Source of the DNA: Spirochaetaceae bacterium
Lineage (GTDB): Bacteria; Spirochaetota; Spirochaetia; SZUA-6; DRHE01
Assembly: GCA_020353535.1 (NCBI GenBank)
Contig: CP070696.1
Location: 4,714,465-4,778,464, forward strand
Length of the DNA stretch: 64,000 nucleotides
Direction of reading: 5' to 3'
In this document: piece by piece, positions 1 through 64,000 of the stretch
How the letters are laid out: the number at the start of each line of letters is the position of its first letter
Numbering within the stretch: the first letter of the stretch is position 1
Notes under the pieces: model-generated
What the model saw: the letters and a program-made list of their open reading frames with translations, nothing else
Database searches by the model: none
Told to the model about the DNA's origin: nothing
Made by a program: the position numbers and the translations under genes

Positions 1-2
1 CC

Positions 3-2636
3 GACGATCTGACGGTGGGGGGCAACCTGAACGTGGCTGCCGGTACTTTCAGCACCAACGGCACCTCCCTCGCTGTGAGCGGTAACGCCACGGTGAGCGG
101 TACCCTGCTCGGTTCTGTTGCTCCTGACCAGATTAATGTCGGCTTGGATCTCAACGTCACCGCCTTAGGGACGATCGACGTGAACGGGGGCAATCTGTCC
201 GTAACCGGCGACACCACAGTTCAAGCAACCGGGTGGATCTTCCTGAACGGAGGCGCCTTCACCACCAACGATCTCACCGTGTTTGGCTTGTTAGAGGCCA
301 CTGCGGCGGGAGAGACCATCACAGTGAATGGTGACCTCGACTTGTCTACGCCAGGGGACAACTTCATCGAAGCAACGAGCACGTTGATTATGTCTGGCGG
401 GGGAAATACGTCCTTGAATGTGCCAGAGGTAGATGAAGAGATCTATATCCTGGACATTCAAAAAGCGGCATCGATAGATTTGGTCAACTTAGCCAGTAAT
501 ATTCTGATTCGCGATACTCTAAGGATCACCAGCGGAACTTTGGCAGCGGGTAGCTGGGATATCGAACTCCGAGGAGATACCTGGGACAACGACGGCAGTA
601 AGACAGGGCTCGGAACATTTGCTCCAGGTTCTGGTCAAGTCAATTTTACCGCGACAAGTCCTAAGTTCATCTACGGAGACAACAGTTGGTACCAGTTTCT
701 CTGCACTGTGGATTCGATGGTTCTGCAATTCGAGCCTAAGCGTACCCAGACCATCGTAGCCGGCGGAGATATCAGCGTTCTGGCATCAGACGAGTTTGTC
801 AGGATCACCATGAAGCCGATTCCTCCGGACGACACCGCAGGTCTCACCCCCTGGACGCCGCCCCCTCCGGTTCCGGGTCCCGGAGCGTACGATCAACACT
901 GGGTGATCAACGTTGTCGCAACAGCTTCGGCTACCTTTGACTATGTCCATGTAATTCGTAGCTATGCAATAAATACCATCACACCTTTCGGTACTTGTCT
1001 AGGCGTAACGGACGACAACGTCAACTGGTACTTCGTCATACCCATCGAAGCCAGCTGGACCGTCGACTCGGACAGCAACGGCCACATCGATCGCATCAGG
1101 GTTCAGGTTCAAGCGACCACGATACTCAGCGATATCTTCGATCCAGCGAACCTCGAGGCTGTCGTGCAAGGATACACGGTCCTCGACTACGACACGGGTG
1201 GTCAGGGGGGTGACGACGTGTTCGACATCATTTTGGTTGAATCCCCGTACCTGGACACGGATGCGACTCCATCCTGGCAGCTGCTGCGCAACGAACAGCC
1301 GGTACGGTTCCCGCTGCCCCCACCAACGGGATTATACGGCCTCGGAGGTGCGCTGGTAGCTTCCGGTACCGACGTTTACGTTCCCGATGATGGAGCTAGA
1401 CCAGTCATTGCCTATACCCTGGCTGTCGTAGGCGAAACCAAAGCCTACCTCCATTTCTCGGAACCGGTGTTCACCGATTCCACCGCAACAAATCCGATCG
1501 TGGACACGGACTTCACCTACAGCGGTGGCAGCATCGTGAGCCTCACCCCTCTGGAGATGAGCGGCAACGGTGCCCATGCGGCCATGATCGAGTTCGCCAA
1601 TCCCTTGTCCGACACAGACGTGGTGGCTCTTACGCCGCAGCGTTTGAACGCCGTCAACGGAGAAGTCTGGGATGTTCCATATATAGTAGATCCGACGGGT
1701 GGCGGAGCGTACCTGTATACGAACACCGACGGGAATCTTCCTCCCTCTGGGAATGATTACATGGATGACACCATCCAACATCGAGTGTCCGATGTGGCAC
1801 TCAACCTCATCGAACCGGTGTTCGCATTCGACGCAGTCACACAACGAGACCCGGTACGCGGCGGAATCGGGCGGATCACCCGCTTCGACGGAACGGCTTT
1901 CCTCCAGGACAGAGATATTCAGCTGCAGGCACGGATTCTCTCCAGCATCAATCCGGGAGGATCAACGGTAGATATCGTGTGGGACGTAAATCCGACCGAT
2001 CCGATCCTCCTCAGCAACCTCTGGGTCGTGTCGCAGATCCCACCCTCGGGAGCTCCGCTGAGGACCGTGGATACGATGACCCACAATCCACCAGGCGCAC
2101 CGGGTGATACCTATCACAACCCAAATACCGCGGCTCGGTCCGCTGCGCAGACCTTGGCTTCCGGACCACTGCGGGATTTCGTCATTCCCGCCAGCGATCC
2201 GGAGATTCAGGACGGCGCGGACTTGCAGTTTATATTCGTGATAGATCCGGGCGGAGGTCAGGAGTTGCTTCCGTACGCCCGCATCCCCAATCCTGGCGAT
2301 CCCCGCACAGCCCGTCCATGGGTCATCAAGATACGGGATCTGCGCACCCAGCGAGGGGATTTTACGGTGACCAACAACGTGATCAATCCCCTGCGGGGGG
2401 AGACGGTCAAGGTCACCTACTCCATCCCCCAGACCGGTATGGTCACCATCAACGTCTTCGACCTGAAGGGGGATATCGTGGACGTGCTGTACCGGGGCCA
2501 GCGGACCGCCGGGGAGTACTCCACCAGCTGGGACGGCCGCAACAGGGGTAACAGAGTCGTGGCCCGCGGTGTATACTTCATCAAGATCGTTGGTCCTGGG
2601 ATCAGCGAGATTCGGAAGGTCCTGGTGGTCAAATAA
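3..2636 (+). CDS. C-terminal part of a large surface/secreted beta-rich protein with FlgD-like Ig end
   Basis: The frame is open to the left edge, so the true start and any signal peptide lie outside the window; the first in-frame GTG at 15 is probably internal. Residues about 1-130 are short repeated strands rich in Gly, Asn, Thr and Val (GNLNV, GNATV, GDLDL), which looks like a beta-helix or adhesin repeat. The middle is Asp/Pro-rich without a family I recognise. The last ~90 residues (from about NPLRGETVKVTYS to the end) match the FlgD-like Ig fold often found at the C-terminus of large secreted bacterial proteins: a GxVTINVFDLxG strand, then a SWDGRN turn and ARGVYFIKI. An extracellular role is inferred. 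aroK begins 1 nt after the stop, so the two may be co-transcribed. Confidence 0.75.
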   Translation, partial: DDLTVGGNLNVAAGTFSTNGTSLAVSGNATVSGTLLGSVAPDQINVGLDLNVTALGTIDVNGGNLSVTGDTTVQATGWIFLNGGAFTTNDLTVFGLLEATAAGETITVNGDLDLSTPGDNFIEATSTLIMSGGGNTSLNVPEVDEEIYILDIQKAASIDLVNLASNILIRDTLRITSGTLAAGSWDIELRGDTWDNDGSKTGLGTFAPGSGQVNFTATSPKFIYGDNSWYQFLCTVDSMVLQFEPKRTQTIVAGGDISVLASDEFVRITMKPIPPDDTAGLTPWTPPPPVPGPGAYDQHWVINVVATASATFDYVHVIRSYAINTITPFGTCLGVTDDNVNWYFVIPIEASWTVDSDSNGHIDRIRVQVQATTILSDIFDPANLEAVVQGYTVLDYDTGGQGGDDVFDIILVESPYLDTDATPSWQLLRNEQPVRFPLPPPTGLYGLGGALVASGTDVYVPDDGARPVIAYTLAVVGETKAYLHFSEPVFTDSTATNPIVDTDFTYSGGSIVSLTPLEMSGNGAHAAMIEFANPLSDTDVVALTPQRLNAVNGEVWDVPYIVDPTGGGAYLYTNTDGNLPPSGNDYMDDTIQHRVSDVALNLIEPVFAFDAVTQRDPVRGGIGRITRFDGTAFLQDRDIQLQARILSSINPGGSTVDIVWDVNPTDPILLSNLWVVSQIPPSGAPLRTVDTMTHNPPGAPGDTYHNPNTAARSAAQTLASGPLRDFVIPASDPEIQDGADLQFIFVIDPGGGQELLPYARIPNPGDPRTARPWVIKIRDLRTQRGDFTVTNNVINPLRGETVKVTYSIPQTGMVTINVFDLKGDIVDVLYRGQRTAGEYSTSWDGRNRGNRVVARGVYFIKIVGPGISEIRKVLVVK

Positions 2637-2637
2637 C

Positions 2638-3180
2638 ATGCCCCGAAGCGCGGGCAGACCGGAAAACTCCCCGACGGCTCCTCACCGCATCGCCATGATC
2701 GGATTTATGGGTTCGGGCAAGACCACGGTGGGCCGGCTGGTGGCGAGCAGGCTGGGTTACCGCTTTCTGGACCTGGATGTGCTGATCGTGGAAAACGCGG
2801 GGAAAAGCATCCGGGAGATCTTCGATCAGGATGGGGAGGAGCGCTTCCGCCAGATCGAAAGCGACGCGCTGTACAGCCTGCGGGAAATGAACAGACTAGT
2901 GATCGCCACGGGCGGCGGCGCTCCGATCCGGCAGGAGAATCAGGAGTTTTTCGAAAACCTGGCGCAGACCTTCTATCTGGAGGTTTCCTTCCCGGAGTTT
3001 CTCAAACGCACCGGCAGGGATCGAGCCCGGCCCCTTCTCGATCGTCCGGAGCGGGAGCTCAGGAATCTGTACGATTCCCGTCTACCCGTATACAGAAGCC
3101 TTGGGCAGCGCATTCTAACAGACTCCCGTAGACCCGAGGAGATCACCGCGGAGATCCTGAACAAGCTCAAGCGTTCATAA
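2638..3180 (+). CDS. aroK: Shikimate kinase
   Basis: Phosphorylates the 3-OH of shikimate with ATP in the chorismate pathway (cytoplasm). The 180-residue product has the expected length. The Walker A motif GFMGSGKTT is at about residues 21-29. The DLDVLI strand (shikimate/Mg-binding Asp), GEERFRQIE and the TGGGAP loop follow, and the lid region holds RDRARPLL. I chose the ATG at 2638, 1 nt after the upstream stop and behind a GGTGG-like ribosome site. A longer frame opens at 2569 but runs inside the upstream gene. It is not next to other aro genes. Confidence 0.93.
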   Translation: MPRSAGRPENSPTAPHRIAMIGFMGSGKTTVGRLVASRLGYRFLDLDVLIVENAGKSIREIFDQDGEERFRQIESDALYSLREMNRLVIATGGGAPIRQENQEFFENLAQTFYLEVSFPEFLKRTGRDRARPLLDRPERELRNLYDSRLPVYRSLGQRILTDSRRPEEITAEILNKLKRS

Positions 3181-3200
3181 AGCCGACAGGAGCAATCTCT

Positions 3201-4499
3201 TTGGCGGACCCGTCCACCATTCAGACAGCGGCTGGACTCAGCACCACCCGAGGCATAGAGGGGGACCTGCGCATTGGTAAGGAAGAGCGGCAGATCCTCC
3301 GCGATCTGGCTCTTCAGGTGGCGGAACTGGCGGCCCGACCGACCGAAGCGGAAAAGGCTGCGCTGTGGACCCGCCACAACGACCTGCAGGAGACTCGGCC
3401 GCTTGTATTTTGTGATCCCGAGAACGGCTGGAACGAGATCATCCCTCAGGAACAGATCCTCTGCCGCAAACCCCTGTTTCGCGTTTGGGAGATGACGCTG
3501 CGCAAGGAGATCTTCTGGGGACGTGAGATGGGGGATGATCGGGTGATCCAGCCTTACTTCAACGTTCCCTACAACTACAGCGACAGCAGTTGGGGTTTGG
3601 AAGAGATCAAGATCGGCGGGGGTGAGGGCGGATCGTACGTATGGGAAGCGCCGATCCGGGACTATGAACGGGACTTTCAGAGGCTGCAGCAGCCGCGGAT
3701 CGAGGTCGACTATCGAACGACCCGGAGGATCGTGGAACTGGCGCAGGATGTCTTCGCGGACATTCTGAACGTTCGCCTCAGGGGCGTGTGGTGGTGGACT
3801 CTGGGCATGACCTGGGATTTTATCCGCCTGCGAGGCTTGAACAACCTGATGCTGGATATGTACGACCATCCACAGTGGATTCACCGGACCATGGCCTTTC
3901 TGCGAGACGGGACATTGAAAAAACTGGATTTTCTGGAGGAGCACGGTCTGCTGGCCCTGAATACCGCGGGAAGCTACGTGGGTTCCGGCGGCTTCGGCTG
4001 GACCACCCAGCTCCCCCAATCAGACTTCGATCCGAAACGGGTGCGCACCATTGATATGTGGGGCTTCGCCGAAAGCCAGGAGACAGTCGGCGTTTCTCCG
4101 CAGATGTTTGCCGAGTTCATCTTTCCCTATCAGCTTCCGATCCTGGAACGCTTCGGCTTGAACTGCTACGGCTGCTGCGAGCCTCTGGACAGCCGCTGGC
4201 AGATCATCAGGCGGATCCCGCGATTGCGACGGGTCTCCGTCTCCCCCTGGTCGGATCCGGAGGCCATGGCGGATCTCCTGAATGGCGACTATATCCTGTC
4301 TTTGAAACCCTCCCCCTCACCCCTGGCGGAACCTGTTCTGGACGAGGAACTGGTACGATCCACCCTGCGGAAGAACCTGAAAGCCACCCTGGCTAGTCGG
4401 GTAGAGTTGATCATGAAGGACAACCACACCCTGGGGGGTAGTCCGGCCAACGCCGTTCACTGGTGCCGGATCGCCCGGGAGGAGATAGACCGCCTCTAG
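3201..4499 (+). CDS. Uroporphyrinogen decarboxylase-like / corrinoid methyltransferase-like protein
   Basis: A 432-residue protein resembling the broad URO-D/MtaA-like family that includes heme decarboxylase and cobalamin-dependent methyltransferases. It is longer than HemE (~350 residues), and no other heme gene is nearby, so methyl transfer or another C1 reaction is more likely. The C-terminal third has a Cys-rich turn CYGCCEPLD at about residue 321, as in zinc-binding members of this group, followed by WQIIRRIPRLRRVSVSPWSD and ending near VELIMKDNHTLGG. The start is TTG at 3201 with GGAG about 10 nt upstream, 20 nt after aroK. The substrate is unknown. Confidence 0.7.
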   Translation: MADPSTIQTAAGLSTTRGIEGDLRIGKEERQILRDLALQVAELAARPTEAEKAALWTRHNDLQETRPLVFCDPENGWNEIIPQEQILCRKPLFRVWEMTLRKEIFWGREMGDDRVIQPYFNVPYNYSDSSWGLEEIKIGGGEGGSYVWEAPIRDYERDFQRLQQPRIEVDYRTTRRIVELAQDVFADILNVRLRGVWWWTLGMTWDFIRLRGLNNLMLDMYDHPQWIHRTMAFLRDGTLKKLDFLEEHGLLALNTAGSYVGSGGFGWTTQLPQSDFDPKRVRTIDMWGFAESQETVGVSPQMFAEFIFPYQLPILERFGLNCYGCCEPLDSRWQIIRRIPRLRRVSVSPWSDPEAMADLLNGDYILSLKPSPSPLAEPVLDEELVRSTLRKNLKATLASRVELIMKDNHTLGGSPANAVHWCRIAREEIDRL

Positions 4500-4620
4500 T
4501 GGGGGAGTACAGAATCACCCGCCATGGCCGAACAGTTCACTTCCTTTCCTGCGGCGCGTGAGCTGTGAATAGTGAGACAATCCAAAAAGCTGCTTTTCGA
4601 TGGGAGCGTACGAGGATTAA
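4500..4620. other. Convergent intergenic gap
   Basis: This 121-nt gap separates the convergent URO-D-like and hisA genes. A short AAAAG-CTG-CTTTT stem-loop near 4583-4595 could be a weak bidirectional terminator. Nothing else was recognised. Confidence 0.3.
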
Positions 4621-5445
4621 TTATGCTCTGAGGAGCTCTCGCAAATCCACCCGGCCCTCATATATCGCCTTGCCAATGATCAGACCTTCTATTCCCGGAT
4701 GGCCCTGATCCGCTACCCGCCGTACATCCTCCATGCTGCCGATACCGCCAGACAGGATCACCGGCATACCGGAGACCTCGGCGATACGGTTTGTCCGCTC
4801 GATGTCCGGACCCCCCAGGGTCCCGTCTCTTCCGATACTGGTATACACGATCCCGGCCAGACCTAACTCTCCCACCCGCACGGCCAGCTCTACATCCGGA
4901 GGCGCCGCCTCCTGTTCCCAGCCGCTGACTTTAACCGTGCCCCGATCCGCATCGATTCCAGCCCAAAGCAAACCGGGGTGCAATCTGCACCAGCGCCTCA
5001 CCTCCTCGGGATCCTTCACCAGAATCGTGCCGACGATCAAACGTTTCGCCCCCGCCTGCAAAAGCTCTTCCACATCCTCCAGCCTGCGGATACCGCCGCC
5101 TATCTGGATATTGCAGGAAACTTCCCCGGTAATGGCTTGAATGATCCGGCGGTTGCGATGGTCCGCAGGAGATCTATTCCCGCTGCCGGCGGCAGGCTGG
5201 TCAACGCTGCGCGCAGCGGGCAGGTCCGCGTGGCCGGCAGTGACATGCGACCGACCCGCACCGGACACCGCGCGACCGCGGGCGGCATCCAGATCCACCA
5301 GGTGGATCCACCGTGCTCCGGCGGCCTCAAACTCCCGTGCCACTGCAACAGGGTCCCGGGAATACCGATTCACCCGATTGTAGTCCCCTCGGGTCAGGCG
5401 CACACAAGAGCCGCCCAGTAGATCGATGGCCGGCAGAACAGTCAT
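4621..5445 (-). CDS. hisA: ProFAR isomerase HisA with internal ~35-residue insertion
   Basis: Catalyses the Amadori isomerisation of ProFAR to PRFAR in histidine synthesis; TIM barrel, cytoplasmic. The first catalytic Asp is in LPAIDLLGG at residues 4-12, IQIGGGIR is at 113-120, GIDADRGTVKVSGW is in the middle, the second barrel half has YTSIGRDGTLGGPD, and VILSGGIGS binds phosphate. At 274 residues it is about 30 longer than usual. The excess sits between DLDAARG (51-57) and NRRIIQ (98-103), where family members have only a few residues. The inserted DNA is palindromic (separate entry). It starts 10 nt downstream of the EIIA-like gene, with no clear ribosome site, so coupling is likely. No other his genes are in the window. 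Confidence 0.92.
   Translation of the reverse strand: MTVLPAIDLLGGSCVRLTRGDYNRVNRYSRDPVAVAREFEAAGARWIHLVDLDAARGRAVSGAGRSHVTAGHADLPAARSVDQPAAGSGNRSPADHRNRRIIQAITGEVSCNIQIGGGIRRLEDVEELLQAGAKRLIVGTILVKDPEEVRRWCRLHPGLLWAGIDADRGTVKVSGWEQEAAPPDVELAVRVGELGLAGIVYTSIGRDGTLGGPDIERTNRIAEVSGMPVILSGGIGSMEDVRRVADQGHPGIEGLIIGKAIYEGRVDLRELLRA
5155..5271. repeat. Palindromic in-frame insert within hisA
   Basis: The DNA coding for extra HisA residues ~59-97 has dyad symmetry about one centre near 5211.5. The outer arms are CTGCCGGC (5183-5190) and GCCGGCAG (5233-5240), extendable by one G-T and one C-G pair. The inner element is the perfect palindrome CGCTGCGCGCAGCG (5205-5218). The insert boundaries are nearly symmetric about the same point. 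It stays in frame without stops and encodes Ala/Ser/Gly/Arg-rich sequence. This recalls Rickettsia-type palindromic elements inserted in ORFs; the comparison is inference. Confidence 0.5.
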
Positions 5446-5455
5446 TATGGGGGGA

Positions 5456-5938
5456 TTAGTTGGTGAGAGTACCGTACTTATCCAGACACTCGCTGAAGGC
5501 CTGGCAGATTTTCAATTCGATCTCCTGGGCCGGTGCGGTAACGCGCAGGGATTCCCGAAACGATTCGTCTCGTACCAACCGGGTTACCGCGGAAAGGGCG
5601 ACCAGATATTCCATCTGCCTGCCAGGCGGGTTGGTGATCACGAACAACAGATGCACGGGGGCTTTGTCGAAGGCATCAAAATCGATCCCCCGCTCGGAGA
5701 TCCCCAGAGCGATCACGATATCGTCAACCCTGTCGGTGGTACCATGGGCTACGGCCACGCCCCGTCCCAGCCCCGTGGAGAGGATTTTTTCCCGCTGAAC
5801 CACGGCTTCCTCGAGCTCATCCCGGCATCCGAGGCCAGCAAAAACGGGAGCCTTGTGGATCAGCTCCCGGATCGCGTCGAACTTGTCCTGGCTGGAGAGG
5901 CTCTGTACCACCGTGCCTCCCTGGAAACAGCTCAACAT
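5456..5938 (-). CDS. PTS EIIA type-2 domain protein (PtsN/fructose-like)
   Basis: A single 160-residue EIIA (fructose/mannitol/nitrogen type) domain. The likely phosphorylated His is in GRGVAVAHGTT, preceded by the family pattern REKILSTGLGRGVA. FVITNPPGRQMEYLVALSAVTRLVRD is also typical of PtsN. No EIIB or EIIC is nearby, so a regulatory role like PtsN is more likely than sugar transport. It is the first gene of a pair with hisA. The ATG at 5938 lies 9 nt after a -10 box, so the mRNA may be almost leaderless, although a GGGA within that spacer could act as a weak ribosome site. Confidence 0.85.
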   Translation of the reverse strand: MLSCFQGGTVVQSLSSQDKFDAIRELIHKAPVFAGLGCRDELEEAVVQREKILSTGLGRGVAVAHGTTDRVDDIVIALGISERGIDFDAFDKAPVHLLFVITNPPGRQMEYLVALSAVTRLVRDESFRESLRVTAPAQEIELKICQAFSECLDKYGTLTN

Positions 5939-5947
5939 AGTCTATCC

Positions 5948-5976
5948 CTATAACATCACTATTGACTAACTGTCAA
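5948..5976 (-). promoter_or_regulatory. Sigma70-like promoter of EIIA-hisA
   Basis: On the minus strand TTGACA (5971-5976), 17 nt, then TTATAG (5948-5953). The gap from the -10 box to the ATG at 5938 is 9 nt, predicting a leader of about 3 nt. Confidence 0.6.
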
Positions 5977-6122
5977 GATCTTTTTTTCAACCCATTCAAT
6001 GTACGTCTATTTTCTAATCTCGGCTACATTGGGATGACCGCTTAGAGTTTGGCCCGCAAAACCCGGTTTTCGTCTGTGCTCGCTACAGCGAAGAGGCCTT
6101 CCGGAGGACTGCATCATTTGTA

Positions 6123-6152
6123 TTGACAAAGGACCTCAAGCATTACTATTAT
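6123..6152 (+). promoter_or_regulatory. Sigma70-like promoter of tRNA-Ala
   Basis: Consensus TTGACA (6123-6128), 18 nt, TATTAT (6147-6152). The predicted start is about 9 nt before the mature tRNA 5' end. The rest of the ~230-nt divergent gap (5977-6122) holds nothing I recognise. Confidence 0.65.
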
Positions 6153-6167
6153 TCACTGGTACGTTTC

Positions 6168-6241
6168 GGGGGCGTAGCTCAGTTGGCTAGAGCGCGTGAA
6201 TGGCATTCACGAGGTCGTGGGTTCGATTCCCGTCGCCTCCA
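6168..6241 (+). tRNA. tRNA-Ala (anticodon GGC)
   Basis: A full cloverleaf can be drawn. The acceptor stem is 6168-6174 with 6234-6240 (one G-U), the D stem GCTC/GAGC, the anticodon stem CGTGA/TCACG with loop ATGGCAT (anticodon GGC at 6202-6204), variable loop AGGTC, and the T stem GTGGG/CCCGT with loop TTCGATT. The T stem has two G-U type pairs. The discriminator is A at 6241. CCA is not encoded. The next gene starts 6 nt later. Confidence 0.95.
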
Positions 6242-6247
6242 ATACCG

Positions 6248-7873
6248 ATGGCTAATGATTTAACCTCAGGCCAGTTGGATCCCGAGATCGCCGATCTGAT
6301 GGGTATCCAAGCAACTACCCAGACAGAGAAGCCCGAGTTCTCCGACCTATTCGAGGAGGAGGTTCGGGTAGACAAAAAAGGACCTGACGACGTAGACCTT
6401 ACCAGGAAGAGCTTCGATATCCAAACAGCTTTCGAAGAGAAGCCCAAACCCTACTTTAGAGACAAGAATTACTACAAAAATCTCCTGGCCGATCAGGGCG
6501 AGATCGGCCGGCGAGTACATCAGCTGCTCACCCAGTTCGCTACGGCAACGGATCCCAAAGACAAATCCGTGTATCGTGCCCGCCTGACAACCGCTTACTG
6601 GGAGTTGGCGGGGCGGATCGCTGCCAGGGTATCTCCGGACATGCCGCTGTCCAAACGACTGTTGCTGCGTTTCGGAATCCTCTCCCCCACGCTGATTTCC
6701 GCCGAACAACGAGATGTGATCAGCCGCATCATATACGCGAACAAAACGGATGAGCCGGTCCACTACCTGGATGAGTGGCTGACAAAGATCGCCCAGGGCG
6801 CAGCCCGGCCTTCCGCCACCGACGAGGTCAAAAAAGCCCGTTTGGACGACAACCAAAAGACAGTCGAGATCGTGGAGAAACGCCGGGGTCAGCGACAGGC
6901 CGAGCTATCCCTACTCCAGAACAAGATCGGCCAGTTAGATGAACTGGAGGCCAATCTCCTCAATCGCGTTCAATCGATCCTTCGCCACCACACGCGCCCG
7001 GAGTACGGCGGCTTGAAGGACGTGTTCAGTCCGGAACAGAGAGATGCGATCAGCCAGGTGAATACGATCCTTCGCCAGCTCAGCAATCTGGACAGGGATA
7101 TCAAGGGATCCTACAACACCCTGGAGAACATGGATGAGGAGCTTCGGGATCTTCAGGAAAAGGCTGACGGGGTGGATATGTCAGTGGATAGGGGGGTGGT
7201 CACCAGCGAGTTCCAAAGCTTGCGGCAGATGTCCAAGATGTGCGTCGGCCGGCAGGGTAATCACTTTCCCATCCTGATGAAGCAGTACTTCCGTCCCAAC
7301 ATCCGGGAAATTTGTACGCGGGAAAACGTGATCAACGCCATGGCCAAGGTGGAATCCCTGGATACCGGCGTCTTCGAACGGACTTTCAAGGGCCAGACCA
7401 GTCGCATCGTGCCGTATGTGCTGCTTCTACCGAACTACGGGGATACCGGTATCTGCTGGGAACCCTTCGAACGTTACAACCGCGCCTCCAGCCGGGGGCG
7501 GGTCGCCCTGCCCATGTTTCCCAAAGATGTCGAATTCGCTGTGATCTACGCGCTGGCTGATCTGCGCTGGCAGGTAGCTAAAGAAAAAGCCCAGCACTAC
7601 TGGATGGAGGAGGGCATCACCGGGCGCTACTACCAGTGGTTCCAGGAGCAGAGACTACGAGGGGATGTCAAGGATTACTTCATCCGGGACTATATTCTCT
7701 GGATCGCCAAAGAGAGCCAGGGCACGCAGAAGCTGGAGCGGGAAGTTAGGGGGATCTTCTGGCGCATGATGCCCTTCCCGCAATCCATCAAGGACAACCT
7801 GAAAAACCGGGGCTTCGTGTACAACGAGCTCTACAAAAAGGACGTTAACATTTCCATGTCCGACGGCTATTGA
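6248..7873 (+). CDS. Conserved spirochete-type coiled-coil protein, function unknown
   Basis: I recognise no enzymatic family in this 541-residue protein. Residues ~190-320 are heptad-like and rich in Glu, Lys, Gln, Leu and Arg (EKRRGQRQAELSLLQNKIGQLDELEANLL and on to LENMDEELRDLQEK), suggesting a long coiled coil. The C-terminal ~220 residues look globular, with many aromatics. There is no signal peptide or membrane segment. The start ATG at 6248 is only 6 nt past the tRNA discriminator and has no Shine-Dalgarno sequence, so tRNA and mRNA probably share the 6123 promoter. RNase Z cleavage after 6241 would leave a 6-nt leader. An in-frame ATG at 6299 is a less likely start. Confidence 0.8.
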   Translation: MANDLTSGQLDPEIADLMGIQATTQTEKPEFSDLFEEEVRVDKKGPDDVDLTRKSFDIQTAFEEKPKPYFRDKNYYKNLLADQGEIGRRVHQLLTQFATATDPKDKSVYRARLTTAYWELAGRIAARVSPDMPLSKRLLLRFGILSPTLISAEQRDVISRIIYANKTDEPVHYLDEWLTKIAQGAARPSATDEVKKARLDDNQKTVEIVEKRRGQRQAELSLLQNKIGQLDELEANLLNRVQSILRHHTRPEYGGLKDVFSPEQRDAISQVNTILRQLSNLDRDIKGSYNTLENMDEELRDLQEKADGVDMSVDRGVVTSEFQSLRQMSKMCVGRQGNHFPILMKQYFRPNIREICTRENVINAMAKVESLDTGVFERTFKGQTSRIVPYVLLLPNYGDTGICWEPFERYNRASSRGRVALPMFPKDVEFAVIYALADLRWQVAKEKAQHYWMEEGITGRYYQWFQEQRLRGDVKDYFIRDYILWIAKESQGTQKLEREVRGIFWRMMPFPQSIKDNLKNRGFVYNELYKKDVNISMSDGY

Positions 7874-7910
7874 TGCCCGTCGACCTGCCCGCCAACCCCC
7901 TGGGGGGAGA

Positions 7911-8183
7911 TCATTTCTTCCTGCGAAACAGCGGCAGAAAGTACTTCTCCATGTCGATCTTGCGGGACAACCATTTCACCACCCGCCCGTAGATAAAAAA
8001 GGAGGCGGCGATCGAGCCGATGAATACCACGATCATCAGGATCGAAAGTACGTTTGGATTCAGGGAATCCCGAAAAACAGCCGAAATCAGCACGAGAAAC
8101 AGTACGATCAGGAGAAACATGATCAGCAGATTGAAAACGGTGGCTCCAAGCAGGAACAACACGGTATTAACTTTTTTGTTCAT
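7911..8183 (-). CDS. Small two-helix membrane protein
   Basis: A 90-residue protein with two strong hydrophobic segments (about residues 6-36 and 45-68) and a basic C-terminus ending FRRKK. Its start overlaps the end of lspA by 17 nt, so it is co-translated with the lipoprotein signal peptidase. Some spirochete genomes carry a small membrane protein in this position; a helper role in lipoprotein processing is only inferred. No catalytic motif is visible. Confidence 0.7.
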   Translation of the reverse strand: MNKKVNTVLFLLGATVFNLLIMFLLIVLFLVLISAVFRDSLNPNVLSILMIVVFIGSIAASFFIYGRVVKWLSRKIDMEKYFLPLFRRKK

Positions 8184-8685
8184 TCTTCTCTCTCACTCCG
8201 GTAACTAGATAACTGATCAACAGCGCAATAGCCGCCACCACGACCGTCGAATCGGCTACGTTGAACACGGGCCATCTTTCAAGTCGCAAAATTCCGTAAA
8301 ACTTGATATCGATGAAATCGATCACGCCGGCCGGTCGAAAGTACCTGTCTACCTGATTTCCCAGTCCTCCGCCCATGATCGCCGCCATGATCCAGCGCTG
8401 ACCCTGGGTGAGGTCCTTAGCGGCCAGGAAGTAGTACAGCACAACGGCCACGACCAGCATGGGCAAAACCATGGTCAGGATGATCCGTCCCGTATCGCCC
8501 AAGCCGCGTCCGATGCTGAAGGAAAGGGCCGGATTCTGCACGAAGGTGAAGCGCAGGAAATCGCCGATGATCTGCACCGGCCGGCCGTAGGGAAGGGTCT
8601 TGGAGACCACAAACTTGACAACCTGGTCTACCAGTACAATCCCTCCTGTCAGTATGAGGGGTAGGAGTTTCTTACGTAAGCTCAA
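8167..8685 (-). CDS. lspA: Lipoprotein signal peptidase (signal peptidase II)
   Basis: Cleaves diacylglyceryl-prolipoproteins at the lipobox Cys in the inner membrane. The 172 residues form four hydrophobic segments. Conserved boxes are VDQVVKF near the N-terminus, FVQNPALSFSIG, GGGLGNQVDR with the first catalytic Asp region, and WPVFNVADS carrying the second catalytic Asp. The usual NxGAAF box reads NPALSF here. The start is TTG at 8685 with GGAGGG 7 nt upstream. It lies in a run nif3-lspA-small membrane protein. It would serve lipoproteins such as those at 22.0-23.0 kb. Confidence 0.93.
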   Translation of the reverse strand: MSLRKKLLPLILTGGIVLVDQVVKFVVSKTLPYGRPVQIIGDFLRFTFVQNPALSFSIGRGLGDTGRIILTMVLPMLVVAVVLYYFLAAKDLTQGQRWIMAAIMGGGLGNQVDRYFRPAGVIDFIDIKFYGILRLERWPVFNVADSTVVVAAIALLISYLVTGVREKNEQKS

Positions 8686-8730
8686 AAGTGCACCCTCCGA
8701 TTTAGGATAACTGCTGCAGTAAGGGGCCGC

Positions 8731-9492
8731 TCACAACCCCGTAGGAATGTCGAAAAACCGAGTCTGCAGATCGGTTTCGCTTTGCAACTTTTCGGCCAGT
8801 AGCGTGACACCGGAAGTCTCAGTCAGATAGTGACCTCCGAAGATCACGTTGATGTGACCCTCCAGGCAGTGATGATAGATCGTGTGAGAGGCATCCCCCG
8901 TTATGAACAGATCGAGCTTCTCTTCTATCGCCTGGTAGGCCTCATCCGCCGCCCCCCCGGAAACGATCCCGATGGTTCGGACTGCCTCGGGTCCGAAGGG
9001 AAGAACGCTGATGCCCCGATCCTCCGCTCCGCAGCAAGCGCGTACTACCTGTTCCAGGCTCCTCGCCTCCGGCAGGGTACCCTTGAAACCGATCTTCGTT
9101 CCCTTGTACTCCCCGAAGGGCTCGAGCTGCTGCAGGCCAATTCGCCGGGCCAATCCCGCATTGTTGCCCAACTCCGCATGCATGTCCAGGGGCAGATGCA
9201 CCGCGTACAGGGCAAGGTCCGCCTGGATCAGCGCCCGGATCCGCTGGTAATGTCCGCCAGTCACAGCAAGGGGCCGTCCCCAGAACAATCCGTGGTGGAC
9301 AAACAACAGGTCCGCTTTCCACTCCGCCGCCCGGCGGATGCTCTCCAGGCAGGCATCTACGGCAAAGGCTGCTTTCTCCACGCTTGCCTCGGAATTGCTG
9401 ACCTGTAGCCCGTTGAGAGCCATGTCGGTTCCGGCAAACTCCTCGAGTGAAAGGAGCCGTTGGATCAGTGTGTCGAATTCCTCCAGAAGCAT
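8731..9492 (-). CDS. Nif3-like dinuclear metal centre protein (YbgI family)
   Basis: A 253-residue NIF3 family protein, close to the short bacterial form. Metal-ligand boxes are visible: FVHHGLFWG, AVHLPLDMH, and the C-terminal FGGHYLTE. Family members form toroidal hexamers with two metals per subunit; the reaction is not established despite the label GTP cyclohydrolase type 2. The ATG at 9492 is 8 nt after a perfect TATAAT box and lacks a ribosome site, so the mRNA should be leaderless. lspA follows 45 nt downstream. Confidence 0.9.
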   Translation of the reverse strand: MLLEEFDTLIQRLLSLEEFAGTDMALNGLQVSNSEASVEKAAFAVDACLESIRRAAEWKADLLFVHHGLFWGRPLAVTGGHYQRIRALIQADLALYAVHLPLDMHAELGNNAGLARRIGLQQLEPFGEYKGTKIGFKGTLPEARSLEQVVRACCGAEDRGISVLPFGPEAVRTIGIVSGGAADEAYQAIEEKLDLFITGDASHTIYHHCLEGHINVIFGGHYLTETSGVTLLAEKLQSETDLQTRFFDIPTGL

Positions 9493-9500
9493 GGTCGCTC

Positions 9501-9530
9501 ATTATAGCAGCAGGAGATAGGGGGAGGCAA
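9501..9530 (-). promoter_or_regulatory. Promoter of nif3-lspA (leaderless spacing)
   Basis: Minus strand TTGCCT (9525-9530), 18 nt, TATAAT (9501-9506), then 8 nt to the ATG at 9492. The predicted transcript begins about 2 nt before the start codon. Confidence 0.65.
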
Positions 9531-9539
9531 TGCGTTGGG

Positions 9540-9568
9540 TTGACATCGACAGTTCGGGAAGATATTCT
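9540..9568 (+). promoter_or_regulatory. Promoter of the HDOD gene
   Basis: TTGACA (9540-9545), 17 nt, TATTCT (9563-9568). It is divergent from the nif3 promoter, with -35 boxes 9 nt apart. The leader is about 23 nt and carries GGAAG, a conventional arrangement that contrasts with nif3. Confidence 0.65.
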
Positions 9569-9597
9569 CAAACACAGATTGAAAGCTGGAAGAACAG

Positions 9598-11085
9598 ATG
9601 CCCCCGCAAGTCAACATTGAGCAGGTAAAACGGGCCGCCCACAACTCGGTTCCTCTGACCTTCAAGACTTTTACCCTCCCCCACGATACCGAGGAATATC
9701 TGGATGAGGTTCTCAACATATTCCTAGCGGAGCTCGGCTTTCCGGAGATCAAGGACCAGCTTTCCTATTGCCTGCGGGAGCTGGCGGTCAACGCAAAAAA
9801 AGCCAACACCAAACGGGCCTATTTCCACGAACGGGGTCTGGACCTGAACAATCCTCAGCACTACGCCGAAGGCATGAAGAACTTCAAAGACGACACTCTC
9901 GGGAATATCGAGCATTATCTGCAGAAACAGAAGGAACTTGGGCTGTACCTCAAGATCATCTATCACACCCGGGAAAAGACCTTTATGATTTCCGTACGCA
10001 ATAACGTAGAAATCACCAAGATCGAGCAGATACGCATCTTCGATAGAATCGCCCGTTCCCGAGCCTTCACCAGCATGGAGGAGGCCTTTGCCACGGTGCT
10101 CGATCAGACCGAAGGAGCAGGTCTGGGCATCGTCATCCTGATCCTCATGCTGAAGAAAATCGGTCTCGATGAGGAGTCTTTCGCCATCGATGTGGAGGAC
10201 GGGGAGACCGTGGCTACCTTGACTGTCCCCTTCAACGAAGTTCAGGTGGAGAAGATGGACGCGCTGACCCAGCAGATCATCCGGGAGGTCAAAGAGCTGC
10301 CTCAGTTTCCGGACAATATCCTCCATCTTCAGCGTCTGATCACCGATCCTGAGTCGGAAATCACCGACATTGCACGACAGATTTCTACGGATCCGATGCT
10401 GACCGCGGATCTGCTCAAGCTGGTCAACTCTGCCCAGTTCATGCTGCCCAAAAGGGTGGATAACATCGTGGAGGCGGTGAAACTGGTTGGTATGAAGGGT
10501 GTGCGCAACCTCTTGTACACCCATGGAACGCAGAAGATCTTGGGTCAGAAATACCGGGAAATGCGGGAATTGTGGCAGCACTCCTACCGCACCGCTTTCT
10601 ACGCCTACAATCTGGCCAAGAGCTTCCATCGGCGTAAAGAGATCCTTGACGATGTGTATGTGGGCGGCATTCTCCATGACTTGGGTAAAATCATCCTGGC
10701 CTCCCTGCATCCCGATCTGTTGGAGAGAATCCGCGGTTTCTGCAAGGAGAAAGAGATCCCGTCAAATATGCTGGAGAATTTCGCCGCCGGCATGAATCAC
10801 GCGGAAGTGGGAGCGCTGATCGCAGAGAAATGGAACTTCCCGGATCAGTTGGTCGACGCCATCCGCTTCCACCACTCGCCGCTGGAGTGCAAAGATCAAA
10901 ACCGGGACATCGTGTTCAGCGTCTATCTGGCAAATGCCTTGACCGATTTGGAACGGCAGCAGATCCTGTTCGAACAGATGGAGCGCTGGGTTCTGGGGGA
11001 TTTCGGTATTCAAAGTGAAGAACAATTGACCCGCATCCAGCAGCGCCTGGAGGCCGCCTTCGACCAACAGCGATCCCGCTTCTAG
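9598..11085 (+). CDS. HDOD signalling protein with N-terminal GHKL ATPase-like domain
   Basis: A 495-residue two-part protein. The first ~210 residues look like a histidine-kinase-type ATP-binding fold: an N-box like LRELAVNAKKA (about 57-67) and a G-box like EGAGLGIVILILML (about 175-188). No phosphoacceptor His domain is evident. Residues ~215-495 are an HDOD domain (PQFPDNILHLQRL, then ISTDPMLTADLLKLVNSA) with an intact HD pair in GGILHDLGKI and a later FHHSPLE. HDOD proteins act in signalling, taxis and stress control. The fusion suggests nucleotide-dependent switching (inference). A GGAAG ribosome site precedes the ATG. Confidence 0.85.
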   Translation: MPPQVNIEQVKRAAHNSVPLTFKTFTLPHDTEEYLDEVLNIFLAELGFPEIKDQLSYCLRELAVNAKKANTKRAYFHERGLDLNNPQHYAEGMKNFKDDTLGNIEHYLQKQKELGLYLKIIYHTREKTFMISVRNNVEITKIEQIRIFDRIARSRAFTSMEEAFATVLDQTEGAGLGIVILILMLKKIGLDEESFAIDVEDGETVATLTVPFNEVQVEKMDALTQQIIREVKELPQFPDNILHLQRLITDPESEITDIARQISTDPMLTADLLKLVNSAQFMLPKRVDNIVEAVKLVGMKGVRNLLYTHGTQKILGQKYREMRELWQHSYRTAFYAYNLAKSFHRRKEILDDVYVGGILHDLGKIILASLHPDLLERIRGFCKEKEIPSNMLENFAAGMNHAEVGALIAEKWNFPDQLVDAIRFHHSPLECKDQNRDIVFSVYLANALTDLERQQILFEQMERWVLGDFGIQSEEQLTRIQQRLEAAFDQQRSRF

Positions 11086-11126
11086 CCCTCTTCACTCCGT
11101 GTTTTCTGGGGAGAAAAACGAATCCC

Positions 11127-11294
11127 ATGGGTATAAGGAAACTACTCGATACCTATAGGGGATTGGACCGGGACATCTACTTCCTCTGCCCGGCTCAGGT
11201 AATCCACAGCATCGGGCACTTCGTACACCCAGTTTGGATCTTGACTTTAATATTACTATATAGTATTTTTACTATGTTATTAAAGCAATGGTAA
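11127..11294 (+). pseudogene. Possible remnant of an MFS transporter N-terminus
   Basis: A 55-codon frame from ATG 11127 to TAA. It reads MGIRKLLDTYRGLDRDIYF, then a segment with an IGHFVHP-like turn, then a hydrophobic helix. MFS permeases often begin with such a basic, Asp/Arg-rich start followed by NxxGxFxxP. The frame stops after the first helix, and the second half is much more AT-rich and overlaps the grx promoter, so it looks like a truncated relic. It could also be a chance ORF. Confidence 0.3.
11241..11269 (+). promoter_or_regulatory. Promoter of grx-osmC
   Basis: TTGACT (11241-11246), 17 nt, TATTTT (11264-11269) in a locally AT-rich stretch. The leader would be about 40 nt and ends with AGGAGG. 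Confidence 0.5.
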
Positions 11295-11314
11295 TATCAA
11301 GCAGGAGGAAAGAA

Positions 11315-11545
11315 ATGGCGATTACCATGTATTCGACACCAACCTGCGGCTTCTGTGTAAAGGCCAAGCAGTACTTCCAGCAGAATCATATACCCTTCAC
11401 CGAGTACAACGTAGCGGCGGATCAGAGAAAAGCGGAGGAGATGGTCCGCAAGTCCGGCCAAATGGGTGTTCCTGTCATTGATGTTCACGGGAAAATCATC
11501 GTAGGATTCAACCAACCGGAAATCGAACGCGCCCTGAAGCGCTAG
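11315..11545 (+). CDS. Glutaredoxin-like thiol-disulfide protein
   Basis: A 76-residue thioredoxin-fold protein with the redox motif STPTCGFC near residue 9. The cis-Pro segment is GVPVIDVHGKIIVGF, with the SGQMGVPV pattern of small NrdH/YruB-like glutaredoxins. It probably passes electrons to cytoplasmic reductases or ribonucleotide reductase (inference). An AGGAGG site at 11303-11308 is 6 nt before ATG 11315; an earlier ATG at 11288 is less well placed. An OsmC protein follows after 35 nt, so a thiol/peroxide-defence operon is likely. Confidence 0.88.
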   Translation: MAITMYSTPTCGFCVKAKQYFQQNHIPFTEYNVAADQRKAEEMVRKSGQMGVPVIDVHGKIIVGFNQPEIERALKR

Positions 11546-11580
11546 TCGGCACCGGGGAAGAGGCGCAAGAGGAGGAAGCC

Positions 11581-12000
11581 GTGGCTCACAAGACGGTTGT
11601 TACCTGGACGGAGGATCTAGCCTTCGATGTGGAGTTGGACGGGCATCATTTCATGGTGGATGCGGATGAAAAGTTTGGCGGCCGAAACCGGGGCCCCAAG
11701 CCCAAGGGTTTGCTTCTCTCCGCCCTGGCGGGCTGCACCGGCATGGACGTGGCCTCGATGCTCACCAAGATGAAGATGCCCTTTGACAAGTTCGCCATGG
11801 AAGTTCAGGGCGAACTGGCCGATGAGCACCCGAAGTGTTATACGGACATCGTTATCCGCTACCTCTTTTGGGGTAAAGAGCTGGATCGGGACAAGATCGA
11901 GAAATCCGTAAACCTGTCAGTTGACAAGTACTGCGCCGTGCATTACATGCTCAGTAAAGCGGCCACGCTGCGGCACGAAATCGTGCTGAATCCCAGCTGA
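11581..12000 (+). CDS. OsmC/Ohr family protein
   Basis: A 139-residue OsmC-like protein, a family of Cys-based hydroperoxide reductases. The two expected cysteines are visible: LAGCTGMD near residue 57 and DKYCAVHYML near residue 120. Upstream GGRNRGPKPKGLLLSALAGC matches the YhfA-like OsmC subgroup. The start is GTG 11581 with AGAGGAGGAAG just upstream. It pairs with the glutaredoxin gene, which could supply reducing power (inference), and is followed by a strong terminator-like hairpin. Confidence 0.9.
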   Translation: MAHKTVVTWTEDLAFDVELDGHHFMVDADEKFGGRNRGPKPKGLLLSALAGCTGMDVASMLTKMKMPFDKFAMEVQGELADEHPKCYTDIVIRYLFWGKELDRDKIEKSVNLSVDKYCAVHYMLSKAATLRHEIVLNPS

Positions 12001-12067
12001 TCGTCCCACAGAACTCACGAGACTCAGCAGGTAGTAAAAAAAAGAACAAATCGAAGCAACGTGGATG

Positions 12068-12105
12068 AAACCCCCGTTATAGATAGAAATGCTAACGGGG
12101 GTTTT
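12068..12105 (+). terminator. Strong hairpin after osmC, directly before the next start codon
   Basis: A perfect 12-bp stem AAACCCCCGTTA (12068-12079) / TAACGGGGGTTT (12093-12104) with a 13-nt loop and a short T tract on its 3' side. It reads as a Rho-independent terminator for grx-osmC. It ends 4 nt before the ATG of the following ORF. Confidence 0.7.
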
Positions 12106-12108
12106 ATT

Positions 12109-12423
12109 ATGAACAGACGCAAAGGTCGTATAGAGGATGTCCAGCCGCTGATCGAAGGGGGCCGGTTGAAGGTGCGGCTCAGGGTATGTAAAACCGAAGG
12201 CGGAAAGCTATTCGCCTTTCTTCCCGATCGGGAGCTTTCCGCTCTGCTGCCCCGTTCCATTCTGCTCACCACCCTTCAGGAAGTGCCAAGGGAACTGCTG
12301 GAAACCATCGATCCGATGCTCAGCAAGCAGGTCAGGGGGCGGGTGGTTCGCCTTTGGCAATACGCGGAGCGCTGGTACGCTTCGTTCCTTCCTTGGCGTT
12401 CGGTTCACTTCGCCGACCCGTAA
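12109..12423 (+). CDS. Small hypothetical protein
   Basis: A 104-residue basic protein with no family that I recognise. It starts MNRRKGRIEDVQPLIEGG and ends with an aromatic LWQYAERWYASFLPW segment. ATG 12109 follows the terminator-like hairpin by 4 nt and has no clear ribosome site. A GTG at 12061 would instead place the hairpin inside the gene. The 3' end overlaps the opposite-strand methyltransferase gene by 92 bp. Whether it is expressed is uncertain. Confidence 0.45.
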   Translation: MNRRKGRIEDVQPLIEGGRLKVRLRVCKTEGGKLFAFLPDRELSALLPRSILLTTLQEVPRELLETIDPMLSKQVRGRVVRLWQYAERWYASFLPWRSVHFADP

Positions 12424-13243
12424 CTGAAGCGTGCCAGGCCTGCAGGACGATTCCCACAGCCACGGCTACATTGAGGGACCTCTTGGCTCCGGCCATGGGA
12501 ATCGAGATCCGTCCCGCCTTGGAAGCGGCCAGATTCAAGCTCTTGGGGCTCAAGCCCAGCTCTTCGGAGCCGACCAGCATGACTCCTCGTTCAGGAAAAG
12601 AGAAACGATCCAGGGGTGTTCCCCCCAGCTCGAGGGCGAATATGCCCTCCAAATGCTCACTCTCGATCAGCTCGGGTAGATCTGCCAACTCGGCAAACCG
12701 CCAGGGCATGATCCTGATCGCTCCCCGGGCCGACTTCACCGCCCGTGGGTGCAGGGGAGAGGCGGTGGTCGGGGAGAGCAGCAACTCCCTCACGCCGAAG
12801 GCCTCAGCGGATCGAAAGATCGCCCCTACATTGTAGGGTGAGCGAATCTCCTCCAGATATACCCGGATCGGCAGTATCCTGCGAGCAGCAGAATCGAGCT
12901 CCACAGAAGCAGGTGCCAGTAGATCCCATTCGGCCGGCTCGGCCCCCAGGTGCCGAAGAAGCGCGTGCCGTACCCGGTTAAGCTGTCGGTGTAATTTGGA
13001 CGTGTCCACGCCGGAAGGATCCACGCCGGGCTGATCACACAGGGCCCTACAGTTTTCGGCGGCTGCTACCAGCGCCGGTGCACCGATTTCTTCCCGGAGA
13101 ATCAAACTGCATAGGGCCTGCAGGTACTCCCGATGCGCCTCCCGCCCCATCTCCAATTCCCGTTCCTCGGCCTGAAGCAGAAGTACGATCTTCCGCAATC
13201 GGGTCGATCGGGGCAGGGTGCTGAGCTTCTTGATCGAGATCAC
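12332..13243 (-). CDS. SpoU/TrmH family RNA 2'-O-methyltransferase
   Basis: A SPOUT-fold methyltransferase of 303 residues. Motif 1 is SPYNVGAIFRSAEAFGV with the catalytic Arg/Asn. Motif 2 is VMLVGSEELGLS. Motif 3, the knot end, is ISIPMAGAKRSLNVAVAVGI. The N-terminal ~120 residues are family-specific and may bind RNA; the target (tRNA or 23S rRNA) cannot be read from sequence. The start is GTG, 5 nt after the upstream stop and without a ribosome site, so coupling is likely. The last ~30 residues after the fold are a Lys/Arg/Pro-rich tail whose DNA is antisense to the ORF at 12109. Confidence 0.88.
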   Translation of the reverse strand: MISIKKLSTLPRSTRLRKIVLLLQAEERELEMGREAHREYLQALCSLILREEIGAPALVAAAENCRALCDQPGVDPSGVDTSKLHRQLNRVRHALLRHLGAEPAEWDLLAPASVELDSAARRILPIRVYLEEIRSPYNVGAIFRSAEAFGVRELLLSPTTASPLHPRAVKSARGAIRIMPWRFAELADLPELIESEHLEGIFALELGGTPLDRFSFPERGVMLVGSEELGLSPKSLNLAASKAGRISIPMAGAKRSLNVAVAVGIVLQAWHASVTGRRSEPNAKEGTKRTSAPRIAKGEPPAP

Positions 13244-13248
13244 GAAAA

Positions 13249-14397
13249 CTAATAGGCGGATTTGACGAGCTCGTACAGGTCTTCCGCCGAGATGCTTCGC
13301 GGCAGGTAGTTCATCATGTCGAAGTTGCGGGCGATTCCCGCGATATCGACCATATCGTCCAGATTCAAGTCAAAATCTCGTAGCCGGGTCGGCAGCGCCA
13401 TCGAGCCGATAATACGGCGCACAGCCTCAACGGCTCGGGCCGCCCCCTCCACCGGAGCCGCATCATCCACCGCTTCCCCCAGATAGCGGGCAACGGCGGT
13501 CAGCTTCTCCGAGGCGATCCCGGAGTAGAATTCCATCACGTGGGGAAGCATGATCGAGGAAACCCAGGATTTGGGTACCATGAAGCTGCCGTTGATGGCG
13601 TAAGCCAGGGCTGTGCCGACTCCTGCCTTACTGATCGTCAAACCGAGGCTTGCCAGCAATCCGGCCATGGAGGCGTTCATCCGCACTCTCAGATCATCCG
13701 GCTGGTTGACCAACGGATCGATAATCTTGCCGATCAACTCACAAGCACGCAGCAGAAACGTGTCGGAGAGGAAGCTGCTCCTGGAGGACAGATACCCCTC
13801 CACAGCCACCAGCAGCGTGTCCATCAGCGTGGTAGCCGTGTATTTCGGCGGCAGGGTGATGGTGAGCTTGGGATCCACGATCACCGCCTTGGTGATTCGC
13901 CGCTGGGTACGGCCGATCTTGGCGCTGCGATCCCGTCCGTCGGTGAGCAGGTACTCGTCCACCAGCAGGAAAGGATCGCGGCAGGTGGTGGGGATACTGA
14001 TGTAGGCAAGGGATTCACCGCCGGGCTGTACTCCCGACAGATACTCATCCATATCCACTTCCCCCGGGCTCACCATGGCTATACATTTGGCAACCGATAG
14101 GGTACGCACGCCCCCCAATCCGACGATAATCTCCGCCCGGGAACTTCGAGCCAGGTTGACTCCCTCATCCACAACCTTGCTGGTGGCGTGAGGAACGACC
14201 TCATCGAAGACGATGTACTGGATCCCCTTTTTCTCAAAAAGAGCTTGAATTCTGTCGATCACCTTCCCTTCATAGAGAATCGCCTCCGTAACCAGCAGCA
14301 CTCGTTCTCCGTACTGACTGACTACGGCGGCAATCCTGTTCAGGACATCTAAACCAAAACGTACATCCGTGGGTATGGAAAAGGATAGGTCAGGCAT
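13249..14397 (-). CDS. Iron-containing alcohol dehydrogenase homologue lacking metal ligands
   Basis: Full-length (382 residues) with clear group III ADH similarity, e.g. the stretch ending DTLLVAVEGYLSS and IMLPHVMEF. Key positions are changed. The nucleotide loop GGGSxxD reads GLGGVRTL. Of the four metal ligands, the Asp in MDTLLV is kept, but the three His positions are Val (DTLLV), Thr (GVGTALAY) and Lys (VPKSW in place of PHG). An oxidoreductase reaction is therefore unlikely; a structural or regulatory role is inferred. It lies downstream of rsmI-flgM but behind a terminator. An AAGGAGA sequence is about 12 nt before the ATG. Confidence 0.85.
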   Translation of the reverse strand: MPDLSFSIPTDVRFGLDVLNRIAAVVSQYGERVLLVTEAILYEGKVIDRIQALFEKKGIQYIVFDEVVPHATSKVVDEGVNLARSSRAEIIVGLGGVRTLSVAKCIAMVSPGEVDMDEYLSGVQPGGESLAYISIPTTCRDPFLLVDEYLLTDGRDRSAKIGRTQRRITKAVIVDPKLTITLPPKYTATTLMDTLLVAVEGYLSSRSSFLSDTFLLRACELIGKIIDPLVNQPDDLRVRMNASMAGLLASLGLTISKAGVGTALAYAINGSFMVPKSWVSSIMLPHVMEFYSGIASEKLTAVARYLGEAVDDAAPVEGAARAVEAVRRIIGSMALPTRLRDFDLNLDDMVDIAGIARNFDMMNYLPRSISAEDLYELVKSAY

Positions 14398-14423
14398 CTT
14401 AAGGGCTGTCTCCTTGCCATATC

Positions 14424-14458
14424 AAAAAGGCGGAAGGCCCATTATTGGACCCTCCGCC
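14424..14458 (-). terminator. Rho-independent terminator after flgM
   Basis: On the minus strand GGCGGAGGG pairs with CCTTCCGCC (9 bp with one G-U; 14450-14458 with 14429-14437). An inner CC/GG pair follows, then TTTTT (14424-14428). It lies between flgM and the ADH-like gene. Confidence 0.75.
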
Positions 14459-14496
14459 CATTATTTGTTTGCTGTATAGCCCACCTTTGCTTCAGG

Positions 14497-14784
14497 TCAG
14501 GTTATCTCAAAATATTCCATCAGGCGATCGGCCACCGAACTGATCACTTTCTCTGAAATGTAGGAAGGATCCTGCAGCTTCCTCTTTGCGGCTTCGACCA
14601 GTTCCCAGCGGATCTCCGGCGACTGCTTGGCTATGGTGGTTGCTTGATAGACTTCGGCCTTGCTCTTCGCCTCTTCGCTGAGATTGATCGAGTCCGCCCC
14701 TTGGCTCTTGCTGGGTTTATCCGCGGGCTTTGTCTTTTTGAAACTCTGTACCGGATCCGTAGGTCCGATTCGTTCAATCGTCAT
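14497..14784 (-). CDS. flgM: FlgM-like anti-sigma-28 factor
   Basis: A 95-residue protein. The first half is disordered and Lys/Pro/Ser-rich. It then has DSINLSEEAKSKAEVYQ, the SxxA-type segment typical of FlgM, and a helical C-terminus (EIRWELVEAAKRKL, VISSVADRLMEYF) that would bind the flagellar sigma factor FliA and hold back late flagellar genes. I chose ATG 14784 (MTIERIGPTDP), which matches the usual spirochete start; a GTG at 14805 overlapping the rsmI stop is possible. No other flagellar genes are in the window. Confidence 0.8.
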   Translation of the reverse strand: MTIERIGPTDPVQSFKKTKPADKPSKSQGADSINLSEEAKSKAEVYQATTIAKQSPEIRWELVEAAKRKLQDPSYISEKVISSVADRLMEYFEIT

Positions 14785-14801
14785 CGCCAGCCGTATTCCT
14801 T

Positions 14802-15509
14802 TCACTTACCAGTATCGTCATGCTTGACATTCAACTTGATGTTTTTCTTGGGCATGACGAACAGGCTTAATTCTCCTCTAATTGTCGTCCTTACCGCCAT
14901 TTCCGTCAAGAGCTTTTCCGGGAAACCTTTGAGGAATTCTTCGTGCACTTTTGTCATTTCCCGTCCGATCAGGCACATCCGTTCTGGGGCCAAGGTCTGT
15001 AGATCCGCCAGCAGTTTGAGGATCCGATGGGGCGACTCGAACAAAACCACTCCCTCCCCGCGGTCCAGCAGCATCTTCAACTGGCTGCGCCTGCGCCCCC
15101 CCTTTGGAGAGAGAAAACCGGCAAAGATGATCTGACCGGTCGCCGCCCCACTGACGCTCAGGATCGTCGATAGTGCGGAGGGGCCCGGGATGGGAGTGAT
15201 TTTCACCTCCTGCTCCCGGGCCAGGGCTACTAAATATGATCCGGGATCGGAAATCCCCGGTGTTCCCCCGTCCGTGACCAGGGCGATCCGTTTGCCCTGC
15301 CGGAGCAGCTCCAGCAAACGAGGAGCGGCTTTCCTCATGTTGTGGCTATGAAAAGCCGTCAGAGAGGCCTTTAATCCGTAGTGGTTGAGCAGCTTCAGGG
15401 TCTGCCGGGTGTCTTCACAGGCGATCACATCCACCTCACCCAGGATCCGCAGAGCCCGACCGGAGATATCCTCCAAATTTCCTATAGGCGTGGCTACAAT
15501 GTACAGCAT
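14802..15509 (-). CDS. rsmI: 16S rRNA (cytidine-1402-2'-O)-methyltransferase
   Basis: A 235-residue tetrapyrrole-methylase-fold enzyme that 2'-O-methylates C1402 in the ribosomal P site. Visible motifs are LYIVATPIGNLEDIS at the N-terminus, CEDTRQT, TDGGTPGISDPG, and PIPGPSALSTILSVSG. I took ATG 15509 because it starts the conserved strand exactly; the longer open frame to 15608 has no similarity. A TACAGT box is 7 nt upstream and there is no ribosome site, so a leaderless transcript is likely. flgM follows. Confidence 0.93.
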   Translation of the reverse strand: MLYIVATPIGNLEDISGRALRILGEVDVIACEDTRQTLKLLNHYGLKASLTAFHSHNMRKAAPRLLELLRQGKRIALVTDGGTPGISDPGSYLVALAREQEVKITPIPGPSALSTILSVSGAATGQIIFAGFLSPKGGRRRSQLKMLLDRGEGVVLFESPHRILKLLADLQTLAPERMCLIGREMTKVHEEFLKGFPEKLLTEMAVRTTIRGELSLFVMPKKNIKLNVKHDDTGK

Positions 15510-15516
15510 CGAATCC

Positions 15517-15522
15517 ACTGTA
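15517..15522 (-). promoter_or_regulatory. -10 box of rsmI
   Basis: TACAGT on the minus strand, 7 nt before ATG 15509; no good -35 box was found at 16-18 nt. Confidence 0.4.
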
Positions 15523-15586
15523 CACAATGAAACAGAAACTTGCCATTGCCCAAGCTCCGGCATTACCATTGGAATGGGAGAAAAAA

Positions 15587-15727
15587 ATGAAGAAGCATAA
15601 GCGATCACCTAAGCAGAAGGAGAGCAAACCCAAGGAGCCGATGCGAACCCTGCTCAAGCAGGAGGGCAAAATGGTCCACGGCACGCGAGGCAAACCGACC
15701 CGGGGACCCCGGGGGAACAAGCGCTAA
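15587..15727 (+). CDS. Small very basic protein
   Basis: A 46-residue product, MKKHKRSPKQKESKPKEP then a tail of Arg/Gly/Pro/Lys (RGKPTRGPRGNKR). It is too short and simple to assign; nucleic-acid or ribosome binding is only a guess. Support is a GGGAG site 6 nt before the ATG and a possible promoter TTGCCA (15540-15545), 18 nt, TACCAT (15564-15569). A longer frame starts at 15527. It lies between divergent rsmI and downstream serS. Confidence 0.4.
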   Translation: MKKHKRSPKQKESKPKEPMRTLLKQEGKMVHGTRGKPTRGPRGNKR

Positions 15728-15747
15728 AGCTGGAGGCCAGGAGGGCT

Positions 15748-15772
15748 GGGAGGCCAGGGCTTCAGGCCTCCC
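15748..15772. other. GC-rich hairpin between small ORF and serS
   Basis: GGGAGGCC (15748-15755) and GGCCTCCC (15765-15772) flank a 9-nt loop. There is no T tract on the plus strand. It may help end the small upstream transcript; the serS -35 box begins 4 nt later. Confidence 0.35.
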
Positions 15773-15775
15773 GCC

Positions 15776-15804
15776 TTGCCAACTTCCCCCCTACGATCTA
15801 TTAT
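15776..15804 (+). promoter_or_regulatory. Promoter of serS (leaderless spacing)
   Basis: TTGCCA (15776-15781), 17 nt, TATTAT (15799-15804), then 7 nt to ATG 15812. It leaves no room for a ribosome site or a T-box leader. Confidence 0.6.
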
Positions 15805-15811
15805 CACCACC

Positions 15812-17086
15812 ATGTTGGACCTCAAATTCATCCGGGATAACCTGGATAGCATCATTGAAAACACCAAGAATCGCCAGGCGGCGGCGAATCCTGAACGAGT
15901 TGTCGAGCTCTACGACCGACGCAATCAGCTGCTTCAAGCCTCGGAAACTCTGCGACACCGTAGAAACCTCAATGCCCAGGCTATGAAACAGAGGCTGGAA
16001 TCCGAAAAGAGGCAGGAGCTGATAGAGGAGGGAAAAATCCTCAAGCAGCAGATCTCAGACACGGAAAAGAAGTTGGAACAGATCAATGAGGAGTTGAACG
16101 CGGAAGCTGCCCGGGTGCCCAATCTCTCCCACCCCGAGGCTCCCGTGGGCAAGGGGGAAGAGGACAATCGCGAGCTGAAGCGCTGGGGCGAACCGCGGAA
16201 CTTTTCCTTTCCGGTCAGGGATCACCTCCAGCTCACCCAGGAGCTCGACCTGGTCGATTTCGAGACAGCCGCACGGGTCAGTGGTCCCAAGTTCTACTAT
16301 CTGAAAAATGAAGCCGTTCACCTCGACCTTGCCCTTACCCGCTATGCCCTGGACATACTGCAGAAAGAAGGATTCCTGCTGACCATCACTCCGGATATAG
16401 CCAAGGAAGAGGTGGTAGAGGGAATCGGTTTCAATCCCAGAGGAGAAGAGTCCAACATCTACTCTGTGGAGGGAACAGGCGCCTGTCTGGTGGGTACCGC
16501 AGAAATTACGTTGGGCGGCTTCTACGCCGGGCAGATTCTCGATGCAGCCGATCTGCCCATCAAGATGGCCGGCATCTCTCACTGCTTTCGTCGGGAAGCG
16601 GGTGCGGCCGGACAGTATTCCAAAGGATTGTACAGGGTGCATCAATTCAGCAAGGTGGAAATGTTCATCTTTTGTACACCCGATCAGTCCGAGGGGATGC
16701 ATCAGTATCTTCTGGAACTCGAGGAGCGGATCTTCCAGGGACTGGAAATCCCCTACCGGGTGGTCGACACCTGTACGGGGGAGCTGGGCGGCCCGGCTTA
16801 CCGTAAGTTCGACCTAGAGGCCTGGATGCCCGGAAGAGGAGAGGGAGGAGACTGGGGGGAGGTCACCAGCGCTTCCAACTGTACCGACTACCAGGCGCGG
16901 CGGCTGGCCATCCGCTTCAAAGAGGATGGAAAGAATCAGTTCGTGCACATGCTCAACGGTACGGCGGTGGCAATATCCAGAGCACTGATTTCGATCCTGG
17001 AGAACCATCAACAATCCGACGGTTCGGTGCGTATCCCCAAAATCTTGATACCCTACACAGGCTTTGACAGGATCCCTGCAAGATGA
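15812..17086 (+). CDS. serS: Seryl-tRNA synthetase
   Basis: A class II synthetase of 424 residues. The N-terminal ~110 residues are the long antiparallel coiled coil that grips tRNA-Ser (rich in Lys, Glu and Gln up to NEELNAEAARVPN). The catalytic core has motif 2 in FRREAGAAGQYSKGLYRVHQF and motif 3 near NGTAVAISRALISILE. ATG 15812 begins the conserved MLDLKFIRDN. There is no ribosome site, and the -10 box is 7 nt away. The stop overlaps the next start in ATGA. Confidence 0.96.
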   Translation: MLDLKFIRDNLDSIIENTKNRQAAANPERVVELYDRRNQLLQASETLRHRRNLNAQAMKQRLESEKRQELIEEGKILKQQISDTEKKLEQINEELNAEAARVPNLSHPEAPVGKGEEDNRELKRWGEPRNFSFPVRDHLQLTQELDLVDFETAARVSGPKFYYLKNEAVHLDLALTRYALDILQKEGFLLTITPDIAKEEVVEGIGFNPRGEESNIYSVEGTGACLVGTAEITLGGFYAGQILDAADLPIKMAGISHCFRREAGAAGQYSKGLYRVHQFSKVEMFIFCTPDQSEGMHQYLLELEERIFQGLEIPYRVVDTCTGELGGPAYRKFDLEAWMPGRGEGGDWGEVTSASNCTDYQARRLAIRFKEDGKNQFVHMLNGTAVAISRALISILENHQQSDGSVRIPKILIPYTGFDRIPAR

Positions 17087-18177
17087 AGACGCCCATCGAA
17101 ACCTTACGGGAATCCGGTTATAAAGTGTACTTCTGCAATACCTCGGCTCTGGATCACTACTTTCGCATTCCCGCAGGTTTATCCTCCTATCTATTGACCG
17201 ACTCCTCCCTGATCACTCTGGCCAGCACCTTCGAGGATCTTGAGTATCCCGGCTTGGTCTATGAAGAAGCCCTGGTCCGTCAGGGAAAGAAGCGTTATCT
17301 GTTTCGCTGCTACGACGAGGATGTTGTCCCGCCCCCCAGGCCTTTTACCGTGCAGGAGCTTCTCTACGATCCGGATCGGGACATCTTCCTGGACCCGTCG
17401 GAGATCTACCCGGATCTGCGTAAGGAGCAGCTGGTGCGGCAGAAAGGAGGATCTTCCCTGCTGTACTTGACGGAGGCGGCGATCCTGACCTCCCGCTATC
17501 ATTACCGGGCGGATCCCGAAGCCTTCCTCTTGGAGCGCCCTTTCGCCGAGCCGGATACCGCCTTCCAGCGGGAGCTGTTGTTGGCCGTACTGACCGGAGC
17601 CAATTCCCATAAGGGGCTGTCTCTTCTGTACGCCGCCGGCTTCATCGAGACCTACTGGCCGGAACTGCAGAAGATGTCCGGAATCCCTCACCACAAGGAC
17701 TATCACCCGGAGGGAAACGGCTGGGAGCATACCCTGGAAACCTTCAAATACCGAAAGGGTCACGATCCGGTTCTGTCCCTCGCTCTGCTGCTTCACGACA
17801 TCGGTAAACCCGAAGCGGGGAGCACTCCGGAACGAGCCTTCGACGGCCACGCCGAGTTGGGAGCAAAGATCGCAGCGCGCTTTCTCGGCCGGCTCGGTTT
17901 CGATCAATCCCTGATCCGGGAGGTCACCTTTCTGGTGCGCTACCATATGATGCCGGCCGCCCTGAAGCAGCTTCCCATCTACCGCTCCGAGCGCATCATG
18001 GACTCGCCCCTTTTCCCTCAGCTGCTCGAGTTGTATCGGGCGGATCTATCCGCATCCTACTGGAGCCCGGAAGGCTACTACCAAGCCTGTCAGGTGTACC
18101 GAAACTATCGCAAAAACAAGGCCAATCCGTTTCGCCACAAGGATGGAAGGAAACACTCCCGACCGATGCTCAATTGA
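17083..18177 (+). CDS. HD-domain phosphohydrolase related to the HD part of CCA-adding/poly(A) polymerases
   Basis: A 364-residue protein. The HD domain is at about 200-310: WEHTLETFKY supplies the first His, LLLHDIGKPE the HD pair, and FDGHAELGAKIAARFL plus the later YHMM complete the metal site. The spacing resembles the HD region next to nucleotidyltransferases in bacterial tRNA nucleotidyltransferase relatives, but the N-terminal ~190 residues show no clear GS/DxD polymerase motif. A phosphodiesterase or nucleotidase is likely. It overlaps serS by 4 nt, so translation is coupled. It may act on tRNA ends (inference). Confidence 0.75.
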   Translation: MKTPIETLRESGYKVYFCNTSALDHYFRIPAGLSSYLLTDSSLITLASTFEDLEYPGLVYEEALVRQGKKRYLFRCYDEDVVPPPRPFTVQELLYDPDRDIFLDPSEIYPDLRKEQLVRQKGGSSLLYLTEAAILTSRYHYRADPEAFLLERPFAEPDTAFQRELLLAVLTGANSHKGLSLLYAAGFIETYWPELQKMSGIPHHKDYHPEGNGWEHTLETFKYRKGHDPVLSLALLLHDIGKPEAGSTPERAFDGHAELGAKIAARFLGRLGFDQSLIREVTFLVRYHMMPAALKQLPIYRSERIMDSPLFPQLLELYRADLSASYWSPEGYYQACQVYRNYRKNKANPFRHKDGRKHSRPMLN

Positions 18178-18213
18178 AAGCTTGGGATACCGAGAAGCTA
18201 CTATGAGAAGTTA

Positions 18214-19536
18214 CTAAAGGAAGCGGTCGAGCAGAAAAGCCTCGAGTTGTTTCAGATTCGGCTTCAACAGGGTTGCCCGTTTCTCCTTTGCCAGGGCTTC
18301 TTTCAAAGTGGCGGGCAGCTCCGGGGTGACGCCGGTGGCTTTTTGCACGATATCGACGAACTTCCCCGGATGAGCCGTAGCCAGACACAGGATCTGTCCA
18401 CCGAATCGAGAGTCCCTGCGGTACTTGCGGGCAGCCAACACACCAACAGCCGTGTGTGGATCGAGCAGGATTCCCGAGTCCTGATACACCCGATGCATTG
18501 TCTGCAGGGTCTCCTGATCGGTGATCCGTACACCCTTGATACACTTCCGCATTCTTTTGGCACTGCCCCCGAACACCACAACCAGCCGCTCGAAATTACT
18601 CGGGTGCCCCACGTCCATGGCGTTGGAGATGGTCTTCAGCGATGGCCGGGGTCGAAACTCCCCCGTTTTCAGGTACTCCGGGACCACATCGTTGACATTG
18701 GTAGCGGCGATGAACCCCTCCACCGGCATTCCCCAGAGCCAGGCGTACACCCCGGCGGTGAGGTTCCCGAAGTTGCCGCTGGGGACACAGAACATCAGCC
18801 GCTCGTTGTCTTTACGCTCCAACTGCAGATATCCGTAGAAGTAGTATAGGGCTTGAGGCAACAGCCTTCCGAGATTGATCGAGTTGGCCGAGCTCAAAGA
18901 GAGGCTTTGGCTCAGGCGAGCGTCCACAAAGGCCTGTTTTACCAGCCGTTGGCAGTCATCGAAACTACCCTGAATCTCCAGGGCACTTACATTACCCCCA
19001 AGGGTGGTCAATTGCTGCTCCTGCAGCGCGCTGACCCGGCCCGAAGGGTAGAGAATCACCACCTTGATGCTCTGTTTTCCGTGAAAGGCCCTGGCCACTG
19101 CGCTGCCGGTGTCTCCAGAAGTGGCAACCAGAACAACGGTGCGGCGGCTCTCCTGGCGAAGGAACTCCTCCATGATCGAAGCCAAAAAAGAGGCCCCGAA
19201 ATCCTTGAATGCACAAGTCGGTCCGTGAAACAGCTCCAGCAGGCTCAGGGTGTCATCCAGCCGTTTGATAACCGGCTCAAAGGAAAAGGCCTGCTCGCAC
19301 ACCCGCAGGACCGCTTCCCGGCTCAATTCTTCACCGATCAGCGCCCCCATGACGGATGCTGACAGCTCCTGAAAACTCGTTTGCCTCGAGAATGCGACGA
19401 TGCGTTCACTAAGATCCGGCTGTTCCATGGGAACGTAGAGACCTCCGTTCGGAGCCAATCCAGAGAACACGGCTTCTCGGAAGCTGACAGAGGTTTTTCC
19501 GGTAGCCGACCCAACACGGGTGCTGATGAACTTCAC
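18214..19536 (-). CDS. thrC: Threonine synthase
   Basis: PLP enzyme making threonine from phosphohomoserine, cytoplasmic. The 440 residues start MKFISTRVG and follow the long bacterial/yeast form. The PLP Lys is in TCAFKDFGASF. Phosphate is bound by VATSGDTGSAVARAF, and SGNFGNLTAG and LCLATAHPGKF also fit. The start is GTG 19536 with GGAGGAG just upstream, not the longer open frame to 19866, which runs inside thrB. It lies 2 nt after thrB as the last gene of the aspartokinase-thrB-thrC operon. Confidence 0.95.
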   Translation of the reverse strand: MKFISTRVGSATGKTSVSFREAVFSGLAPNGGLYVPMEQPDLSERIVAFSRQTSFQELSASVMGALIGEELSREAVLRVCEQAFSFEPVIKRLDDTLSLLELFHGPTCAFKDFGASFLASIMEEFLRQESRRTVVLVATSGDTGSAVARAFHGKQSIKVVILYPSGRVSALQEQQLTTLGGNVSALEIQGSFDDCQRLVKQAFVDARLSQSLSLSSANSINLGRLLPQALYYFYGYLQLERKDNERLMFCVPSGNFGNLTAGVYAWLWGMPVEGFIAATNVNDVVPEYLKTGEFRPRPSLKTISNAMDVGHPSNFERLVVVFGGSAKRMRKCIKGVRITDQETLQTMHRVYQDSGILLDPHTAVGVLAARKYRRDSRFGGQILCLATAHPGKFVDIVQKATGVTPELPATLKEALAKEKRATLLKPNLKQLEAFLLDRFL

Positions 19537-19538
19537 CG

Positions 19539-20498
19539 TTACTCCTCCAGGATCACGGGTCCCGATTGGTTGATCCCTGACAGATACACGTCGCTGTCCA
19601 GGCCTACCTCGGCAAAGGCGCTCTGCATAGCCCGACCCACAGCCTTGGCTTTTTGCATGGAGACGCACAGAGAAAAGACCGAAGGCCCGGAGCCGGAAAT
19701 CGAGCATCCCAGAGCGCCGCTGTGAAGGGCGGTCTGTTTGACCTTGGCAAAACCAGGTATCAATAATCCCCGGCGGGGCTCGGCTACCACATCCTGCAGA
19801 GAGCGGCTCAACAGGTCCATATCTCCCTGAAAAAGAGCCGCTACCAGCGCCGCCAGGTTTCCCCACTGCCGCACGGCATCGCTGAGGCGCAGCTCCTTCT
19901 TGAGAATGCGGCGGGCATCCTCGGTCTTTATCTCGGTGTGGGGATGGACCGTGGCGACCGCCAATCCCCCAGGTACGGGCAGCTGCACCACATCGAGGGG
20001 CTCGTAGCTTCGGATCAAAACGAACCCGCCTAAAAGTGCGGGGGCGACGTTGTCGGCGTGGGCCGATCCGCAGGCGACCTCTTCAGCTTGCATGGTGAAG
20101 GGCAGCAGCTGCCGGACTGTCAAGGGACTGCCGGACAACACATTCGCAGCGTACACCGCAGCCACTGAGCTGGCTGCGGAGCTGCCCAATCCGGAGCTCA
20201 TTGGCATCTGCTTGCGGACGGTTACCTCCAAACCGAAGGGAAAACCGATCGCTTCGAGAAAACGCCTGGCCGCCACCGAGGCCGTGTTACGGTCCGGGTC
20301 CCGCGGAAGCTGCCCATTGTCCCCCTCCACGGCGAGTATTTCGACCCGCTTCTGTGGGATTTTCCTCAAGACAACCGTATCACCGGGACGCTCCAATGCG
20401 AAACCCAGCACGTCGAAACCGGAGGCTACGTTCGCCACCGTAGCCGGTGCAAACACTGATACCGAATCTCTGTCCGCCACTGTCCGTTTCCTGTTCAC
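19539..20498 (-). CDS. thrB: Homoserine kinase
   Basis: GHMP kinase of 319 residues that phosphorylates homoserine. The N-terminal APATVANVASGFDVLGFAL is the ThrB signature, and the phosphate loop is PMSSGLGSSAASSVAA at about residue 100. ALGCSISGSGPSVFSL is the C-terminal GHMP motif. The start is GTG 20498. It has no ribosome site; instead a TAAAAT box lies 8 nt upstream and a TTGGTT box overlaps the aspartokinase stop, so it may have its own leaderless promoter as well as read-through. Confidence 0.95.
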   Translation of the reverse strand: MNRKRTVADRDSVSVFAPATVANVASGFDVLGFALERPGDTVVLRKIPQKRVEILAVEGDNGQLPRDPDRNTASVAARRFLEAIGFPFGLEVTVRKQMPMSSGLGSSAASSVAAVYAANVLSGSPLTVRQLLPFTMQAEEVACGSAHADNVAPALLGGFVLIRSYEPLDVVQLPVPGGLAVATVHPHTEIKTEDARRILKKELRLSDAVRQWGNLAALVAALFQGDMDLLSRSLQDVVAEPRRGLLIPGFAKVKQTALHSGALGCSISGSGPSVFSLCVSMQKAKAVGRAMQSAFAEVGLDSDVYLSGINQSGPVILEE

Positions 20499-20506
20499 AA
20501 TTGATG

Positions 20507-20536
20507 ATTTTAGAATTTAACCTGAACGTCAACCAA
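20507..20536 (-). promoter_or_regulatory. Internal promoter of thrB-thrC (leaderless spacing)
   Basis: Minus strand TTGGTT (20531-20536, overlapping the aspartokinase stop), 18 nt, TAAAAT (20507-20512), 8 nt to GTG 20498. Confidence 0.5.
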
Positions 20537-21914
20537 GAAAAGCCCTGTGGACGGTCCTGAGCGCCTCCGGCTCCGCCGCTTTTTCGATGACGAAAGAGAT
20601 GTTCGTCTCCGAAGAACCTTGGGCAATCGCCAGGATATTGATCTTTGCCCTACCGAGAGCACTGAACAGCTTCCCCGATATCCCGGGAGTTCCCCGCATA
20701 TTCTCGCCGATTGCGGCCAGAATAGCCAGATCTTTGCGCAGATCGAAATTTTGTATCTGCTTGGCCCGTATCTCCGGTGCCAGCTCCTTCCGCAGCGCCT
20801 CCAGGGCCCGTTCTGCCTCCTGCTGCCGAAAAACCACGCAGATACTGTGCTCCGAGGAAGCCTGAGAGATCATGATGATGTTTACCGCGGCGCCGGCCAA
20901 GGTCGCGAAGATGCGGGCGGCGATCCCCGGTACACCGACCATGCCTCCGCCTTCGATATTGACCAGCGCCACCGGCTCTATCGAAGCGATCCCCGCGATT
21001 GCCGTCTGTTTGTGTCGGGGATCGGCGCAGATTCGCGTGCCCGGACTCTCTACGCGCTCCAGGTTGCGAACCCGGATGGGGATCACCGCCTCCATGGCCG
21101 GAACCAGGGATTGGGAGTGAATCATGCGGGCTCCGAAATAGGACAACTCCATCGCTTCCTGGTAGCTCAGCTCCGGAATCACGAAAGCCTCGGGAACGTA
21201 ATGGGGGTCGGCGCTCATCACCCCTTCCATCCCCGTCCACATCTCGAAGGTATCGGCAGCCAGGGCCGCCGCAATCAGGGAGGCGCTCAGGTCACTGCCG
21301 TCCGGCTGCAGGGCGGTAAGTGCGCCCTGCTCGGTATAGGCGAGTCCGCCGGCCACGATTCGGATACCTTCACCCTGCCCAAGGGTGGAAAGGATTGCAT
21401 CGTAACTCACCTGATAATCCACCTGAAGCATGCCGTGCTGGTTCAAGCGCAGCAGGATCCCGGGATTGTCCTCTATGCGAACCGTAAAACCTTCCGTGTC
21501 CAGATAGCGGCTGACGAGAATACAGCTGATCCGGGTTCCGAAGCTGAGCACCAGGTCGAGGGTTCGGGGGGAGCACTCGCGAATCAACTGCACGCCGTGC
21601 AGGATATCCTCCAGGTCGTTGAGCAGGATCTGCAGCCCCGTAATCACCCCGGATTGGTTCCGGGGACTGAACAGCCCACGGATGATCTCCAGAACCCGCT
21701 CCCGCATCGCCTCGATCCGCTCCAGATAGCCCCCGGAACCCTCGGCTGCCTGGGCTGCCGCTTCGGCCAATGCTTCCCGCATCCCCTGCAGAGATGATAC
21801 CACCAACACCGGCGCAACGGTGTCCTCACTCACCGCCTGGCGCACTACCTGGTGCAGAGTCTTGATGGAATGTACGTCTTTCAGGGCCTGTTCCCCGAAG
21901 CTGAGGACCCTCAT
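20529..21914 (-). CDS. Aspartokinase-like protein with altered N-terminal active-site motif
   Basis: A 461-residue protein with an aspartokinase fold and two C-terminal ACT domains (about 305-380 and 385-460) for amino-acid feedback. Kinase motifs are SFGTRISCILVSRYL (the aspartate-binding region) and EMWTGMEGVMSADPHYVPEA, with the ThrA-like QPDGSDLSASLIAAAL. The nearly invariant KFGGTS start reads SFGEQA here, so the Lys needed for phosphate transfer is Ser and a glycine is Glu. It may be slow, inactive or regulatory; gene order with thrB-thrC argues for a threonine role. No homoserine dehydrogenase domain is attached. The ATG at 21914 is 9 nt after a TAGTAT box and lacks a ribosome site. 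Confidence 0.88.
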   Translation of the reverse strand: MRVLSFGEQALKDVHSIKTLHQVVRQAVSEDTVAPVLVVSSLQGMREALAEAAAQAAEGSGGYLERIEAMRERVLEIIRGLFSPRNQSGVITGLQILLNDLEDILHGVQLIRECSPRTLDLVLSFGTRISCILVSRYLDTEGFTVRIEDNPGILLRLNQHGMLQVDYQVSYDAILSTLGQGEGIRIVAGGLAYTEQGALTALQPDGSDLSASLIAAALAADTFEMWTGMEGVMSADPHYVPEAFVIPELSYQEAMELSYFGARMIHSQSLVPAMEAVIPIRVRNLERVESPGTRICADPRHKQTAIAGIASIEPVALVNIEGGGMVGVPGIAARIFATLAGAAVNIIMISQASSEHSICVVFRQQEAERALEALRKELAPEIRAKQIQNFDLRKDLAILAAIGENMRGTPGISGKLFSALGRAKINILAIAQGSSETNISFVIEKAAEPEALRTVHRAFLG

Positions 21915-21923
21915 TTGGCAGCA

Positions 21924-21929
21924 ATACTA
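21924..21929 (-). promoter_or_regulatory. -10 box of the aspartokinase-thrB-thrC operon
   Basis: TAGTAT, 9 nt before ATG 21914. The -35 position (TAGATT at 17 nt) is poor. No leader peptide or attenuator is seen in the 119-nt gap upstream. Confidence 0.4.
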
Positions 21930-22033
21930 CCGATAAAGCCGAGAAAAATCTATCCCAAGCTCGAAGAGGTATGCCCAACCTTTTGATATGCTTACCATGG
22001 GATTTGGAAAAATGCCAGGGGAGACAGTGCTGC

Positions 22034-22399
22034 TTATATCGGATCGCTGGGAGCGGTGAAGGCACCTAGGATGAGCCAGAGGGCGACGGCGCCGGCGCCG
22101 GCGGAGAAGGCACCTAAAAGCACCATGTCGTTTTTGAGCTTTTTATAATAGGCCACCCGGATCCGGGATAGTTCCACCTCTATTGGCATATTGCCCGGTG
22201 TAAAGCCGATCAGCAGATCCTCTTGCAGTACACAGCGCTTCAGCTGCAGTTCCGTTCCATTATCAAGGACGATGTAGATCATTCGCTGCTTGAGGAACTC
22301 GCTGCTCTCCGTTGGAGCCAGATAGTGGGTGCTCATGCAGGAGGATAGGGAGAGTATGGTTAACATCACCAGCCCGATGATCCGTTTACTCAGCCCCAC
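22034..22399 (-). CDS. Small lipoprotein
   Basis: I recognise no family. The product has a type II signal peptide, GLSKRIIGLVMLTILSLSSC, so the Cys near residue 21 would be lipidated by Lgt and cleaved by LspA. The mature part is ~100 residues, with a final glycine/alanine-rich hydrophobic segment (LLGAFSAGAGAVALWLI) that could be a membrane hairpin. I chose GTG 22399 because GGGGAGGG lies just upstream; ATG 22432, abutting the previous stop, is the alternative. It pairs with the lipoprotein upstream. Confidence 0.7.
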   Translation of the reverse strand: MGLSKRIIGLVMLTILSLSSCMSTHYLAPTESSEFLKQRMIYIVLDNGTELQLKRCVLQEDLLIGFTPGNMPIEVELSRIRVAYYKKLKNDMVLLGAFSAGAGAVALWLILGAFTAPSDPI

Positions 22400-22432
22400 A
22401 CTGCCCTCCCCTCTTGCACTTGAGCCCGCCAT

Positions 22433-22990
22433 CTACAGGACTCCCATAAGCTGCAAAATCGTACGTAGCTTTTCAGTCTCGCTCATTACCGTCAGATCGT
22501 ACTCCGGGTACCTTTCCTCACCCAGCTCCCAGATATCCGAGAAGAAGGCTGATCCCACTCCCGCTACGGCACCGAGAATCCCTACCCCGATGGCCAGGGC
22601 ATAGGTTTCACTGCTGTCGGCCAATATCCCCATCACTCCTCCGGCGGTGATGAATCCGGCCTCCGCCAGGACTGCCGTGAGGGTGATCCCCGGATAGGAG
22701 TGTCTTTTGATTCTCAGGGATTGGATCTGACCAAGGGGAATTTCAACAGGATCCAATAACCAGTATGGAAATGGAGCAACCGTGACCAACCGACCCTGGA
22801 CACTCAGTATCTTGACTTCCCGCTCGAACCCGCTGCGATCGGTCAGAATCAACTCGGGGAACTCCACCGCCTCTACTGTTTCTGTAGAGACCAGCATCGC
22901 CGCCATAGCGATATCCGGACCGGTGGCACAGCCGCCGAGGAATATATACAGAAAAAAGATGGACAAGAGATAGACTACAGCTCTTTTCAC
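22433..22990 (-). CDS. Lipoprotein, hypothetical
   Basis: A 185-residue lipoprotein with lipobox LGGC at residues 18-21 after a hydrophobic signal. The mature part has a beta-rich half (FEREVKILSVQGRLVTVAPF), then a Gly/Ala/Ile-rich hydrophobic stretch (GFITAGGVMGIL to AVAGVGSAFF) like that of its downstream partner, suggesting related proteins. The start is GTG. Function is unknown; a cell-envelope role is inferred. Confidence 0.7.
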   Translation of the reverse strand: MKRAVVYLLSIFFLYIFLGGCATGPDIAMAAMLVSTETVEAVEFPELILTDRSGFEREVKILSVQGRLVTVAPFPYWLLDPVEIPLGQIQSLRIKRHSYPGITLTAVLAEAGFITAGGVMGILADSSETYALAIGVGILGAVAGVGSAFFSDIWELGEERYPEYDLTVMSETEKLRTILQLMGVL

Positions 22991-23077
22991 AGAACCCGCC
23001 TCGGGAAACCCGCCTGCCGCAGCGAAAGAGGTGGATGCGAGGGTTCCCCTCTCAAGTATAGAGATTTCCAGTGCAAG

Positions 23078-23113
23078 AAAAAAAGTCCAGATCCCCCCAG
23101 AGAATCTGGACTT
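23078..23113 (-). terminator. Rho-independent terminator after the secreted protein gene
   Basis: A perfect 10-bp stem AAGTCCAGAT/ATCTGGACTT (23104-23113 with 23083-23092), 11-nt loop, then seven Ts on the minus strand. Confidence 0.88.
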
Positions 23114-23154
23114 GAGAACGTCGAATTATCCGTCGTCCCGTCAGCGGGCGCTGC

Positions 23155-23823
23155 CTAGAAGCTGCTCGGTTTGGTGATCCGGAAGTTTCCGAAGCTGGCG
23201 GCCAGGCTGTTGGTTCGCACGGCGATGTAATTTCCGCCCCGGATCGGTCCCCCCACGCTGAAGCGGTAGTAGAAGTTGGGAATTACCGGATCCCACACCT
23301 TCACTTCACCGGTATTGTAGTTGATCCGTGCCTTCACCTTCAGGGCGTACTGGGCCATCCTGTCCAGGTTGATGTCCTTCAGCCGCTCCATGGGCAGCTG
23401 ATAGGCCGTGGGCCTGTGGATCATATCCATGACCGAATGAGCCGAGCTGTAGTAGGCCTGGCCGTACACTCCGGAGCCACCGTAGAACTTCGGATCGAGG
23501 GTCAGCCAGAGCAGGAAGGACTTGCCGTTGCCCCAGCTCTTCCCTCGGGCAGCATTGTCGATGCCGATATGAAAACCGAAGGCGCCGAACATGTCCTGCC
23601 CGCCGTCTACGTACTTCACATCGAACTCGAACTGCATGATACCGCTTTGGGGAAGCCGCATATGCGCTTGAGCCATCCCCGCCTTGGTGCTGCTCTGTAC
23701 CAGTCGACCTCCTACCATCTTCCAATCCCCATAGGCGGCGGTCCAGCCGTCCATGCTCTGGGAGAAGACGAAGGCCGGGACGATCACGAACAGAATGCAG
23801 AGTAAAACGATCAGACGTTTCAT
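23155..23823 (-). CDS. Secreted protein, possibly LamG/concanavalin-like
   Basis: A 222-residue protein with a cleavable signal peptide (MKRLIVLLCILFVIVPAFVFSQ, likely cut after FS or SQ). The mature part is beta-rich with many Gly and aromatic residues (FEFDVKYVDGG, FGFHIGID, GNYIAVRTNSLAASFGNFRITK), a pattern like the jelly-roll laminin-G/DUF1080-type fold. It may bind carbohydrate (inference). ATG 23823 is the start because it begins the signal peptide. A TATAGT box lies just upstream, a clear terminator follows, and it is probably monocistronic. Confidence 0.75.
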   Translation of the reverse strand: MKRLIVLLCILFVIVPAFVFSQSMDGWTAAYGDWKMVGGRLVQSSTKAGMAQAHMRLPQSGIMQFEFDVKYVDGGQDMFGAFGFHIGIDNAARGKSWGNGKSFLLWLTLDPKFYGGSGVYGQAYYSSAHSVMDMIHRPTAYQLPMERLKDINLDRMAQYALKVKARINYNTGEVKVWDPVIPNFYYRFSVGGPIRGGNYIAVRTNSLAASFGNFRITKPSSF

Positions 23824-23937
23824 CCCACTATTCCCCCTTAGACTATAAAATTTGTTTTCCTTGATATCGCAACCTCCGATCGCAACTGGACGCAAAGATT
23901 GCGATGTCTTCTTCCAGTCAAAATGACTGTAATAAGA

Positions 23938-23971
23938 ATAAGGATACGATCCTTATGATAAAGGCTATCAT
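23938..23971 (-). other. Two small hairpins between rlmE and the secreted-protein gene
   Basis: ATAAGGAT/ATCCTTAT around ACG (23938-23956) and ATGATA/TATCAT (23955-23971) share two bases, so they are mutually exclusive at their junction. A T-rich stretch follows on the minus strand. They may act as a weak terminator of rlmE. Confidence 0.35.
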
Positions 23972-23979
23972 ACCCTAGA

Positions 23980-24588
23980 TCAAGCTTTTTTTTCAACTTT
24001 TGCATCGAAGATAAATCCCAGAAAGTAGATCTCCCGTGATTCACCGCGGGATGCCTTCGGTTTGAACGCCCGGGCACGGTGAAACAGTACCTTCATGCGC
24101 TGCAGAAGCTGACCCTCCTCACCCCCTTGAAACAGCTTCACCACCAGATGTCCCCCCGGCTTGAGCGTGTCAGCGGCCAGCTCCAGTACCCGCCGGGCAA
24201 TCTGCAGGGAACCTTCAGCGTCGACCAGGCTGCTTCCGCTGGTACGGGGGGCTGCGTCACTCAAAATCAGGTCAAAGGGCCCGAGCCGCTGCAGGGCAGC
24301 GGCGATCTCCGCCGAAAAGATATCCCCTTGAAGAAAGCGGTAGCGTCCACCGGAGGGTGGTAGGGCGCGGACCGGCTCCAGGTCTACACCGACCAGCGAT
24401 CCCTTCGGCCCGAGCTGTTGAAGACAGTACTTGCTCCAGCTTCCCGGAGCAGATCCGAGATCCAGAACCTTCTGGCCGGCCTTGAGTACTGAAAAGCGGT
24501 TCTGTATCTCCTGGAGCTTAAACACCGAGCGGGCAGGATAGTTCTTCTCCCGCGCGAGTCTGCTGTAGTGATCCCCGTTTCTTCTCAT
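23980..24588 (-). CDS. rlmE: 23S rRNA Um2552 2'-O-methyltransferase (FtsJ/RrmJ)
   Basis: A 202-residue Rossmann methyltransferase acting on U2552 of the 23S A-loop. The K-D-K-E tetrad is visible: Lys in YPARSVFKLQEI, Asp in ILSDAAPRTSG, Lys in LVVKLFQGGE and Glu in SRGESREIYFLG. The SAM loop is LDLGSAPGSW. An AAGGTG ribosome site precedes the ATG. It is divergent from the prenyl synthase with 42 nt between starts. Confidence 0.95.
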   Translation of the reverse strand: MRRNGDHYSRLAREKNYPARSVFKLQEIQNRFSVLKAGQKVLDLGSAPGSWSKYCLQQLGPKGSLVGVDLEPVRALPPSGGRYRFLQGDIFSAEIAAALQRLGPFDLILSDAAPRTSGSSLVDAEGSLQIARRVLELAADTLKPGGHLVVKLFQGGEEGQLLQRMKVLFHRARAFKPKASRGESREIYFLGFIFDAKVEKKA

Positions 24589-24596
24589 CGCTCACC

Positions 24597-24624
24597 TTGT
24601 AGAAAGTGTAGGATCGGGTACACT
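24597..24624 (+). promoter_or_regulatory. Promoter of the prenyl synthase (leaderless spacing)
   Basis: TTGTAG (24597-24602), 16 nt, TACACT (24619-24624), 6 nt to ATG 24631; no ribosome site. Confidence 0.45.
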
Positions 24625-24630
24625 TGATGC

Positions 24631-25689
24631 ATGGATTCTACCTCTTTCTCCAATCGATTGAAAGACAAGATCGAAGCCATTGAAACGGAGCTCAGGCGGG
24701 TAATTCCCGACAGAATCTCCGACACCTGGGCACGAACTCAGTGCGGTCACGATCTGCACTCCATTGAGGTCGGATTGTGGCAGCGGATCAGCGATCCGGC
24801 CCGGGATCTACTGGACCGGGGGGGCAAGCGTTGGCGTCCCCTGCTGATGCTGCTCTGCGCGGAGATGTACGGCGACTGGCATCTTGCTCTTCCACTGACG
24901 CCAATGGTCGAGATCGCCCACAACGGCAGTCTGATCGTCGACGATATCGAAGACGGTGCCGTGCAGAGACGGGGTGAGCAGGCGGAGCACATCAAATTCG
25001 GCATGGATTTGGCCTTGAATGCGGGTAACCTGATGTACTTCCTTCCCGCCAGGGTTATCGATTCCGCATCCTTCACGGATGCCCAGCGGCTGCTTCTCCA
25101 TCGCTACTACGTCGAAGACATGGTCCGGCTGCATTTCGGACAGGGTCTGGATATTCTGTGGCACAGGGACCATCAGAACATCCCCAGTGAGGAGCAGTAC
25201 CGGCAGATGTGTCGTCTCAAAACAGGGGGCCTGTCCCGCCTGGCGGCCAGGGCTGCCGTAATCGCGGTTGAAGGCCAGGAGCAAAACGCCGAGGCGCTCG
25301 GCGCGGTGGCCGAAGATTTCGGTGCCTGTTTTCAGATCATCGACGATGTGAAGAATCTGGGTCCAGGGGTGCCGGGAAAACAGCGGGGGGATGACATCAT
25401 CGAAGGCAAGAAGAGTTTGCCCATCATTCTTTATCTCAATCGCCATCCCGATCACAAGCCGCAAATCCGGCGCTACTTCGAGATCGCCGGTGGAGCGGAC
25501 CAGGAGGCCGCCTGGCGAGCAGTCGGGGACCTCATAGCCTTGATAACCCCTTCCGGCTGTCTGCAGGAGGCGGAACAGCAGGCCAGAGGGCTTCTGGCGG
25601 ATACCATAGACAAACTAGAAAGGATCGCCCCTCCCTCCACAGCCCGGGACCAGCTTGTCGGGCTGGTCGACCTGCTCATTACAGGTTGA
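24631..25689 (+). CDS. Polyprenyl/geranylgeranyl diphosphate synthase, eukaryal-like
   Basis: Builds C15-C20 or longer prenyl diphosphates from IPP. At 352 residues the core resembles eukaryal type GGPP synthases more than bacterial IspA: the first Asp-rich motif is SLIVDDIEDGAVQRRG, then a GNLMYFL stretch, FGQGLDILWHRD, YRQMCRLKTGGL, and a second motif FQIIDDVKNLG, where the fourth position is Asn as in eukaryal DDYAN. EGKKSLPIILYL supplies the downstream Lys. Product length cannot be read. ispD and ispF 6 kb away supply the MEP pathway. It is followed by the rhomboid gene. Confidence 0.85.
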   Translation: MDSTSFSNRLKDKIEAIETELRRVIPDRISDTWARTQCGHDLHSIEVGLWQRISDPARDLLDRGGKRWRPLLMLLCAEMYGDWHLALPLTPMVEIAHNGSLIVDDIEDGAVQRRGEQAEHIKFGMDLALNAGNLMYFLPARVIDSASFTDAQRLLLHRYYVEDMVRLHFGQGLDILWHRDHQNIPSEEQYRQMCRLKTGGLSRLAARAAVIAVEGQEQNAEALGAVAEDFGACFQIIDDVKNLGPGVPGKQRGDDIIEGKKSLPIILYLNRHPDHKPQIRRYFEIAGGADQEAAWRAVGDLIALITPSGCLQEAEQQARGLLADTIDKLERIAPPSTARDQLVGLVDLLITG

Positions 25690-25715
25690 CGAATCGACTT
25701 CGAGATACGTACTTT
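25686..25715 (+). promoter_or_regulatory. Candidate promoter of the rhomboid gene
   Basis: TTGACG (25686-25691, containing the stop of the previous gene), 18 nt, TACTTT (25710-25715), 6 nt to ATG 25722. Confidence 0.4.
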
Positions 25716-25721
25716 CAAGGT

Positions 25722-26393
25722 ATGAGTGAGCTTCCCTTCCACAAGCGCCCCCTTAGCTATCGCTACTACAATGCCACCCTCACCCTTATTATCCTCAACG
25801 TGGGAATATTCCTGATAAGCATGCTGCTTTCGAACCGTGTGGTATCGACACCCTACGGCAGATATCCCCTGCTCTACTACTACGTCTCGCTTATCCCCTA
25901 TCGGATCGTAGCAGACAAATCGATCTGGCAGGTCGTCACCTACATGTTTGTGCACGGGAGCGTACGGCATATCCTATTCAATATGTTAGCCCTGTTCATA
26001 TTCGGTACCGCTCTGGAACGAAGATTGGGAAGCTCGGAGTTTCTCCTTTACTACTTTCTTACCGGCGTCGGTGCCGGAGTGGCGACTCTGGCCGTCAACT
26101 GGTATGCCGGTATGGCTTTGATACCCGTGGTCGGCGCCTCCGGAGCCATCTACGGTCTCCTGTTGGCCTATGCAACGCTCTATCCGGACTCCCGGCTGTA
26201 CGTGTTCGGTATTCTGCCGATCCGCGCCCCATTATTGGTGCTTCTATTCGCCGGAGGGGCATTGCTATTTCTTGTGACTGGAACCCGCAACGGTGTGGCC
26301 CACCTAACTCATCTGGCCGGCCTCGTCTTCGGTTATCTTTACTTTGTCATTCGAATGGGCATCAATCCGATCAGGGTGTTTTTCAGACGCTGA
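25722..26393 (+). CDS. Rhomboid-family intramembrane serine protease
   Basis: A 223-residue membrane protein with about six helices. The catalytic Ser is in VVGASGAIYG (GxSG) and the catalytic His in AHLTHLAGLVFGY. The HGSVRHILFNMLALF helix carries the conserved His/Asn of the oxyanion region. Such proteases cut transmembrane segments within the bilayer; the substrate is unknown. ATG 25722 is chosen over an earlier TTG that overlaps the previous stop. Confidence 0.9.
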   Translation: MSELPFHKRPLSYRYYNATLTLIILNVGIFLISMLLSNRVVSTPYGRYPLLYYYVSLIPYRIVADKSIWQVVTYMFVHGSVRHILFNMLALFIFGTALERRLGSSEFLLYYFLTGVGAGVATLAVNWYAGMALIPVVGASGAIYGLLLAYATLYPDSRLYVFGILPIRAPLLVLLFAGGALLFLVTGTRNGVAHLTHLAGLVFGYLYFVIRMGINPIRVFFRR

Positions 26394-26419
26394 GGCCATT
26401 CTGCCGATACTAAGGGTGG

Positions 26420-27088
26420 ATGCTCCAAAGATTCTTCGCGGTTTCTGTACTTCTCCTCCTTTCGCTACCCGCTCATGCCCAGACAGAGCTGATCAGCCTG
26501 CGTCTTTGGTGCGAGCTGGAACCGATGGTGCAGGAAAACGAGGAATATCCCCTATCCACAGCGGCGGCGCAGGCTCGCGCCCTCGAGGAAGCGCGGGGGA
26601 TTCTTTCCGGCATGATCTACGGCTTTCGCTTCAGCTACACCCCCGGCGACAGCGTTCGAAAGATCGGGGAACAGTTCACCATAACCCCCGTTGCCGAGGT
26701 GCTGTGGGGTGATCCCAATCTGCGAATTGCCGATGCCTACATCAAAGAAAGCCTGCTGTTCGTCAAGGTAAGCTACGAACTGGAGGACTTTCAGTTTGCC
26801 CGCAGACGGGCATGGGCCAGCAATTCCGTTGAGGCCAGTTCGGGAGTTGGCAGCTACAGTGTTTTTACGGCACCCGGTCCGGAGGGAAAACGACAGGCTC
26901 TGCAGGAAGCACTGAAAAACGCCGTCCGCGAAGCCCTGCGGCCGGTGCACTACAACAAGCCTCGCGAAGTCACCGGAGAGATCATCATCTGGAGCGAACC
27001 GCAAACCGTTATTCGATCCGGAACCTATACAACGCAGTTGGATGTGAAGCTGCGGGTAAAAGAGATCCGCTCGTATAGCCTCTTCTAA
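26420..27088 (+). CDS. Secreted hypothetical protein
   Basis: 222 residues with a signal peptide ending ALPAHAQ-like (LLLLSLPAHAQ). The mature part begins TELISLRLWCELEP, with helices rich in Ala/Glu (STAAAQARALEEARGILSGMIYGFRF) and a C-terminal beta segment ending VKEIRSYSLF. No family recognised. Together with the next gene it forms a pair of exported proteins. No strong ribosome site is seen (AAGGGTGG abuts the ATG). Confidence 0.65.
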   Translation: MLQRFFAVSVLLLLSLPAHAQTELISLRLWCELEPMVQENEEYPLSTAAAQARALEEARGILSGMIYGFRFSYTPGDSVRKIGEQFTITPVAEVLWGDPNLRIADAYIKESLLFVKVSYELEDFQFARRRAWASNSVEASSGVGSYSVFTAPGPEGKRQALQEALKNAVREALRPVHYNKPREVTGEIIIWSEPQTVIRSGTYTTQLDVKLRVKEIRSYSLF

Positions 27089-27110
27089 TAAAAATCAGTA
27101 TTGTTGCTCT

Positions 27111-28691
27111 ATGGACGTGAAAAGACTGCTGCTCTCGGTCCTTGCTCTAACTGTGCTGGCTATCGCCCTGCCCGCCCAGGAGAGCGAGGAGGAGCAACCG
27201 AGTGAGTTTGTTCTGGTTTATTCCCCAAAAAATCTGGTATTGGATCCGCGGCACATCTACACTACAATGGAATCCGAACTGTCCACCGGTATTTACGAGG
27301 GTTTGCTGAGCTATCATCCCTTTTCTCTTGAACCGCTCCCGGCTGTCGCCTCGGAGTGGAAGATAAGCCCCGACCGAACCGTTTACACCTTCACCTTGCG
27401 GGAAAATGCCCGTTTCAGCAACGGCGATCCGGTGCAGGCACAGGATTTTCTGGATTCCTGGTTGCGGGTTCTAGAACCCGGTGCCGGAGCGGAATACTCC
27501 TTTCTCTTCGATGTCATCAAAGGAGCGCGGGACTACCGCCTTGGCCGGGAAGTAGAAGACTTGGGGATTCGAGTAATTTCCCCGACCCGACTGGAAGTCG
27601 AGTTGGAGAGGCCGGCCAGCCATTTTCTAAAAATCCTCTGCCACATGACCTTCGCGCCGATACATTCTTCCTACAGGAACCGGGAACGTTGGGATCGGGA
27701 GGCTACGCTGATAGGCAACGGGCCCTACTACGTCCACGAACGCAAGCCTGCAGAGCTGGTAATGAAGAAGAATCAGCTGTATTGGGATGCCAGCCGGGTC
27801 GAGATAGAAACCCTGCGCATTCGTTTCATGGACGACCCGGAAGCGATCAGCCAGGCGTTCAACAACGGGGAGGTGCACTGGACGAACAATTGGGATACCG
27901 AATTGTTGCTCGACCGAACCAAGATCGTGTTCAATCCCCTGTTCGCGACCAGCTACTTCTTCTTCGTCTGCAACCAGGAACCCTGGAGCGACGAGCGCGT
28001 TCGGCGGGCCCTGGTCCTTCTCTCGCCATGGGAACAGATCCGCAATGAGGAGGAGGTGCTCCTGCCTACGAGCAATCTCATTCCGGGGATCCCCGGCTAT
28101 CCGGAGGTGGAGGGAATCGAAACGTCAAGTCGTCAGGAGGCACTTCGTCTGCTCGAAGAGGCGGGCTATCCCGGCGGAAACGGGCTGCCGTCCCTGCTCT
28201 TCAAGCTGCCCGGGGATTCAGAGAGCCGGCGCATCGCCGAGATCATGGCGGAAGCCTGGAAGGCGGAACTCGATCTGAAGGTGGGCTATCAATCCTTTCC
28301 CTTCGAGGTGTACCTGGAAGAGGTAAAGAAGGCGGATTTCACGATCGGTTCGGCTACCTGGATCGGCGACTACGCCGATCCTCTGACCTTCCTCCAGATG
28401 TGGACCGCCGACAGCAACCTCAACGATGCCCGTTTCAGCGATGAGGAGTTCGACGCCTTGATCGAGCGATCCTTCGGCCAGGAAGGACGGGAGCGCTACC
28501 AGACGCTCGGAGAAAGTGAAGGTGTACTGCTACAAAAGGCGGTTGTTCTGCCGATAAGCCACACGCCGGCGTTCAACCTTATCGATTTGGACCGGGTGGA
28601 GGGATGGTTTCCCAACGTCCTCAACATCCACCCCCTGAAGTATCTTCGTTTTCGGGCTCTTAGGCTGCCCCCCGGCATCGTAAAACTCTAG
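27111..28691 (+). CDS. Peptide/oligopeptide-type ABC substrate-binding protein
   Basis: An OppA/DppA family (SBP_bac_5) protein of 526 residues with a signal peptide (LTVLAIALPAQ). Family segments: PLPAVASEWKISPDRTVYTFTLRENARFSNGDPVQAQDF, GNGPYYVHERKP, LRFM near ETLRIRFMDDPEA, and a C-terminal VLPISH. No lipobox is present, so it would be free in the periplasm. No permease is adjacent, so it is an orphan that may serve a transporter elsewhere or act as a sensor. Its stop shares CTAG with the convergent gene. Confidence 0.88.
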   Translation: MDVKRLLLSVLALTVLAIALPAQESEEEQPSEFVLVYSPKNLVLDPRHIYTTMESELSTGIYEGLLSYHPFSLEPLPAVASEWKISPDRTVYTFTLRENARFSNGDPVQAQDFLDSWLRVLEPGAGAEYSFLFDVIKGARDYRLGREVEDLGIRVISPTRLEVELERPASHFLKILCHMTFAPIHSSYRNRERWDREATLIGNGPYYVHERKPAELVMKKNQLYWDASRVEIETLRIRFMDDPEAISQAFNNGEVHWTNNWDTELLLDRTKIVFNPLFATSYFFFVCNQEPWSDERVRRALVLLSPWEQIRNEEEVLLPTSNLIPGIPGYPEVEGIETSSRQEALRLLEEAGYPGGNGLPSLLFKLPGDSESRRIAEIMAEAWKAELDLKVGYQSFPFEVYLEEVKKADFTIGSATWIGDYADPLTFLQMWTADSNLNDARFSDEEFDALIERSFGQEGRERYQTLGESEGVLLQKAVVLPISHTPAFNLIDLDRVEGWFPNVLNIHPLKYLRFRALRLPPGIVKL

Positions 28692-29392
28692 GTCCTTCTA
28701 CCCCTCCGAGGTCTGCGGCCGATCCCTTCGAGCAGATGTTGAATACGCTCCCGTAGCAAAAAGCCGAGCACGAACAAGGCCGCCGCGATAAAGAAGACCG
28801 TTCCCGCCAAAATCCAGCGCCTGTCCGCCGCTGCATTACCGATCAGGGCGCTGCCTATGATCCCGGGGATTCTACCCAGTGTAGAGTACAGCAGGAAAAA
28901 GTGAAGCTTCATGATGGACAGTCCGGCTACGTAGCAGAGAATGTCTTTCGGAATCCCGGGTATTAAGAAAAATAAAAAGAAGGACAGCCTGGCTTTTGGA
29001 GAAGTGGCAATTTTACGAGCCTGTTCTACCTTTTGCGGTGTAAACAGGGCGTTGACGAAGGGCACACCAAGAATGCGGGCGATCACAAAGTTGAAGGTCG
29101 CTCCCAGCGTGATTCCGGTTACAGAAAGAACCGTACCCATCCACAGGCCGAATGCGTAACCTCCGGCCACCTGGGGGATCTCCCCGGGAATAAAAAAAAA
29201 CACCACCTGGAACGCTTGCACGGCCACGAAGACCAGGGGCGCGACAACCCCGGTAGCACGGATCCACTCCCGCAGTGCCTGGGGGGAGCTGAACAGTTCG
29301 AAGAGCTGCCTTCGAAGCACGAAGGTCAATACGAGCAGCGCCAGAAACAGGCAGGGGAAGGCGAGCAGGGAAAGGAGCTTTTTGATCCTCAT
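28688..29392 (-). CDS. TVP38/TMEM64 (VTT-domain, DedA-like) membrane protein
   Basis: A 234-residue protein with about six hydrophobic segments. The VTT/SNARE-associated domain is recognisable from FFIPGEIPQVAGGYAFGLW, the following GITLGATFNFVIARILG, and FLIPGIPKDILCYVAGLS. Family members are thought to move phospholipids or maintain membranes. ATG 29392 is chosen because the upstream 85 codons of the open frame are antisense to carD. It is divergent from carD with 74 nt between starts. Confidence 0.88.
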   Translation of the reverse strand: MRIKKLLSLLAFPCLFLALLVLTFVLRRQLFELFSSPQALREWIRATGVVAPLVFVAVQAFQVVFFFIPGEIPQVAGGYAFGLWMGTVLSVTGITLGATFNFVIARILGVPFVNALFTPQKVEQARKIATSPKARLSFFLFFLIPGIPKDILCYVAGLSIMKLHFFLLYSTLGRIPGIIGSALIGNAAADRRWILAGTVFFIAAALFVLGFLLRERIQHLLEGIGRRPRRGRRT

Positions 29393-29428
29393 AATATTTC
29401 GACGTATTATGAACCGAATCCAGCTCCT

Positions 29429-29457
29429 TTGACTACGTTCCCCAATTTTTGTATTAT
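29429..29457 (+). promoter_or_regulatory. Promoter of carD-ispD-ispF-nth (leaderless spacing)
   Basis: TTGACT (29429-29434), 17 nt, TATTAT (29452-29457), 9 nt to ATG 29467. It is one of the best promoter matches in the window. Confidence 0.65.
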
Positions 29458-29466
29458 GTTGCCATA

Positions 29467-30204
29467 ATGGCCACAACCTCAAAGAAATCATCTCAAGCAG
29501 CGAAAAAAACATCGAAGCATACCAAAACAAAGAAAAAGATGACTGCGAAGAGCAGTACCAAGAGCTCGAAGCGGGATTCGGTGACAAAGGCAAAACCAGC
29601 CAGGAAACCTGCCGCAGCCAAAAAAACCTCAAAAATGGATCCGGCACGGAGCAAGACTTCCGCGGCTGTCAAGACGAAGTCCACTACGGCAAAACCAGCC
29701 AAAGCCCGCACCCGCAAGCTGAGGTACAAGAAGGGACAGGAAATCGTCTATCCTCTCCAGGGTGTCGGTCAGATCAAATCGATCGAGGAACGGGCATTTC
29801 GCAGCACCAAACTTCTGTACTATATCATCTATCTGGAAGTGTCGGACATGACGATCATGGTTCCGGTGGACAAAGCGGACGAGCTGGGGATCCGGCCGAT
29901 CGTGGACAAGCGTCAGGCCAACAAGGCACTCAAGCTGATATCCGAGGAGTATGAACCGGTACCGACGGATTGGAAGGCCCGCTATCAAAACAATCTGGAT
30001 CTGCTGAAAAAGGGCAGTGTGCTGGACATTGCCACAGTTGTTCGAGCCCTCTATCACCGCAGCAGAATCAAAGAGCTTCCGATCTTGGAGCGGAAACTGT
30101 ACGACAGCGCGTTGAAACTTCTCGTGGACGAGATCTCTTTCTCCCTGCAGAAGGGCAAGGAAGAGGTGGAGGAGCTGGTTCTGAGCAAGATGGAGGTGAA
30201 TTGA
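29467..30204 (+). CDS. carD: CarD-family transcription regulator with N-terminal histone H1-like tail
   Basis: Residues ~88-245 are a CarD/CdnL domain (KKGQEIVYPLQGVGQIKSIEE, then a helical C-terminal half), which binds RNA polymerase beta and stabilises open complexes. Residues 1-~85 are a Lys/Ala/Ser/Thr/Pro tail (KKTSKHTKTKKK, KPARKPAAAKKT) resembling histone H1 C-termini and likely bind DNA non-specifically. Myxococcus CarD has the opposite order, with its HMGA-like tail at the C-terminus. ATG 29467 gives a near-leaderless transcript; starts at 29539 or later would still keep part of the tail. The gene is followed by ispD with a TTGA overlap. Confidence 0.88.
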   Translation: MATTSKKSSQAAKKTSKHTKTKKKMTAKSSTKSSKRDSVTKAKPARKPAAAKKTSKMDPARSKTSAAVKTKSTTAKPAKARTRKLRYKKGQEIVYPLQGVGQIKSIEERAFRSTKLLYYIIYLEVSDMTIMVPVDKADELGIRPIVDKRQANKALKLISEEYEPVPTDWKARYQNNLDLLKKGSVLDIATVVRALYHRSRIKELPILERKLYDSALKLLVDEISFSLQKGKEEVEELVLSKMEVN

Positions 30205-30875
30205 GCTCCGACGCGGTCATAATTACCGCTGCCGGGTCCAGTAAACGCTGGGCGGACAAAGAGAAGAAAGAGTACGCCGATCTTGACGGCCGGCCGGTGT
30301 TGTGCTGGACTGTTCAACCCTTCCTTGAGACGGCACCGCCCCTGCAGATAGTGATCACCCTGCCGCAAAAGGATATCCCGAAAGTACAAGAGCTCCTTCG
30401 AATCCTGGGCGATACCACCCGCATCCATTTCGTAGCAGGTGGGGAAAGTCGCCAGGAATCGGTGCGGCTCGGCCTGGAAGCGCTGCAGGAACAATCACCG
30501 AAGATCGTATTGATCCACGACGGCGCCCGTCCCTGGGTTGACAGAGCCTTGATCGGCAGGGTCTTGGAGGGAGCCCGCAGGTGGGGCGCCTGCATCCCGG
30601 TGGTTGATGCCAGTGAAGCTCCCAAGCGGGTAGGTCCATCGGGATTGATACTCCAGGACCTGTCCCGGGAACGGTTCAAGCTTGCCCAAACACCCCAGGG
30701 ATTTCTCTATGACCGGATCCTGGAGGCGCACCGCCGCGGTAAAGACAATCCCCGCTTGTTCATAGACGATGCCGAAATCTACGCGGCCTACTGGTCCGGG
30801 GTGTTCACCATTCCCGGGAACCGGCGGAACAGGAAAATCACCTTCAAAGAGGATCTGCGCAGCCTATTGCGATGA
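30201..30875 (+). CDS. ispD: 2-C-methyl-D-erythritol 4-phosphate cytidylyltransferase
   Basis: Makes CDP-methylerythritol in the MEP isoprenoid pathway. The 224 residues carry the nucleotide loop ITAAGSSKRW with KKEY, the GGESRQESVRLGLEAL segment, VLIHDGARPWV, and the C-terminal GNRRNRKITFKEDL. The TTG start at 30201 overlaps the carD stop in TTGA with GGAGG 5 nt upstream; the longer frame lies inside carD. In many spirochetes ispD and ispF are fused; here they are separate, with a hairpin between. Confidence 0.93.
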   Translation: MSSDAVIITAAGSSKRWADKEKKEYADLDGRPVLCWTVQPFLETAPPLQIVITLPQKDIPKVQELLRILGDTTRIHFVAGGESRQESVRLGLEALQEQSPKIVLIHDGARPWVDRALIGRVLEGARRWGACIPVVDASEAPKRVGPSGLILQDLSRERFKLAQTPQGFLYDRILEAHRRGKDNPRLFIDDAEIYAAYWSGVFTIPGNRRNRKITFKEDLRSLLR

Positions 30876-30876
30876 C

Positions 30877-30910
30877 AGCCGGCAATTATTCCATGCGGAG
30901 ATTGCCGGCT
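30877..30910 (+). other. Intercistronic hairpin between ispD and ispF
   Basis: AGCCGGCAAT (30877-30886) and ATTGCCGGCT (30901-30910) form a perfect 10-bp stem with a 14-nt loop, beginning 1 nt after the ispD stop. There is no T tract, so it is more likely an mRNA stability or processing element than a terminator. Confidence 0.6.
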
Positions 30911-30961
30911 GGAAGAGGACATCGCAATCCACAGAAAATAATGGAGATGGGAGAGTGCGAT

Positions 30962-31435
30962 ATGAGAATCGGCTTCGGCTACGACAGCCATAGATTGGTG
31001 CCGGGACGAACCCTCATCTTGGGAGGCGTGAGCGTTCCGAATGCCCTGGGCCCGGAGGCGCATTCGGACGGGGATGTACTAATCCATGCCCTGATCGACG
31101 CCCTTTTGGGTGCATGCGCCCTCGGCGACATCGGACGGCTGTTTCCACCTTCCGACGAGCGCTACCGGGATATCTCCAGCCGCATCCTGCTCGCCCGAAC
31201 CCTGGAAGTCTTGTCGAAAGGGGGATTTCGGCCCAGGAACGTGGACGCGACTATCGTCCTCGAATCCCCTCGACTGTCCCCCTACATCGAGCAGATGCGG
31301 AGTAATCTCAGCCAGGATATGGGCATCCCCGCTACGGCCATATCGGTGAAGGCAAAGACCAAGGAAGGGCTGGGCCTGACCGGTCAAGGCCGGGCGGTGG
31401 AAGCCTACGCGGTGGCTCTGGTGGAGGAAGATTGA
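30962..31435 (+). CDS. ispF: 2-C-methyl-D-erythritol 2,4-cyclodiphosphate synthase
   Basis: Fifth step of the MEP pathway; trimeric zinc enzyme of 157 residues. Visible: MRIGFGYDSHRL (metal ligands Asp-x-His), SDGDVLIHALIDALLGA, GDIGRLFPPSDERY, and KAKTKEGLGLTGQGRAVEAYAVALV. ATG 30962 starts at the conserved strand, with GGGAG about 9 nt upstream; the longer frame from 30872 covers the hairpin. Its stop overlaps nth in TTGA. Confidence 0.95.
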   Translation: MRIGFGYDSHRLVPGRTLILGGVSVPNALGPEAHSDGDVLIHALIDALLGACALGDIGRLFPPSDERYRDISSRILLARTLEVLSKGGFRPRNVDATIVLESPRLSPYIEQMRSNLSQDMGIPATAISVKAKTKEGLGLTGQGRAVEAYAVALVEED

Positions 31436-32118
31436 GCCCCCCTACCGGTGGCTTTCCGGGGGAGACTGGTGGCTCCCTTGAGGAGATCGTCGCCACTCTA
31501 CGGGAGTTCCTGAAAGGATCCCCCCTGCCCTCGGTTTCGGAGGTAGCGCAGCGCAAAGCGGATCCTTTCCGCATCCTGGTTTCCACCATGATCTCCCTGC
31601 GCACCAAGGATGAGGTGACCGCAACCGCGTCCGAGCGTCTGCTGGCCCGTGCGCCCACGGCGCAGGCGCTCCTGCGGCTCGAGTCGAAGGAGATCGCCGA
31701 GCTGATCTACCCGGCGGGTTTTTACAACACCAAGGCGAAAAATCTGAAAGCGATGGCGGAAGCTCTGGTATCCCTATACGGGGGGCGGGTACCGGAGGCG
31801 ATGGAGCAGCTGCTCGCGCTGCCCGGGGTGGGACGCAAGACCGCGAATCTGGTGCGTAATCTGGGCTACGATCTGGAAGGCATCTGTGTGGACACCCATG
31901 TGCACCGCATCAGCAACCGGCTCGGCTGGGTTCAGACAAAAACGCCGGAACAGACCGAGAGCGCTTTGGAGACCGTACTACCCCGAAAGTACTGGATACC
32001 GATCAACGAGCTGTTGGTACGCTTCGGCCAAACCCTCTGTACGCCGCTGAGCCCTTTCTGCTCCCGCTGTCCGATCCGCACGCTCTGTCCCCGCATCGGG
32101 GTGGAACGCTCCCGGTAG
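31432..32118 (+). CDS. nth: Endonuclease III (DNA glycosylase/AP lyase)
   Basis: Removes oxidised pyrimidines. Residues 1-228 include the helix-hairpin-helix LPGVGRKTANLV with the catalytic Lys, the catalytic Asp in VDTHVHRISNRLG, and a C-terminal [4Fe-4S] cluster motif CTPLSPFCSRCPIRTLC (C-x6/7-C-x2-C-x5-C type). The start is TTG at 31432, again inside TTGA with GGAGG upstream, so it is translationally coupled to ispF. It ends the carD operon. Confidence 0.94.
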   Translation: MSPPTGGFPGETGGSLEEIVATLREFLKGSPLPSVSEVAQRKADPFRILVSTMISLRTKDEVTATASERLLARAPTAQALLRLESKEIAELIYPAGFYNTKAKNLKAMAEALVSLYGGRVPEAMEQLLALPGVGRKTANLVRNLGYDLEGICVDTHVHRISNRLGWVQTKTPEQTESALETVLPRKYWIPINELLVRFGQTLCTPLSPFCSRCPIRTLCPRIGVERSR

Positions 32119-32238
32119 TGGGAGTGACGGCATAAGCAAACTTTCCCCCCTGAGATTCTTAAGATCCTCGGTCGATGGTGGGGGCGGTGCTGCAGTAAAG
32201 GAATCAACTCAAGGTAGCGGGTTGGGTTGAGGGCTTCA

Positions 32239-33072
32239 TCAGTCCAGATCCACGGTCAGAAAGGCTCGATCGATCTCGATTATTGGATCCCGGCTCCATC
32301 GCCACTCATCCGAATAGCCCAGGCAGTTGCAGATGAAACGGGTACCCTTGACCGTCGCCTGTTTGCGGTAGTGCACATGGCCGCATATCGAGTACCGTAC
32401 CCCGTATGCGAGGGCCAGTTCCCCGTACTCCGGACTTCCAAGAAATGCATTCAGGTATATCCACTCAGGATCGGGACGCTGAACCGTGAACTCCTTTCGG
32501 GGAAGCACATGAGTCACCAGGATGAGTTTGTGATTGTCGGAACCGGAACCCTTCGCCGAGGTGATTTTCTCCAGCTGAGTGTCGAGCTTCTCATAGAAGG
32601 TGCGGTGCATCTCGAGGGTGTGTCGATCCCAATTCGCTTTGATCCGGTCCTGCCAGATGCGTTCACCGAACTGCATGCGGTCGAAATCCTCCCGAGAGTA
32701 CTGGGCGCCGCCGAAGGAGTAGTCATACCAGCCTAGATCGCCGATAATCGTCCAGCCGTCTGCGATTTCCTGCGGTCCTCTGCTCAGGTTTCCGGGAAAG
32801 CGTTCCAGCGCTTCATAGGCCTGCCAGGCGGTGATGTCCGGATGAGCTTCGTTCCAGATGTCGTGATTTCCCGGAACGAACAGAAGCGGCAGTCCGGAAC
32901 GTTCCTGCAGTTGATCGAGTGACTCGAGGGTTAGCCGATAATCGCTGGAGACATCCCCGGCGATCACCATCGTTTCAACCCCGCGGCGATGGATGGTAGC
33001 GAGGAGTGCCTCGATTACGGGCTGGCCGCCGTTCAGATCAACATGAATGTCTGAAAGGATTCCGATGCGCAT
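32239..33072 (-). CDS. Metallophosphoesterase
   Basis: A calcineurin-like phosphoesterase of 277 residues. Metal-binding motifs are in order: SDIHVD, AGDVSSD, PGNHDIW, VTHVLP and GHVHYRK. The substrate is not evident; cyclic nucleotides or phosphoesters are typical. It starts 9 nt after the ABC permease and is the last gene of that operon, so a role in nutrient processing is possible (inference). The 120-nt gap up to nth (32119-32238) shows nothing. Confidence 0.88.
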   Translation of the reverse strand: MRIGILSDIHVDLNGGQPVIEALLATIHRRGVETMVIAGDVSSDYRLTLESLDQLQERSGLPLLFVPGNHDIWNEAHPDITAWQAYEALERFPGNLSRGPQEIADGWTIIGDLGWYDYSFGGAQYSREDFDRMQFGERIWQDRIKANWDRHTLEMHRTFYEKLDTQLEKITSAKGSGSDNHKLILVTHVLPRKEFTVQRPDPEWIYLNAFLGSPEYGELALAYGVRYSICGHVHYRKQATVKGTRFICNCLGYSDEWRWSRDPIIEIDRAFLTVDLD

Positions 33073-33081
33073 GAGGGTCCT

Positions 33082-33906
33082 CTACCTCTTTTGAAGACGA
33101 GGATTGAGCCGCTCGGAAAGAGTGTCTCCGATGATGTTGAAGCACAGCACGGTCAGGGCGATCGCCAGCCCTGGATACAGGGCCATCCAGGGAGCCTGGA
33201 CCAGGTAGTTGCGGGAATCCTTGAGCATCAATCCCCAGCTCGGTGTGGGAGGTTGGGTGCCCAGGCCGAGGTAGGAGAGGGAGGCTTCCACGACGACCGC
33301 CAGGGCGAATGTGATTGAACCCTGTACGATCACACGACCCAGCAGGTTTGGGATAATGTGCTTGAAGATAATTTTCAGAATCGGAGTTCCCAAGGCACGG
33401 GATGCTTCGACATAGCCTTCGTGCCGCAGGGCCAGGGTCTCCGCCCGTACCAGCCGCGCGAACACCGGGCTGTAGATGATCCCGATAGCCAGCATCACCT
33501 GGAGCAGGCCGTAACCCAGAAAAGAAACGACGGTAATGGCCAGAAGGATGGTGGGAAAAGACAGGAGGCCGTCCATGAGGAGCATTAAAATGTTGTCTGT
33601 CCAGGTCCCTCCCAATCCTGCGGCCAGACCCACAATCATACCGAAAGTTGTGGCAATAGAAACGGAGATGATTCCTACCAATAGTGCCGACCGGGAGCCG
33701 TAGATGATTCGGCTCATGACGTCCCTGCCGAAGTTGTCCGTGCCCAGCGGGTGAGTGAGGCTGGGCGGATGAAATCGGTTCTCGACATTCTGAACCAAAG
33801 GGTCATGAGGAGCGATCCTGGGAGCCGTCACTGCGGCGGCCCCCAGAATCAATAAAAATGCAACTGCGATGTAGTACAGCCTGGCGGCTGCGGATCCTCG
33901 AAGCAT
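33082..33906 (-). CDS. Peptide-type ABC transporter permease (DppC/OppC-like)
   Basis: A 274-residue inner-membrane permease with about six helices. The N-terminal PPSLTHPLGTDNFGRDVMSRIIYGSR is typical of DppC. The cytoplasmic EAA loop is EASRALGTPILKIIFKHIIPNLLG, which docks with the ATPases. It is separated from its partner permease by the two ATPases and the binding protein, an unusual order. Confidence 0.92.
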   Translation of the reverse strand: MLRGSAAARLYYIAVAFLLILGAAAVTAPRIAPHDPLVQNVENRFHPPSLTHPLGTDNFGRDVMSRIIYGSRSALLVGIISVSIATTFGMIVGLAAGLGGTWTDNILMLLMDGLLSFPTILLAITVVSFLGYGLLQVMLAIGIIYSPVFARLVRAETLALRHEGYVEASRALGTPILKIIFKHIIPNLLGRVIVQGSITFALAVVVEASLSYLGLGTQPPTPSWGLMLKDSRNYLVQAPWMALYPGLAIALTVLCFNIIGDTLSERLNPRLQKR

Positions 33907-33924
33907 AGCCTGCGCAGGTTGTTT

Positions 33925-35445
33925 CTATCTCAACTCCGTCCAGCGGAAGTCGAAGGTATCCAGCTTCGGGGTGATACGGAACTCATACACATTGTTGCGC
34001 ATGGCGTTGAACTCGTAGTTGGATCCCAGATACATGAAAGGGACTTCCCTTGCCATGAGCTCCAGAACCTCGTCGTAGATCTTTTTCCGATTTTCGAATC
34101 CCGACACCTTGGCTCCTTGGGCGATAAGCTCGGCAGCCCGGGAGTTGTCCCAACGAACATAGCGTTTCTCGGGAATACCGTAGCCACCGAGGGTGCCGTC
34201 AGGATCGAGCTTGCCCGTGTGACCGATCACGGTCAGATCGTAATTTGCGTTTCTGTACACGTCGCTCAACCAGGTGGACCAGTCCACCAACCGAATCTGG
34301 ACGTTCATGCCGACTTCGGTGAGCATGGCCTGGTACATCTCTCCGGCTTTTACGTGGAGCTCGTAGTTTTGGGGAAGGAACAGCTCGAATTCCCGGTCCG
34401 GCCCGACTCCGGCTTCCTTCAGAAGCTGGCGGGCTCTTGCAGGATTGTAGGGATACAGATCGGTAAAGTCCTTGTAATAGGCATTACCATGGTCCGTAAA
34501 GGTACCGATTATCTCTCCTCCACCGTAGACCGTATCCAGCACCTTCTGCTTGTCGATGGCGTGGTTGATGGCCTGGCGAACCCGCAAGTCATTCAGCTGA
34601 GGCCGGCTACAGTTGATGGACATGACCAGCGTTAGGGCGGTCAACCGAGTTTCCACCTTGGTATCCGGATTCGCCTCCAGCTGAGGTACCGCATCCGGAT
34701 CAATCCGGTAGGCCACGTCGAGCTGTCCGGACATCAGACCTTGAACCGCAACCGTCTGTTCGGTGATGATGTTGATGTTGACCCCGTCCAACTTAGGTAG
34801 ATCTTTCATCCAGTAGTCGGGATTCTTTTCGAGCACGACCCGGCTGTCCCGTACCCACTCGACGAAGCGAAACGGTCCGGTTCCCACCGGCTGGTTGCCG
34901 AAGTCATGCCCCGAGTCAATCAGCCTCTTGGGCAGGATGGCACTCCACCCCGAGGCCAATGTGGCCAGAAGAGGAGAGTTGGGTGTGGAGAGCTTGAAAA
35001 CCACCGTGCTGCTGTTGGGTGCTTCGACGGCGGCGATCGCCTTGTAGTCAGCCGCTTTGGGACTGGCTGTTTCCTCTTTCATCAGCCGGTCGAAGGTCGC
35101 CTTGACATCCGCCGAGCTGAGGGTGTCGCCGTTGTGGAACTTCACTCCCTGTCTCAATGTGAAGGTCCAGGTCAATCCATCAGAAGAGATCTGCCATTTC
35201 TCCGCCAGCGCAGGCACGATCTTCTCCGACGGGTCCGGTTCCACCAGCGTGTCGTAGATGCTCTTCAGGGTTTGAAACGTTAGTGTGCCCGCCGTCTTGT
35301 GCGGATCGAGGGTGTCCGGATTTCCCTGCAGGGCGAACTCCAGGACTTTCTCCTCCTGTTGTGCATTGGCTGCCGCCGTACCTGCCGCCAGGACGAGCAG
35401 TACCAAAACCGCCAGCGCGGTTGCCCATAGATGCGTGCGTTTCAT
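33925..35445 (-). CDS. Peptide-type ABC substrate-binding protein (DppA/OppA-like)
   Basis: A 506-residue SBP_bac_5 protein with a signal peptide (TALAVLVLLVLAAGTAAANA). Family segments: PDTLDPHKTAGTLTFQTLKSIYDTLVEPDP, TWTFTLRQGVKFHNGDTLSSADVKATFDRL, and GTGPFRFVEW. The C-terminus ends GVMV-free with TFDFRWTELR, as in many members. ATG 35445 has AAGGAGG upstream. It would deliver peptides or other solutes to the DppBC-like channel encoded by neighbours. Confidence 0.92.
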   Translation of the reverse strand: MKRTHLWATALAVLVLLVLAAGTAAANAQQEEKVLEFALQGNPDTLDPHKTAGTLTFQTLKSIYDTLVEPDPSEKIVPALAEKWQISSDGLTWTFTLRQGVKFHNGDTLSSADVKATFDRLMKEETASPKAADYKAIAAVEAPNSSTVVFKLSTPNSPLLATLASGWSAILPKRLIDSGHDFGNQPVGTGPFRFVEWVRDSRVVLEKNPDYWMKDLPKLDGVNINIITEQTVAVQGLMSGQLDVAYRIDPDAVPQLEANPDTKVETRLTALTLVMSINCSRPQLNDLRVRQAINHAIDKQKVLDTVYGGGEIIGTFTDHGNAYYKDFTDLYPYNPARARQLLKEAGVGPDREFELFLPQNYELHVKAGEMYQAMLTEVGMNVQIRLVDWSTWLSDVYRNANYDLTVIGHTGKLDPDGTLGGYGIPEKRYVRWDNSRAAELIAQGAKVSGFENRKKIYDEVLELMAREVPFMYLGSNYEFNAMRNNVYEFRITPKLDTFDFRWTELR

Positions 35446-35485
35446 GTAGTCCTCCTTCTGCAACCGAGTGCAGATTATTTTGTTT

Positions 35486-35500
35486 CCCCGCTACGCGGGG
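35486..35500. other. Small hairpin containing the dppF-like stop codon
   Basis: CCCCGC/GCGGGG with loop TAC (minus strand GTA). The minus-strand TAG stop of the ATPase gene spans the loop edge (35491-35493). No T tract. It may mark the border before the binding-protein gene. Confidence 0.3.
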
Positions 35501-36459
35501 TTGGTTTTTCCACTATGTATACAGGCCACCAGATGGCCTCCCCCCAGATCGTGTAATTCCGGCTCCTGCTCCAAGCAGCTGGAATCCTTGCGTTCACACT
35601 GTACCGCGTAAGGACATCCGCTTATATGGCCGGGCGCCGATTCGCTTTCCTGTATTTTACCGTTTGACTGTATCGTTCCATGCAGGCTCGGACTGGCGGA
35701 AAACAATCTCAGTGTATACGGATGTACCGGCCTCTCCATGATCTGCTCGGTGGAGCCAAGCTCCACAATCCGCCCCTTGTACATTACCGCGATTCGGTCG
35801 CTGAGATAGGCAACCAGATTGAGATCGTGAGATATAAACAGATAGGTGAGGGACAGTCTGTCTTTCAAGTCCAGGAGGAGATTGATGATTTGAGCCTGAA
35901 TGGAAACGTCGAGATTCGAAACAGGTTCATCGAGAACGAGAAACTCCGGCTGCATGGTCAAAGCCCGGGCCACGACGACACGCTGTTTCTGCCCTCCTGA
36001 AAACTCGTGTGGATACCGGTTTCGGTGAGACGGTGAGATGCCAACGAGCTCCAGCATCTCTTCGACACGCTTCAGTCGCTGACTTTTCGGTATGCCAAGA
36101 TTGATCAGTCCCTCCTCGAGACTGGCTCCGACCTTCATCTTTGGATTGAGGGCGCTGTTGGGATCCTGAAACACGATCTGCATGCGCCGGCGGTAGCCTC
36201 GTAGGACATTCCCGGATAATTCTCCCAGCACAGTGCCTGCAAAACGTACCTGCCCGGAATTGGGCGGATCTAGATAGAGAAGTGCCCTGGAGACCGTGGT
36301 TTTCCCGCATCCCGATTCTCCGACAAGCCCGAAAATCGTATTTTTCTCGATGTCAAAGCTCACCCGGTCCACGGCTCTGAACGCGGCGCGTTTGCGGGCT
36401 AGCAGGCCCCGACCGTGAAACTCCTTTACCAGATTCCGTATTTCTACGAGTTGATCCAT
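35491..36459 (-). CDS. ABC transporter ATPase (DppF/OppF-like)
   Basis: A 322-residue ATPase: Walker A GLVGESGCGKTTV, Q-loop FQDPNSALNP, signature FSGGQKQRVVVARAL, Walker B FLVLDEPVSNLDVS, switch ISHDLN. The C-terminal Cys-rich tail (CPYAVQCERKDSSCLEQEP) is the oligopeptide-transporter extension. The start overlaps the dppD-like end; ATG 36459 (MDQLVEIRNL) or 36480. Confidence 0.92.
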   Translation of the reverse strand: MDQLVEIRNLVKEFHGRGLLARKRAAFRAVDRVSFDIEKNTIFGLVGESGCGKTTVSRALLYLDPPNSGQVRFAGTVLGELSGNVLRGYRRRMQIVFQDPNSALNPKMKVGASLEEGLINLGIPKSQRLKRVEEMLELVGISPSHRNRYPHEFSGGQKQRVVVARALTMQPEFLVLDEPVSNLDVSIQAQIINLLLDLKDRLSLTYLFISHDLNLVAYLSDRIAVMYKGRIVELGSTEQIMERPVHPYTLRLFSASPSLHGTIQSNGKIQESESAPGHISGCPYAVQCERKDSSCLEQEPELHDLGGGHLVACIHSGKTNPA

Positions 36460-37481
36460 TTTTTTCCAATCATATGGCAAGCGGCGGTGTGTCCCTCCCT
36501 GCGTTCCACCGTTGGAGGAACCTCCCGTGAGCAGAGCTCTTCAGATAGAGGACAACGGGGGTGAAAGGCACAGCCCCCCGGAATATGCTCGGCATCCGGC
36601 ACGCGCCCCGGAATGACCTTGAGACGTTGGCCCCTTTTCTCCGCATCGGGGATGGACAGAAGTAGGAGCTGGGTGTAGGGGTGCAGCGGCTCGCTGAACA
36701 ACCGAGCCCGGTCTGCGGACTCCACGATCTTACCGGCATAAATCACCGAAACCCTGTCGGCGATCTCATGAACCACCGTCAGATCGTGGGAGATGAACAG
36801 CACCCCCATGGAAAAACGCTCCCGCAGCCTCAGGATCAGTTTGAGGATCTGCAGCTGGAGGGTCACATCCAAAGCCGTGGTCGGTTCATCTGCGATCAGA
36901 ATCGAAGGATCGCAGGAAATGGCCATGGCGATCATCATTCGTTGCTTCATGCCTCCGGATAGCTCATGAGGGTACCCCGAAAGAACTCGCCTCGAGTTCG
37001 GCAATCCCACTACTTCGAGGAGCTCCCCCGCCCGCCCGACCGCCTCGCTTCGCTCCATATCCAGATGGAGTTGCAGCATTTCAGTGATTTGCTCTCCGAC
37101 TTTCAGAGACGGATTCAGATACTTCGCCGGCTCCTGAAAAACCATGGCGATTTCCCGTCCCCTGGTACGCCTGCGTTCGGCTTCGGACAACTCCAGCAAA
37201 TCGGTTCCTCTGTAAAGGATCAGACCCCGGTTGATCTTGGCCGGCGGCATCGGCAGCAATCCCATGATGCAGGTCGAGGTAACCGTCTTTCCGGAGCCCG
37301 ATTCGCCAACAAGACCGTGAATTTGCCCGGATTTGAGAGTGAGGTCGATACCTCGAAGAGCCTGGGCGCTGCCCCGCTCCAATTTAAAGCTCACGTCGAG
37401 ATCTCGTATCTCCAGGAGGTCTCCGTTTCCCCCGCCCAGGATTTGTTCGTTCTTCGGCTTGCTCACCGTAATACGCTTCAT
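36444..37481 (-). CDS. ABC transporter ATPase (DppD/OppD-like)
   Basis: A 345-residue ATPase: Walker A GLVGESGSGKTVT, Q-loop VFQEPAKYLNP, signature LSGGMKQRMMIAMAI, Walker B ILIADEPTTALDVT, switch ISHDLT. The C-terminal Cys cluster (GCAFHPRCPLSEELC) matches the OppD extension that may hold an Fe-S site. ATG 37481 is chosen; the open frame extends to 37982 but is antisense-like within the permease gene. It pairs with the DppF-like subunit. Confidence 0.93.
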   Translation of the reverse strand: MKRITVSKPKNEQILGGGNGDLLEIRDLDVSFKLERGSAQALRGIDLTLKSGQIHGLVGESGSGKTVTSTCIMGLLPMPPAKINRGLILYRGTDLLELSEAERRRTRGREIAMVFQEPAKYLNPSLKVGEQITEMLQLHLDMERSEAVGRAGELLEVVGLPNSRRVLSGYPHELSGGMKQRMMIAMAISCDPSILIADEPTTALDVTLQLQILKLILRLRERFSMGVLFISHDLTVVHEIADRVSVIYAGKIVESADRARLFSEPLHPYTQLLLLSIPDAEKRGQRLKVIPGRVPDAEHIPGGCAFHPRCPLSEELCSREVPPTVERREGHTAACHMIGKKWINS

Positions 37482-37495
37482 ATTTCGACAGAACC

Positions 37496-38422
37496 TCACT
37501 CGATACGGATCCTGGGATTGAGTACGCTGTAGAAAATATCCACGGCGAAATTGATCAAGGAGAAGATGATGGCCACGAATACGACCCCTCCCTGGATCAA
37601 AGGAAAATCCCGTTGGTAGATTCCTGTAAGAAACAATCGCCCCAATCCGGGAAGGGAAAACACCTGTTCGGTGATGATCGCACCTCCAAGCATGTAGCCC
37701 AGCTGGATTCCGGTGACAGTAATGACCGGAAGCAGAGCGTTCTTCAGAGCGTGCTTGTACTTTACCATCCGCTCTGTGAGCCCTTTGGCCCGGGCAGTGA
37801 TCACATATTCCTTGCTCAGCTCCTCGATCATCGAGGCCCGTGTTAACCTGAGGATAATCGCCGCCCGGGCGATACCGAGAGAAATGGCTGGCAGGATCAG
37901 ATGCACAATGCTTCCCGCCCCGAACAGTGGGAAGATCGGGAACTTTACCGCAAAGATCAGCAGGAGCATGATCCCCAGCCAAAAGCTTGGTATCGCCATC
38001 CCGATCTGGGAGAATGCCATCCCCGAGTAATCCCAGGCAGACCAGCGTTTTACCGCGGAAAGCACGCCCAGAGGAATGGCGATTATGATCGAAATCAGAA
38101 TACCTAAAAGCGCCAAAGAAAGGGTGATGGGAAAACGCTGAAATACCAGCTTGATGATCGGCTGACCGCTGATCAGGGACTCACCGAAGTCGAAACGCAC
38201 GACTCTCCAGAGCCACTGCACGTACTGCGCCACAAGCGTTTGATCGGTACCTAATTTGGCACGGATCGCGGCAATCGCCTCCGGTGTTGCGTCCATTCCC
38301 GCCACTACCAACGCAGGATCGCCGGGAATGATACGGATGACAAAGAAGACGATCGTGGATATCAGGAAAATCGTCAGCAGCAATCTGCCCAGTCGGCGAG
38401 ATACGAAAATAAACAGTTTCAT
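37496..38422 (-). CDS. Peptide-type ABC transporter permease (DppB/OppB-like)
   Basis: A 308-residue permease with six helices. The N-terminal IRIIPGDPALVVAGMDATPE and LGTDQTLVAQYVQWL blocks are DppB signatures, and the EAA loop is ITARAKGLTERMVKYKHALKNALLP. It is the first gene of the transporter operon B-D-F-A-C followed by a phosphoesterase. A plausible promoter is TTGATT-N16-TAAAAT about 30 nt before the start. Confidence 0.93.
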   Translation of the reverse strand: MKLFIFVSRRLGRLLLTIFLISTIVFFVIRIIPGDPALVVAGMDATPEAIAAIRAKLGTDQTLVAQYVQWLWRVVRFDFGESLISGQPIIKLVFQRFPITLSLALLGILISIIIAIPLGVLSAVKRWSAWDYSGMAFSQIGMAIPSFWLGIMLLLIFAVKFPIFPLFGAGSIVHLILPAISLGIARAAIILRLTRASMIEELSKEYVITARAKGLTERMVKYKHALKNALLPVITVTGIQLGYMLGGAIITEQVFSLPGLGRLFLTGIYQRDFPLIQGGVVFVAIIFSLINFAVDIFYSVLNPRIRIE

Positions 38423-38502
38423 CTATGATTCACTACTCTTTGCAGGCTGCTTATTTTACTGACAAGGTCAAATTAATCAAGATGGTTCCCTTGTCTGGCA
38501 GG

Positions 38503-38531
38503 TTGGTTCGTCGATGGAATTTCTGTACACT
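38503..38531 (+). promoter_or_regulatory. Promoter of COG4339-like gene (leaderless spacing)
   Basis: TTGGTT (38503-38508), 17 nt, TACACT (38526-38531), 8 nt to ATG 38540; no ribosome site. Confidence 0.5.
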
Positions 38532-38539
38532 TATCATCC

Positions 38540-39226
38540 ATGAGCACGAAAGAACTTCAACAAGGCATGCGGAGCCGCTGGCTGAAGTTCATGAAATCCA
38601 TCGGTGAGTCCGGGATCCAGGTAGGTGGAAATCCGCGGCAGGTGTTCTCAACTCTCGACCGCCGCTACAGCGAAGGTCACCGTTATTATCATGATTGGGT
38701 GCATATTTCGGCCTGTCTCGACGAGCTACAGAAAACCCGATTCTCTGCGCTTCATCCTGCAGCCGTGGAGATGGCCGTGTGGTTTCACGACGTGGTGTAC
38801 ATCCCCGGCGCCCCGGATAATGAGATACTAAGCGCCCAAATCGCCCGGAATGCTGCGGAAAGCATGGGTCTCCCCTCTGCAACAGTACTGGAGGTGGCGG
38901 ATCTCATCCTTGCCACCCGCTATCAGAACGACAAAGACACCCCGGAGGAGTTGTGCCCTCAGGACCGGGCTTTAATCCGGGACATCGATCTATCCATTCT
39001 CGGAAAATCTCGGGAGGAGTTCGACAGCTACGAAGAGGCGATTCGCCGGGAGTACAGTGACGTACCCGAAAGGGAGCGTTGGCAGAGACGAATCAGCATT
39101 CTCCAAAGATTATTGGCACTTCCGAGAATCTACCAGACCGAACAGTTCCAAAAACGGTACGAGCGGCAGGCGCGGCAGAACCTGAGCCATTCGGTTTCTC
39201 GACTGCGTAGGCTCCTTGCCGGGTAA
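38540..39226 (+). CDS. HD-superfamily metal-dependent phosphohydrolase (COG4339-like)
   Basis: A 228-residue protein of the predicted HD phosphohydrolase group typified by RRYSExHRxYHxxxHI. Here the motif reads RRYSEGHRYYHDWVHI (about 42-57), with the HD pair in AVWFHDVVY and the later Asp in RDIDLSILG. The substrate is unknown. The gene is monocistronic, with a near-leaderless start, and its stop lies 10 nt from the convergent HAD gene stop. Confidence 0.83.
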   Translation: MSTKELQQGMRSRWLKFMKSIGESGIQVGGNPRQVFSTLDRRYSEGHRYYHDWVHISACLDELQKTRFSALHPAAVEMAVWFHDVVYIPGAPDNEILSAQIARNAAESMGLPSATVLEVADLILATRYQNDKDTPEELCPQDRALIRDIDLSILGKSREEFDSYEEAIRREYSDVPERERWQRRISILQRLLALPRIYQTEQFQKRYERQARQNLSHSVSRLRRLLAG

Positions 39227-39236
39227 TTTCCAGCAC

Positions 39237-39932
39237 CTACAGGTATTTTTCGATCTCCCTGATATCCCGGATGACAGGATGACCTTCGACCTCCCCGATT
39301 CCCTTTCGCTCGAAGCGGTTTACGATCACTGAGGGCATGCCGACTTTCATGGCACCAATGGCATCGTCGTAGTAGTTGTCCCCGACATACAGACATTCGG
39401 ACGCCGCAACCCCCGCTTTCTTCAGAGCCAGAAGGAAGATGCTCTCGTCCGGTTTTTCACAGCCGACCTCCGAGGATATGATGATATGCTCGAAAAAATC
39501 TGCTAGACCTTGACGGATTAAGGTCGATCGGGCTGAGAGGTCCCAGTTGGAAATGATGCCGAGACGAAGATCGATTCGTCTCAATTTCTCGAGTACGGCG
39601 GGAGCAAAATCGAAGGCCCGCCAATAATCTTCGGTGGCATCCTGGAGTTCCCTCCAGCGGGTGAAAACTTTACAGAGATCCAGACGCAGTCCAAGATGGT
39701 AATTAAGCACGCCCAGGTACCAGGGAGAGTAAGTCCGCGGATCCTTGCCCAACACCCCTGGATATTCCCGCATGAAGATCTTGTCGACCCAGTGAAACGC
39801 GTGGACCAGATCGTGCTCCTCAATCTCTGCGCCATGTTCCCGAAGGACCTGCTGGTAGGTCGGTTCCCTCAAGTTGTACAAAAGCGTATAACCGATGTCG
39901 AACCAGAGAAAAATTGGCTTTTTATCTGACAT
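39237..39932 (-). CDS. HAD-superfamily hydrolase
   Basis: A 231-residue HAD subclass I enzyme. Motif I is FDIGYTLL, so the nucleophile Asp is present but the usual second Asp (general acid) is Gly, as in some HDHD3/YjjG-like relatives. Motif II is IISNWD. The motif III Lys is in CEKPDESIF, and motif IV is VGDNYYDDAIGA. Phosphatase activity on a small metabolite is likely; the motif I change may slow hydrolysis. It has a ribosome site and is the last gene of pheS-pheT-kinase-HAD. Confidence 0.88.
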   Translation of the reverse strand: MSDKKPIFLWFDIGYTLLYNLREPTYQQVLREHGAEIEEHDLVHAFHWVDKIFMREYPGVLGKDPRTYSPWYLGVLNYHLGLRLDLCKVFTRWRELQDATEDYWRAFDFAPAVLEKLRRIDLRLGIISNWDLSARSTLIRQGLADFFEHIIISSEVGCEKPDESIFLLALKKAGVAASECLYVGDNYYDDAIGAMKVGMPSVIVNRFERKGIGEVEGHPVIRDIREIEKYL

Positions 39933-39976
39933 GATCTCTCCGTGGAGAACTCAGTTTGACCAACTGAAACTCGAAG

Positions 39977-40465
39977 CTAATACTTATATCCGAATTTGCG
40001 CAGCATCTGCTTGCGGGCTTCCTTATCCTGCGGACCTTCCACTCCCTTGGGAGCGTAGCCGTCGACAACCCCGACGATACCCCGCCCCTGATCGGTCTGC
40101 ACCACCAATACCTGCAGCGGATTGGCGGTGGCACAGAAAATCCGGGCGACCTCCTGGCAGGCCTTGATCTGATTGAGCACATTGATGGGAAAAGCCTTGC
40201 GCAGAATCAGGTAGAAACTGTGACCGGCACCGACCTGGCGAGCGCATTCGGCCGCCTGCTCAACCAGCTTCGGATCGTTTCCCTCGGTTCGGATCAGGCA
40301 GGGACCGGAGGCTTCACAGAAAGCCAGTCCGTACTCGACGCCCGGAACCGAGGAGTTCATGATCTCCCCCAAGTCCTCTACGGTTTTGATGAAATGGGAC
40401 TGACCGACAATAATGTTGCAGCCCTCCTCCCACCGAACACCTACCGCTTGAACCTCTAAGGCCAT
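39977..40465 (-). CDS. Adenosine-specific kinase
   Basis: A 162-residue protein of the DUF355/COG1839 family, known mainly from archaea and some bacteria (Pyrobaculum PAE2307 structure). Nearly every block fits: NIIVGQSHFIKTVEDL, YGLAFCEASGPCLIR, GAGHSFYLILRKAFPINVLNQIK, ARIFCATANPLQVLV, QGRGIVGVVDGYAPKGVE. The length is typical. An AGGGAGGT site precedes the ATG. It is 2 nt after pheT, so phenylalanyl-tRNA synthetase and this kinase are made together; no metabolic link is known. Confidence 0.9.
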   Translation of the reverse strand: MALEVQAVGVRWEEGCNIIVGQSHFIKTVEDLGEIMNSSVPGVEYGLAFCEASGPCLIRTEGNDPKLVEQAAECARQVGAGHSFYLILRKAFPINVLNQIKACQEVARIFCATANPLQVLVVQTDQGRGIVGVVDGYAPKGVEGPQDKEARKQMLRKFGYKY

Positions 40466-40467
40466 CT

Positions 40468-42183
40468 CTACCTCCCCTCGCTGTCCACTTCCAAAATCCC
40501 GTCCAGCTCGATTTCCACAGCAGCCGCGGGCTGCTGGATCCCCCAGTTTTCCAGTACCGCCGGGTGTATCTCTCCGATCACGCCGATTCTCCTGCCTCTG
40601 TAGACCACCGCCCCTGCTCTTCCGGGCACGAAGCGGGGATCCTCGAGCGGCTCCAGGGTGTACTCCCGGGATAGATAGAAGAACACCGCCGAGAGGTGGG
40701 AGTTCACGTCGTTGAAGCTGGCCTCCCGGTCGCAGAACAGGAAGCTCAGGCCGGTCACCGTGCGGGAACCGTAATTCTCCTTCTCGTCGAGATAGGCCAC
40801 TTTACCGACCTCGAAGATACAGTGAGGGTATACGGCATTGGAGGAGATTGATTCCGAATACAGGAGATTAGGCAGTTGAGAGTTGCGCAGCAGCGCGAAG
40901 CTTTCGCTCATCGGATTTTCGATTTCGATTATATCCTCCGGACTGCCGTTCATGCGGTCCACAAAATCCCTGCGGGACCCGAGGTAGCTGTAGATCATCT
41001 CCTGGTATCCCTGCCCGACCAGGATCTCCCGCACCTCCCGGCTGAAGTGCTCGATCTCCGACAAGCGCCCGACGGTGAACTCTTCCGGCCACACCGGCTC
41101 GAAGCTGGTCATGCCCCGGCCGATCATGATCTCCTCGATCACATCCACTGGATGGAGGAAGTCATTGCGATACGGCGGCGGGCTGACCGTAAGGGTGTTC
41201 CCCGATCGGCTGACGGGACTTCCCAATCTGCGCACGCAGGTCTCCGCCTCGTCGATGGAGATTGTCTCTCCGAGCAGACGGGAGGCTTCGCTGACCTCCA
41301 GACAGACGGGCTTCTGGAAGTAGTAGGGTGTGACCAGCTCCCGTCCGTAGGCGGTATCGAAGGGATAATTGACTCGAACCGGCAGGATTTCAAAGCCCAG
41401 ATCGGCGAAATCGCAGGCAACGATCGAGCAGGCCACCAGCAAACTGTCCAGATCCGGGCCGGTCAGTTCGATGAAGTGATGGCTATCCCCGACCTCTACC
41501 GCTCCCAGATGGGCGCTATTGATGATCGGGGGAAAACTCAGGGTCTGCCCGGAATCGTCTTCCAGGTAGGGGAAGCGTTCGAAGTTCTCTACGATCCAGC
41601 CAAACTCCACCCCCTTGGGGTGGGTTTTGAGGATCTCCCGAAGGGACATCTCCCAGCTGTAGTCGAGGGGAATGAAGCGGGTCTTTTCCGGGTCGGCGGC
41701 CCGATAGTGCACGGGGAAGTTCATAAGATCGGCTCGGTACACCCCCATGGCGATGGTGCTGCGCTTGCGGCCGTAGTTCCAACAGAGCTTTTCCTGGGCG
41801 TTGATCATGTCCACCAGCATAGGTTCGGTCACCGGCACTCCGCGGGCGATGAAAGCGGCGATGTAGGGACGGATCTCCTTCAAGGCCCTGTCCACCTGGA
41901 TCACCCGCTCCCCGACCTCCCGCACACTACCCTCCTTCGACATGAAGGGATACTCCTGTGTGCTTCCCTCCCGAAAGGCGCGCAGCTGGCGAACCAATCC
42001 CGGGCCGGACCAAAGGTCCGGTCGGTTGGTGTCGTTGAGCTCGATCTTCAGGCTGTTTTCCTGCGGTTGCCAGTCATCGATCTCCGCCTTGGCCACCGAA
42101 AGAAGCTCGGCGAACTCCTGGGCAGTGGGTCGGTTTCCGAGCATCTCGAAGAAGCTCTTCTCCTGCAATTCGATCTTCGGCAT
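40468..42183 (-). CDS. pheT: Phenylalanyl-tRNA synthetase beta subunit, archaeal/eukaryal type
   Basis: 571 residues, far shorter than bacterial PheT (~800), lacking the N-terminal tRNA-binding and C-terminal anticodon-binding domains. It has the B3/B4 editing region, a B5 domain (about 290-355: PFDTAYGRELVTPYYFQKPVCLEVS then PPPYRNDFLHPVDVIEEIMIG) and a class II-like core. This archaeal/eukaryal form is established for spirochetes and indicates an ancient horizontal replacement. It lies 3 nt downstream of pheS. Confidence 0.95.
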   Translation of the reverse strand: MPKIELQEKSFFEMLGNRPTAQEFAELLSVAKAEIDDWQPQENSLKIELNDTNRPDLWSGPGLVRQLRAFREGSTQEYPFMSKEGSVREVGERVIQVDRALKEIRPYIAAFIARGVPVTEPMLVDMINAQEKLCWNYGRKRSTIAMGVYRADLMNFPVHYRAADPEKTRFIPLDYSWEMSLREILKTHPKGVEFGWIVENFERFPYLEDDSGQTLSFPPIINSAHLGAVEVGDSHHFIELTGPDLDSLLVACSIVACDFADLGFEILPVRVNYPFDTAYGRELVTPYYFQKPVCLEVSEASRLLGETISIDEAETCVRRLGSPVSRSGNTLTVSPPPYRNDFLHPVDVIEEIMIGRGMTSFEPVWPEEFTVGRLSEIEHFSREVREILVGQGYQEMIYSYLGSRRDFVDRMNGSPEDIIEIENPMSESFALLRNSQLPNLLYSESISSNAVYPHCIFEVGKVAYLDEKENYGSRTVTGLSFLFCDREASFNDVNSHLSAVFFYLSREYTLEPLEDPRFVPGRAGAVVYRGRRIGVIGEIHPAVLENWGIQQPAAAVEIELDGILEVDSEGR

Positions 42184-42186
42184 AGC

Positions 42187-43740
42187 CTACCTCCGTCTCC
42201 GCAGGCGCACCTGCTCGATATCCGGGGTAAACAGTTCCCGAAGGTCGTTTAAGCCCAAAGCAACCAGGGCCATGCGGTCGATGCCCAGACCCCAGGCCAG
42301 GACCGGCACTTCGATGCCCAGAGGCCTGGTCACCTCGGGGCGAAAGATCCCAGATCCGCCCAGCTCGAACCAGCCCAATTGGGGATGACGGATGTGAATC
42401 TCCACGGAGGGCTCGGTAAAGGGGAAGTATCCGGGAACGAATTTGAAATCCTCGGCTCCGGCCACCTCCACGGCGAACATCTTGAGCAGTCCCAGAAGGG
42501 TCTTTAGATTGACCCGTTCCCCAAGGGCGATCCCCTCGGTCTGGTAAAAATCAGCCAGGTGGGTAGCGTCGACCTTGTCGTAGCGAAAGCAACGCACCAC
42601 ACCGAAGTAGCGCCCCGGCACCTTGGCCCGCGGCAGGGTTTTGGCAGACAACACCGTTCCCTGGCTGCGCAGGATCAGGCGGCGTGTGAAATTCCTGTCA
42701 AAGGGGTAGCGCCAGCCCAGGCTGCCCGTGGTCCAGCCGTCCTCGTGGCAGGCAGCGACCTGATCGAGGTAGGGTTGCTGGATCGCCTTGGCATGGGTCG
42801 GATTTTTGATGTAGTAGACATCGTGGATGTCCCGGGCGGCGTGGAATTGGGGCATGAACAGGGCATCGCAATTCCAGAACTCCGTCTCTAGAAGGGGACC
42901 GTCGAACTCCTCGAAACCCAGGGAGTTCAGCTTGTCCTTCAGGTCTTCCAGAAACTCCACGTAGGGATTCTTGCGACCAAGGAGCACGCGCTGGGGAGGG
43001 GTGTTGATGTTGTAGCTGCGAAAAGCCGCCCGCTTCCAGGCTCCGCTGCGCAGGAGGTCCGGGGTGATCTGTCCGATCTCCTCTCCGGTCATGCCCAAGT
43101 TGCGCAGCTCCTCAGCCACCTTCAGGCCCGCCTTGGTCAGCCGATAGTTGACCAGCTCCCGTTCCACCGCACGGAACATCCCTCTATCGGCGCCGCGCTT
43201 CCGGCTCACGGATTGGATCAATGCTGCCTGAGCTTGCGACAGATCCTGCTCCCCTATACTCTCCTGCTCGTCGAAACGGTCCAGTAGTTTCCGCAGGCTC
43301 TCGATCCCGGTCGCTGCCGACTCGGTCCCTAAACTCACCCGCTTGTCCTCGTTCATGGTCAAAAGCCCTGCCTTGGACAGCGCGCCGTAGGCCGAACCCA
43401 CGTCCCTGTTCTCCAGACCCAGCGACCGGGCGATTTCCGGCAGGGTCAGGGGACCTTTTTTCTTTGCGCGCACGAGATCGAGCAGGCGCTCCTCCGGTGT
43501 ACCCTTCTCCCTGTACTCTCGTCCAAGGTCGGTAATCGAATACTCAGTTGTCGTTCGCCGTTCAGTTTCCTCGATCAGCTGCTTGGCCGACAGCCAGGAG
43601 AAAGCCTGGTTGCTCTGCCCCGGTTTGTAATCCAGCTCCTCCTGAAGGCGCTCGGGACTGATGGTATCCTTGGCGCCGAAATGGAGCAACACCCGAATTT
43701 CAAGAGGGTGGAGCTCTTTGATCAGCTGTTCATAATTCAT
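42187..43740 (-). CDS. pheS: Phenylalanyl-tRNA synthetase alpha subunit, archaeal/eukaryal type
   Basis: 517 residues, with ~240 N-terminal residues of winged-helix repeats typical of the archaeal/eukaryal form (bacterial PheS has a coiled coil). The core contains motif 2 (FGVVRCFRYDKVDATHLADFYQTEG) and motif 3 (LAWGLGIDRMALVALG), with PQFHAARDIHDVYY at motif 1. The ATG at 43740 lacks a ribosome site; a promoter with -10 8 nt upstream suggests a leaderless mRNA. No T-box is present. Confidence 0.95.
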   Translation of the reverse strand: MNYEQLIKELHPLEIRVLLHFGAKDTISPERLQEELDYKPGQSNQAFSWLSAKQLIEETERRTTTEYSITDLGREYREKGTPEERLLDLVRAKKKGPLTLPEIARSLGLENRDVGSAYGALSKAGLLTMNEDKRVSLGTESAATGIESLRKLLDRFDEQESIGEQDLSQAQAALIQSVSRKRGADRGMFRAVERELVNYRLTKAGLKVAEELRNLGMTGEEIGQITPDLLRSGAWKRAAFRSYNINTPPQRVLLGRKNPYVEFLEDLKDKLNSLGFEEFDGPLLETEFWNCDALFMPQFHAARDIHDVYYIKNPTHAKAIQQPYLDQVAACHEDGWTTGSLGWRYPFDRNFTRRLILRSQGTVLSAKTLPRAKVPGRYFGVVRCFRYDKVDATHLADFYQTEGIALGERVNLKTLLGLLKMFAVEVAGAEDFKFVPGYFPFTEPSVEIHIRHPQLGWFELGGSGIFRPEVTRPLGIEVPVLAWGLGIDRMALVALGLNDLRELFTPDIEQVRLRRRR

Positions 43741-43748
43741 TCGTAATA

Positions 43749-43777
43749 GAACTAATGATTGACCAAGCCCTTGTCAA
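43749..43777 (-). promoter_or_regulatory. Promoter of pheS-pheT (leaderless spacing)
   Basis: Minus strand TTGACA (43772-43777), 17 nt, TAGTTC (43749-43754, weak), 8 nt to ATG 43740. The remainder of the gap up to the HD gene holds nothing I recognise. Confidence 0.45.
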
Positions 43778-43856
43778 GCCCTGCTGCTCGGCTGCATGGC
43801 TTGAGTTGCAGCGCGAACGGATCAGCCGCTTGAGACCTTCTAAATCTCCAGTCTGC

Positions 43857-44423
43857 CTACAGCTTGAGTTCTTCTTCGAAGCGGGTGATCGCCGAGTCGA
43901 GAAACTCGATCCTCTTCGCTGCCAGCTTCCGGCTCCTGGCAAAGTAAAACGCTTCGGCGTGTCCTCGCCAGCGTTTGAGCATCTCGATCACCTCACCCAT
44001 GGTCTTTAGATGGTGCCAGAAAAACGAACCGATTGACAGTCTAACCAGACCCACCGCTCCTACGGTTTCCAGGAGATTGGCATCGTGGAGGAGCTTGCCT
44101 TCAATAGACAGCTCGCCGGCCAGACCCTTTCCCTCTTCGTCCGGCATGTGATGCAGGATCGCCTGATACACGGCATCGATCTTGCCGGGAGTAAAGCCGG
44201 TTTCCCCGAGAATCATCCTGGCCTTCTCAGCCGAGCTTGCCGGATGCCCCGAGCTCATCTCGATGTCATGGAGAAAACAGGCGGCGTGCAGCACCTCATC
44301 GTCGTAGTCCAATCCCTCGCCGATCTTGCGCGCCAGCTGGTAGATACGGTAGGAATGTTCATATCCGGACGCCAGTCGTCCGGCGGTCAGATCTTTCGCA
44401 TATTGCTGAATCAGCTTTCTCAT
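43857..44423 (-). CDS. HD-domain phosphohydrolase
   Basis: A 188-residue single HD domain: YEHSYRIYQLA gives the first His, ACFLHDIEMS the HD pair, and LHHMPDEEG and HDANLLETVGAVG complete a five-residue metal site. The pattern fits the YfbR/YpgQ-like small HD hydrolases acting on nucleotides or phosphoesters; the exact substrate is unknown. It has an AGGGGA/AGG ribosome site and a good promoter, with a separate gap from pheS. Confidence 0.85.
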   Translation of the reverse strand: MRKLIQQYAKDLTAGRLASGYEHSYRIYQLARKIGEGLDYDDEVLHAACFLHDIEMSSGHPASSAEKARMILGETGFTPGKIDAVYQAILHHMPDEEGKGLAGELSIEGKLLHDANLLETVGAVGLVRLSIGSFFWHHLKTMGEVIEMLKRWRGHAEAFYFARSRKLAAKRIEFLDSAITRFEEELKL

Positions 44424-44440
44424 AATCCTATCCCCTGATC

Positions 44441-44470
44441 ATTGTAAGGGATTCGGGAAGGGACTGACAA
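44441..44470 (-). promoter_or_regulatory. Promoter of the HD gene at 43857
   Basis: Minus strand TTGTCA (44465-44470), 18 nt, TACAAT (44441-44446); leader about 11 nt with AGGGGA. Confidence 0.55.
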
Positions 44471-44542
44471 ATTTATTTATAGCGGATGTTTGAGGCGGAG
44501 GTTCAAAGAGGCGCAGAGTCTTGGAAATTCTAGGAAACGAGC

Positions 44543-45568
44543 TCAAAGGGACAGGGATAATTCCCCTCCGGTTTCCACGGCCTGCTCCGCGGCCAGACAG
44601 ATCCGGATGAGTCGCCGTTCGGCTTCCGCCGAGTAGAAACTCTCTCCCCTCTCCATCATTTTAACTGTGCGGCGTATCAACTCCTGGAGCTCAAAGCGCT
44701 CTCCCGAAGGAATGGAAATCGGTATTGCCTGGGGATGATCTTCCCCCTTCTTCTGCAGATATACGCTGAATGTGGGTTTATCGGTACGATCCATGGCTCC
44801 GGACCAAAGAGAGCGGATCGATCCTTCGCTGCCGGCGACTTCCATGACCAGGTGATGCTCGAAGCCCGACAGGCTCTGGGTGACCACGGCGTATTGGCCC
44901 CCGTCGAAGCGCAGTACACTGGTGAAGTTGTCGAACATGCCCCGCTGCGCCCCCTTGGAGGTAGCAAAGGCGGTTATCGATTGGGGAGCACCGTAGCCTT
45001 CGAAGTACCACAGGATCAGATCGTAGAAATGGATCGGTTCCTCGAGGATCCAGGAACCCACCCGCTTCTCCTGGTACCGCCAGCCTTCGGCCCCGCTGCG
45101 ATAGGGGAAGCGGAACAGGCTGACATTGGCATAGCGGGGCTCACCGATCTGCCCGCTTTCGATGGCTGTCTTGACCGCTCCCCACTGTTCGGACACGCGA
45201 AACTCGTGGACCAGGCTCACCACTTTACCACTGGAGTTCTTGGCCTCGATCAGACGGTCGCAGGCTTCCACGGTTGCGGCCATCGGTTTCTCCATGAGAA
45301 CATGCTTGCCCGCCTGGAGCGCATCGATGCTGATCGGCACGTGCAGATCCGTAGGCACCACGACGTCAACCGCCTCAATATCGTCGCGGCCAAGGAGCTC
45401 TCTGTAGTCCGTGTAGACCTCTATGCCTGGGTTTTCGAGCCTTGCGCGTCCGGCGGTGGCCTCGCTGCTGCAGGCGATGGCGACAAGTTCAACTTCGGCC
45501 AAGCGCTTGAGGGACTCGACGTGCAACCTGCCCCAGGCACCGTAACCGATTTGTCCGAAACGCAACAC
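44543..45568 (-). CDS. Gfo/Idh/MocA-family oxidoreductase (TRAP operon)
   Basis: A 341-residue NAD(P)-dependent sugar oxidoreductase. Rossmann GQIGYGAWGRLHVESL at the N-terminus, the conserved HVLMEKPMA (EKP) Lys, and a substrate-site segment EEPIHFYDLILWYF. It probably oxidises a sugar, inositol or sugar acid. The start is GTG with AAGGA 7 nt before it. It is the last gene of the TRAP operon, so it likely acts on the imported compound (inference). Confidence 0.9.
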   Translation of the reverse strand: MLRFGQIGYGAWGRLHVESLKRLAEVELVAIACSSEATAGRARLENPGIEVYTDYRELLGRDDIEAVDVVVPTDLHVPISIDALQAGKHVLMEKPMAATVEACDRLIEAKNSSGKVVSLVHEFRVSEQWGAVKTAIESGQIGEPRYANVSLFRFPYRSGAEGWRYQEKRVGSWILEEPIHFYDLILWYFEGYGAPQSITAFATSKGAQRGMFDNFTSVLRFDGGQYAVVTQSLSGFEHHLVMEVAGSEGSIRSLWSGAMDRTDKPTFSVYLQKKGEDHPQAIPISIPSGERFELQELIRRTVKMMERGESFYSAEAERRLIRICLAAEQAVETGGELSLSL

Positions 45569-45613
45569 GATGATTCCTTCGACCTATTCAATCGACCTGT
45601 TCAACAGAAGCCG

Positions 45614-46912
45614 TTATTTGCCGAACACCAGTCGCGGCAGAAACAGGGAAATCTCCGGGAACAGTACCAGGATGACCAACACGACTATGTAGGTCAAGAT
45701 AAATGGCAGCACCGCCTTGGATATATCCTCCAGGGATATCTTGGCGATCTTCATCCCCACGAACAGGTTGGCACCGAAGGGGGGAGTCAGGAAGCCGATC
45801 TCCGCGGTGACCACGAAGAGCACCCCGAAGTGGATCGGGTTCACCCCCAGTCGGGTTACCACGGGGAGGAAGATGGGGGTGAGCACGATGATCTGGGAGA
45901 AGGTCTCCGCCCAGGTTCCGATGAAGATCATGAAAGCCATGATGATCAGCAGGATCACCACCCCGTTATCCGATACTCCGGCTATACCCCGACCCAGGGC
46001 CTGGGGAATGCCCTCGATGGTCAGCAACCGGGCGAATACGAATCCGGCGGCTACCAGGATGATCAGGGTTCCCGATAGTCTGAGGGTGTTCACAAGTGCG
46101 TCATAGATGTCCTTGATCTTCATCTTGCGGGTGATGAATAGTCCGACCACCAGGGTATAGAAGATCGTGACCTCCGCAGCCTCCAGGGGCGTGAACAGGC
46201 CTGCGTAGATACCGCCCAGAAGAAGTATGATGGCAAACAGAGCCCACTTGGCATCCCAAATGGTCTTCAGCGCCTTCAGTACGGTCATCTTTTCATAGAT
46301 CCGTTCTTCTTCCTGTCCTATCGTCGCGTAGCGGGGAAACCACTTTAAAAGAATCGCCGAAGTAAGAGAGAGGGCCGCGGCCATGATCAGACCGGGAATC
46401 ACTCCCGCCAGAAAGAGGGCCGCGATAGACTGGCCGGCGATGATGCCGTACATCAGAAAGGGATTGCTCGGCGGGATGAGAATGCCCAAAGCGCCGCCGC
46501 TGGAAGCCACCGCGCCGGCGAACTTGCGGGTGTATCTGGCCCCGATCATGGCCGGAATCATCAGCCCCCCGATGGTAGCCACGGTGGCCGGTCCGGAACC
46601 GGTCACCGCGGCAAACACGGCGCAGCTGGCGATGGTGATAACCGCCAGACCGGAACGGAAGGAGGCCATGAAGCGCTTGACCATGGTGACCAACTCCTCG
46701 GTGATTCCCGCTTTGTCGAACAGGCTCGCCACCATGAGGAATCCGGTGACGGCGATCAGGGGATACTGGTCCACTCCCGAGTACAGGGTCCGCACCAGGA
46801 TATGCATGTTGATGCCGGAGGAATAGAAAAAAATCAGAGCGGTCAAACCGAGACAGACATAGATCGGCAGACCGGTTACCAGCAGTCCGACCAATACAAG
46901 TGCCAGTGCCAT
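45614..46912 (-). CDS. dctM: TRAP transporter large permease subunit
   Basis: A 432-residue DctM-type permease with about twelve hydrophobic segments. Typical blocks are GLPIYVCLG, ITGSGPATVATIGGLMIPAM, SSGGALGILIPPSNPFLMYGIIAGQS and LTPIFLPVVTRLGVNPIHFGVL. It moves its solute with a sodium or proton gradient together with DctQ. It is 7 nt downstream of dctQ. Confidence 0.95.
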   Translation of the reverse strand: MALALVLVGLLVTGLPIYVCLGLTALIFFYSSGINMHILVRTLYSGVDQYPLIAVTGFLMVASLFDKAGITEELVTMVKRFMASFRSGLAVITIASCAVFAAVTGSGPATVATIGGLMIPAMIGARYTRKFAGAVASSGGALGILIPPSNPFLMYGIIAGQSIAALFLAGVIPGLIMAAALSLTSAILLKWFPRYATIGQEEERIYEKMTVLKALKTIWDAKWALFAIILLLGGIYAGLFTPLEAAEVTIFYTLVVGLFITRKMKIKDIYDALVNTLRLSGTLIILVAAGFVFARLLTIEGIPQALGRGIAGVSDNGVVILLIIMAFMIFIGTWAETFSQIIVLTPIFLPVVTRLGVNPIHFGVLFVVTAEIGFLTPPFGANLFVGMKIAKISLEDISKAVLPFILTYIVVLVILVLFPEISLFLPRLVFGK

Positions 46913-46919
46913 ATCGATC

Positions 46920-47456
46920 CTACCTTTCCGTGACCGCTTCCTCAGGCGGAGAATCGAGGGCCGGCCGGCCCTTGCGCTGGACGTAGCCCTGGATCAGCCG
47001 CAGAGTCAGCAGCGCGAAGCCGATGGGAATGATGAGGAAGATGTAATGCAGGGGGATCCTCAGGACCGCACTTTCTCCGAGAAAACGCTGCATGTTTTGA
47101 TACACTCTGAGGGAAATGACAATAATGATGATGTTGAATCCGGCCCATACGATGTCGGTGATCACCCTCATGATCTTCTGACCCAGCTTTGGCAGCATGT
47201 TGACCAGAAAGGTGATGCGGATATGGTCCTTGCTCTTCATCCCGAAGCTGGCTCCGAGGTAGACCACCAGCACGTACAGGATCCTGGAGATCTCCTCCTG
47301 CCAGGGCATTCCGCTCTTCAGGGTGAGCCTCAAGGAAACGCCGGCAAACACCAGCGTAACCACAACAGCCAGCACGATCACGCCGATGATCTCTTCGAAC
47401 TTGTTGTCGATGAATCTGATGACCTTTATGAATGCCGAGGAGCCCTTTGCCTCCAT
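46920..47456 (-). CDS. dctQ: TRAP transporter small permease subunit
   Basis: A 178-residue, four-helix DctQ protein. The family segment GMPWQEEISRILYVLVVYLGASFGMKSKDHIRI is clear. It forms the membrane complex with DctM. A GGGGAGGA ribosome site precedes ATG 47456. A strong hairpin separates it from dctP. Confidence 0.93.
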   Translation of the reverse strand: MEAKGSSAFIKVIRFIDNKFEEIIGVIVLAVVVTLVFAGVSLRLTLKSGMPWQEEISRILYVLVVYLGASFGMKSKDHIRITFLVNMLPKLGQKIMRVITDIVWAGFNIIIIVISLRVYQNMQRFLGESAVLRIPLHYIFLIIPIGFALLTLRLIQGYVQRKGRPALDSPPEEAVTER

Positions 47457-47523
47457 CGTGTCCTCCCCATAGTTTGAACTTCTGTACCTTTCTCACCATC
47501 CCAGGGGACAGAAGGAACGGCGT

Positions 47524-47573
47524 AAAAGGACACTCCCGGCAGGACGGACAATCGTTTGTCCGCCGGGAGTGTC
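47524..47573 (-). terminator. Terminator/attenuator hairpin between dctP and dctQ
   Basis: A perfect 12-bp outer stem (47529-47540 with 47562-47573) and a 6-bp inner stem GGACAA/TTGTCC (47546-47551 with 47556-47561), then CTTTTACG on the minus strand. It would lower permease expression relative to the binding protein. Confidence 0.75.
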
Positions 47574-47601
47574 TCGATTAGCTAAACAAACGGAAAATTA
47601 G

Positions 47602-48639
47602 TTATTCTGCCGCGGCAAAGATCTTGGCGACGATCTCTTTACCCAGGGCTTCATCCCCGCCGCCGATGTCGCCGTAGAACTTACCCCACGAGGTCCTGGC
47701 TTTCTCAGCCCAAACATCATAGTCCTTTGGACGCCCGAGGAACTGCACGCCCTGCTCCTTCTTGGAAACCTCCACGGCTTCCTCGAGAATACCGGTGGAA
47801 CGGGCATCTACCCGGGAGATGCTGTCCTTGGCAGCCCGGTCCACGGCTTCCTGCAGGTCGGGGGGCAGCTTTTCGTAGAAATCCTGACTCATAACCGCCA
47901 CGGAAACCTGGAGAATGTGATCATCATTGGTGATGAATTTCACCACTTCGTTCATCCGCGCGGAGATCAACACCGAGTCATCGACCTCGATGGCATCGAT
48001 AACCCCTAGTTGCAGGGCGTTGAACACCTCAGACCACTCTACCGGGGTCGGGCTGACGCCCCAGGACTTTACCATCTCGATCATGACCGGGCTGGGGGGA
48101 ACACGAAATTTGAGCTTTTTGAGATCATCCAGAGTGTACACCGGCTTGGTGGACATGACATGGCGATAACCGGAATCCCAGAGGGTGATCAGGCGCATAT
48201 TGGCCCGCTCGACCAGGTAATCGTTGAACTCATCCCAAAGAGCGGCCCGGGCCTTGCGGAAGTTCTCGTTGTTCTCGAACATATAGGGCAGAAGGAAAGC
48301 CCGGAATCGGGGGGCGTACTGGGTGATCAGGTTGAGGCTGGTCACCAGGACCTCCTGAGCTCCGGAAACGACCAGGTCCGCCATCTCCGCATCGCTTCCC
48401 AGCTGACCCGAAGGGTAGATCTCCGCCTGGATGCGGCCGTTCGAATATTTTTCCACCAGCTCCTCGAAGACCATGCCGGTGACATGGAGTGCGGAGTTGT
48501 CCGCCGGAATATTGGCGTGGCCTATCTTGATCTCGTAGACCTCTTCACTCGCCGGTGGCTGGGATCCGCCGGCCCACAAGCCTTGAGCACTCGCCAGCAG
48601 CAACACCGCCAGCAGACTCATGAGAGTCTTCATCTTCAT
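47602..48639 (-). CDS. dctP: TRAP transporter solute-binding protein
   Basis: A 345-residue periplasmic DctP protein with a signal peptide (MKTLMSLLAVLLLASAQGLWA). Diagnostic blocks are KIGHANIPADNSALH, FEELVEKYSNGRIQAEIYPSGQLGSDAEMADLV, and LKKLKFRVPPSPVMIEMVKSWGVSPTPVEWSEVFNALQLGVIDAIE. The Arg in KFRVP usually binds a carboxylate, so the solute is likely an acid (sugar acid, keto acid or similar). ATG 48639 has GGAGG upstream; the longer frame crosses the promoter. Confidence 0.95.
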   Translation of the reverse strand: MKMKTLMSLLAVLLLASAQGLWAGGSQPPASEEVYEIKIGHANIPADNSALHVTGMVFEELVEKYSNGRIQAEIYPSGQLGSDAEMADLVVSGAQEVLVTSLNLITQYAPRFRAFLLPYMFENNENFRKARAALWDEFNDYLVERANMRLITLWDSGYRHVMSTKPVYTLDDLKKLKFRVPPSPVMIEMVKSWGVSPTPVEWSEVFNALQLGVIDAIEVDDSVLISARMNEVVKFITNDDHILQVSVAVMSQDFYEKLPPDLQEAVDRAAKDSISRVDARSTGILEEAVEVSKKEQGVQFLGRPKDYDVWAEKARTSWGKFYGDIGGGDEALGKEIVAKIFAAAE

Positions 48640-48676
48640 AGGAATCCTCCTTACGGATGTGATATGTGCAAACAAC

Positions 48677-48704
48677 CGTATATCAGCGATCCATTGGCTG
48701 TCAA
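48677..48704 (-). promoter_or_regulatory. Promoter of the TRAP operon
   Basis: Minus strand TTGACA (48699-48704), 16 nt, TATACG (48677-48682); leader about 30 nt with a GGAGG site. No clear operator palindrome was seen. Confidence 0.45.
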
Positions 48705-48759
48705 GGTCAAAGGGCTTGCCGTACAATCGGATTCCCGCCTCTCGCTTGCCATTTGTTTC

Positions 48760-48788
48760 TTGATGAAAAAAACGCGGGCTGATAATCT
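48760..48788 (+). promoter_or_regulatory. Promoter of the epimerase-isomerase-oxidoreductase-aldolase operon
   Basis: TTGATG (48760-48765), 17 nt, TAATCT (48783-48788). It is divergent from the TRAP promoter in a 187-nt gap, so one regulator could control both. Confidence 0.45.
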
Positions 48789-48826
48789 CGTTGACAGGAA
48801 CGATGAGGCTGGGGAGGCATTGCAGG

Positions 48827-49684
48827 ATGAATGGCCGGAAAAAAGGATTCTCTTCGGTATGGCAGAACGAATCTCAGATCGACGATCTGCTGCCGGTCAT
48901 CGCCGCCAGCGGATTCCACGGCATCGAGCCGACCTTTCTCCCGGGGGCCATCCCCTCCCCCGAAAAGTACAGGCGGCAAGCTGCTGCGCTGGTTCGCCGC
49001 TGTCGGGATCTGGGACTGCAAATCCCAAGCCTTCGGGGCGGTCGAGGTTTCTGGGACACCATTCCCTCCCCGGACAGCCGGGAGAGAGCCGAGGCCATCG
49101 AACATGGCAAGAGGGCCCTCGAATGTCTGGCCCTGCTCGGCGGGAAAACACTGCTCGTGGTACCGGGACGTATGCGAAGCGACACGCCCTACGAGGAGCA
49201 CTGGAAACGGGTGGTGGATTTTGCCCGTCAAGCCGGAGAGATCGCCGCCGGATATGGAATCACCATCGGCCTGGAAAACGTTGAGGCCCGCTTCCCTCTG
49301 TCCGTCCGAGACTGGCGGGATCTGCTCGTTGAAATCGATTCCCCCCGTGTTCGTTTCTACTTCGACGTGGGCAATGTTTTCTGGCTTGGATTGGGCTACC
49401 CGGAGCAGTGGCTCGTCTCCCTGAAAAGTTGGATCTGTGCCCTTCACTTCAAAGATGCCATGTTTGGAAAAGAGCTCCGCAATCTCCTGGCCGGGGACAT
49501 CGACTGGAGAGCGGTGAATCGAGCGCTTGGTCAGATCAATTACCAAGGCTGGATCTGTGTCGAGCCGAACTGGTACCAGTACGCGCCGCAGCGGCTGCCG
49601 GCTCGCCTGTCTGCGGATCTGGATGCCATCCTGGCCCTGGAATACGATTCGGAAAAAACAACCAGGAATGAGGACAAGCAATGA
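48827..49684 (+). CDS. Sugar-phosphate isomerase/epimerase (AP-endonuclease-2 fold)
   Basis: A 285-residue TIM barrel of the IolE/IolI/xylose-isomerase-like group. Metal-site strands: IGLENVEARF (Glu), FYFDVGNVFWLG (Asp/Asn), ALHFKDAM (His-x-Lys-Asp) and ICVEPNW (Glu). It probably isomerises or epimerises a ketose or a sugar-acid derivative. ATG 48827 is chosen, just after GCAGG with GGGGAGG further upstream. It overlaps the next gene in ATGA. Confidence 0.83.
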   Translation: MNGRKKGFSSVWQNESQIDDLLPVIAASGFHGIEPTFLPGAIPSPEKYRRQAAALVRRCRDLGLQIPSLRGGRGFWDTIPSPDSRERAEAIEHGKRALECLALLGGKTLLVVPGRMRSDTPYEEHWKRVVDFARQAGEIAAGYGITIGLENVEARFPLSVRDWRDLLVEIDSPRVRFYFDVGNVFWLGLGYPEQWLVSLKSWICALHFKDAMFGKELRNLLAGDIDWRAVNRALGQINYQGWICVEPNWYQYAPQRLPARLSADLDAILALEYDSEKTTRNEDKQ

Positions 49685-51042
49685 ATGGGATTCAACAAGA
49701 CAACAAGCTCGGTGTGCTGTTTCTGGGTAGAACCAGACCCGGATTCGATCCGGAGTGGGGAAAAGAGGTGAAACGGGGAATCCGCAGTTTTCTCGAGGAT
49801 TCAGATTATCCGTACTTTATACCCAGCGAGAACATCCCCAATGACGAGGAGCTGCGCCGGGCGATTTACAGCTGCCGCGCCGAAGGGGTGCAGACTCTGA
49901 TCGTCACCCAGCCTACGGTCAGCGACGGGCGCCTGGCGCCGATCCTGGCTCAACTCTGGGATCAACCCTTCGTCTTGTGGGCCACGCCGGAGAAGCAGAG
50001 CGGGGCGATGATCAGCAGCAACTCCCTGGTGGGTACACACATCTTTGCCTCCACCTTGCGTCAACTCCATCACCGATTTGAATTCGTCTACGGAGGACCC
50101 GAGTCCAAGGAAACCAGGGAAGACCTGGAAACGGCTGTCGGCGTCATCGCCGCGGTGACCGGGCTCAAACAGGCTAAGATCGGCCTCATCGGCAGCCACG
50201 CTCCGGGATTCATCAATCTGGCAGCGGACCCCGCCCTGATCAGCGCCACCTTCGGAGCCCAGCTCTACCATCAGAGCATCCCCGAGTTCCTGCAGCGCTT
50301 CGAGGCCGTGGCGGAGGAGGAGGTCAGCGGCGACACCGCCGAGTTCGCCGAATTGGGAATCCCCCTGAGGGAGGTGAGGGCGGAAGACCTTGCCGTGTCC
50401 TCCCGATACTACCTGGCCTTCAAACAGCTCATGAACGGGGAAAACCTGGCCGCCCTGGCGGTGCGCTGCTGGCCCGAGCTTCCCAATGCGACAGGCCAGT
50501 GGCCCTACGTGGCCCTGTCCCGACTGCTATCCGAGGGAAAGGCGGTGGTTCAGGAGGGGGACGTGGACGGGGCAATCGGGATGCTGGCCGCCCGGAGGAT
50601 GGGCATGGGCTCCGTGTATCTGTCCGACTGGCTGGAACACGATCGTTCCACCATCGCGATCTGGCACACCGGATCGATTCCCTTCGATTTCTGCGAGCCC
50701 ATCGGCAGCGAGCTGGGACCCCACATTGCCAAGCAGTTCAATATCAAAAATCCGGCGGTCATCGAAGCCACCCTGAAGTCGGATCTTCCCGTCACCGTGT
50801 TCCGTGTCTGGCGCTGTGACAACCTCTACCACTGCACCGCTCTTGAGGGTGTGACCGTACGGCCAAAACGGCATCTGCTCGGCAACAACGGCCTGGCCCG
50901 ATTCGAGGAGGTGAATATCGAGGAGTGGTTCGACAGGATGATCCACCAGGGCCTGCCCCATCACCCGCTGGTCGCCCGAGGATCCCACAAGCACAGGCTG
51001 CGGAGGTTCTGCCGGCAAATCGGAATTCAGTGGATCGATTGA
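49681..51042 (+). CDS. FucI/AraA-fold sugar isomerase-like protein
   Basis: A 453-residue protein related to L-fucose/L-arabinose isomerases: an N-terminal alpha/beta domain (VLFLGRTRPGFDPEW, VQTLIVTQPTVSDGRLAPILAQL), IGLIGSHAPGFINLAADP, and a C-terminal half with IAIWHTGSIPFDFC. The catalytic Glu/Asp/His of true isomerases cannot be confirmed by eye. It is the second gene of a four-gene plus-strand operon. The likely role is to rearrange a sugar or polyol made by the first enzyme (inference). Confidence 0.78.
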   Translation: MNGIQQDNKLGVLFLGRTRPGFDPEWGKEVKRGIRSFLEDSDYPYFIPSENIPNDEELRRAIYSCRAEGVQTLIVTQPTVSDGRLAPILAQLWDQPFVLWATPEKQSGAMISSNSLVGTHIFASTLRQLHHRFEFVYGGPESKETREDLETAVGVIAAVTGLKQAKIGLIGSHAPGFINLAADPALISATFGAQLYHQSIPEFLQRFEAVAEEEVSGDTAEFAELGIPLREVRAEDLAVSSRYYLAFKQLMNGENLAALAVRCWPELPNATGQWPYVALSRLLSEGKAVVQEGDVDGAIGMLAARRMGMGSVYLSDWLEHDRSTIAIWHTGSIPFDFCEPIGSELGPHIAKQFNIKNPAVIEATLKSDLPVTVFRVWRCDNLYHCTALEGVTVRPKRHLLGNNGLARFEEVNIEEWFDRMIHQGLPHHPLVARGSHKHRLRRFCRQIGIQWID

Positions 51043-51103
51043 ACCGTTTGGACCGGAACTGGAAGCATCCGACAGGATACAGGGCATGAAGGGAGACAAA
51101 TCG

Positions 51104-52204
51104 ATGAACAGCATACGCGTTGGTGTGGTCGGCCTAAAACACGGTATGGCCAGCGTTCGGGAGCTGCTGTTTCAGGAGGGTTTCGAGTTGGCGGCCCTGT
51201 GCAGCCGTACCCGCGATACCTACGAGTATCTGTGCGGCAGGCAGATGCCCGTGGTCGTGGAGAGCGTGACTTTCACCGCTCCCAGGGACCAGCTGATCCG
51301 GGAGTGCCGCCGGGTCCGGGATTTCAAGGAGATCCCCTTCTACACGGATTACGACGAGTTTCTCGCTCACAAGGGCATGGAGGCCGTGATCGTGGCCGTT
51401 CCCATCCCCCTGAACGCGGAGTTCGCCGCCAAGGCCCTGGAGGCGAAAAAGCACGTGCTGGCGGCCAAACCCTTCGCCCTGACCCTGGAGCAGGGCCGGG
51501 CTTTGAAGGCCGTGGCGGAGAAGGCTCCGACCAAGTTCATGGTGAACTACGAGTTCCGTCATTCACCCCTGATGGAGGCCATCCACGCCCAGATCAAAGC
51601 CGGAGCCATCGGCAGGCTGCAGCTGATGTGGTGGAACATGTTCCGCATGCCCTTCCGGGGTGTGTACGCCCTGCGGGAATCCAGCGGCGGCGCATTGGTG
51701 GCGGAGGTCTGTCACTGGTTCGATCTGTTTCACCTGTTCAATTCCTGGCAGCCGTTCCGCAGGATCTGCACCTTCGGCGGCCTGGACGTTCTGGGCCAGC
51801 AGCAGAAGATTGAGGACAACGGAGTCTGCGTCATCGAATACGCCAACGGGGTACGGGGAAGCATCAACTTCACCTACTTCACCGACCAGCCCGAGCACAA
51901 CACCTTCGGGTTGGTAGGGGACGGGGGCAAGATCACAGGGAACACCGAAGAGGCGGGAAGCTACGTTCTCTACAACGGACCGGAGCAGAATAAAACCGTG
52001 GTCACCATGAATCCCGATCTGGCCCACCGGGGACATCTGGGCTTCGACGTGTCCCACCGCCGGTTTCTGGAGGCGATCCGTAAAGACCTTCAGGTCAACA
52101 AACACGAAGCGGAGGTCGGTTTCGAGAGCCTGCTCGTATCCCTGGCCGCTCAGCGTTCGATCGACAGCGGCGCCATCGTGACCCGGGAGGAGATGCTGAG
52201 ATGA
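51104..52204 (+). CDS. Gfo/Idh/MocA-family oxidoreductase (plus-strand operon)
   Basis: A 366-residue NAD(P)-binding protein, N-terminal RVGVVGLKHGMASVREL, then the second segment KKHVLAAKPFALTLEQG. The usual Glu of the EKP motif is Ala (AKP) but Lys and Pro remain. The substrate site includes EVCHWFDLFHLF. It differs clearly from the paralogue at 44543. ATG 51104 follows a GGGAG site; ATG 51086 is possible. It overlaps the aldolase in ATGA. Confidence 0.87.
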   Translation: MNSIRVGVVGLKHGMASVRELLFQEGFELAALCSRTRDTYEYLCGRQMPVVVESVTFTAPRDQLIRECRRVRDFKEIPFYTDYDEFLAHKGMEAVIVAVPIPLNAEFAAKALEAKKHVLAAKPFALTLEQGRALKAVAEKAPTKFMVNYEFRHSPLMEAIHAQIKAGAIGRLQLMWWNMFRMPFRGVYALRESSGGALVAEVCHWFDLFHLFNSWQPFRRICTFGGLDVLGQQQKIEDNGVCVIEYANGVRGSINFTYFTDQPEHNTFGLVGDGGKITGNTEEAGSYVLYNGPEQNKTVVTMNPDLAHRGHLGFDVSHRRFLEAIRKDLQVNKHEAEVGFESLLVSLAAQRSIDSGAIVTREEMLR

Positions 52205-53097
52205 GATTCGTTAATCCTCAGAAGCTTGTGTCGAAGGCCCGGGAGCGGGGATACGCCGTACCTGCCTTCAACACCAACGGCGCCAACTACGACATCACCC
52301 GGGCTTGTCTGGAAGCAGCCCAGGAAAGCCAGGCCCCCCTGATCCTGCAGGTCTACGAACCCAACTGCGTGTATCGGGGATTCCCCTATTTCGTGAACCT
52401 GGCCCGATTCCTCTGTGAAGAGCTGGAGGTGGCCGTTCCCGTGGCCATCCATCTGGATCACGGCAGGAGCTTTGCCTCGGTGATGCAGGCGATCCGCGCC
52501 GGCTTCACCGGGGTCATGCTCGACGCATCCCACAAACACCTCGAGGAAAACATCAACGAGCTGCGCCGAGTGGTGCAGACGGCCAGAACCCTCGACGTCG
52601 CCGTGGAGGGGGAGGTGGGCTATGTAAAGGGCAATGAACCGAGCCGGGAGAAGAAGGTGGGCTGCTACGCCATACCGGAGAAGCCGGAGCTGCCGCTAAC
52701 CCTGACACGGCCTGAAGAGGCGCTGCGCTTCGTCCGGGAGACCGACGTGAACCTGCTGGCTGTTTCCGTCGGCACCACCCACGGGGTATTCCAGCGTCAG
52801 GAGAACATCGACTTTCAGCTCCTGGATGAACTTCGGCGGATCCTGGAGGTGCCTCTGGTGTTGCACGGTACCGGTGGTGTCTCTCTGGAGGATCTGGCCC
52901 GATGTGCCTCGGGGGGAATGGCAAAGATTAACTTCGGTGAACCCTTTCGCTACGACTACATCCGCTATTTCAGCGACTTTGCCCAGACCAGGGAACACCT
53001 CTGGCACACCTGGAGAATCATGCGGGATGTGAAGGACGCCCTCAAAGAGGACATGAAACAGCTGATCGCAGCTCTGGGAGCCGAGGGCAGGGGATAA
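52201..53097 (+). CDS. Class II fructose-bisphosphate/tagatose-bisphosphate aldolase-like protein
   Basis: A 298-residue zinc aldolase. The catalytic metal site has AIHLDHGRSF (Asp-His pair) and later VSVGTTHGVF, with VPLVLHGTGGVS binding phosphate and VEGEVGYV preceding. The fold fits FbaA/KbaY/GatY/IolJ-type enzymes that cleave a ketose phosphate to DHAP and an aldehyde. It is the last gene of the operon and would end the pathway started by epimerase and isomerase (inference). Its stop directly abuts the stop of the opposite-strand fusion gene. Confidence 0.92.
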   Translation: MRFVNPQKLVSKARERGYAVPAFNTNGANYDITRACLEAAQESQAPLILQVYEPNCVYRGFPYFVNLARFLCEELEVAVPVAIHLDHGRSFASVMQAIRAGFTGVMLDASHKHLEENINELRRVVQTARTLDVAVEGEVGYVKGNEPSREKKVGCYAIPEKPELPLTLTRPEEALRFVRETDVNLLAVSVGTTHGVFQRQENIDFQLLDELRRILEVPLVLHGTGGVSLEDLARCASGGMAKINFGEPFRYDYIRYFSDFAQTREHLWHTWRIMRDVKDALKEDMKQLIAALGAEGRG

Positions 53098-55800
53098 TCA
53101 GCTCTGCAGGCCGGCAAGCAGCACGCTGCTGCCGCTGATCGGTCTGCAGCGTAGAATCGATACGGCTCTTTTCTCGGGCTGGTAGTACCGTGCCTTCAAA
53201 GCGCCGGCAACCTTCGCTACCGCATCTTCGTGAACCAGCAGCATCATGCAGCCACCCAGACCCGCCCCGGCCAGCTGAGCGCCCAGCACACCATCAACGG
53301 ATAGGGCAACGTCCACCATCGTGTCGATCTCTGGAATGCTGCAGTGGTAGGCTCCGGGCTGCCACTGCAGTTGAGCGGCCAGCACCCGTCCCGGGTCCCC
53401 GCTTTCCAGATCATTGATCAGGCCCAGCAGATAGCTGTTGTCTGTGGGCGCGGCATAGGCAACCGCTTTCCCGTCAGGGGTATGGCGAACGACCCGATCT
53501 CCGTCGTGGGAAACGTTCATCAGCCGACCGATCTCCTCGAGATTGTTGTCTTTCAGGACATCGGCGAAATAGCGGCTGCGCGCGCATTCGGCCAGCCCGT
53601 ACAGTACCACTCCCCGGATGGGATACACCCCGTCTTCCGGCGGCCTGTGACTGTCGAACAGGGGTTCAAGCTGAGCTGTGGGAACCAGTTCCCTCAGCTC
53701 ATCCCGGGTCGTCTTCTCCGGAAGATGAAGAAGGATCTTGTAGATCCAACCGAGAGGAACATCGAGATTCTGGGTGTTCACATCCCGCAGGTGCTGAATC
53801 CAGGGGGCGTAGCGGGGAAAGAACTTTTTGATCAGGAGAGTACCGATCCGGTAGCAGGCCACCCGATGGTTGAATTGATCCTTGGCGTTGGTGGTTTTTT
53901 GCGCCTTGAGGCCCGAGTCGCACACCAGCAGGGAGTAGTTCTTGGGAAAGGGCAAAATGTCCTCAACCGCAAATTCGAAAAAGGTGACCTTTACCACTTT
54001 GCCCCTCTGTCCGTATTTGATGGCCGCATGGTCGGCGCTCCCGCCCCGGGTTCCTACGAACCATTCCCCCTGGCCGCAGAGATCCACGAACTGGGAGGGA
54101 AAGGTATCCAGCCGGTTCACCGCCACCATGGCTTCAGCCGTGGCCACCACCAGGGCCGAGGAGGAGCTCAAGCCCGCGGCGATGGGAATATTGCCGTCCA
54201 CCACCATGTCCACTCCGCAGAGTCTGCGGTCGACAAATTTCTTCTGCAGGCGCAGCGCCGCCGCCTTGACGTACTGGGACCAATCCCCTCCGGCGCTCAA
54301 GACCAGGTGAGACACCTCTTCGCTGTTGATCAGAGAGATCCAGTCGTCCCAGGGCAACTCCGATACCAGCTCGCCGATGGAAAAATCTCTGTCGGGGAAA
54401 CGCTCTGTGTCCAGATTGTACAGACATATCCTGTCGTCCTTGCGGGGGCGGACCACCGCGAGCGTCTCATAACCGATGGTCATCAGGTTGCAATGCCCCC
54501 CCTGGTGATCCACATGGCGACCCATCAGGTTGACCCGCCCCGGCGAGCGCACCAGCAGCACCGCTTCGTCTCCACCCAGCACCGTAGCGGCGTGTTCGAT
54601 AAGACGGCTGTATGTCCGGATCCGTTCCTCCAGGAGCTCCTCGTCCCGACCGTACAACCGTATCAACTCTTCACGCAGCTGCGAGGCGCCGCCCTTGCCT
54701 GCCCGTGCGTCCCTGAAGGCGGCGCTCCACTGCGAAAGCCTGCGCAGGTGATCCCCCTCCGGGAGAGCGGGAACCATTCCCTGTTGCTTTCTGGCTTGAA
54801 CGTGCGCTTCAATTTCGAGCAGCTCGGCGGGATCGTTGAAAGCCATCACGGCATTTTCATCCTCGATCGTCAGTGCCCTGACCACGAAAGCCCCTCCGTC
54901 GGCGTTTCGAGACTGGCTCAGGATGGTGATCATGTCGGGCAGATACTCCTCCCCTTGTGCGTTGTTTCGTTCCAGTCGCTCCAATACGAAGGCCAGAGCC
55001 CCCGTCTTTACCAGATACACGGAGCTGTTGTACAGCGGGGTGTTTTCCACCTCTTCGGGGCTCAAGCTGAAAGGCCGGCCCTCTCGATCCACAAAGTCGA
55101 AACGGGTCATCCCTTCGGGAATCAAGGCGAGCACCTCTTCCCGTTGGGGTGTTCTCTTCTGGGTGACCAACACCTCCCATAGGTCAGCGAACGCCTTTGC
55201 GGCTTTCTCATCGCTGAAGCTCTGCAGTATACGCTGGATCATCCGTTCCCGGGAAAGCTTCTTGCCTCTCTCCACTTGCGCGCGAAACTCCCCGTAGATC
55301 TGCCGCTGCCGGATATCCGCAGCCTCGACGTCGGCCAGAACAGATCCGTCCGGATTAAGCAGAATCCGGCCGAGACTGGAGGGTCGCCGCCGGGGCAGGG
55401 CCAGGAAGGCCAGATCGCAGCTCTGGCTATAGAACAGATCGAAGAAACGCTCCAAAACCTGAGGCTCGATCAGACGATCCCCGGCCACGATCAGAACCTC
55501 CGCCTTATCGCTCAAGGCCGCAAGAACCCTGGCGCCCATGCGGGCGGCGTGGGCCGTACCCAGCTGCTCGGCCTGATAGGCGTAGATCACGTTCTCCGCC
55601 TCCACCGTGTCCATGACCTGCTCGGCCATGGCCCCGACCACGATGATGTGAAAAGCGATGCCGCAGCGGTTGTAGATCTCCAGGCTGCGGTTGATGGCCG
55701 CCGTCCCGTCAATCGGGAAACACACCTTGTGGAGATTGGCGGACTGCATGCGGGTCCCCTTGCCCGCAGCCAAAATTATAGAATACTTCGGTGCCAGCAC
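53098..55800 (-). CDS. Nucleotidyltransferase-galactokinase-like bifunctional fusion
   Basis: 900 residues with two domains. Residues 1-~340 are a sugar-1-phosphate nucleotidyltransferase, GlmU-like: ILAAGKGTRMQS near residue 10-20, AYQAEQLGTAHAARMG, and VAGDRLIEPQVL. Residues ~410-900 are a GHMP kinase: PGRVNLMGRHVDHQGG at 420-435, the phosphate loop PIAAGLSSSSALVVA at 539-553, GTRGGSADHAAI at 583-594, and AGAGLGGCMMLLV near 865. The galactokinase position GExH is GRH (Glu to Arg), so the sugar is probably not plain galactose. The kinase would make sugar-1-P and the other domain an NDP-sugar. FKGP/Fkp fusions also join these activities but with different domain types. GTG start overlaps the previous stop by 1 nt. 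Confidence 0.88.
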   Translation of the reverse strand: MLAPKYSIILAAGKGTRMQSANLHKVCFPIDGTAAINRSLEIYNRCGIAFHIIVVGAMAEQVMDTVEAENVIYAYQAEQLGTAHAARMGARVLAALSDKAEVLIVAGDRLIEPQVLERFFDLFYSQSCDLAFLALPRRRPSSLGRILLNPDGSVLADVEAADIRQRQIYGEFRAQVERGKKLSRERMIQRILQSFSDEKAAKAFADLWEVLVTQKRTPQREEVLALIPEGMTRFDFVDREGRPFSLSPEEVENTPLYNSSVYLVKTGALAFVLERLERNNAQGEEYLPDMITILSQSRNADGGAFVVRALTIEDENAVMAFNDPAELLEIEAHVQARKQQGMVPALPEGDHLRRLSQWSAAFRDARAGKGGASQLREELIRLYGRDEELLEERIRTYSRLIEHAATVLGGDEAVLLVRSPGRVNLMGRHVDHQGGHCNLMTIGYETLAVVRPRKDDRICLYNLDTERFPDRDFSIGELVSELPWDDWISLINSEEVSHLVLSAGGDWSQYVKAAALRLQKKFVDRRLCGVDMVVDGNIPIAAGLSSSSALVVATAEAMVAVNRLDTFPSQFVDLCGQGEWFVGTRGGSADHAAIKYGQRGKVVKVTFFEFAVEDILPFPKNYSLLVCDSGLKAQKTTNAKDQFNHRVACYRIGTLLIKKFFPRYAPWIQHLRDVNTQNLDVPLGWIYKILLHLPEKTTRDELRELVPTAQLEPLFDSHRPPEDGVYPIRGVVLYGLAECARSRYFADVLKDNNLEEIGRLMNVSHDGDRVVRHTPDGKAVAYAAPTDNSYLLGLINDLESGDPGRVLAAQLQWQPGAYHCSIPEIDTMVDVALSVDGVLGAQLAGAGLGGCMMLLVHEDAVAKVAGALKARYYQPEKRAVSILRCRPISGSSVLLAGLQS

Positions 55801-56765
55801 TAGGGTTTTTCCTCCTCTGGTTTTGCTACCGGGGAATAGAGCTTCAGGATCTTCAGGGCGTTCTCCCCGGTGATTTTAGCGAACGTCCGTTGACCGATCC
55901 GTTTCTCTTCCAGCAGGCTCCGCAAATAGTCCAGATGGGGCATCCTGCCATCCGGGCCGCCGAAGCACACATCCGTGCCGAATAAAATTTTGTCCTGGAA
56001 CTCCGTGAGGAAGTCAGTGGCAAAAGCCTTGTCACGGCTGATGGCGTTGAAGCCGCTGTTGGCGGATATATCGGCATACAGATTCGCATAGCTTCGCAGC
56101 AGACGGCTCAGGGTTCCCGCCTTGCGAATCGGTCCGGTGGGATAGACGAACTTCTTTTCAGGCGTAATATCCCCTTCGATCTCCGCCCAAAAGCCCGGCG
56201 CATGTCCGATCACGGTGGTATGCGGAAGCGCCTGCAGCAGCCTCTCCAGGCGGGGAAGACCGACCTCATCGTACAATCCGTACACCCCCCGGCCGGGGCC
56301 GGTACAGGGAAACAGTACGGGAAGATCGAATTCACCGCACTGGCGGAACAGACTGATCACCCGCGGATCATCAACGGCGATATTTGCGGTGATCTCTCCT
56401 ATGCCTACACAGCCGAGCTCCAGGAAATGCGTCAGGATCCAGGAGAAATCGGCCTCCGGCGGATTTTCGACCTGATGGGGTTCCAGATTGCCGAGGCATC
56501 CCATGCGGGGATCTAGATTGCCGAATGGGATGACCCGATCCGCATACTCCCGAGCCGCTTTCAGCTGGCTGAGGATATCCACCTGTGGCGAAAACAAGAA
56601 GGGGGCCTGCAAACTTTCCGGAGATACTCCCGAAGGGAGCACGACCGCCTTATCGATTTCCTCTTCATCCAGGCGTTCGATCAATCCCTCCCAGGTAACT
56701 GGCAGACGATCCATCCGTTCGGGGGTGCGGTGATCCCCGACGTGGGTGTGAAAATCAATGATCAT
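55800..56765 (-). CDS. Amidohydrolase-2 family metal-dependent hydrolase
   Basis: A 321-residue TIM-barrel hydrolase. Metal ligands are IIDFHTHVGDHR at the N-terminus, TVIGHAPGFW, and KILFGTDVCFGG near the C-terminus. Family members hydrolyse or decarboxylate ring compounds, lactones and amides; a sugar lactonase-like role would fit this locus (inference). Its start overlaps the PIG-L gene stop (ATGA). Confidence 0.87.
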   Translation of the reverse strand: MIIDFHTHVGDHRTPERMDRLPVTWEGLIERLDEEEIDKAVVLPSGVSPESLQAPFLFSPQVDILSQLKAAREYADRVIPFGNLDPRMGCLGNLEPHQVENPPEADFSWILTHFLELGCVGIGEITANIAVDDPRVISLFRQCGEFDLPVLFPCTGPGRGVYGLYDEVGLPRLERLLQALPHTTVIGHAPGFWAEIEGDITPEKKFVYPTGPIRKAGTLSRLLRSYANLYADISANSGFNAISRDKAFATDFLTEFQDKILFGTDVCFGGPDGRMPHLDYLRSLLEEKRIGQRTFAKITGENALKILKLYSPVAKPEEEKP

Positions 56766-57643
56766 CTTTTCCCTTTCCCCTGTCCAAAAAAAGGAAACAA
56801 CTGCGGGATATCATCCTTTTTAAATCCGGCTCCGTACTCACAACCCTCGAAGGCTTCGGCGTAGCGCACAGCCCGTCCCTTCTGTTCGCCGTACAGCTCG
56901 ATCAGCATCTGCCGATACTCGTTGGCGACCTCTTCAAAATACGGCAGGCGCCAGGCTGCCAACCACTCCTTGCGCTGCTCTGAATCCACAGGCACCTGAT
57001 CGGCGATTCCCTGGTTGAAGGGAAGCCACTCGTAGAACTGTGATTGGTGGCAGTGCATCATCTCCACCTTCTGCTCGATCACCTCATCAATGCCAACGAC
57101 CACATCGGGCTGAAATGGAATGGGTTTGCGGAACCAGTCATGCATGTAGCAGATCTTGGGTGACCGGGGCAGGATGTCCGTCAGTGCCACCATGTTGGGC
57201 ACAGTCACGATATAGGAAGCGTCCTGGACAAGTTGGGAGGTGTAACGATGATCGGGATGATAGTCGTTCGGCCGGTGGGTGATGATCAGATCCGGATTGG
57301 ACTCCCGGATGATGCGGATGATCAACTTGCGATTTGCTACTGTGGGCTCCAGCTCTCCGGTATGCAGATCCAGAACTTCGTACGCCGCCAGTCCCGCTAC
57401 CCGGGCAGCCGCCTGAGCCTCCCCGTAGCGCCTGCGAGCCAGTTCGATACCCCCGATTTCATGATGCCCCGTGTCGCCGTTGGTGGTGCTCAAGAATTTG
57501 ACCTCGTGTCCCTGAGCGATGTACTTCAAGGCCAAGCCGCCGCAGTGCACGTCCGCATCGTCGGGATGAGCTCCGATGACCAGGATCTTCAATTTGCCTT
57601 CTGCCACGTTAGTTCTCTCATCAACTATTATCGAGGAAGTCAT
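56762..57643 (-). CDS. PIG-L/LmbE-family deacetylase
   Basis: A 293-residue zinc enzyme. The first motif is VIGAHPDDADVHCGG (His-Pro-Asp-Asp), the second HRPNDYHPDHRYTS with the metal His. Known members remove acetyl groups from GlcNAc-type sugars in mycothiol/bacillithiol or antibiotic synthesis. In this locus it probably deacetylates an N-acetylated sugar (inference). ATG 57643 (MTSSIIVDERT) is preferred; one at 57673 would overlap the cupin gene. Confidence 0.88.
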   Translation of the reverse strand: MTSSIIVDERTNVAEGKLKILVIGAHPDDADVHCGGLALKYIAQGHEVKFLSTTNGDTGHHEIGGIELARRRYGEAQAAARVAGLAAYEVLDLHTGELEPTVANRKLIIRIIRESNPDLIITHRPNDYHPDHRYTSQLVQDASYIVTVPNMVALTDILPRSPKICYMHDWFRKPIPFQPDVVVGIDEVIEQKVEMMHCHQSQFYEWLPFNQGIADQVPVDSEQRKEWLAAWRLPYFEEVANEYRQMLIELYGEQKGRAVRYAEAFEGCEYGAGFKKDDIPQLFPFFGQGKGKR

Positions 57644-57647
57644 TGGA

Positions 57648-58061
57648 TTACCTGCTCTCCCCTCGAGCAACACAAGCTATTATCTCGAGTTTTTCCTCTG
57701 CCGACAGGGGGTGGTTTTCCGAGTTTTCCGCACCGGTATCCCTATTTTCCACGATCAGCAGACGGCTTCCCGGCTGCAACACAGCGGCGTGCCACTGCCC
57801 CTGCCGAACCACATAGATCTTTCCGGAAACGAACTTGACGGCTTCAAATCGTCCCGGCTGATCCTGGGTCCCGGCGATCACCATAACCGCCTCGCCCTGC
57901 AGGAGGAGAAAGGCCTCCTCCGTTTCCAAATGTCGCCCCAGGGTGGCAATAGAATCCAGCGCATTCACCCCGGGATCATAACTCAGCTGTGCTATCCTCC
58001 AGGACCCGTGGTCTTTCAGTGGTTGGAATCCCTGGCCTTGGATATCGATCTCTTCAAGCAT
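57648..58061 (-). CDS. Cupin-fold protein
   Basis: A 137-residue single-domain cupin. The metal-binding pattern is GRHLETEEAFLLLQGEAVMV (His, Glu) and GQWHAAVLQPGSRLL (His). Such small cupins include sugar epimerases, ureidoglycolate lyases and sensors. The start ATG 58061 overlaps the AGE gene end by 8 nt. It lies between an epimerase and a deacetylase, which suggests sugar chemistry. Confidence 0.8.
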   Translation of the reverse strand: MLEEIDIQGQGFQPLKDHGSWRIAQLSYDPGVNALDSIATLGRHLETEEAFLLLQGEAVMVIAGTQDQPGRFEAVKFVSGKIYVVRQGQWHAAVLQPGSRLLIVENRDTGAENSENHPLSAEEKLEIIACVARGESR

Positions 58062-59367
58062 CGGTATGCTGAATCCGTTCAAGGGACTTGATCAGGTGCA
58101 TGAACGCCCGGGTGATGTGGTATGGATCCTTGACCGGAAGGGCCACTACCTTGTCTTCCGGTCTGCCCTGCCGGTCCCTGATCTGGATCCACTCGCCGAT
58201 GCCTTTGTCTGGGTTGGGAAAGGTCTTGAACACGTAATCATGGAACTTCCAGTAGGTGTCCATGAACCAGGAGTCCCGGGTGTGCTCGTAGGCCAAAATC
58301 AAGGCATATAGAGCCTCGGAATGCACCCACCAGAGCTTGTTGCTCCAGTTCTCGGTAAGCTCCAGGATCATGTGATCGTCCTTGTTCTGCTCGGCGATGA
58401 TTCCCTTGGGCTTGCCGCCGTCGATGTGCAGGAATTGGGGCAGGCCGCCATATTCTTCGTCCCAACCCTTGGTGGTCATCCAGCGTACGATCTCGGTAGC
58501 GGTATGTAGTGCTTTTCGATCCTGAACTTTCCCGGCGAGGTGCATAAGGAACCAGGCGTCTTCCAAGGAGTGTCCCGGGTTGAAGTAGCTGCCCAGCATC
58601 TCCTTGTAGGCGGGTTGGTTGTCTTCTTTTACCGCCTCGAGCAAGATCTTGCGATCCTTTTTGACAAACACGGTCAAGGTCTCCTGCATCGAATCCCGGG
58701 CGATACGCTCTAGACGGTCTGCCGATGGATCATTGAAGAAGCGGGCGATGTCCGCCAGTTCCTGAGCCGTCTCCAGCATGATCATCGACTTGCCATGGGA
58801 TTTGAATCCCACCGGTTTGTCGTGGGGAAAGGACTTGAAATTACCGCTGGACAGTCTCTCCCAGACCGAGTCGAAAAGTTTTAGAGTAAAATCAAAATAT
58901 TCCCGGCTGTTGGCAGCCCGGGAGAACTCCCCCATTCCATAGATCAGGAATTCATCCGCCGAGATCCCCAGGTCGTTTCCCTCCCCCGGAGCGGCTTCCT
59001 TGATCGATCCATCCCGGTTGGTATGAATCGGATTTCCCGATTCATCAACCACCCAGGCACAATTCCCGTTGGGCAGCAGGGCCTGCTCTTTAAGGAAGCG
59101 GGCACCCTTTTCCGCCGCCTCTGCAATCTGCCCCAAATTTTTTTCGCTCGTATAATCCCGGAAGGCGTAGATCAGACGGGAGAGCATCCACAGGAAGCGG
59201 CCCTGAGACCAGATATACTTGTGCTTCGATTTTAGGACATCTCCGGTGTTGCTGAAGCAGGTAAAGAATCCACCATGTTCGTGATCTATGCCGAAGCGCA
59301 TCCAGAAGGAAATCAAGGTGTTGAACAGATGATCGATATAGAAATCCCGTAGTTCTTTTAGGTTCAC
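58054..59367 (-). CDS. AGE-family sugar 2-epimerase
   Basis: A 437-residue (alpha/alpha)6-barrel protein of the N-acylglucosamine 2-epimerase/cellobiose 2-epimerase family. Recognisable parts are FWMRFGIDHEHGGFFTCFS, KYIWSQGRFLWMLSRL, NPGHSLEDAWFLMHLAG (catalytic His region), and WWVHSEALYALILAYEHT. It is GTG-started with GGAGG about 10 nt upstream. It probably interconverts gluco- and manno-configured sugars from the imported glycan (inference). Confidence 0.9.
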   Translation of the reverse strand: MNLKELRDFYIDHLFNTLISFWMRFGIDHEHGGFFTCFSNTGDVLKSKHKYIWSQGRFLWMLSRLIYAFRDYTSEKNLGQIAEAAEKGARFLKEQALLPNGNCAWVVDESGNPIHTNRDGSIKEAAPGEGNDLGISADEFLIYGMGEFSRAANSREYFDFTLKLFDSVWERLSSGNFKSFPHDKPVGFKSHGKSMIMLETAQELADIARFFNDPSADRLERIARDSMQETLTVFVKKDRKILLEAVKEDNQPAYKEMLGSYFNPGHSLEDAWFLMHLAGKVQDRKALHTATEIVRWMTTKGWDEEYGGLPQFLHIDGGKPKGIIAEQNKDDHMILELTENWSNKLWWVHSEALYALILAYEHTRDSWFMDTYWKFHDYVFKTFPNPDKGIGEWIQIRDRQGRPEDKVVALPVKDPYHITRAFMHLIKSLERIQHTDA

Positions 59368-59389
59368 GATATCTTTTCCTCCGATTATC

Positions 59390-60283
59390 TCAGCCCTTGA
59401 TGGAGCCGATCATGATGCCGCGGGTGAAGTACTTCTGGATAAAGGGGTAGATGGCCATAATGGGGATCATGGCCACGATGGTGACAGCCGCCTGAATCCC
59501 CTCCGGACCGGCCTCAGTCATCATGGCTGATTGTTCGAAGGGCAAGGTATCCTCCAGCATATGCTGGGTCAGGATATCCCGCAGCACAACCTGGATGGTA
59601 TACTTGGAGGGATGGGTGATAAAAAAAACTGCCGGCATAAAGATGTTCCAGTTCCAGATGATGTAGAACAATCCGATGGCGGCAATCACCGGTTTGGACA
59701 GAGGGATGAAGATGCGAAACAAGATGGTCAGCTCACCGGCACCGTCGATAAAGGCGGATTCTTCCAAACTGTCGGGGATGGTCTGAAAATAGTTCTTGAT
59801 GATGATCATGTTGAAAGTGATTATGGCGTAAGGAATTATCAGGGCCCACAGGGAGTTGATCAGCCCCAATTTCTTGACCAGGATATAGAAGGGGATGATC
59901 CCCACCGGGAACAGCATGGTGAAAACCGCGATCAGGGTAAAGACCGAACGCAGCGGCAGCCGTTTGCGCGAGAGCGGATAGGCGATCATAAAGCTCATAA
60001 ACAAATTGATCACTGTTCCTACAGTGGCCACAAAGAAACTGTTTTTAAAGCCGGAGATGATGCCCCGGGCCTGGAAGATTTTTACGTACGTATTGATGGT
60101 CGTTTTCACCGGCCACAACCATACCTGTCCCTGCTGAATGTAGAACTCCGGAGAAAAAGAACGGGCCAGCACATTGATAAAGGGGAAGATGCAGATGACG
60201 CCAAAGACAAAGAGAAAGAAGTATACAAATATGACAAATATCTTTTCAGAAAAAAGATAGTTTTTGAACCTGAGCCTGGCCAT
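59390..60283 (-). CDS. Sugar ABC transporter permease (LplC/MalG-like)
   Basis: A 297-residue permease with six helices. EAA loop: LEESAFIDGAGELTILFRIFIPLSKPVIAAIGL. The C-terminal SIKG ending is typical of the LplC/YtcP subgroup. No ATPase gene is nearby, so a shared MsmK-type ATPase probably drives it, as in other Lpl-type systems (inference). Confidence 0.93.
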   Translation of the reverse strand: MARLRFKNYLFSEKIFVIFVYFFLFVFGVICIFPFINVLARSFSPEFYIQQGQVWLWPVKTTINTYVKIFQARGIISGFKNSFFVATVGTVINLFMSFMIAYPLSRKRLPLRSVFTLIAVFTMLFPVGIIPFYILVKKLGLINSLWALIIPYAIITFNMIIIKNYFQTIPDSLEESAFIDGAGELTILFRIFIPLSKPVIAAIGLFYIIWNWNIFMPAVFFITHPSKYTIQVVLRDILTQHMLEDTLPFEQSAMMTEAGPEGIQAAVTIVAMIPIMAIYPFIQKYFTRGIMIGSIKG

Positions 60284-60294
60284 ATCTCCACCCC

Positions 60295-61218
60295 CTACCA
60301 GAGTCCGTAATCGGTCAGCTTTTTCAAAACGCTGTTCGACACCAGGACCAGAACGAAACCAATGGCCGACTTGAAAAGGCCCAGGGCGGTTGTATAGGCG
60401 AACCGCCCCCCCAAGATACCCTGGCGATAGTTGAAGGTCTCGATAACATCCCCCACGTCGTAGACCATAGGGCTGTACAGGATATAGACTTGCTCGAAGC
60501 CCACGGTGAGCAGTTGGCCCAATCTAAGGATGAACAAAATCGTAATCACCGAGGCAATCCCCGGTAAGGTAACGTGCCAGATCCGTTGAAACAGATTGGC
60601 CCCATCACAGATTGCAGCTTCGAAGATCTCCTGATCGACTCCGGCCAGGGCGGCCATGTAGATCACGGTGAAATAACCGCTGTTCTTGGTGATCTCCGAG
60701 GCCACCAGAATGGGACGAAACCAGGCTTCATTAGCCAGAAAATATATACCTTCTCCCCCCAAACTTTTCAGCAACACATTGATCATACCTACCGAGGGCG
60801 AGAGGAGGGTGTACATGATGCTGGCGTAGATAACCCAAGAGATGAAGAAGGGAACGAAGGTGATGGTTTGAATGGTCTTACGGTAGGCTTTGCTGAACAC
60901 TTCGTTGAGAAAGATTGCCAGTAGAATGGGAAAGGGGAAACCGATGGTAATCTTCAAAGCACTGATCACCAGGGTATTGCGCAGCACCCGCAGAAACATA
61001 GGATCCACAAACATGGCGCGGAAATTATCCAATCCGACCCACGGGCTGCCCCAGAATCCCCTGGCGTAGGAGTAATCCTTGAAGGCGATCAGGTTCCAGT
61101 AGTAGGGCACATAGCGGAAGATAGCGTACCAGACCATGACGGCCAGAGCCATGAAAAAGAGAAATTTGTTCTTTATAAATTTTTTTCTAAAGGAATCCAG
61201 ACGGGACACTATGAACAT
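60295..61218 (-). CDS. Sugar ABC transporter permease (LplB/YteP-like)
   Basis: A 307-residue permease with six helices and the usual N-terminal extension KFLFF. EAA loop: FEAAICDGANLFQRIWHVTLPGIASV. It ends with the LTDYGLW typical of the subgroup. A GGGGAGC ribosome site follows the terminator-like hairpin, and it is 11 nt from the next permease. Confidence 0.93.
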   Translation of the reverse strand: MFIVSRLDSFRKKFIKNKFLFFMALAVMVWYAIFRYVPYYWNLIAFKDYSYARGFWGSPWVGLDNFRAMFVDPMFLRVLRNTLVISALKITIGFPFPILLAIFLNEVFSKAYRKTIQTITFVPFFISWVIYASIMYTLLSPSVGMINVLLKSLGGEGIYFLANEAWFRPILVASEITKNSGYFTVIYMAALAGVDQEIFEAAICDGANLFQRIWHVTLPGIASVITILFILRLGQLLTVGFEQVYILYSPMVYDVGDVIETFNYRQGILGGRFAYTTALGLFKSAIGFVLVLVSNSVLKKLTDYGLW

Positions 61219-61229
61219 TATGCTCCCCT

Positions 61230-61266
61230 AAAAAAGGTGGGGTTTAAAGAAGCTTTAAACCCCACC
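61230..61266 (-). terminator. Terminator/attenuator hairpin between the sugar-binding protein and permeases
   Basis: A perfect 14-bp stem (61236-61249 with 61253-61266, 3-nt loop), then TTTTTT on the minus strand. Partial read-through must feed the rest of the operon. Confidence 0.88.
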
Positions 61267-61294
61267 ATGGTTGGTCATTAAGATCAATATCGGC

Positions 61295-62842
61295 TTACTT
61301 GATCGGAATCAGCTCGTTGACCTGTTTCTCGATCTCCGGTCCGCCGTTGGCCTTGTAAAATGCGAGCCACTCGTTCCATACCTGATTTGCATCCTTACCG
61401 GAAACGATCTTGGTGGCGATCTCACGGAAGGTGGACTGCAGATTGACGAAGTATTTAGCATCCGCCGGAACGGGTACGGCCTTGGAAGAGGTGACCGCGT
61501 ATCTGTCCGCCATCTTGTTGCCTTCGATCTGGGCGGGTCCCAGGGTATTCAGAAACTGCTGGTAGACGTGTTTAGCCAATGCCTGGTCAGGCCAGGTCTT
61601 GCACTGATTTGGATTCTCTATGGCAAAGCCCGTCCAAATTCTGGAATACTCCCACTTTTTACGAATATCATCATAGTCGGGTGTGTTCATCGCTTCTTCG
61701 AAGGAGTAGAACACCGGCCACCCCTGGGCGTTGATCTCTTTGGGTGGAAAGGCGTAATCGCCCACACCGCCCGAATCCAGGAAGAACTCCTGGGTGTAGG
61801 TGTAGTTGAAGACCTCCACCGCCTTTTCCAGGTTCTTGTTGGCCTTGGAAAAGAATTTACCCCAGGGTTGACCTTCGTTGGAAGATCCTTGACCGTAGGG
61901 ACCCTTTGGGGGTGCGATGGGCCACATCTTGGCGTTGGCGATGCCGGCCTGTACTAAAGCACCGTTCATTGCGGTCAGCCGTTGCGGCTGATGATACCAC
62001 ATGCCGATCTTGTTCTGAAGATAAGCGTTCCACCACTGATTCCAGTCGAATGTCAGGGATTCCGGGTGGATGACCCCTTCGGCGTACATGTCGGCCAGGT
62101 TCATCAACGCTTCTTTCATCTGTGGCTGCACCCAGTCGTTAGTATGCTTGCCGTTACGAATCCGCCACATGCCGATCTGGTGGTGGTTGGGCGCCACGCC
62201 GTAAGCGTGGAAGAAACCGTCGATGAAGTTGATGTTTTGTCTGTGGGCCGTGCCGTAAGTATCGTCTTTGCCGTTGCCGTCAGGATCCCCAAAGGTAAAG
62301 GACCGTGCCACTTCCCGGAACTCTTCCAGGGTTACCGGCACGTCCAGACCCAGATTTTCCAGCCAGTCCATGCGGATATTCTGGGCAAAGTACTTCAGGC
62401 TGTAGCTAGCAGGTATACAGTACTGTTTACCGCCGTAATTTCCAAAGGCAAGATGGCCCTCCCGGGCGTTCCCAGCGATGTCTTTGCCGACCTTGGCAAG
62501 GACGTCGTCCAGAGGAGCGATAAGGTCTCCCTCCACCAGTTGGGGCAGATAGCTCTGGGCGTTTATCATGAAAACATCAGGGAGATCCCCGGCAGCCATC
62601 ATCACCGGAAACTTCTCCTTGTAGGCGGAGTAAAGCATCGGTTCGATTTGGAATTTCACTTCCGGAAATTTCTCCCGCAGGGTATTCATGAAGGCTCCGT
62701 TCTCAACATCGCCGGCGGCTTCGGGCAGCCACATCCAACGCAACGTGACCGTCTCCATCTCCTGACCGCCTGTGGCGGACAGCATCATGGTTGCCAGGAA
62801 GAACAGGCACAAAGATACGAGAAGAATCTTGGATTTCTTCAT
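61295..62842 (-). CDS. Sugar ABC transporter substrate-binding protein (LplA-like, extended)
   Basis: A 515-residue extracellular solute-binding protein family 1 member of the large Lpl/YtcQ type. The signal is LVSLCLFFLATMMLSATGG; no lipobox Cys is seen, so it may be periplasmic. Segments: LRWMWLPEAAGDVENGAFMNTLREKFPEVKFQIEP, and FNYTYTQEFFLDSGGVGDYAFPPKE. This subgroup imports oligo- or aminosugar-containing glycans. AAGGAGG precedes the ATG, and a good promoter lies 34 nt upstream. It is the first gene of the long minus-strand operon. Confidence 0.92.
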   Translation of the reverse strand: MKKSKILLVSLCLFFLATMMLSATGGQEMETVTLRWMWLPEAAGDVENGAFMNTLREKFPEVKFQIEPMLYSAYKEKFPVMMAAGDLPDVFMINAQSYLPQLVEGDLIAPLDDVLAKVGKDIAGNAREGHLAFGNYGGKQYCIPASYSLKYFAQNIRMDWLENLGLDVPVTLEEFREVARSFTFGDPDGNGKDDTYGTAHRQNINFIDGFFHAYGVAPNHHQIGMWRIRNGKHTNDWVQPQMKEALMNLADMYAEGVIHPESLTFDWNQWWNAYLQNKIGMWYHQPQRLTAMNGALVQAGIANAKMWPIAPPKGPYGQGSSNEGQPWGKFFSKANKNLEKAVEVFNYTYTQEFFLDSGGVGDYAFPPKEINAQGWPVFYSFEEAMNTPDYDDIRKKWEYSRIWTGFAIENPNQCKTWPDQALAKHVYQQFLNTLGPAQIEGNKMADRYAVTSSKAVPVPADAKYFVNLQSTFREIATKIVSGKDANQVWNEWLAFYKANGGPEIEKQVNELIPIK

Positions 62843-62875
62843 TTTACATCCTCCTTAGTTAAGATTTGTCTATTC

Positions 62876-62904
62876 ATTCTATGCCTGGTACATTCAGAAG
62901 TCAA
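62876..62904 (-). promoter_or_regulatory. Promoter of the sugar ABC-transporter operon
   Basis: Minus strand TTGACT (62899-62904), 17 nt, TAGAAT (62876-62881); leader about 27 nt with AAGGAGG. Confidence 0.6.
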
Positions 62905-62961
62905 TTGCAAGTCAGCGCTGCAACGCAGGAAATGCTCGGCTCGGACTATTCCGTTCGCGTC

Positions 62962-64000
62962 TCACCCGCCGAATCCGTTCCAGTAGAACAGGACCCCCAA
63001 ATGGTGTCGTGGATCCTCCTTCAGCCCCCGGTACATCTCCGCCGCTTGGGTGAAGGGGACCCTGTGGGTGATCAATGGCTTCACATCGATCCGCTCCTCC
63101 GCCAGAAGCTGCATGAAGAAACGCCTCTGTTCCCCGTCGGTCCAGCGGTCCCCGACCTCCGCCTGGGCCGGCAGCACAGATCCATGGGCACCGAGAATCT
63201 GCAGGCCTTTACTGTGGATGTGGTCGTACAGACGCAAAGACAGGGTTCTGTGAGGGCTGCTCAGTACCGCGATCTTGCCCCGAATTCGGGCGACCTCGCA
63301 GGCTTGCAGGAAGGCATCCGGGTGCCCGCTGGCCTCGATCACATGATCGAAACCGGCCAATCTGTCCCCAACCCTCCCCTGGGAGCGGAGAACTGGACCG
63401 TCCGGATCCACTGCAAGGACCCCCGGACTGTGGGAGACGATCTCTCTGCGCTCGGGAAGCGGATCCACGGCGATCACCCGCCCTGCTCCGGCCAGCACCG
63501 CCAGCCGGGCGGCAATCTGCCCCACCAGACCCAGTCCGAATACCACGACCGTATCGCCGAACTGGGGGTGCAAAACCCGGGGAGCGGTCATGGCGATCGA
63601 TCCCAGCTTGGTGGTCACCGCTTCTTCGTCGGTTACCCCATCGGCGATCGGAACCAATTTGTAGTCGCCGGAGTCCATAACCAGGTGGCTGCAGTGGGAG
63701 TTCCAGACCCCCGCTCCTTCGGCCACCACCAGCTGTCCAACCTGAACCGAGGTGACATCCTTTCCCACTTCCACGATTCGACCGCATACCAGGTAGCCCG
63801 GTACGCTGGGAAATCTAAGCCAAGCCGGGGGATCTTCGGAATCTGATTTTGAGTGGGTTCCGAACAGGGCGGCCAGCTCCGTGCCGGCGGAAACCAGGGA
63901 ACAGGTCGTTTCAATCAGAACTTCCCGCGGCTGCAGCGTTGTATCGATAGTCCCCGATTCGATCTCTACAATGCCTTGACCAGTGAACACGATCCTATCG
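62962..64000 (-). CDS. Zinc-dependent-type MDR dehydrogenase lacking catalytic zinc ligands (partial)
   Basis: The frame is open to the right edge; the GTG at 63990 looks internal because DRIVFTGQG upstream matches the conserved start, so a few N-terminal residues are outside. The ~342 seen residues have the GroES-like half (TTCSLVSAGTELAALFG, FPSVPGYLVCGRIVEVG) and the Rossmann half (VVVFGLGLVGQIAARLA, AVDPLPER). The usual catalytic Cys and the GHE motif are SAGTE and GYL, as in the SAGTEL subgroup of MDR enzymes, so a classical zinc alcohol reaction is unlikely. It probably oxidises a polyol or sugar in this locus. The following gap holds the transporter promoter. Confidence 0.85.
   Translation of the reverse strand, partial: DRIVFTGQGIVEIESGTIDTTLQPREVLIETTCSLVSAGTELAALFGTHSKSDSEDPPAWLRFPSVPGYLVCGRIVEVGKDVTSVQVGQLVVAEGAGVWNSHCSHLVMDSGDYKLVPIADGVTDEEAVTTKLGSIAMTAPRVLHPQFGDTVVVFGLGLVGQIAARLAVLAGAGRVIAVDPLPERREIVSHSPGVLAVDPDGPVLRSQGRVGDRLAGFDHVIEASGHPDAFLQACEVARIRGKIAVLSSPHRTLSLRLYDHIHSKGLQILGAHGSVLPAQAEVGDRWTDGEQRRFFMQLLAEERIDVKPLITHRVPFTQAAEMYRGLKEDPRHHLGVLFYWNGFGG

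Follow-up and report, generated by a model that had tools for sequence, protein, structure and literature searches.

The window analysed here is a stretch of 64,000 nucleotides from a Spirochaetaceae bacterium, and its minus strand carries, at 53098..55800, a gene for a fused nucleotidyltransferase and GHMP sugar kinase, with a GTG start at 55800 and the end of the stop codon at 53098. The product has 900 residues and the reading frame is intact, with no internal stops; the extent given in the earlier note was thus exact. The Pfam matches above the curated cut-offs are NTP_transf_3/NTP_transferase (residues 7-155), GalKase_gal_bdg (411-452), GHMP_kinases_N (510-597) and GHMP_kinases_C (810-873), and together with the NCBIfam matches they bear out the initial reading of a GlmU-like nucleotidyltransferase placed before a galactokinase-like GHMP domain in a single chain. 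E-values range from 1e-8 to 1e-14 for Pfam and from 1e-34 to 1e-44 for the best NCBIfam matches, and homologues over the full length of the protein (E=0) are found in several phyla; therefore, these matches are not due to chance. In NCBIfam the protein matches GlmU and galactokinase without reaching any of the equivalog cut-offs, so that no current family model names the fusion protein. An AlphaFold2 model built from 19 homologues has a mean pLDDT of 85.8.

The GlmU-like nucleotidyltransferase domain (residues ~5-338; 54787..55788, minus strand) shows LAAGKGTRM, K25, Q76, GT81-82, D108, NAQGEEYL and N322. The solved structures nearest to this half are all GlmU UDP-GlcNAc pyrophosphorylases, and the equivalents of the GlmU catalytic residues (GxGTRM, K25, D105 and N227) are present in it. 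The GxGTRM, GTAHA, NAQGEYY-like and Asn metal-site motifs are common to the uridylyltransferase domain of GlmU; however, the fusion lacks the C-terminal acetyltransferase, has GDR in place of GDT/GDV-P, and contains a helical insert of ~90 residues (168-255; 55036..55299, minus strand), located from alignments and helical in the AlphaFold2 model, that has no counterpart in GlmU. The GlmU model, which includes the C-terminal acetyltransferase, gave 120 bits against a cut-off of 366.85, the match being limited to the nucleotidyltransferase part.

The second half is a galactokinase-like GHMP kinase domain (residues 411-900; 53101..54570, minus strand), recognised by both sequence and fold matches. 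The top Foldseek match in the PDB is the human GalNAc kinase GALK2 with GalNAc-1-phosphate (2a2c, E 2.3e-22), which ranks above the galactokinases, and phmmer agrees in placing this enzyme nearest to the kinase half; it is hence the closest solved structure in sequence as well as in fold. The catalytic loop, GT-x-GG-x-x-D, is as in GALK2 and in the GALK2-like paralogue of the same genome, and unlike that of galactokinase. Asp590, the equivalent of the catalytic base (54031..54033, minus strand, in GTRGGSADH), is invariant among 68 non-redundant loci (less than 70% identical), as are His429, Gly586 and Gly587. No loss of key residues, one point on which the original proposal could have failed, was found in either domain, and this retention of both catalytic signatures argues for a two-step enzyme; the window protein probably carries out both steps.

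GALK2 is unfused and keeps the motif GEHIDY, whereas the sugar-binding motif of the fusion kinase, PGRVNLMGRHVDHQGGH (54493..54543, minus strand), contains SPGRVNLMGRHVDHQGG (GRHVDHQGG), with Arg428 at the position of the galactokinase Glu. The galactose-binding motif GExHxDY is absent from the kinase half, where GRHVDH is found instead, and the galactokinase model TIGR00131 (GalK) scored 151.8 bits, below its cut-off of 226.65. The replacement of the GExH Glu by Arg, noticed previously, is real: Arg occurs in 57 of the 68 non-redundant relatives and Glu in none, so neither a sequencing error nor a one-off change accounts for it. In Fkp from Bacteroides fragilis, Trp599 of the segment aligned to this motif stacks on C4-C5-C6 of the sugar and Asp601 binds the C3/C4 hydroxyl groups (PMC11982464). 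Judging from these contacts, the lost Glu sits in a segment that lines C4 to C6. A literature search on the roles of galactokinase Glu43 and Asp46 gave nothing usable. The Fkp motif, which serves a 6-methyl sugar, has Gly at the Glu position, and the Glu is presumed to act at C6, partly on the basis of the Fkp structure; from this, Arg428 hints at a C6 group different from a simple CH2OH, for example a carboxylate. The lost Glu also argues against plain galactose as the substrate. The expectation that the sugar is unusual is thus no more than suggestive; neutral HexNAc, HexNAc-uronate and plain uronates are all possible substrates. An Arg within the segment that lines C4-C6 (where Fkp has Trp599 and Asp601) could belong to the same type of two-step enzyme acting on glucuronate or galacturonate, like the zebrafish glucuronokinase/pyrophosphorylase, with the Arg pairing with the C6 carboxylate. 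Nevertheless, a uronate substrate appears unlikely, given that the kinase is nearest to a GalNAc kinase and the nucleotidyltransferase to GlmU.

The two-step plan of a kinase and a pyrophosphorylase is already known, and the domain pair described here is a separate family. The pairs AmgK/MurU and NahK plus GlmU follow the same logic, i.e., an anomeric kinase and then a uridylyltransferase, but they are unfused, and neither AmgK nor NahK is known to be a GHMP kinase. In B. fragilis Fkp the N-terminal half is the pyrophosphorylase and the C-terminal half the kinase (PMC11982464), and in zebrafish DrGKUP (glucuronokinase and putative UDP-GlcA pyrophosphorylase) the nucleotidyltransferase is likewise N-terminal and the kinase C-terminal (PMC3938481). 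Since both have the order seen in the window, the description of the fusion as reversed has to be abandoned. The fusion resembles Fkp/FKGP (L-fucokinase/GDP-fucose pyrophosphorylase) in domain order, in length (~900-950 residues) and in the conversion of a free sugar into a nucleotide sugar (PMC11982464); however, its nucleotidyltransferase is of the GlmU kind, in which a beta-helix part was not seen here, and its kinase is of the galactokinase type. A Pfam scan gave no match of the fusion to the fucose pyrophosphorylase domain PF07959, in agreement with the earlier statement that Fkp and FKGP use other subfamilies, and it is unlikely that fucose and GTP are its sugar and nucleotide. DrGKUP also joins a GHMP kinase to a bacterial-type nucleotidyltransferase in the same order, but it is eukaryotic, its kinase is of a different subfamily, and pyrophosphorylase activity was not seen in the standard assay (PMC3938481).

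The fusion gene is the last of eight packed minus-strand genes, with gaps of at most 76 bases and several overlaps, that are probably co-transcribed; it does lie in an uptake operon, as had been proposed, one that encodes an ABC importer. The operon begins with a solute-binding protein (61295..62842), followed by two ABC sugar transporter permeases (60295..61218 and 59390..60283), an N-acylglucosamine 2-epimerase (AGE) family protein (58054..59367) closest to N-acylglucosamine 2-epimerases, a 137-residue gene (57648..58061), a PIG-L family deacetylase-like protein (56762..57643) and an amidohydrolase (Amidohydro_2, 55800..56765) that shares 1 base with the fusion gene. The 137-residue gene, which the earlier note does not mention, occupies the space from the epimerase to PIG-L and has a weak similarity to ureidoglycolate lyase. 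The closest solved relatives of the PIG-L protein are diacetylchitobiose deacetylase and BshB1-type enzymes, and no solved relative was found for the amidohydrolase. Those of the solute-binding protein are AlgQ1/AlgQ2, which bind alginate, and then Smon0123, which binds glycosaminoglycan disaccharides (chondroitin; 5GUB etc.) (PMC5430744). The theme of the operon would thus be acidic and amino-sugar oligosaccharides, though each of these similarities is remote; amino sugars are indicated by the likeness of two neighbours to AGE and PIG-L enzymes, and the likeness of the solute-binding protein to alginate and glycosaminoglycan-disaccharide binders speaks for uronates. The order PIG-L, amidohydrolase, fusion is retained in the sister genome L008. 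At the operon, no Rfam RNA was found nearby and no promoter signal rose above chance.

A catabolic-looking cluster with an aldolase, an isomerase-like gene and a TRAP transporter adjoins the operon. The protein of the gene at 49681-51042 has no Pfam hit and is distantly sulfoquinovose-isomerase-like (162 bits, cut-off 700); the gene lies in a convergent cluster together with aldolase, Gfo/Idh/MocA and xylose-isomerase-like genes. Just outside the window (L049:8638-15453), Ldh_2 dehydrogenases, a second Amidohydro_2, a URO-D-like gene and a DegT aminotransferase stand in a row. In another Spirochaete (L009:2943-12709) the fusion gene is the last of a microcompartment operon with shell proteins, an aldehyde dehydrogenase, RpiB and DeoC. 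A Leloir-like catabolic route, in which epimerisation would take place on a short-lived UDP-sugar carrier before the sugar is degraded, could explain why the window gene lies with uptake, epimerase, deacetylase-like and amidohydrolase genes beside the aldolase/isomerase-like/TRAP cluster, and also why the L009 member closes an operon with RpiB and DeoC. We consider it improbable, since other members of the family reside in polysaccharide clusters and a hexose-1-phosphate uridylyltransferase-type gene was not seen among the genes of the operon. The contrast drawn in the earlier note between salvage into glycans and simple breakdown consequently holds in part: the wider family is found next to UDP-sugar epimerases and within polysaccharide clusters, as would suit salvage into glycans, but the operon has homologues of amino-sugar-processing enzymes, which leave room for breakdown in the window organism.

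Fusions of a GlmU-like nucleotidyltransferase and a galactokinase-like kinase form a real, uncharacterised family. A search of GTDB genomes found 18 full-length relatives, and members occur in Lentisphaeria, in WS1/Zipacnadia-type genomes and rarely in Spirochaetes. Carriers amount to 49 of 198 genomes in Lentisphaeria, 50 of 201 among the relatives of the WS1 genome (WS1/Armatimonadota-type, kinase-only forms included), a single one of 296 sampled Spirochaetota genomes (that of the window) and 3 of the 7 genomes in the window organism's own family. The Spirochaete members make up a single clade beside a Lentisphaeria-rich group, a placement that horizontal transfer or patchy loss could account for. 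Among the 68 non-redundant loci, 47 are fused, which answers the earlier call for the same domain order in other genomes, and 21 are kinase-only. At L129, the nucleotidyltransferase and the kinase are separate, adjacent genes with a slight overlap, and an epimerase gene comes next; by the Rosetta-stone argument, this arrangement also favours a two-step enzyme. Five rumen Lentisphaeria (L020, L021, L025, L112 and L113) have an intact kinase and a degenerate nucleotidyltransferase, with GLSRRM or GLSTRM, GHR for GDR, and loss of the ~90-residue insert. Altogether, the kinase-only, split, fused and degenerate forms clearly record a gene fusion and then the decay of one half. Directly upstream of each of these five degenerate members there is a small lipoprotein-like gene, and a possible heptose link, HldD/GmhA near L020, was seen in just this one genome of the clade. 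Four kinase-only members (L131, L136, L137 and L144) have Val for Arg in the motif and a very large ORF (~2000 residues) directly downstream.

The degenerate domains of the rumen Lentisphaeria and the 21 loci without a nucleotidyltransferase imply that the kinase can act without it. One could then suppose that the protein is mainly a sugar-1-kinase, its nucleotidyltransferase having a structural or regulatory role while a separate UAP-type pyrophosphorylase makes the nucleotide sugar; a eukaryote-like UAP/UDPGP (PF01704) protein is indeed present in 13 of the 15 genomes tested. The nucleotidyltransferase catalytic residues are, nevertheless, intact in the window protein and conserved in most fused members, which makes a mainly kinase role very unlikely. 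Concerning UDP-GlcNAc, GlmU above the family cut-off is absent from 13 of the 14 carrier genomes tested (G000 and 12 others), and the genome's second GlmU-like match appears to be a GalU-like gene. The fusion was considered as a GlmU replacement for essential UDP-GlcNAc and this was rejected: with the UAP-type protein so frequent, it is unlikely to be the sole source, and it is absent from most Spirochaetes.

To survey the neighbourhoods, all genes within 6 kb of the 68 non-redundant loci were clustered with no preselection. The top cluster is an NAD-dependent UDP-sugar epimerase/decarboxylase, present at 11 loci; the remaining clusters reach at most 5 loci and come from narrow groups of relatives, and most of the 68 loci have no conserved neighbour. 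Six of these epimerases, all with TviC as their best-scoring model, are adjacent and on the same strand, versus about 0.05 expected, assuming two such genes per 3000. TviC is the best-scoring model for eight of these proteins (L013, L023, L087, L091, L129, L161, L162 and L163), at 239-316 bits against a cut-off of 760, so that they are TviC-related and are not called TviC; the YxxxK motif is kept in all of the epimerases. TviC is the UDP-GlcNAcA C4-epimerase, and WbpP is the nearest solved relative of the L087 epimerase, the one tested. The fusion proteins of L013 and L087 are only 37% identical, whereas the nearby epimerases are 89% identical, and both loci have WecG/TagA/CpsF-family and GT4-type transferases. 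The link is positional only: at the genome level, no co-occurrence of the fusion and a TviC-like epimerase was seen in Lentisphaeria (33/49 versus 90/149, p=0.40), and a TviC-like epimerase was not found in the window organism's own family.

Several members of the family lie in polysaccharide clusters, and those of Victivallales are accompanied by UDP-glucuronate-decarboxylase-like, second-kinase, second-nucleotidyltransferase, CpsB and Wza-like genes; the contexts with epimerases, transferases, CpsB and Wza-like genes are those of glycan synthesis. The Victivallales clusters bear on the uronate alternative as well, since the fusion occurs in them with the decarboxylase-like gene and a second kinase whose motif is GAHVDHQ; on the other hand, the commonest epimerases of the family are nearest to epimerases of N-acetylated sugars.

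From these data we infer, with a probability of roughly 55%, that the fusion is a bifunctional sugar-1-kinase/UDP-sugar pyrophosphorylase that salvages a sugar, most likely of the N-acetylhexosamine type, into glycans. The C-terminal GHMP kinase would phosphorylate the anomeric hydroxyl of the free sugar with ATP, with Asp590 as the base and with the phosphates bound by Arg422 together with the GLSSSS loop, and the N-terminal domain would then convert the sugar-1-phosphate and UTP into UDP-sugar and PPi. An N-acetylated hexose is indicated by the GALK2-like kinase with its GT-x-GG-x-x-D loop, the GlmU-like nucleotidyltransferase and the WbpP/TviC-like partners; for this class of sugar taken by itself the odds are about even. 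The substrate would be GlcNAc- or GalNAc-like, or modified at C6, e.g., a uronic acid, with no need for the galactokinase Glu on the C6 side. In the window organism it would be imported and processed by the ABC importer and the AGE-like epimerase, deacetylase-like and amidohydrolase neighbours, and in the relatives the UDP-sugar would be handed to a WbpP/TviC-like C4-epimerase and glycosyltransferases. It is conceivable, albeit doubtful, that the kinase accepts specifically a C6-acidic amino sugar, such as an N-acetylhexosaminuronic acid, whose C6 carboxylate would pair with Arg428; if free HexNAc-uronate were converted to UDP-HexNAc-uronate in this way, one protein would bypass the usual UDP-HexNAc dehydrogenase route.

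With no NCBIfam match above the cut-off to name it, this kinase-pyrophosphorylase family is fairly common in Lentisphaeria and in WS1/Armatimonadota-type genomes. If its sugar were identified, this would put a name to a salvage route of bacteria that are poorly cultured, and might provide a one-protein tool for nucleotide sugars, as Fkp is for GDP-fucose.
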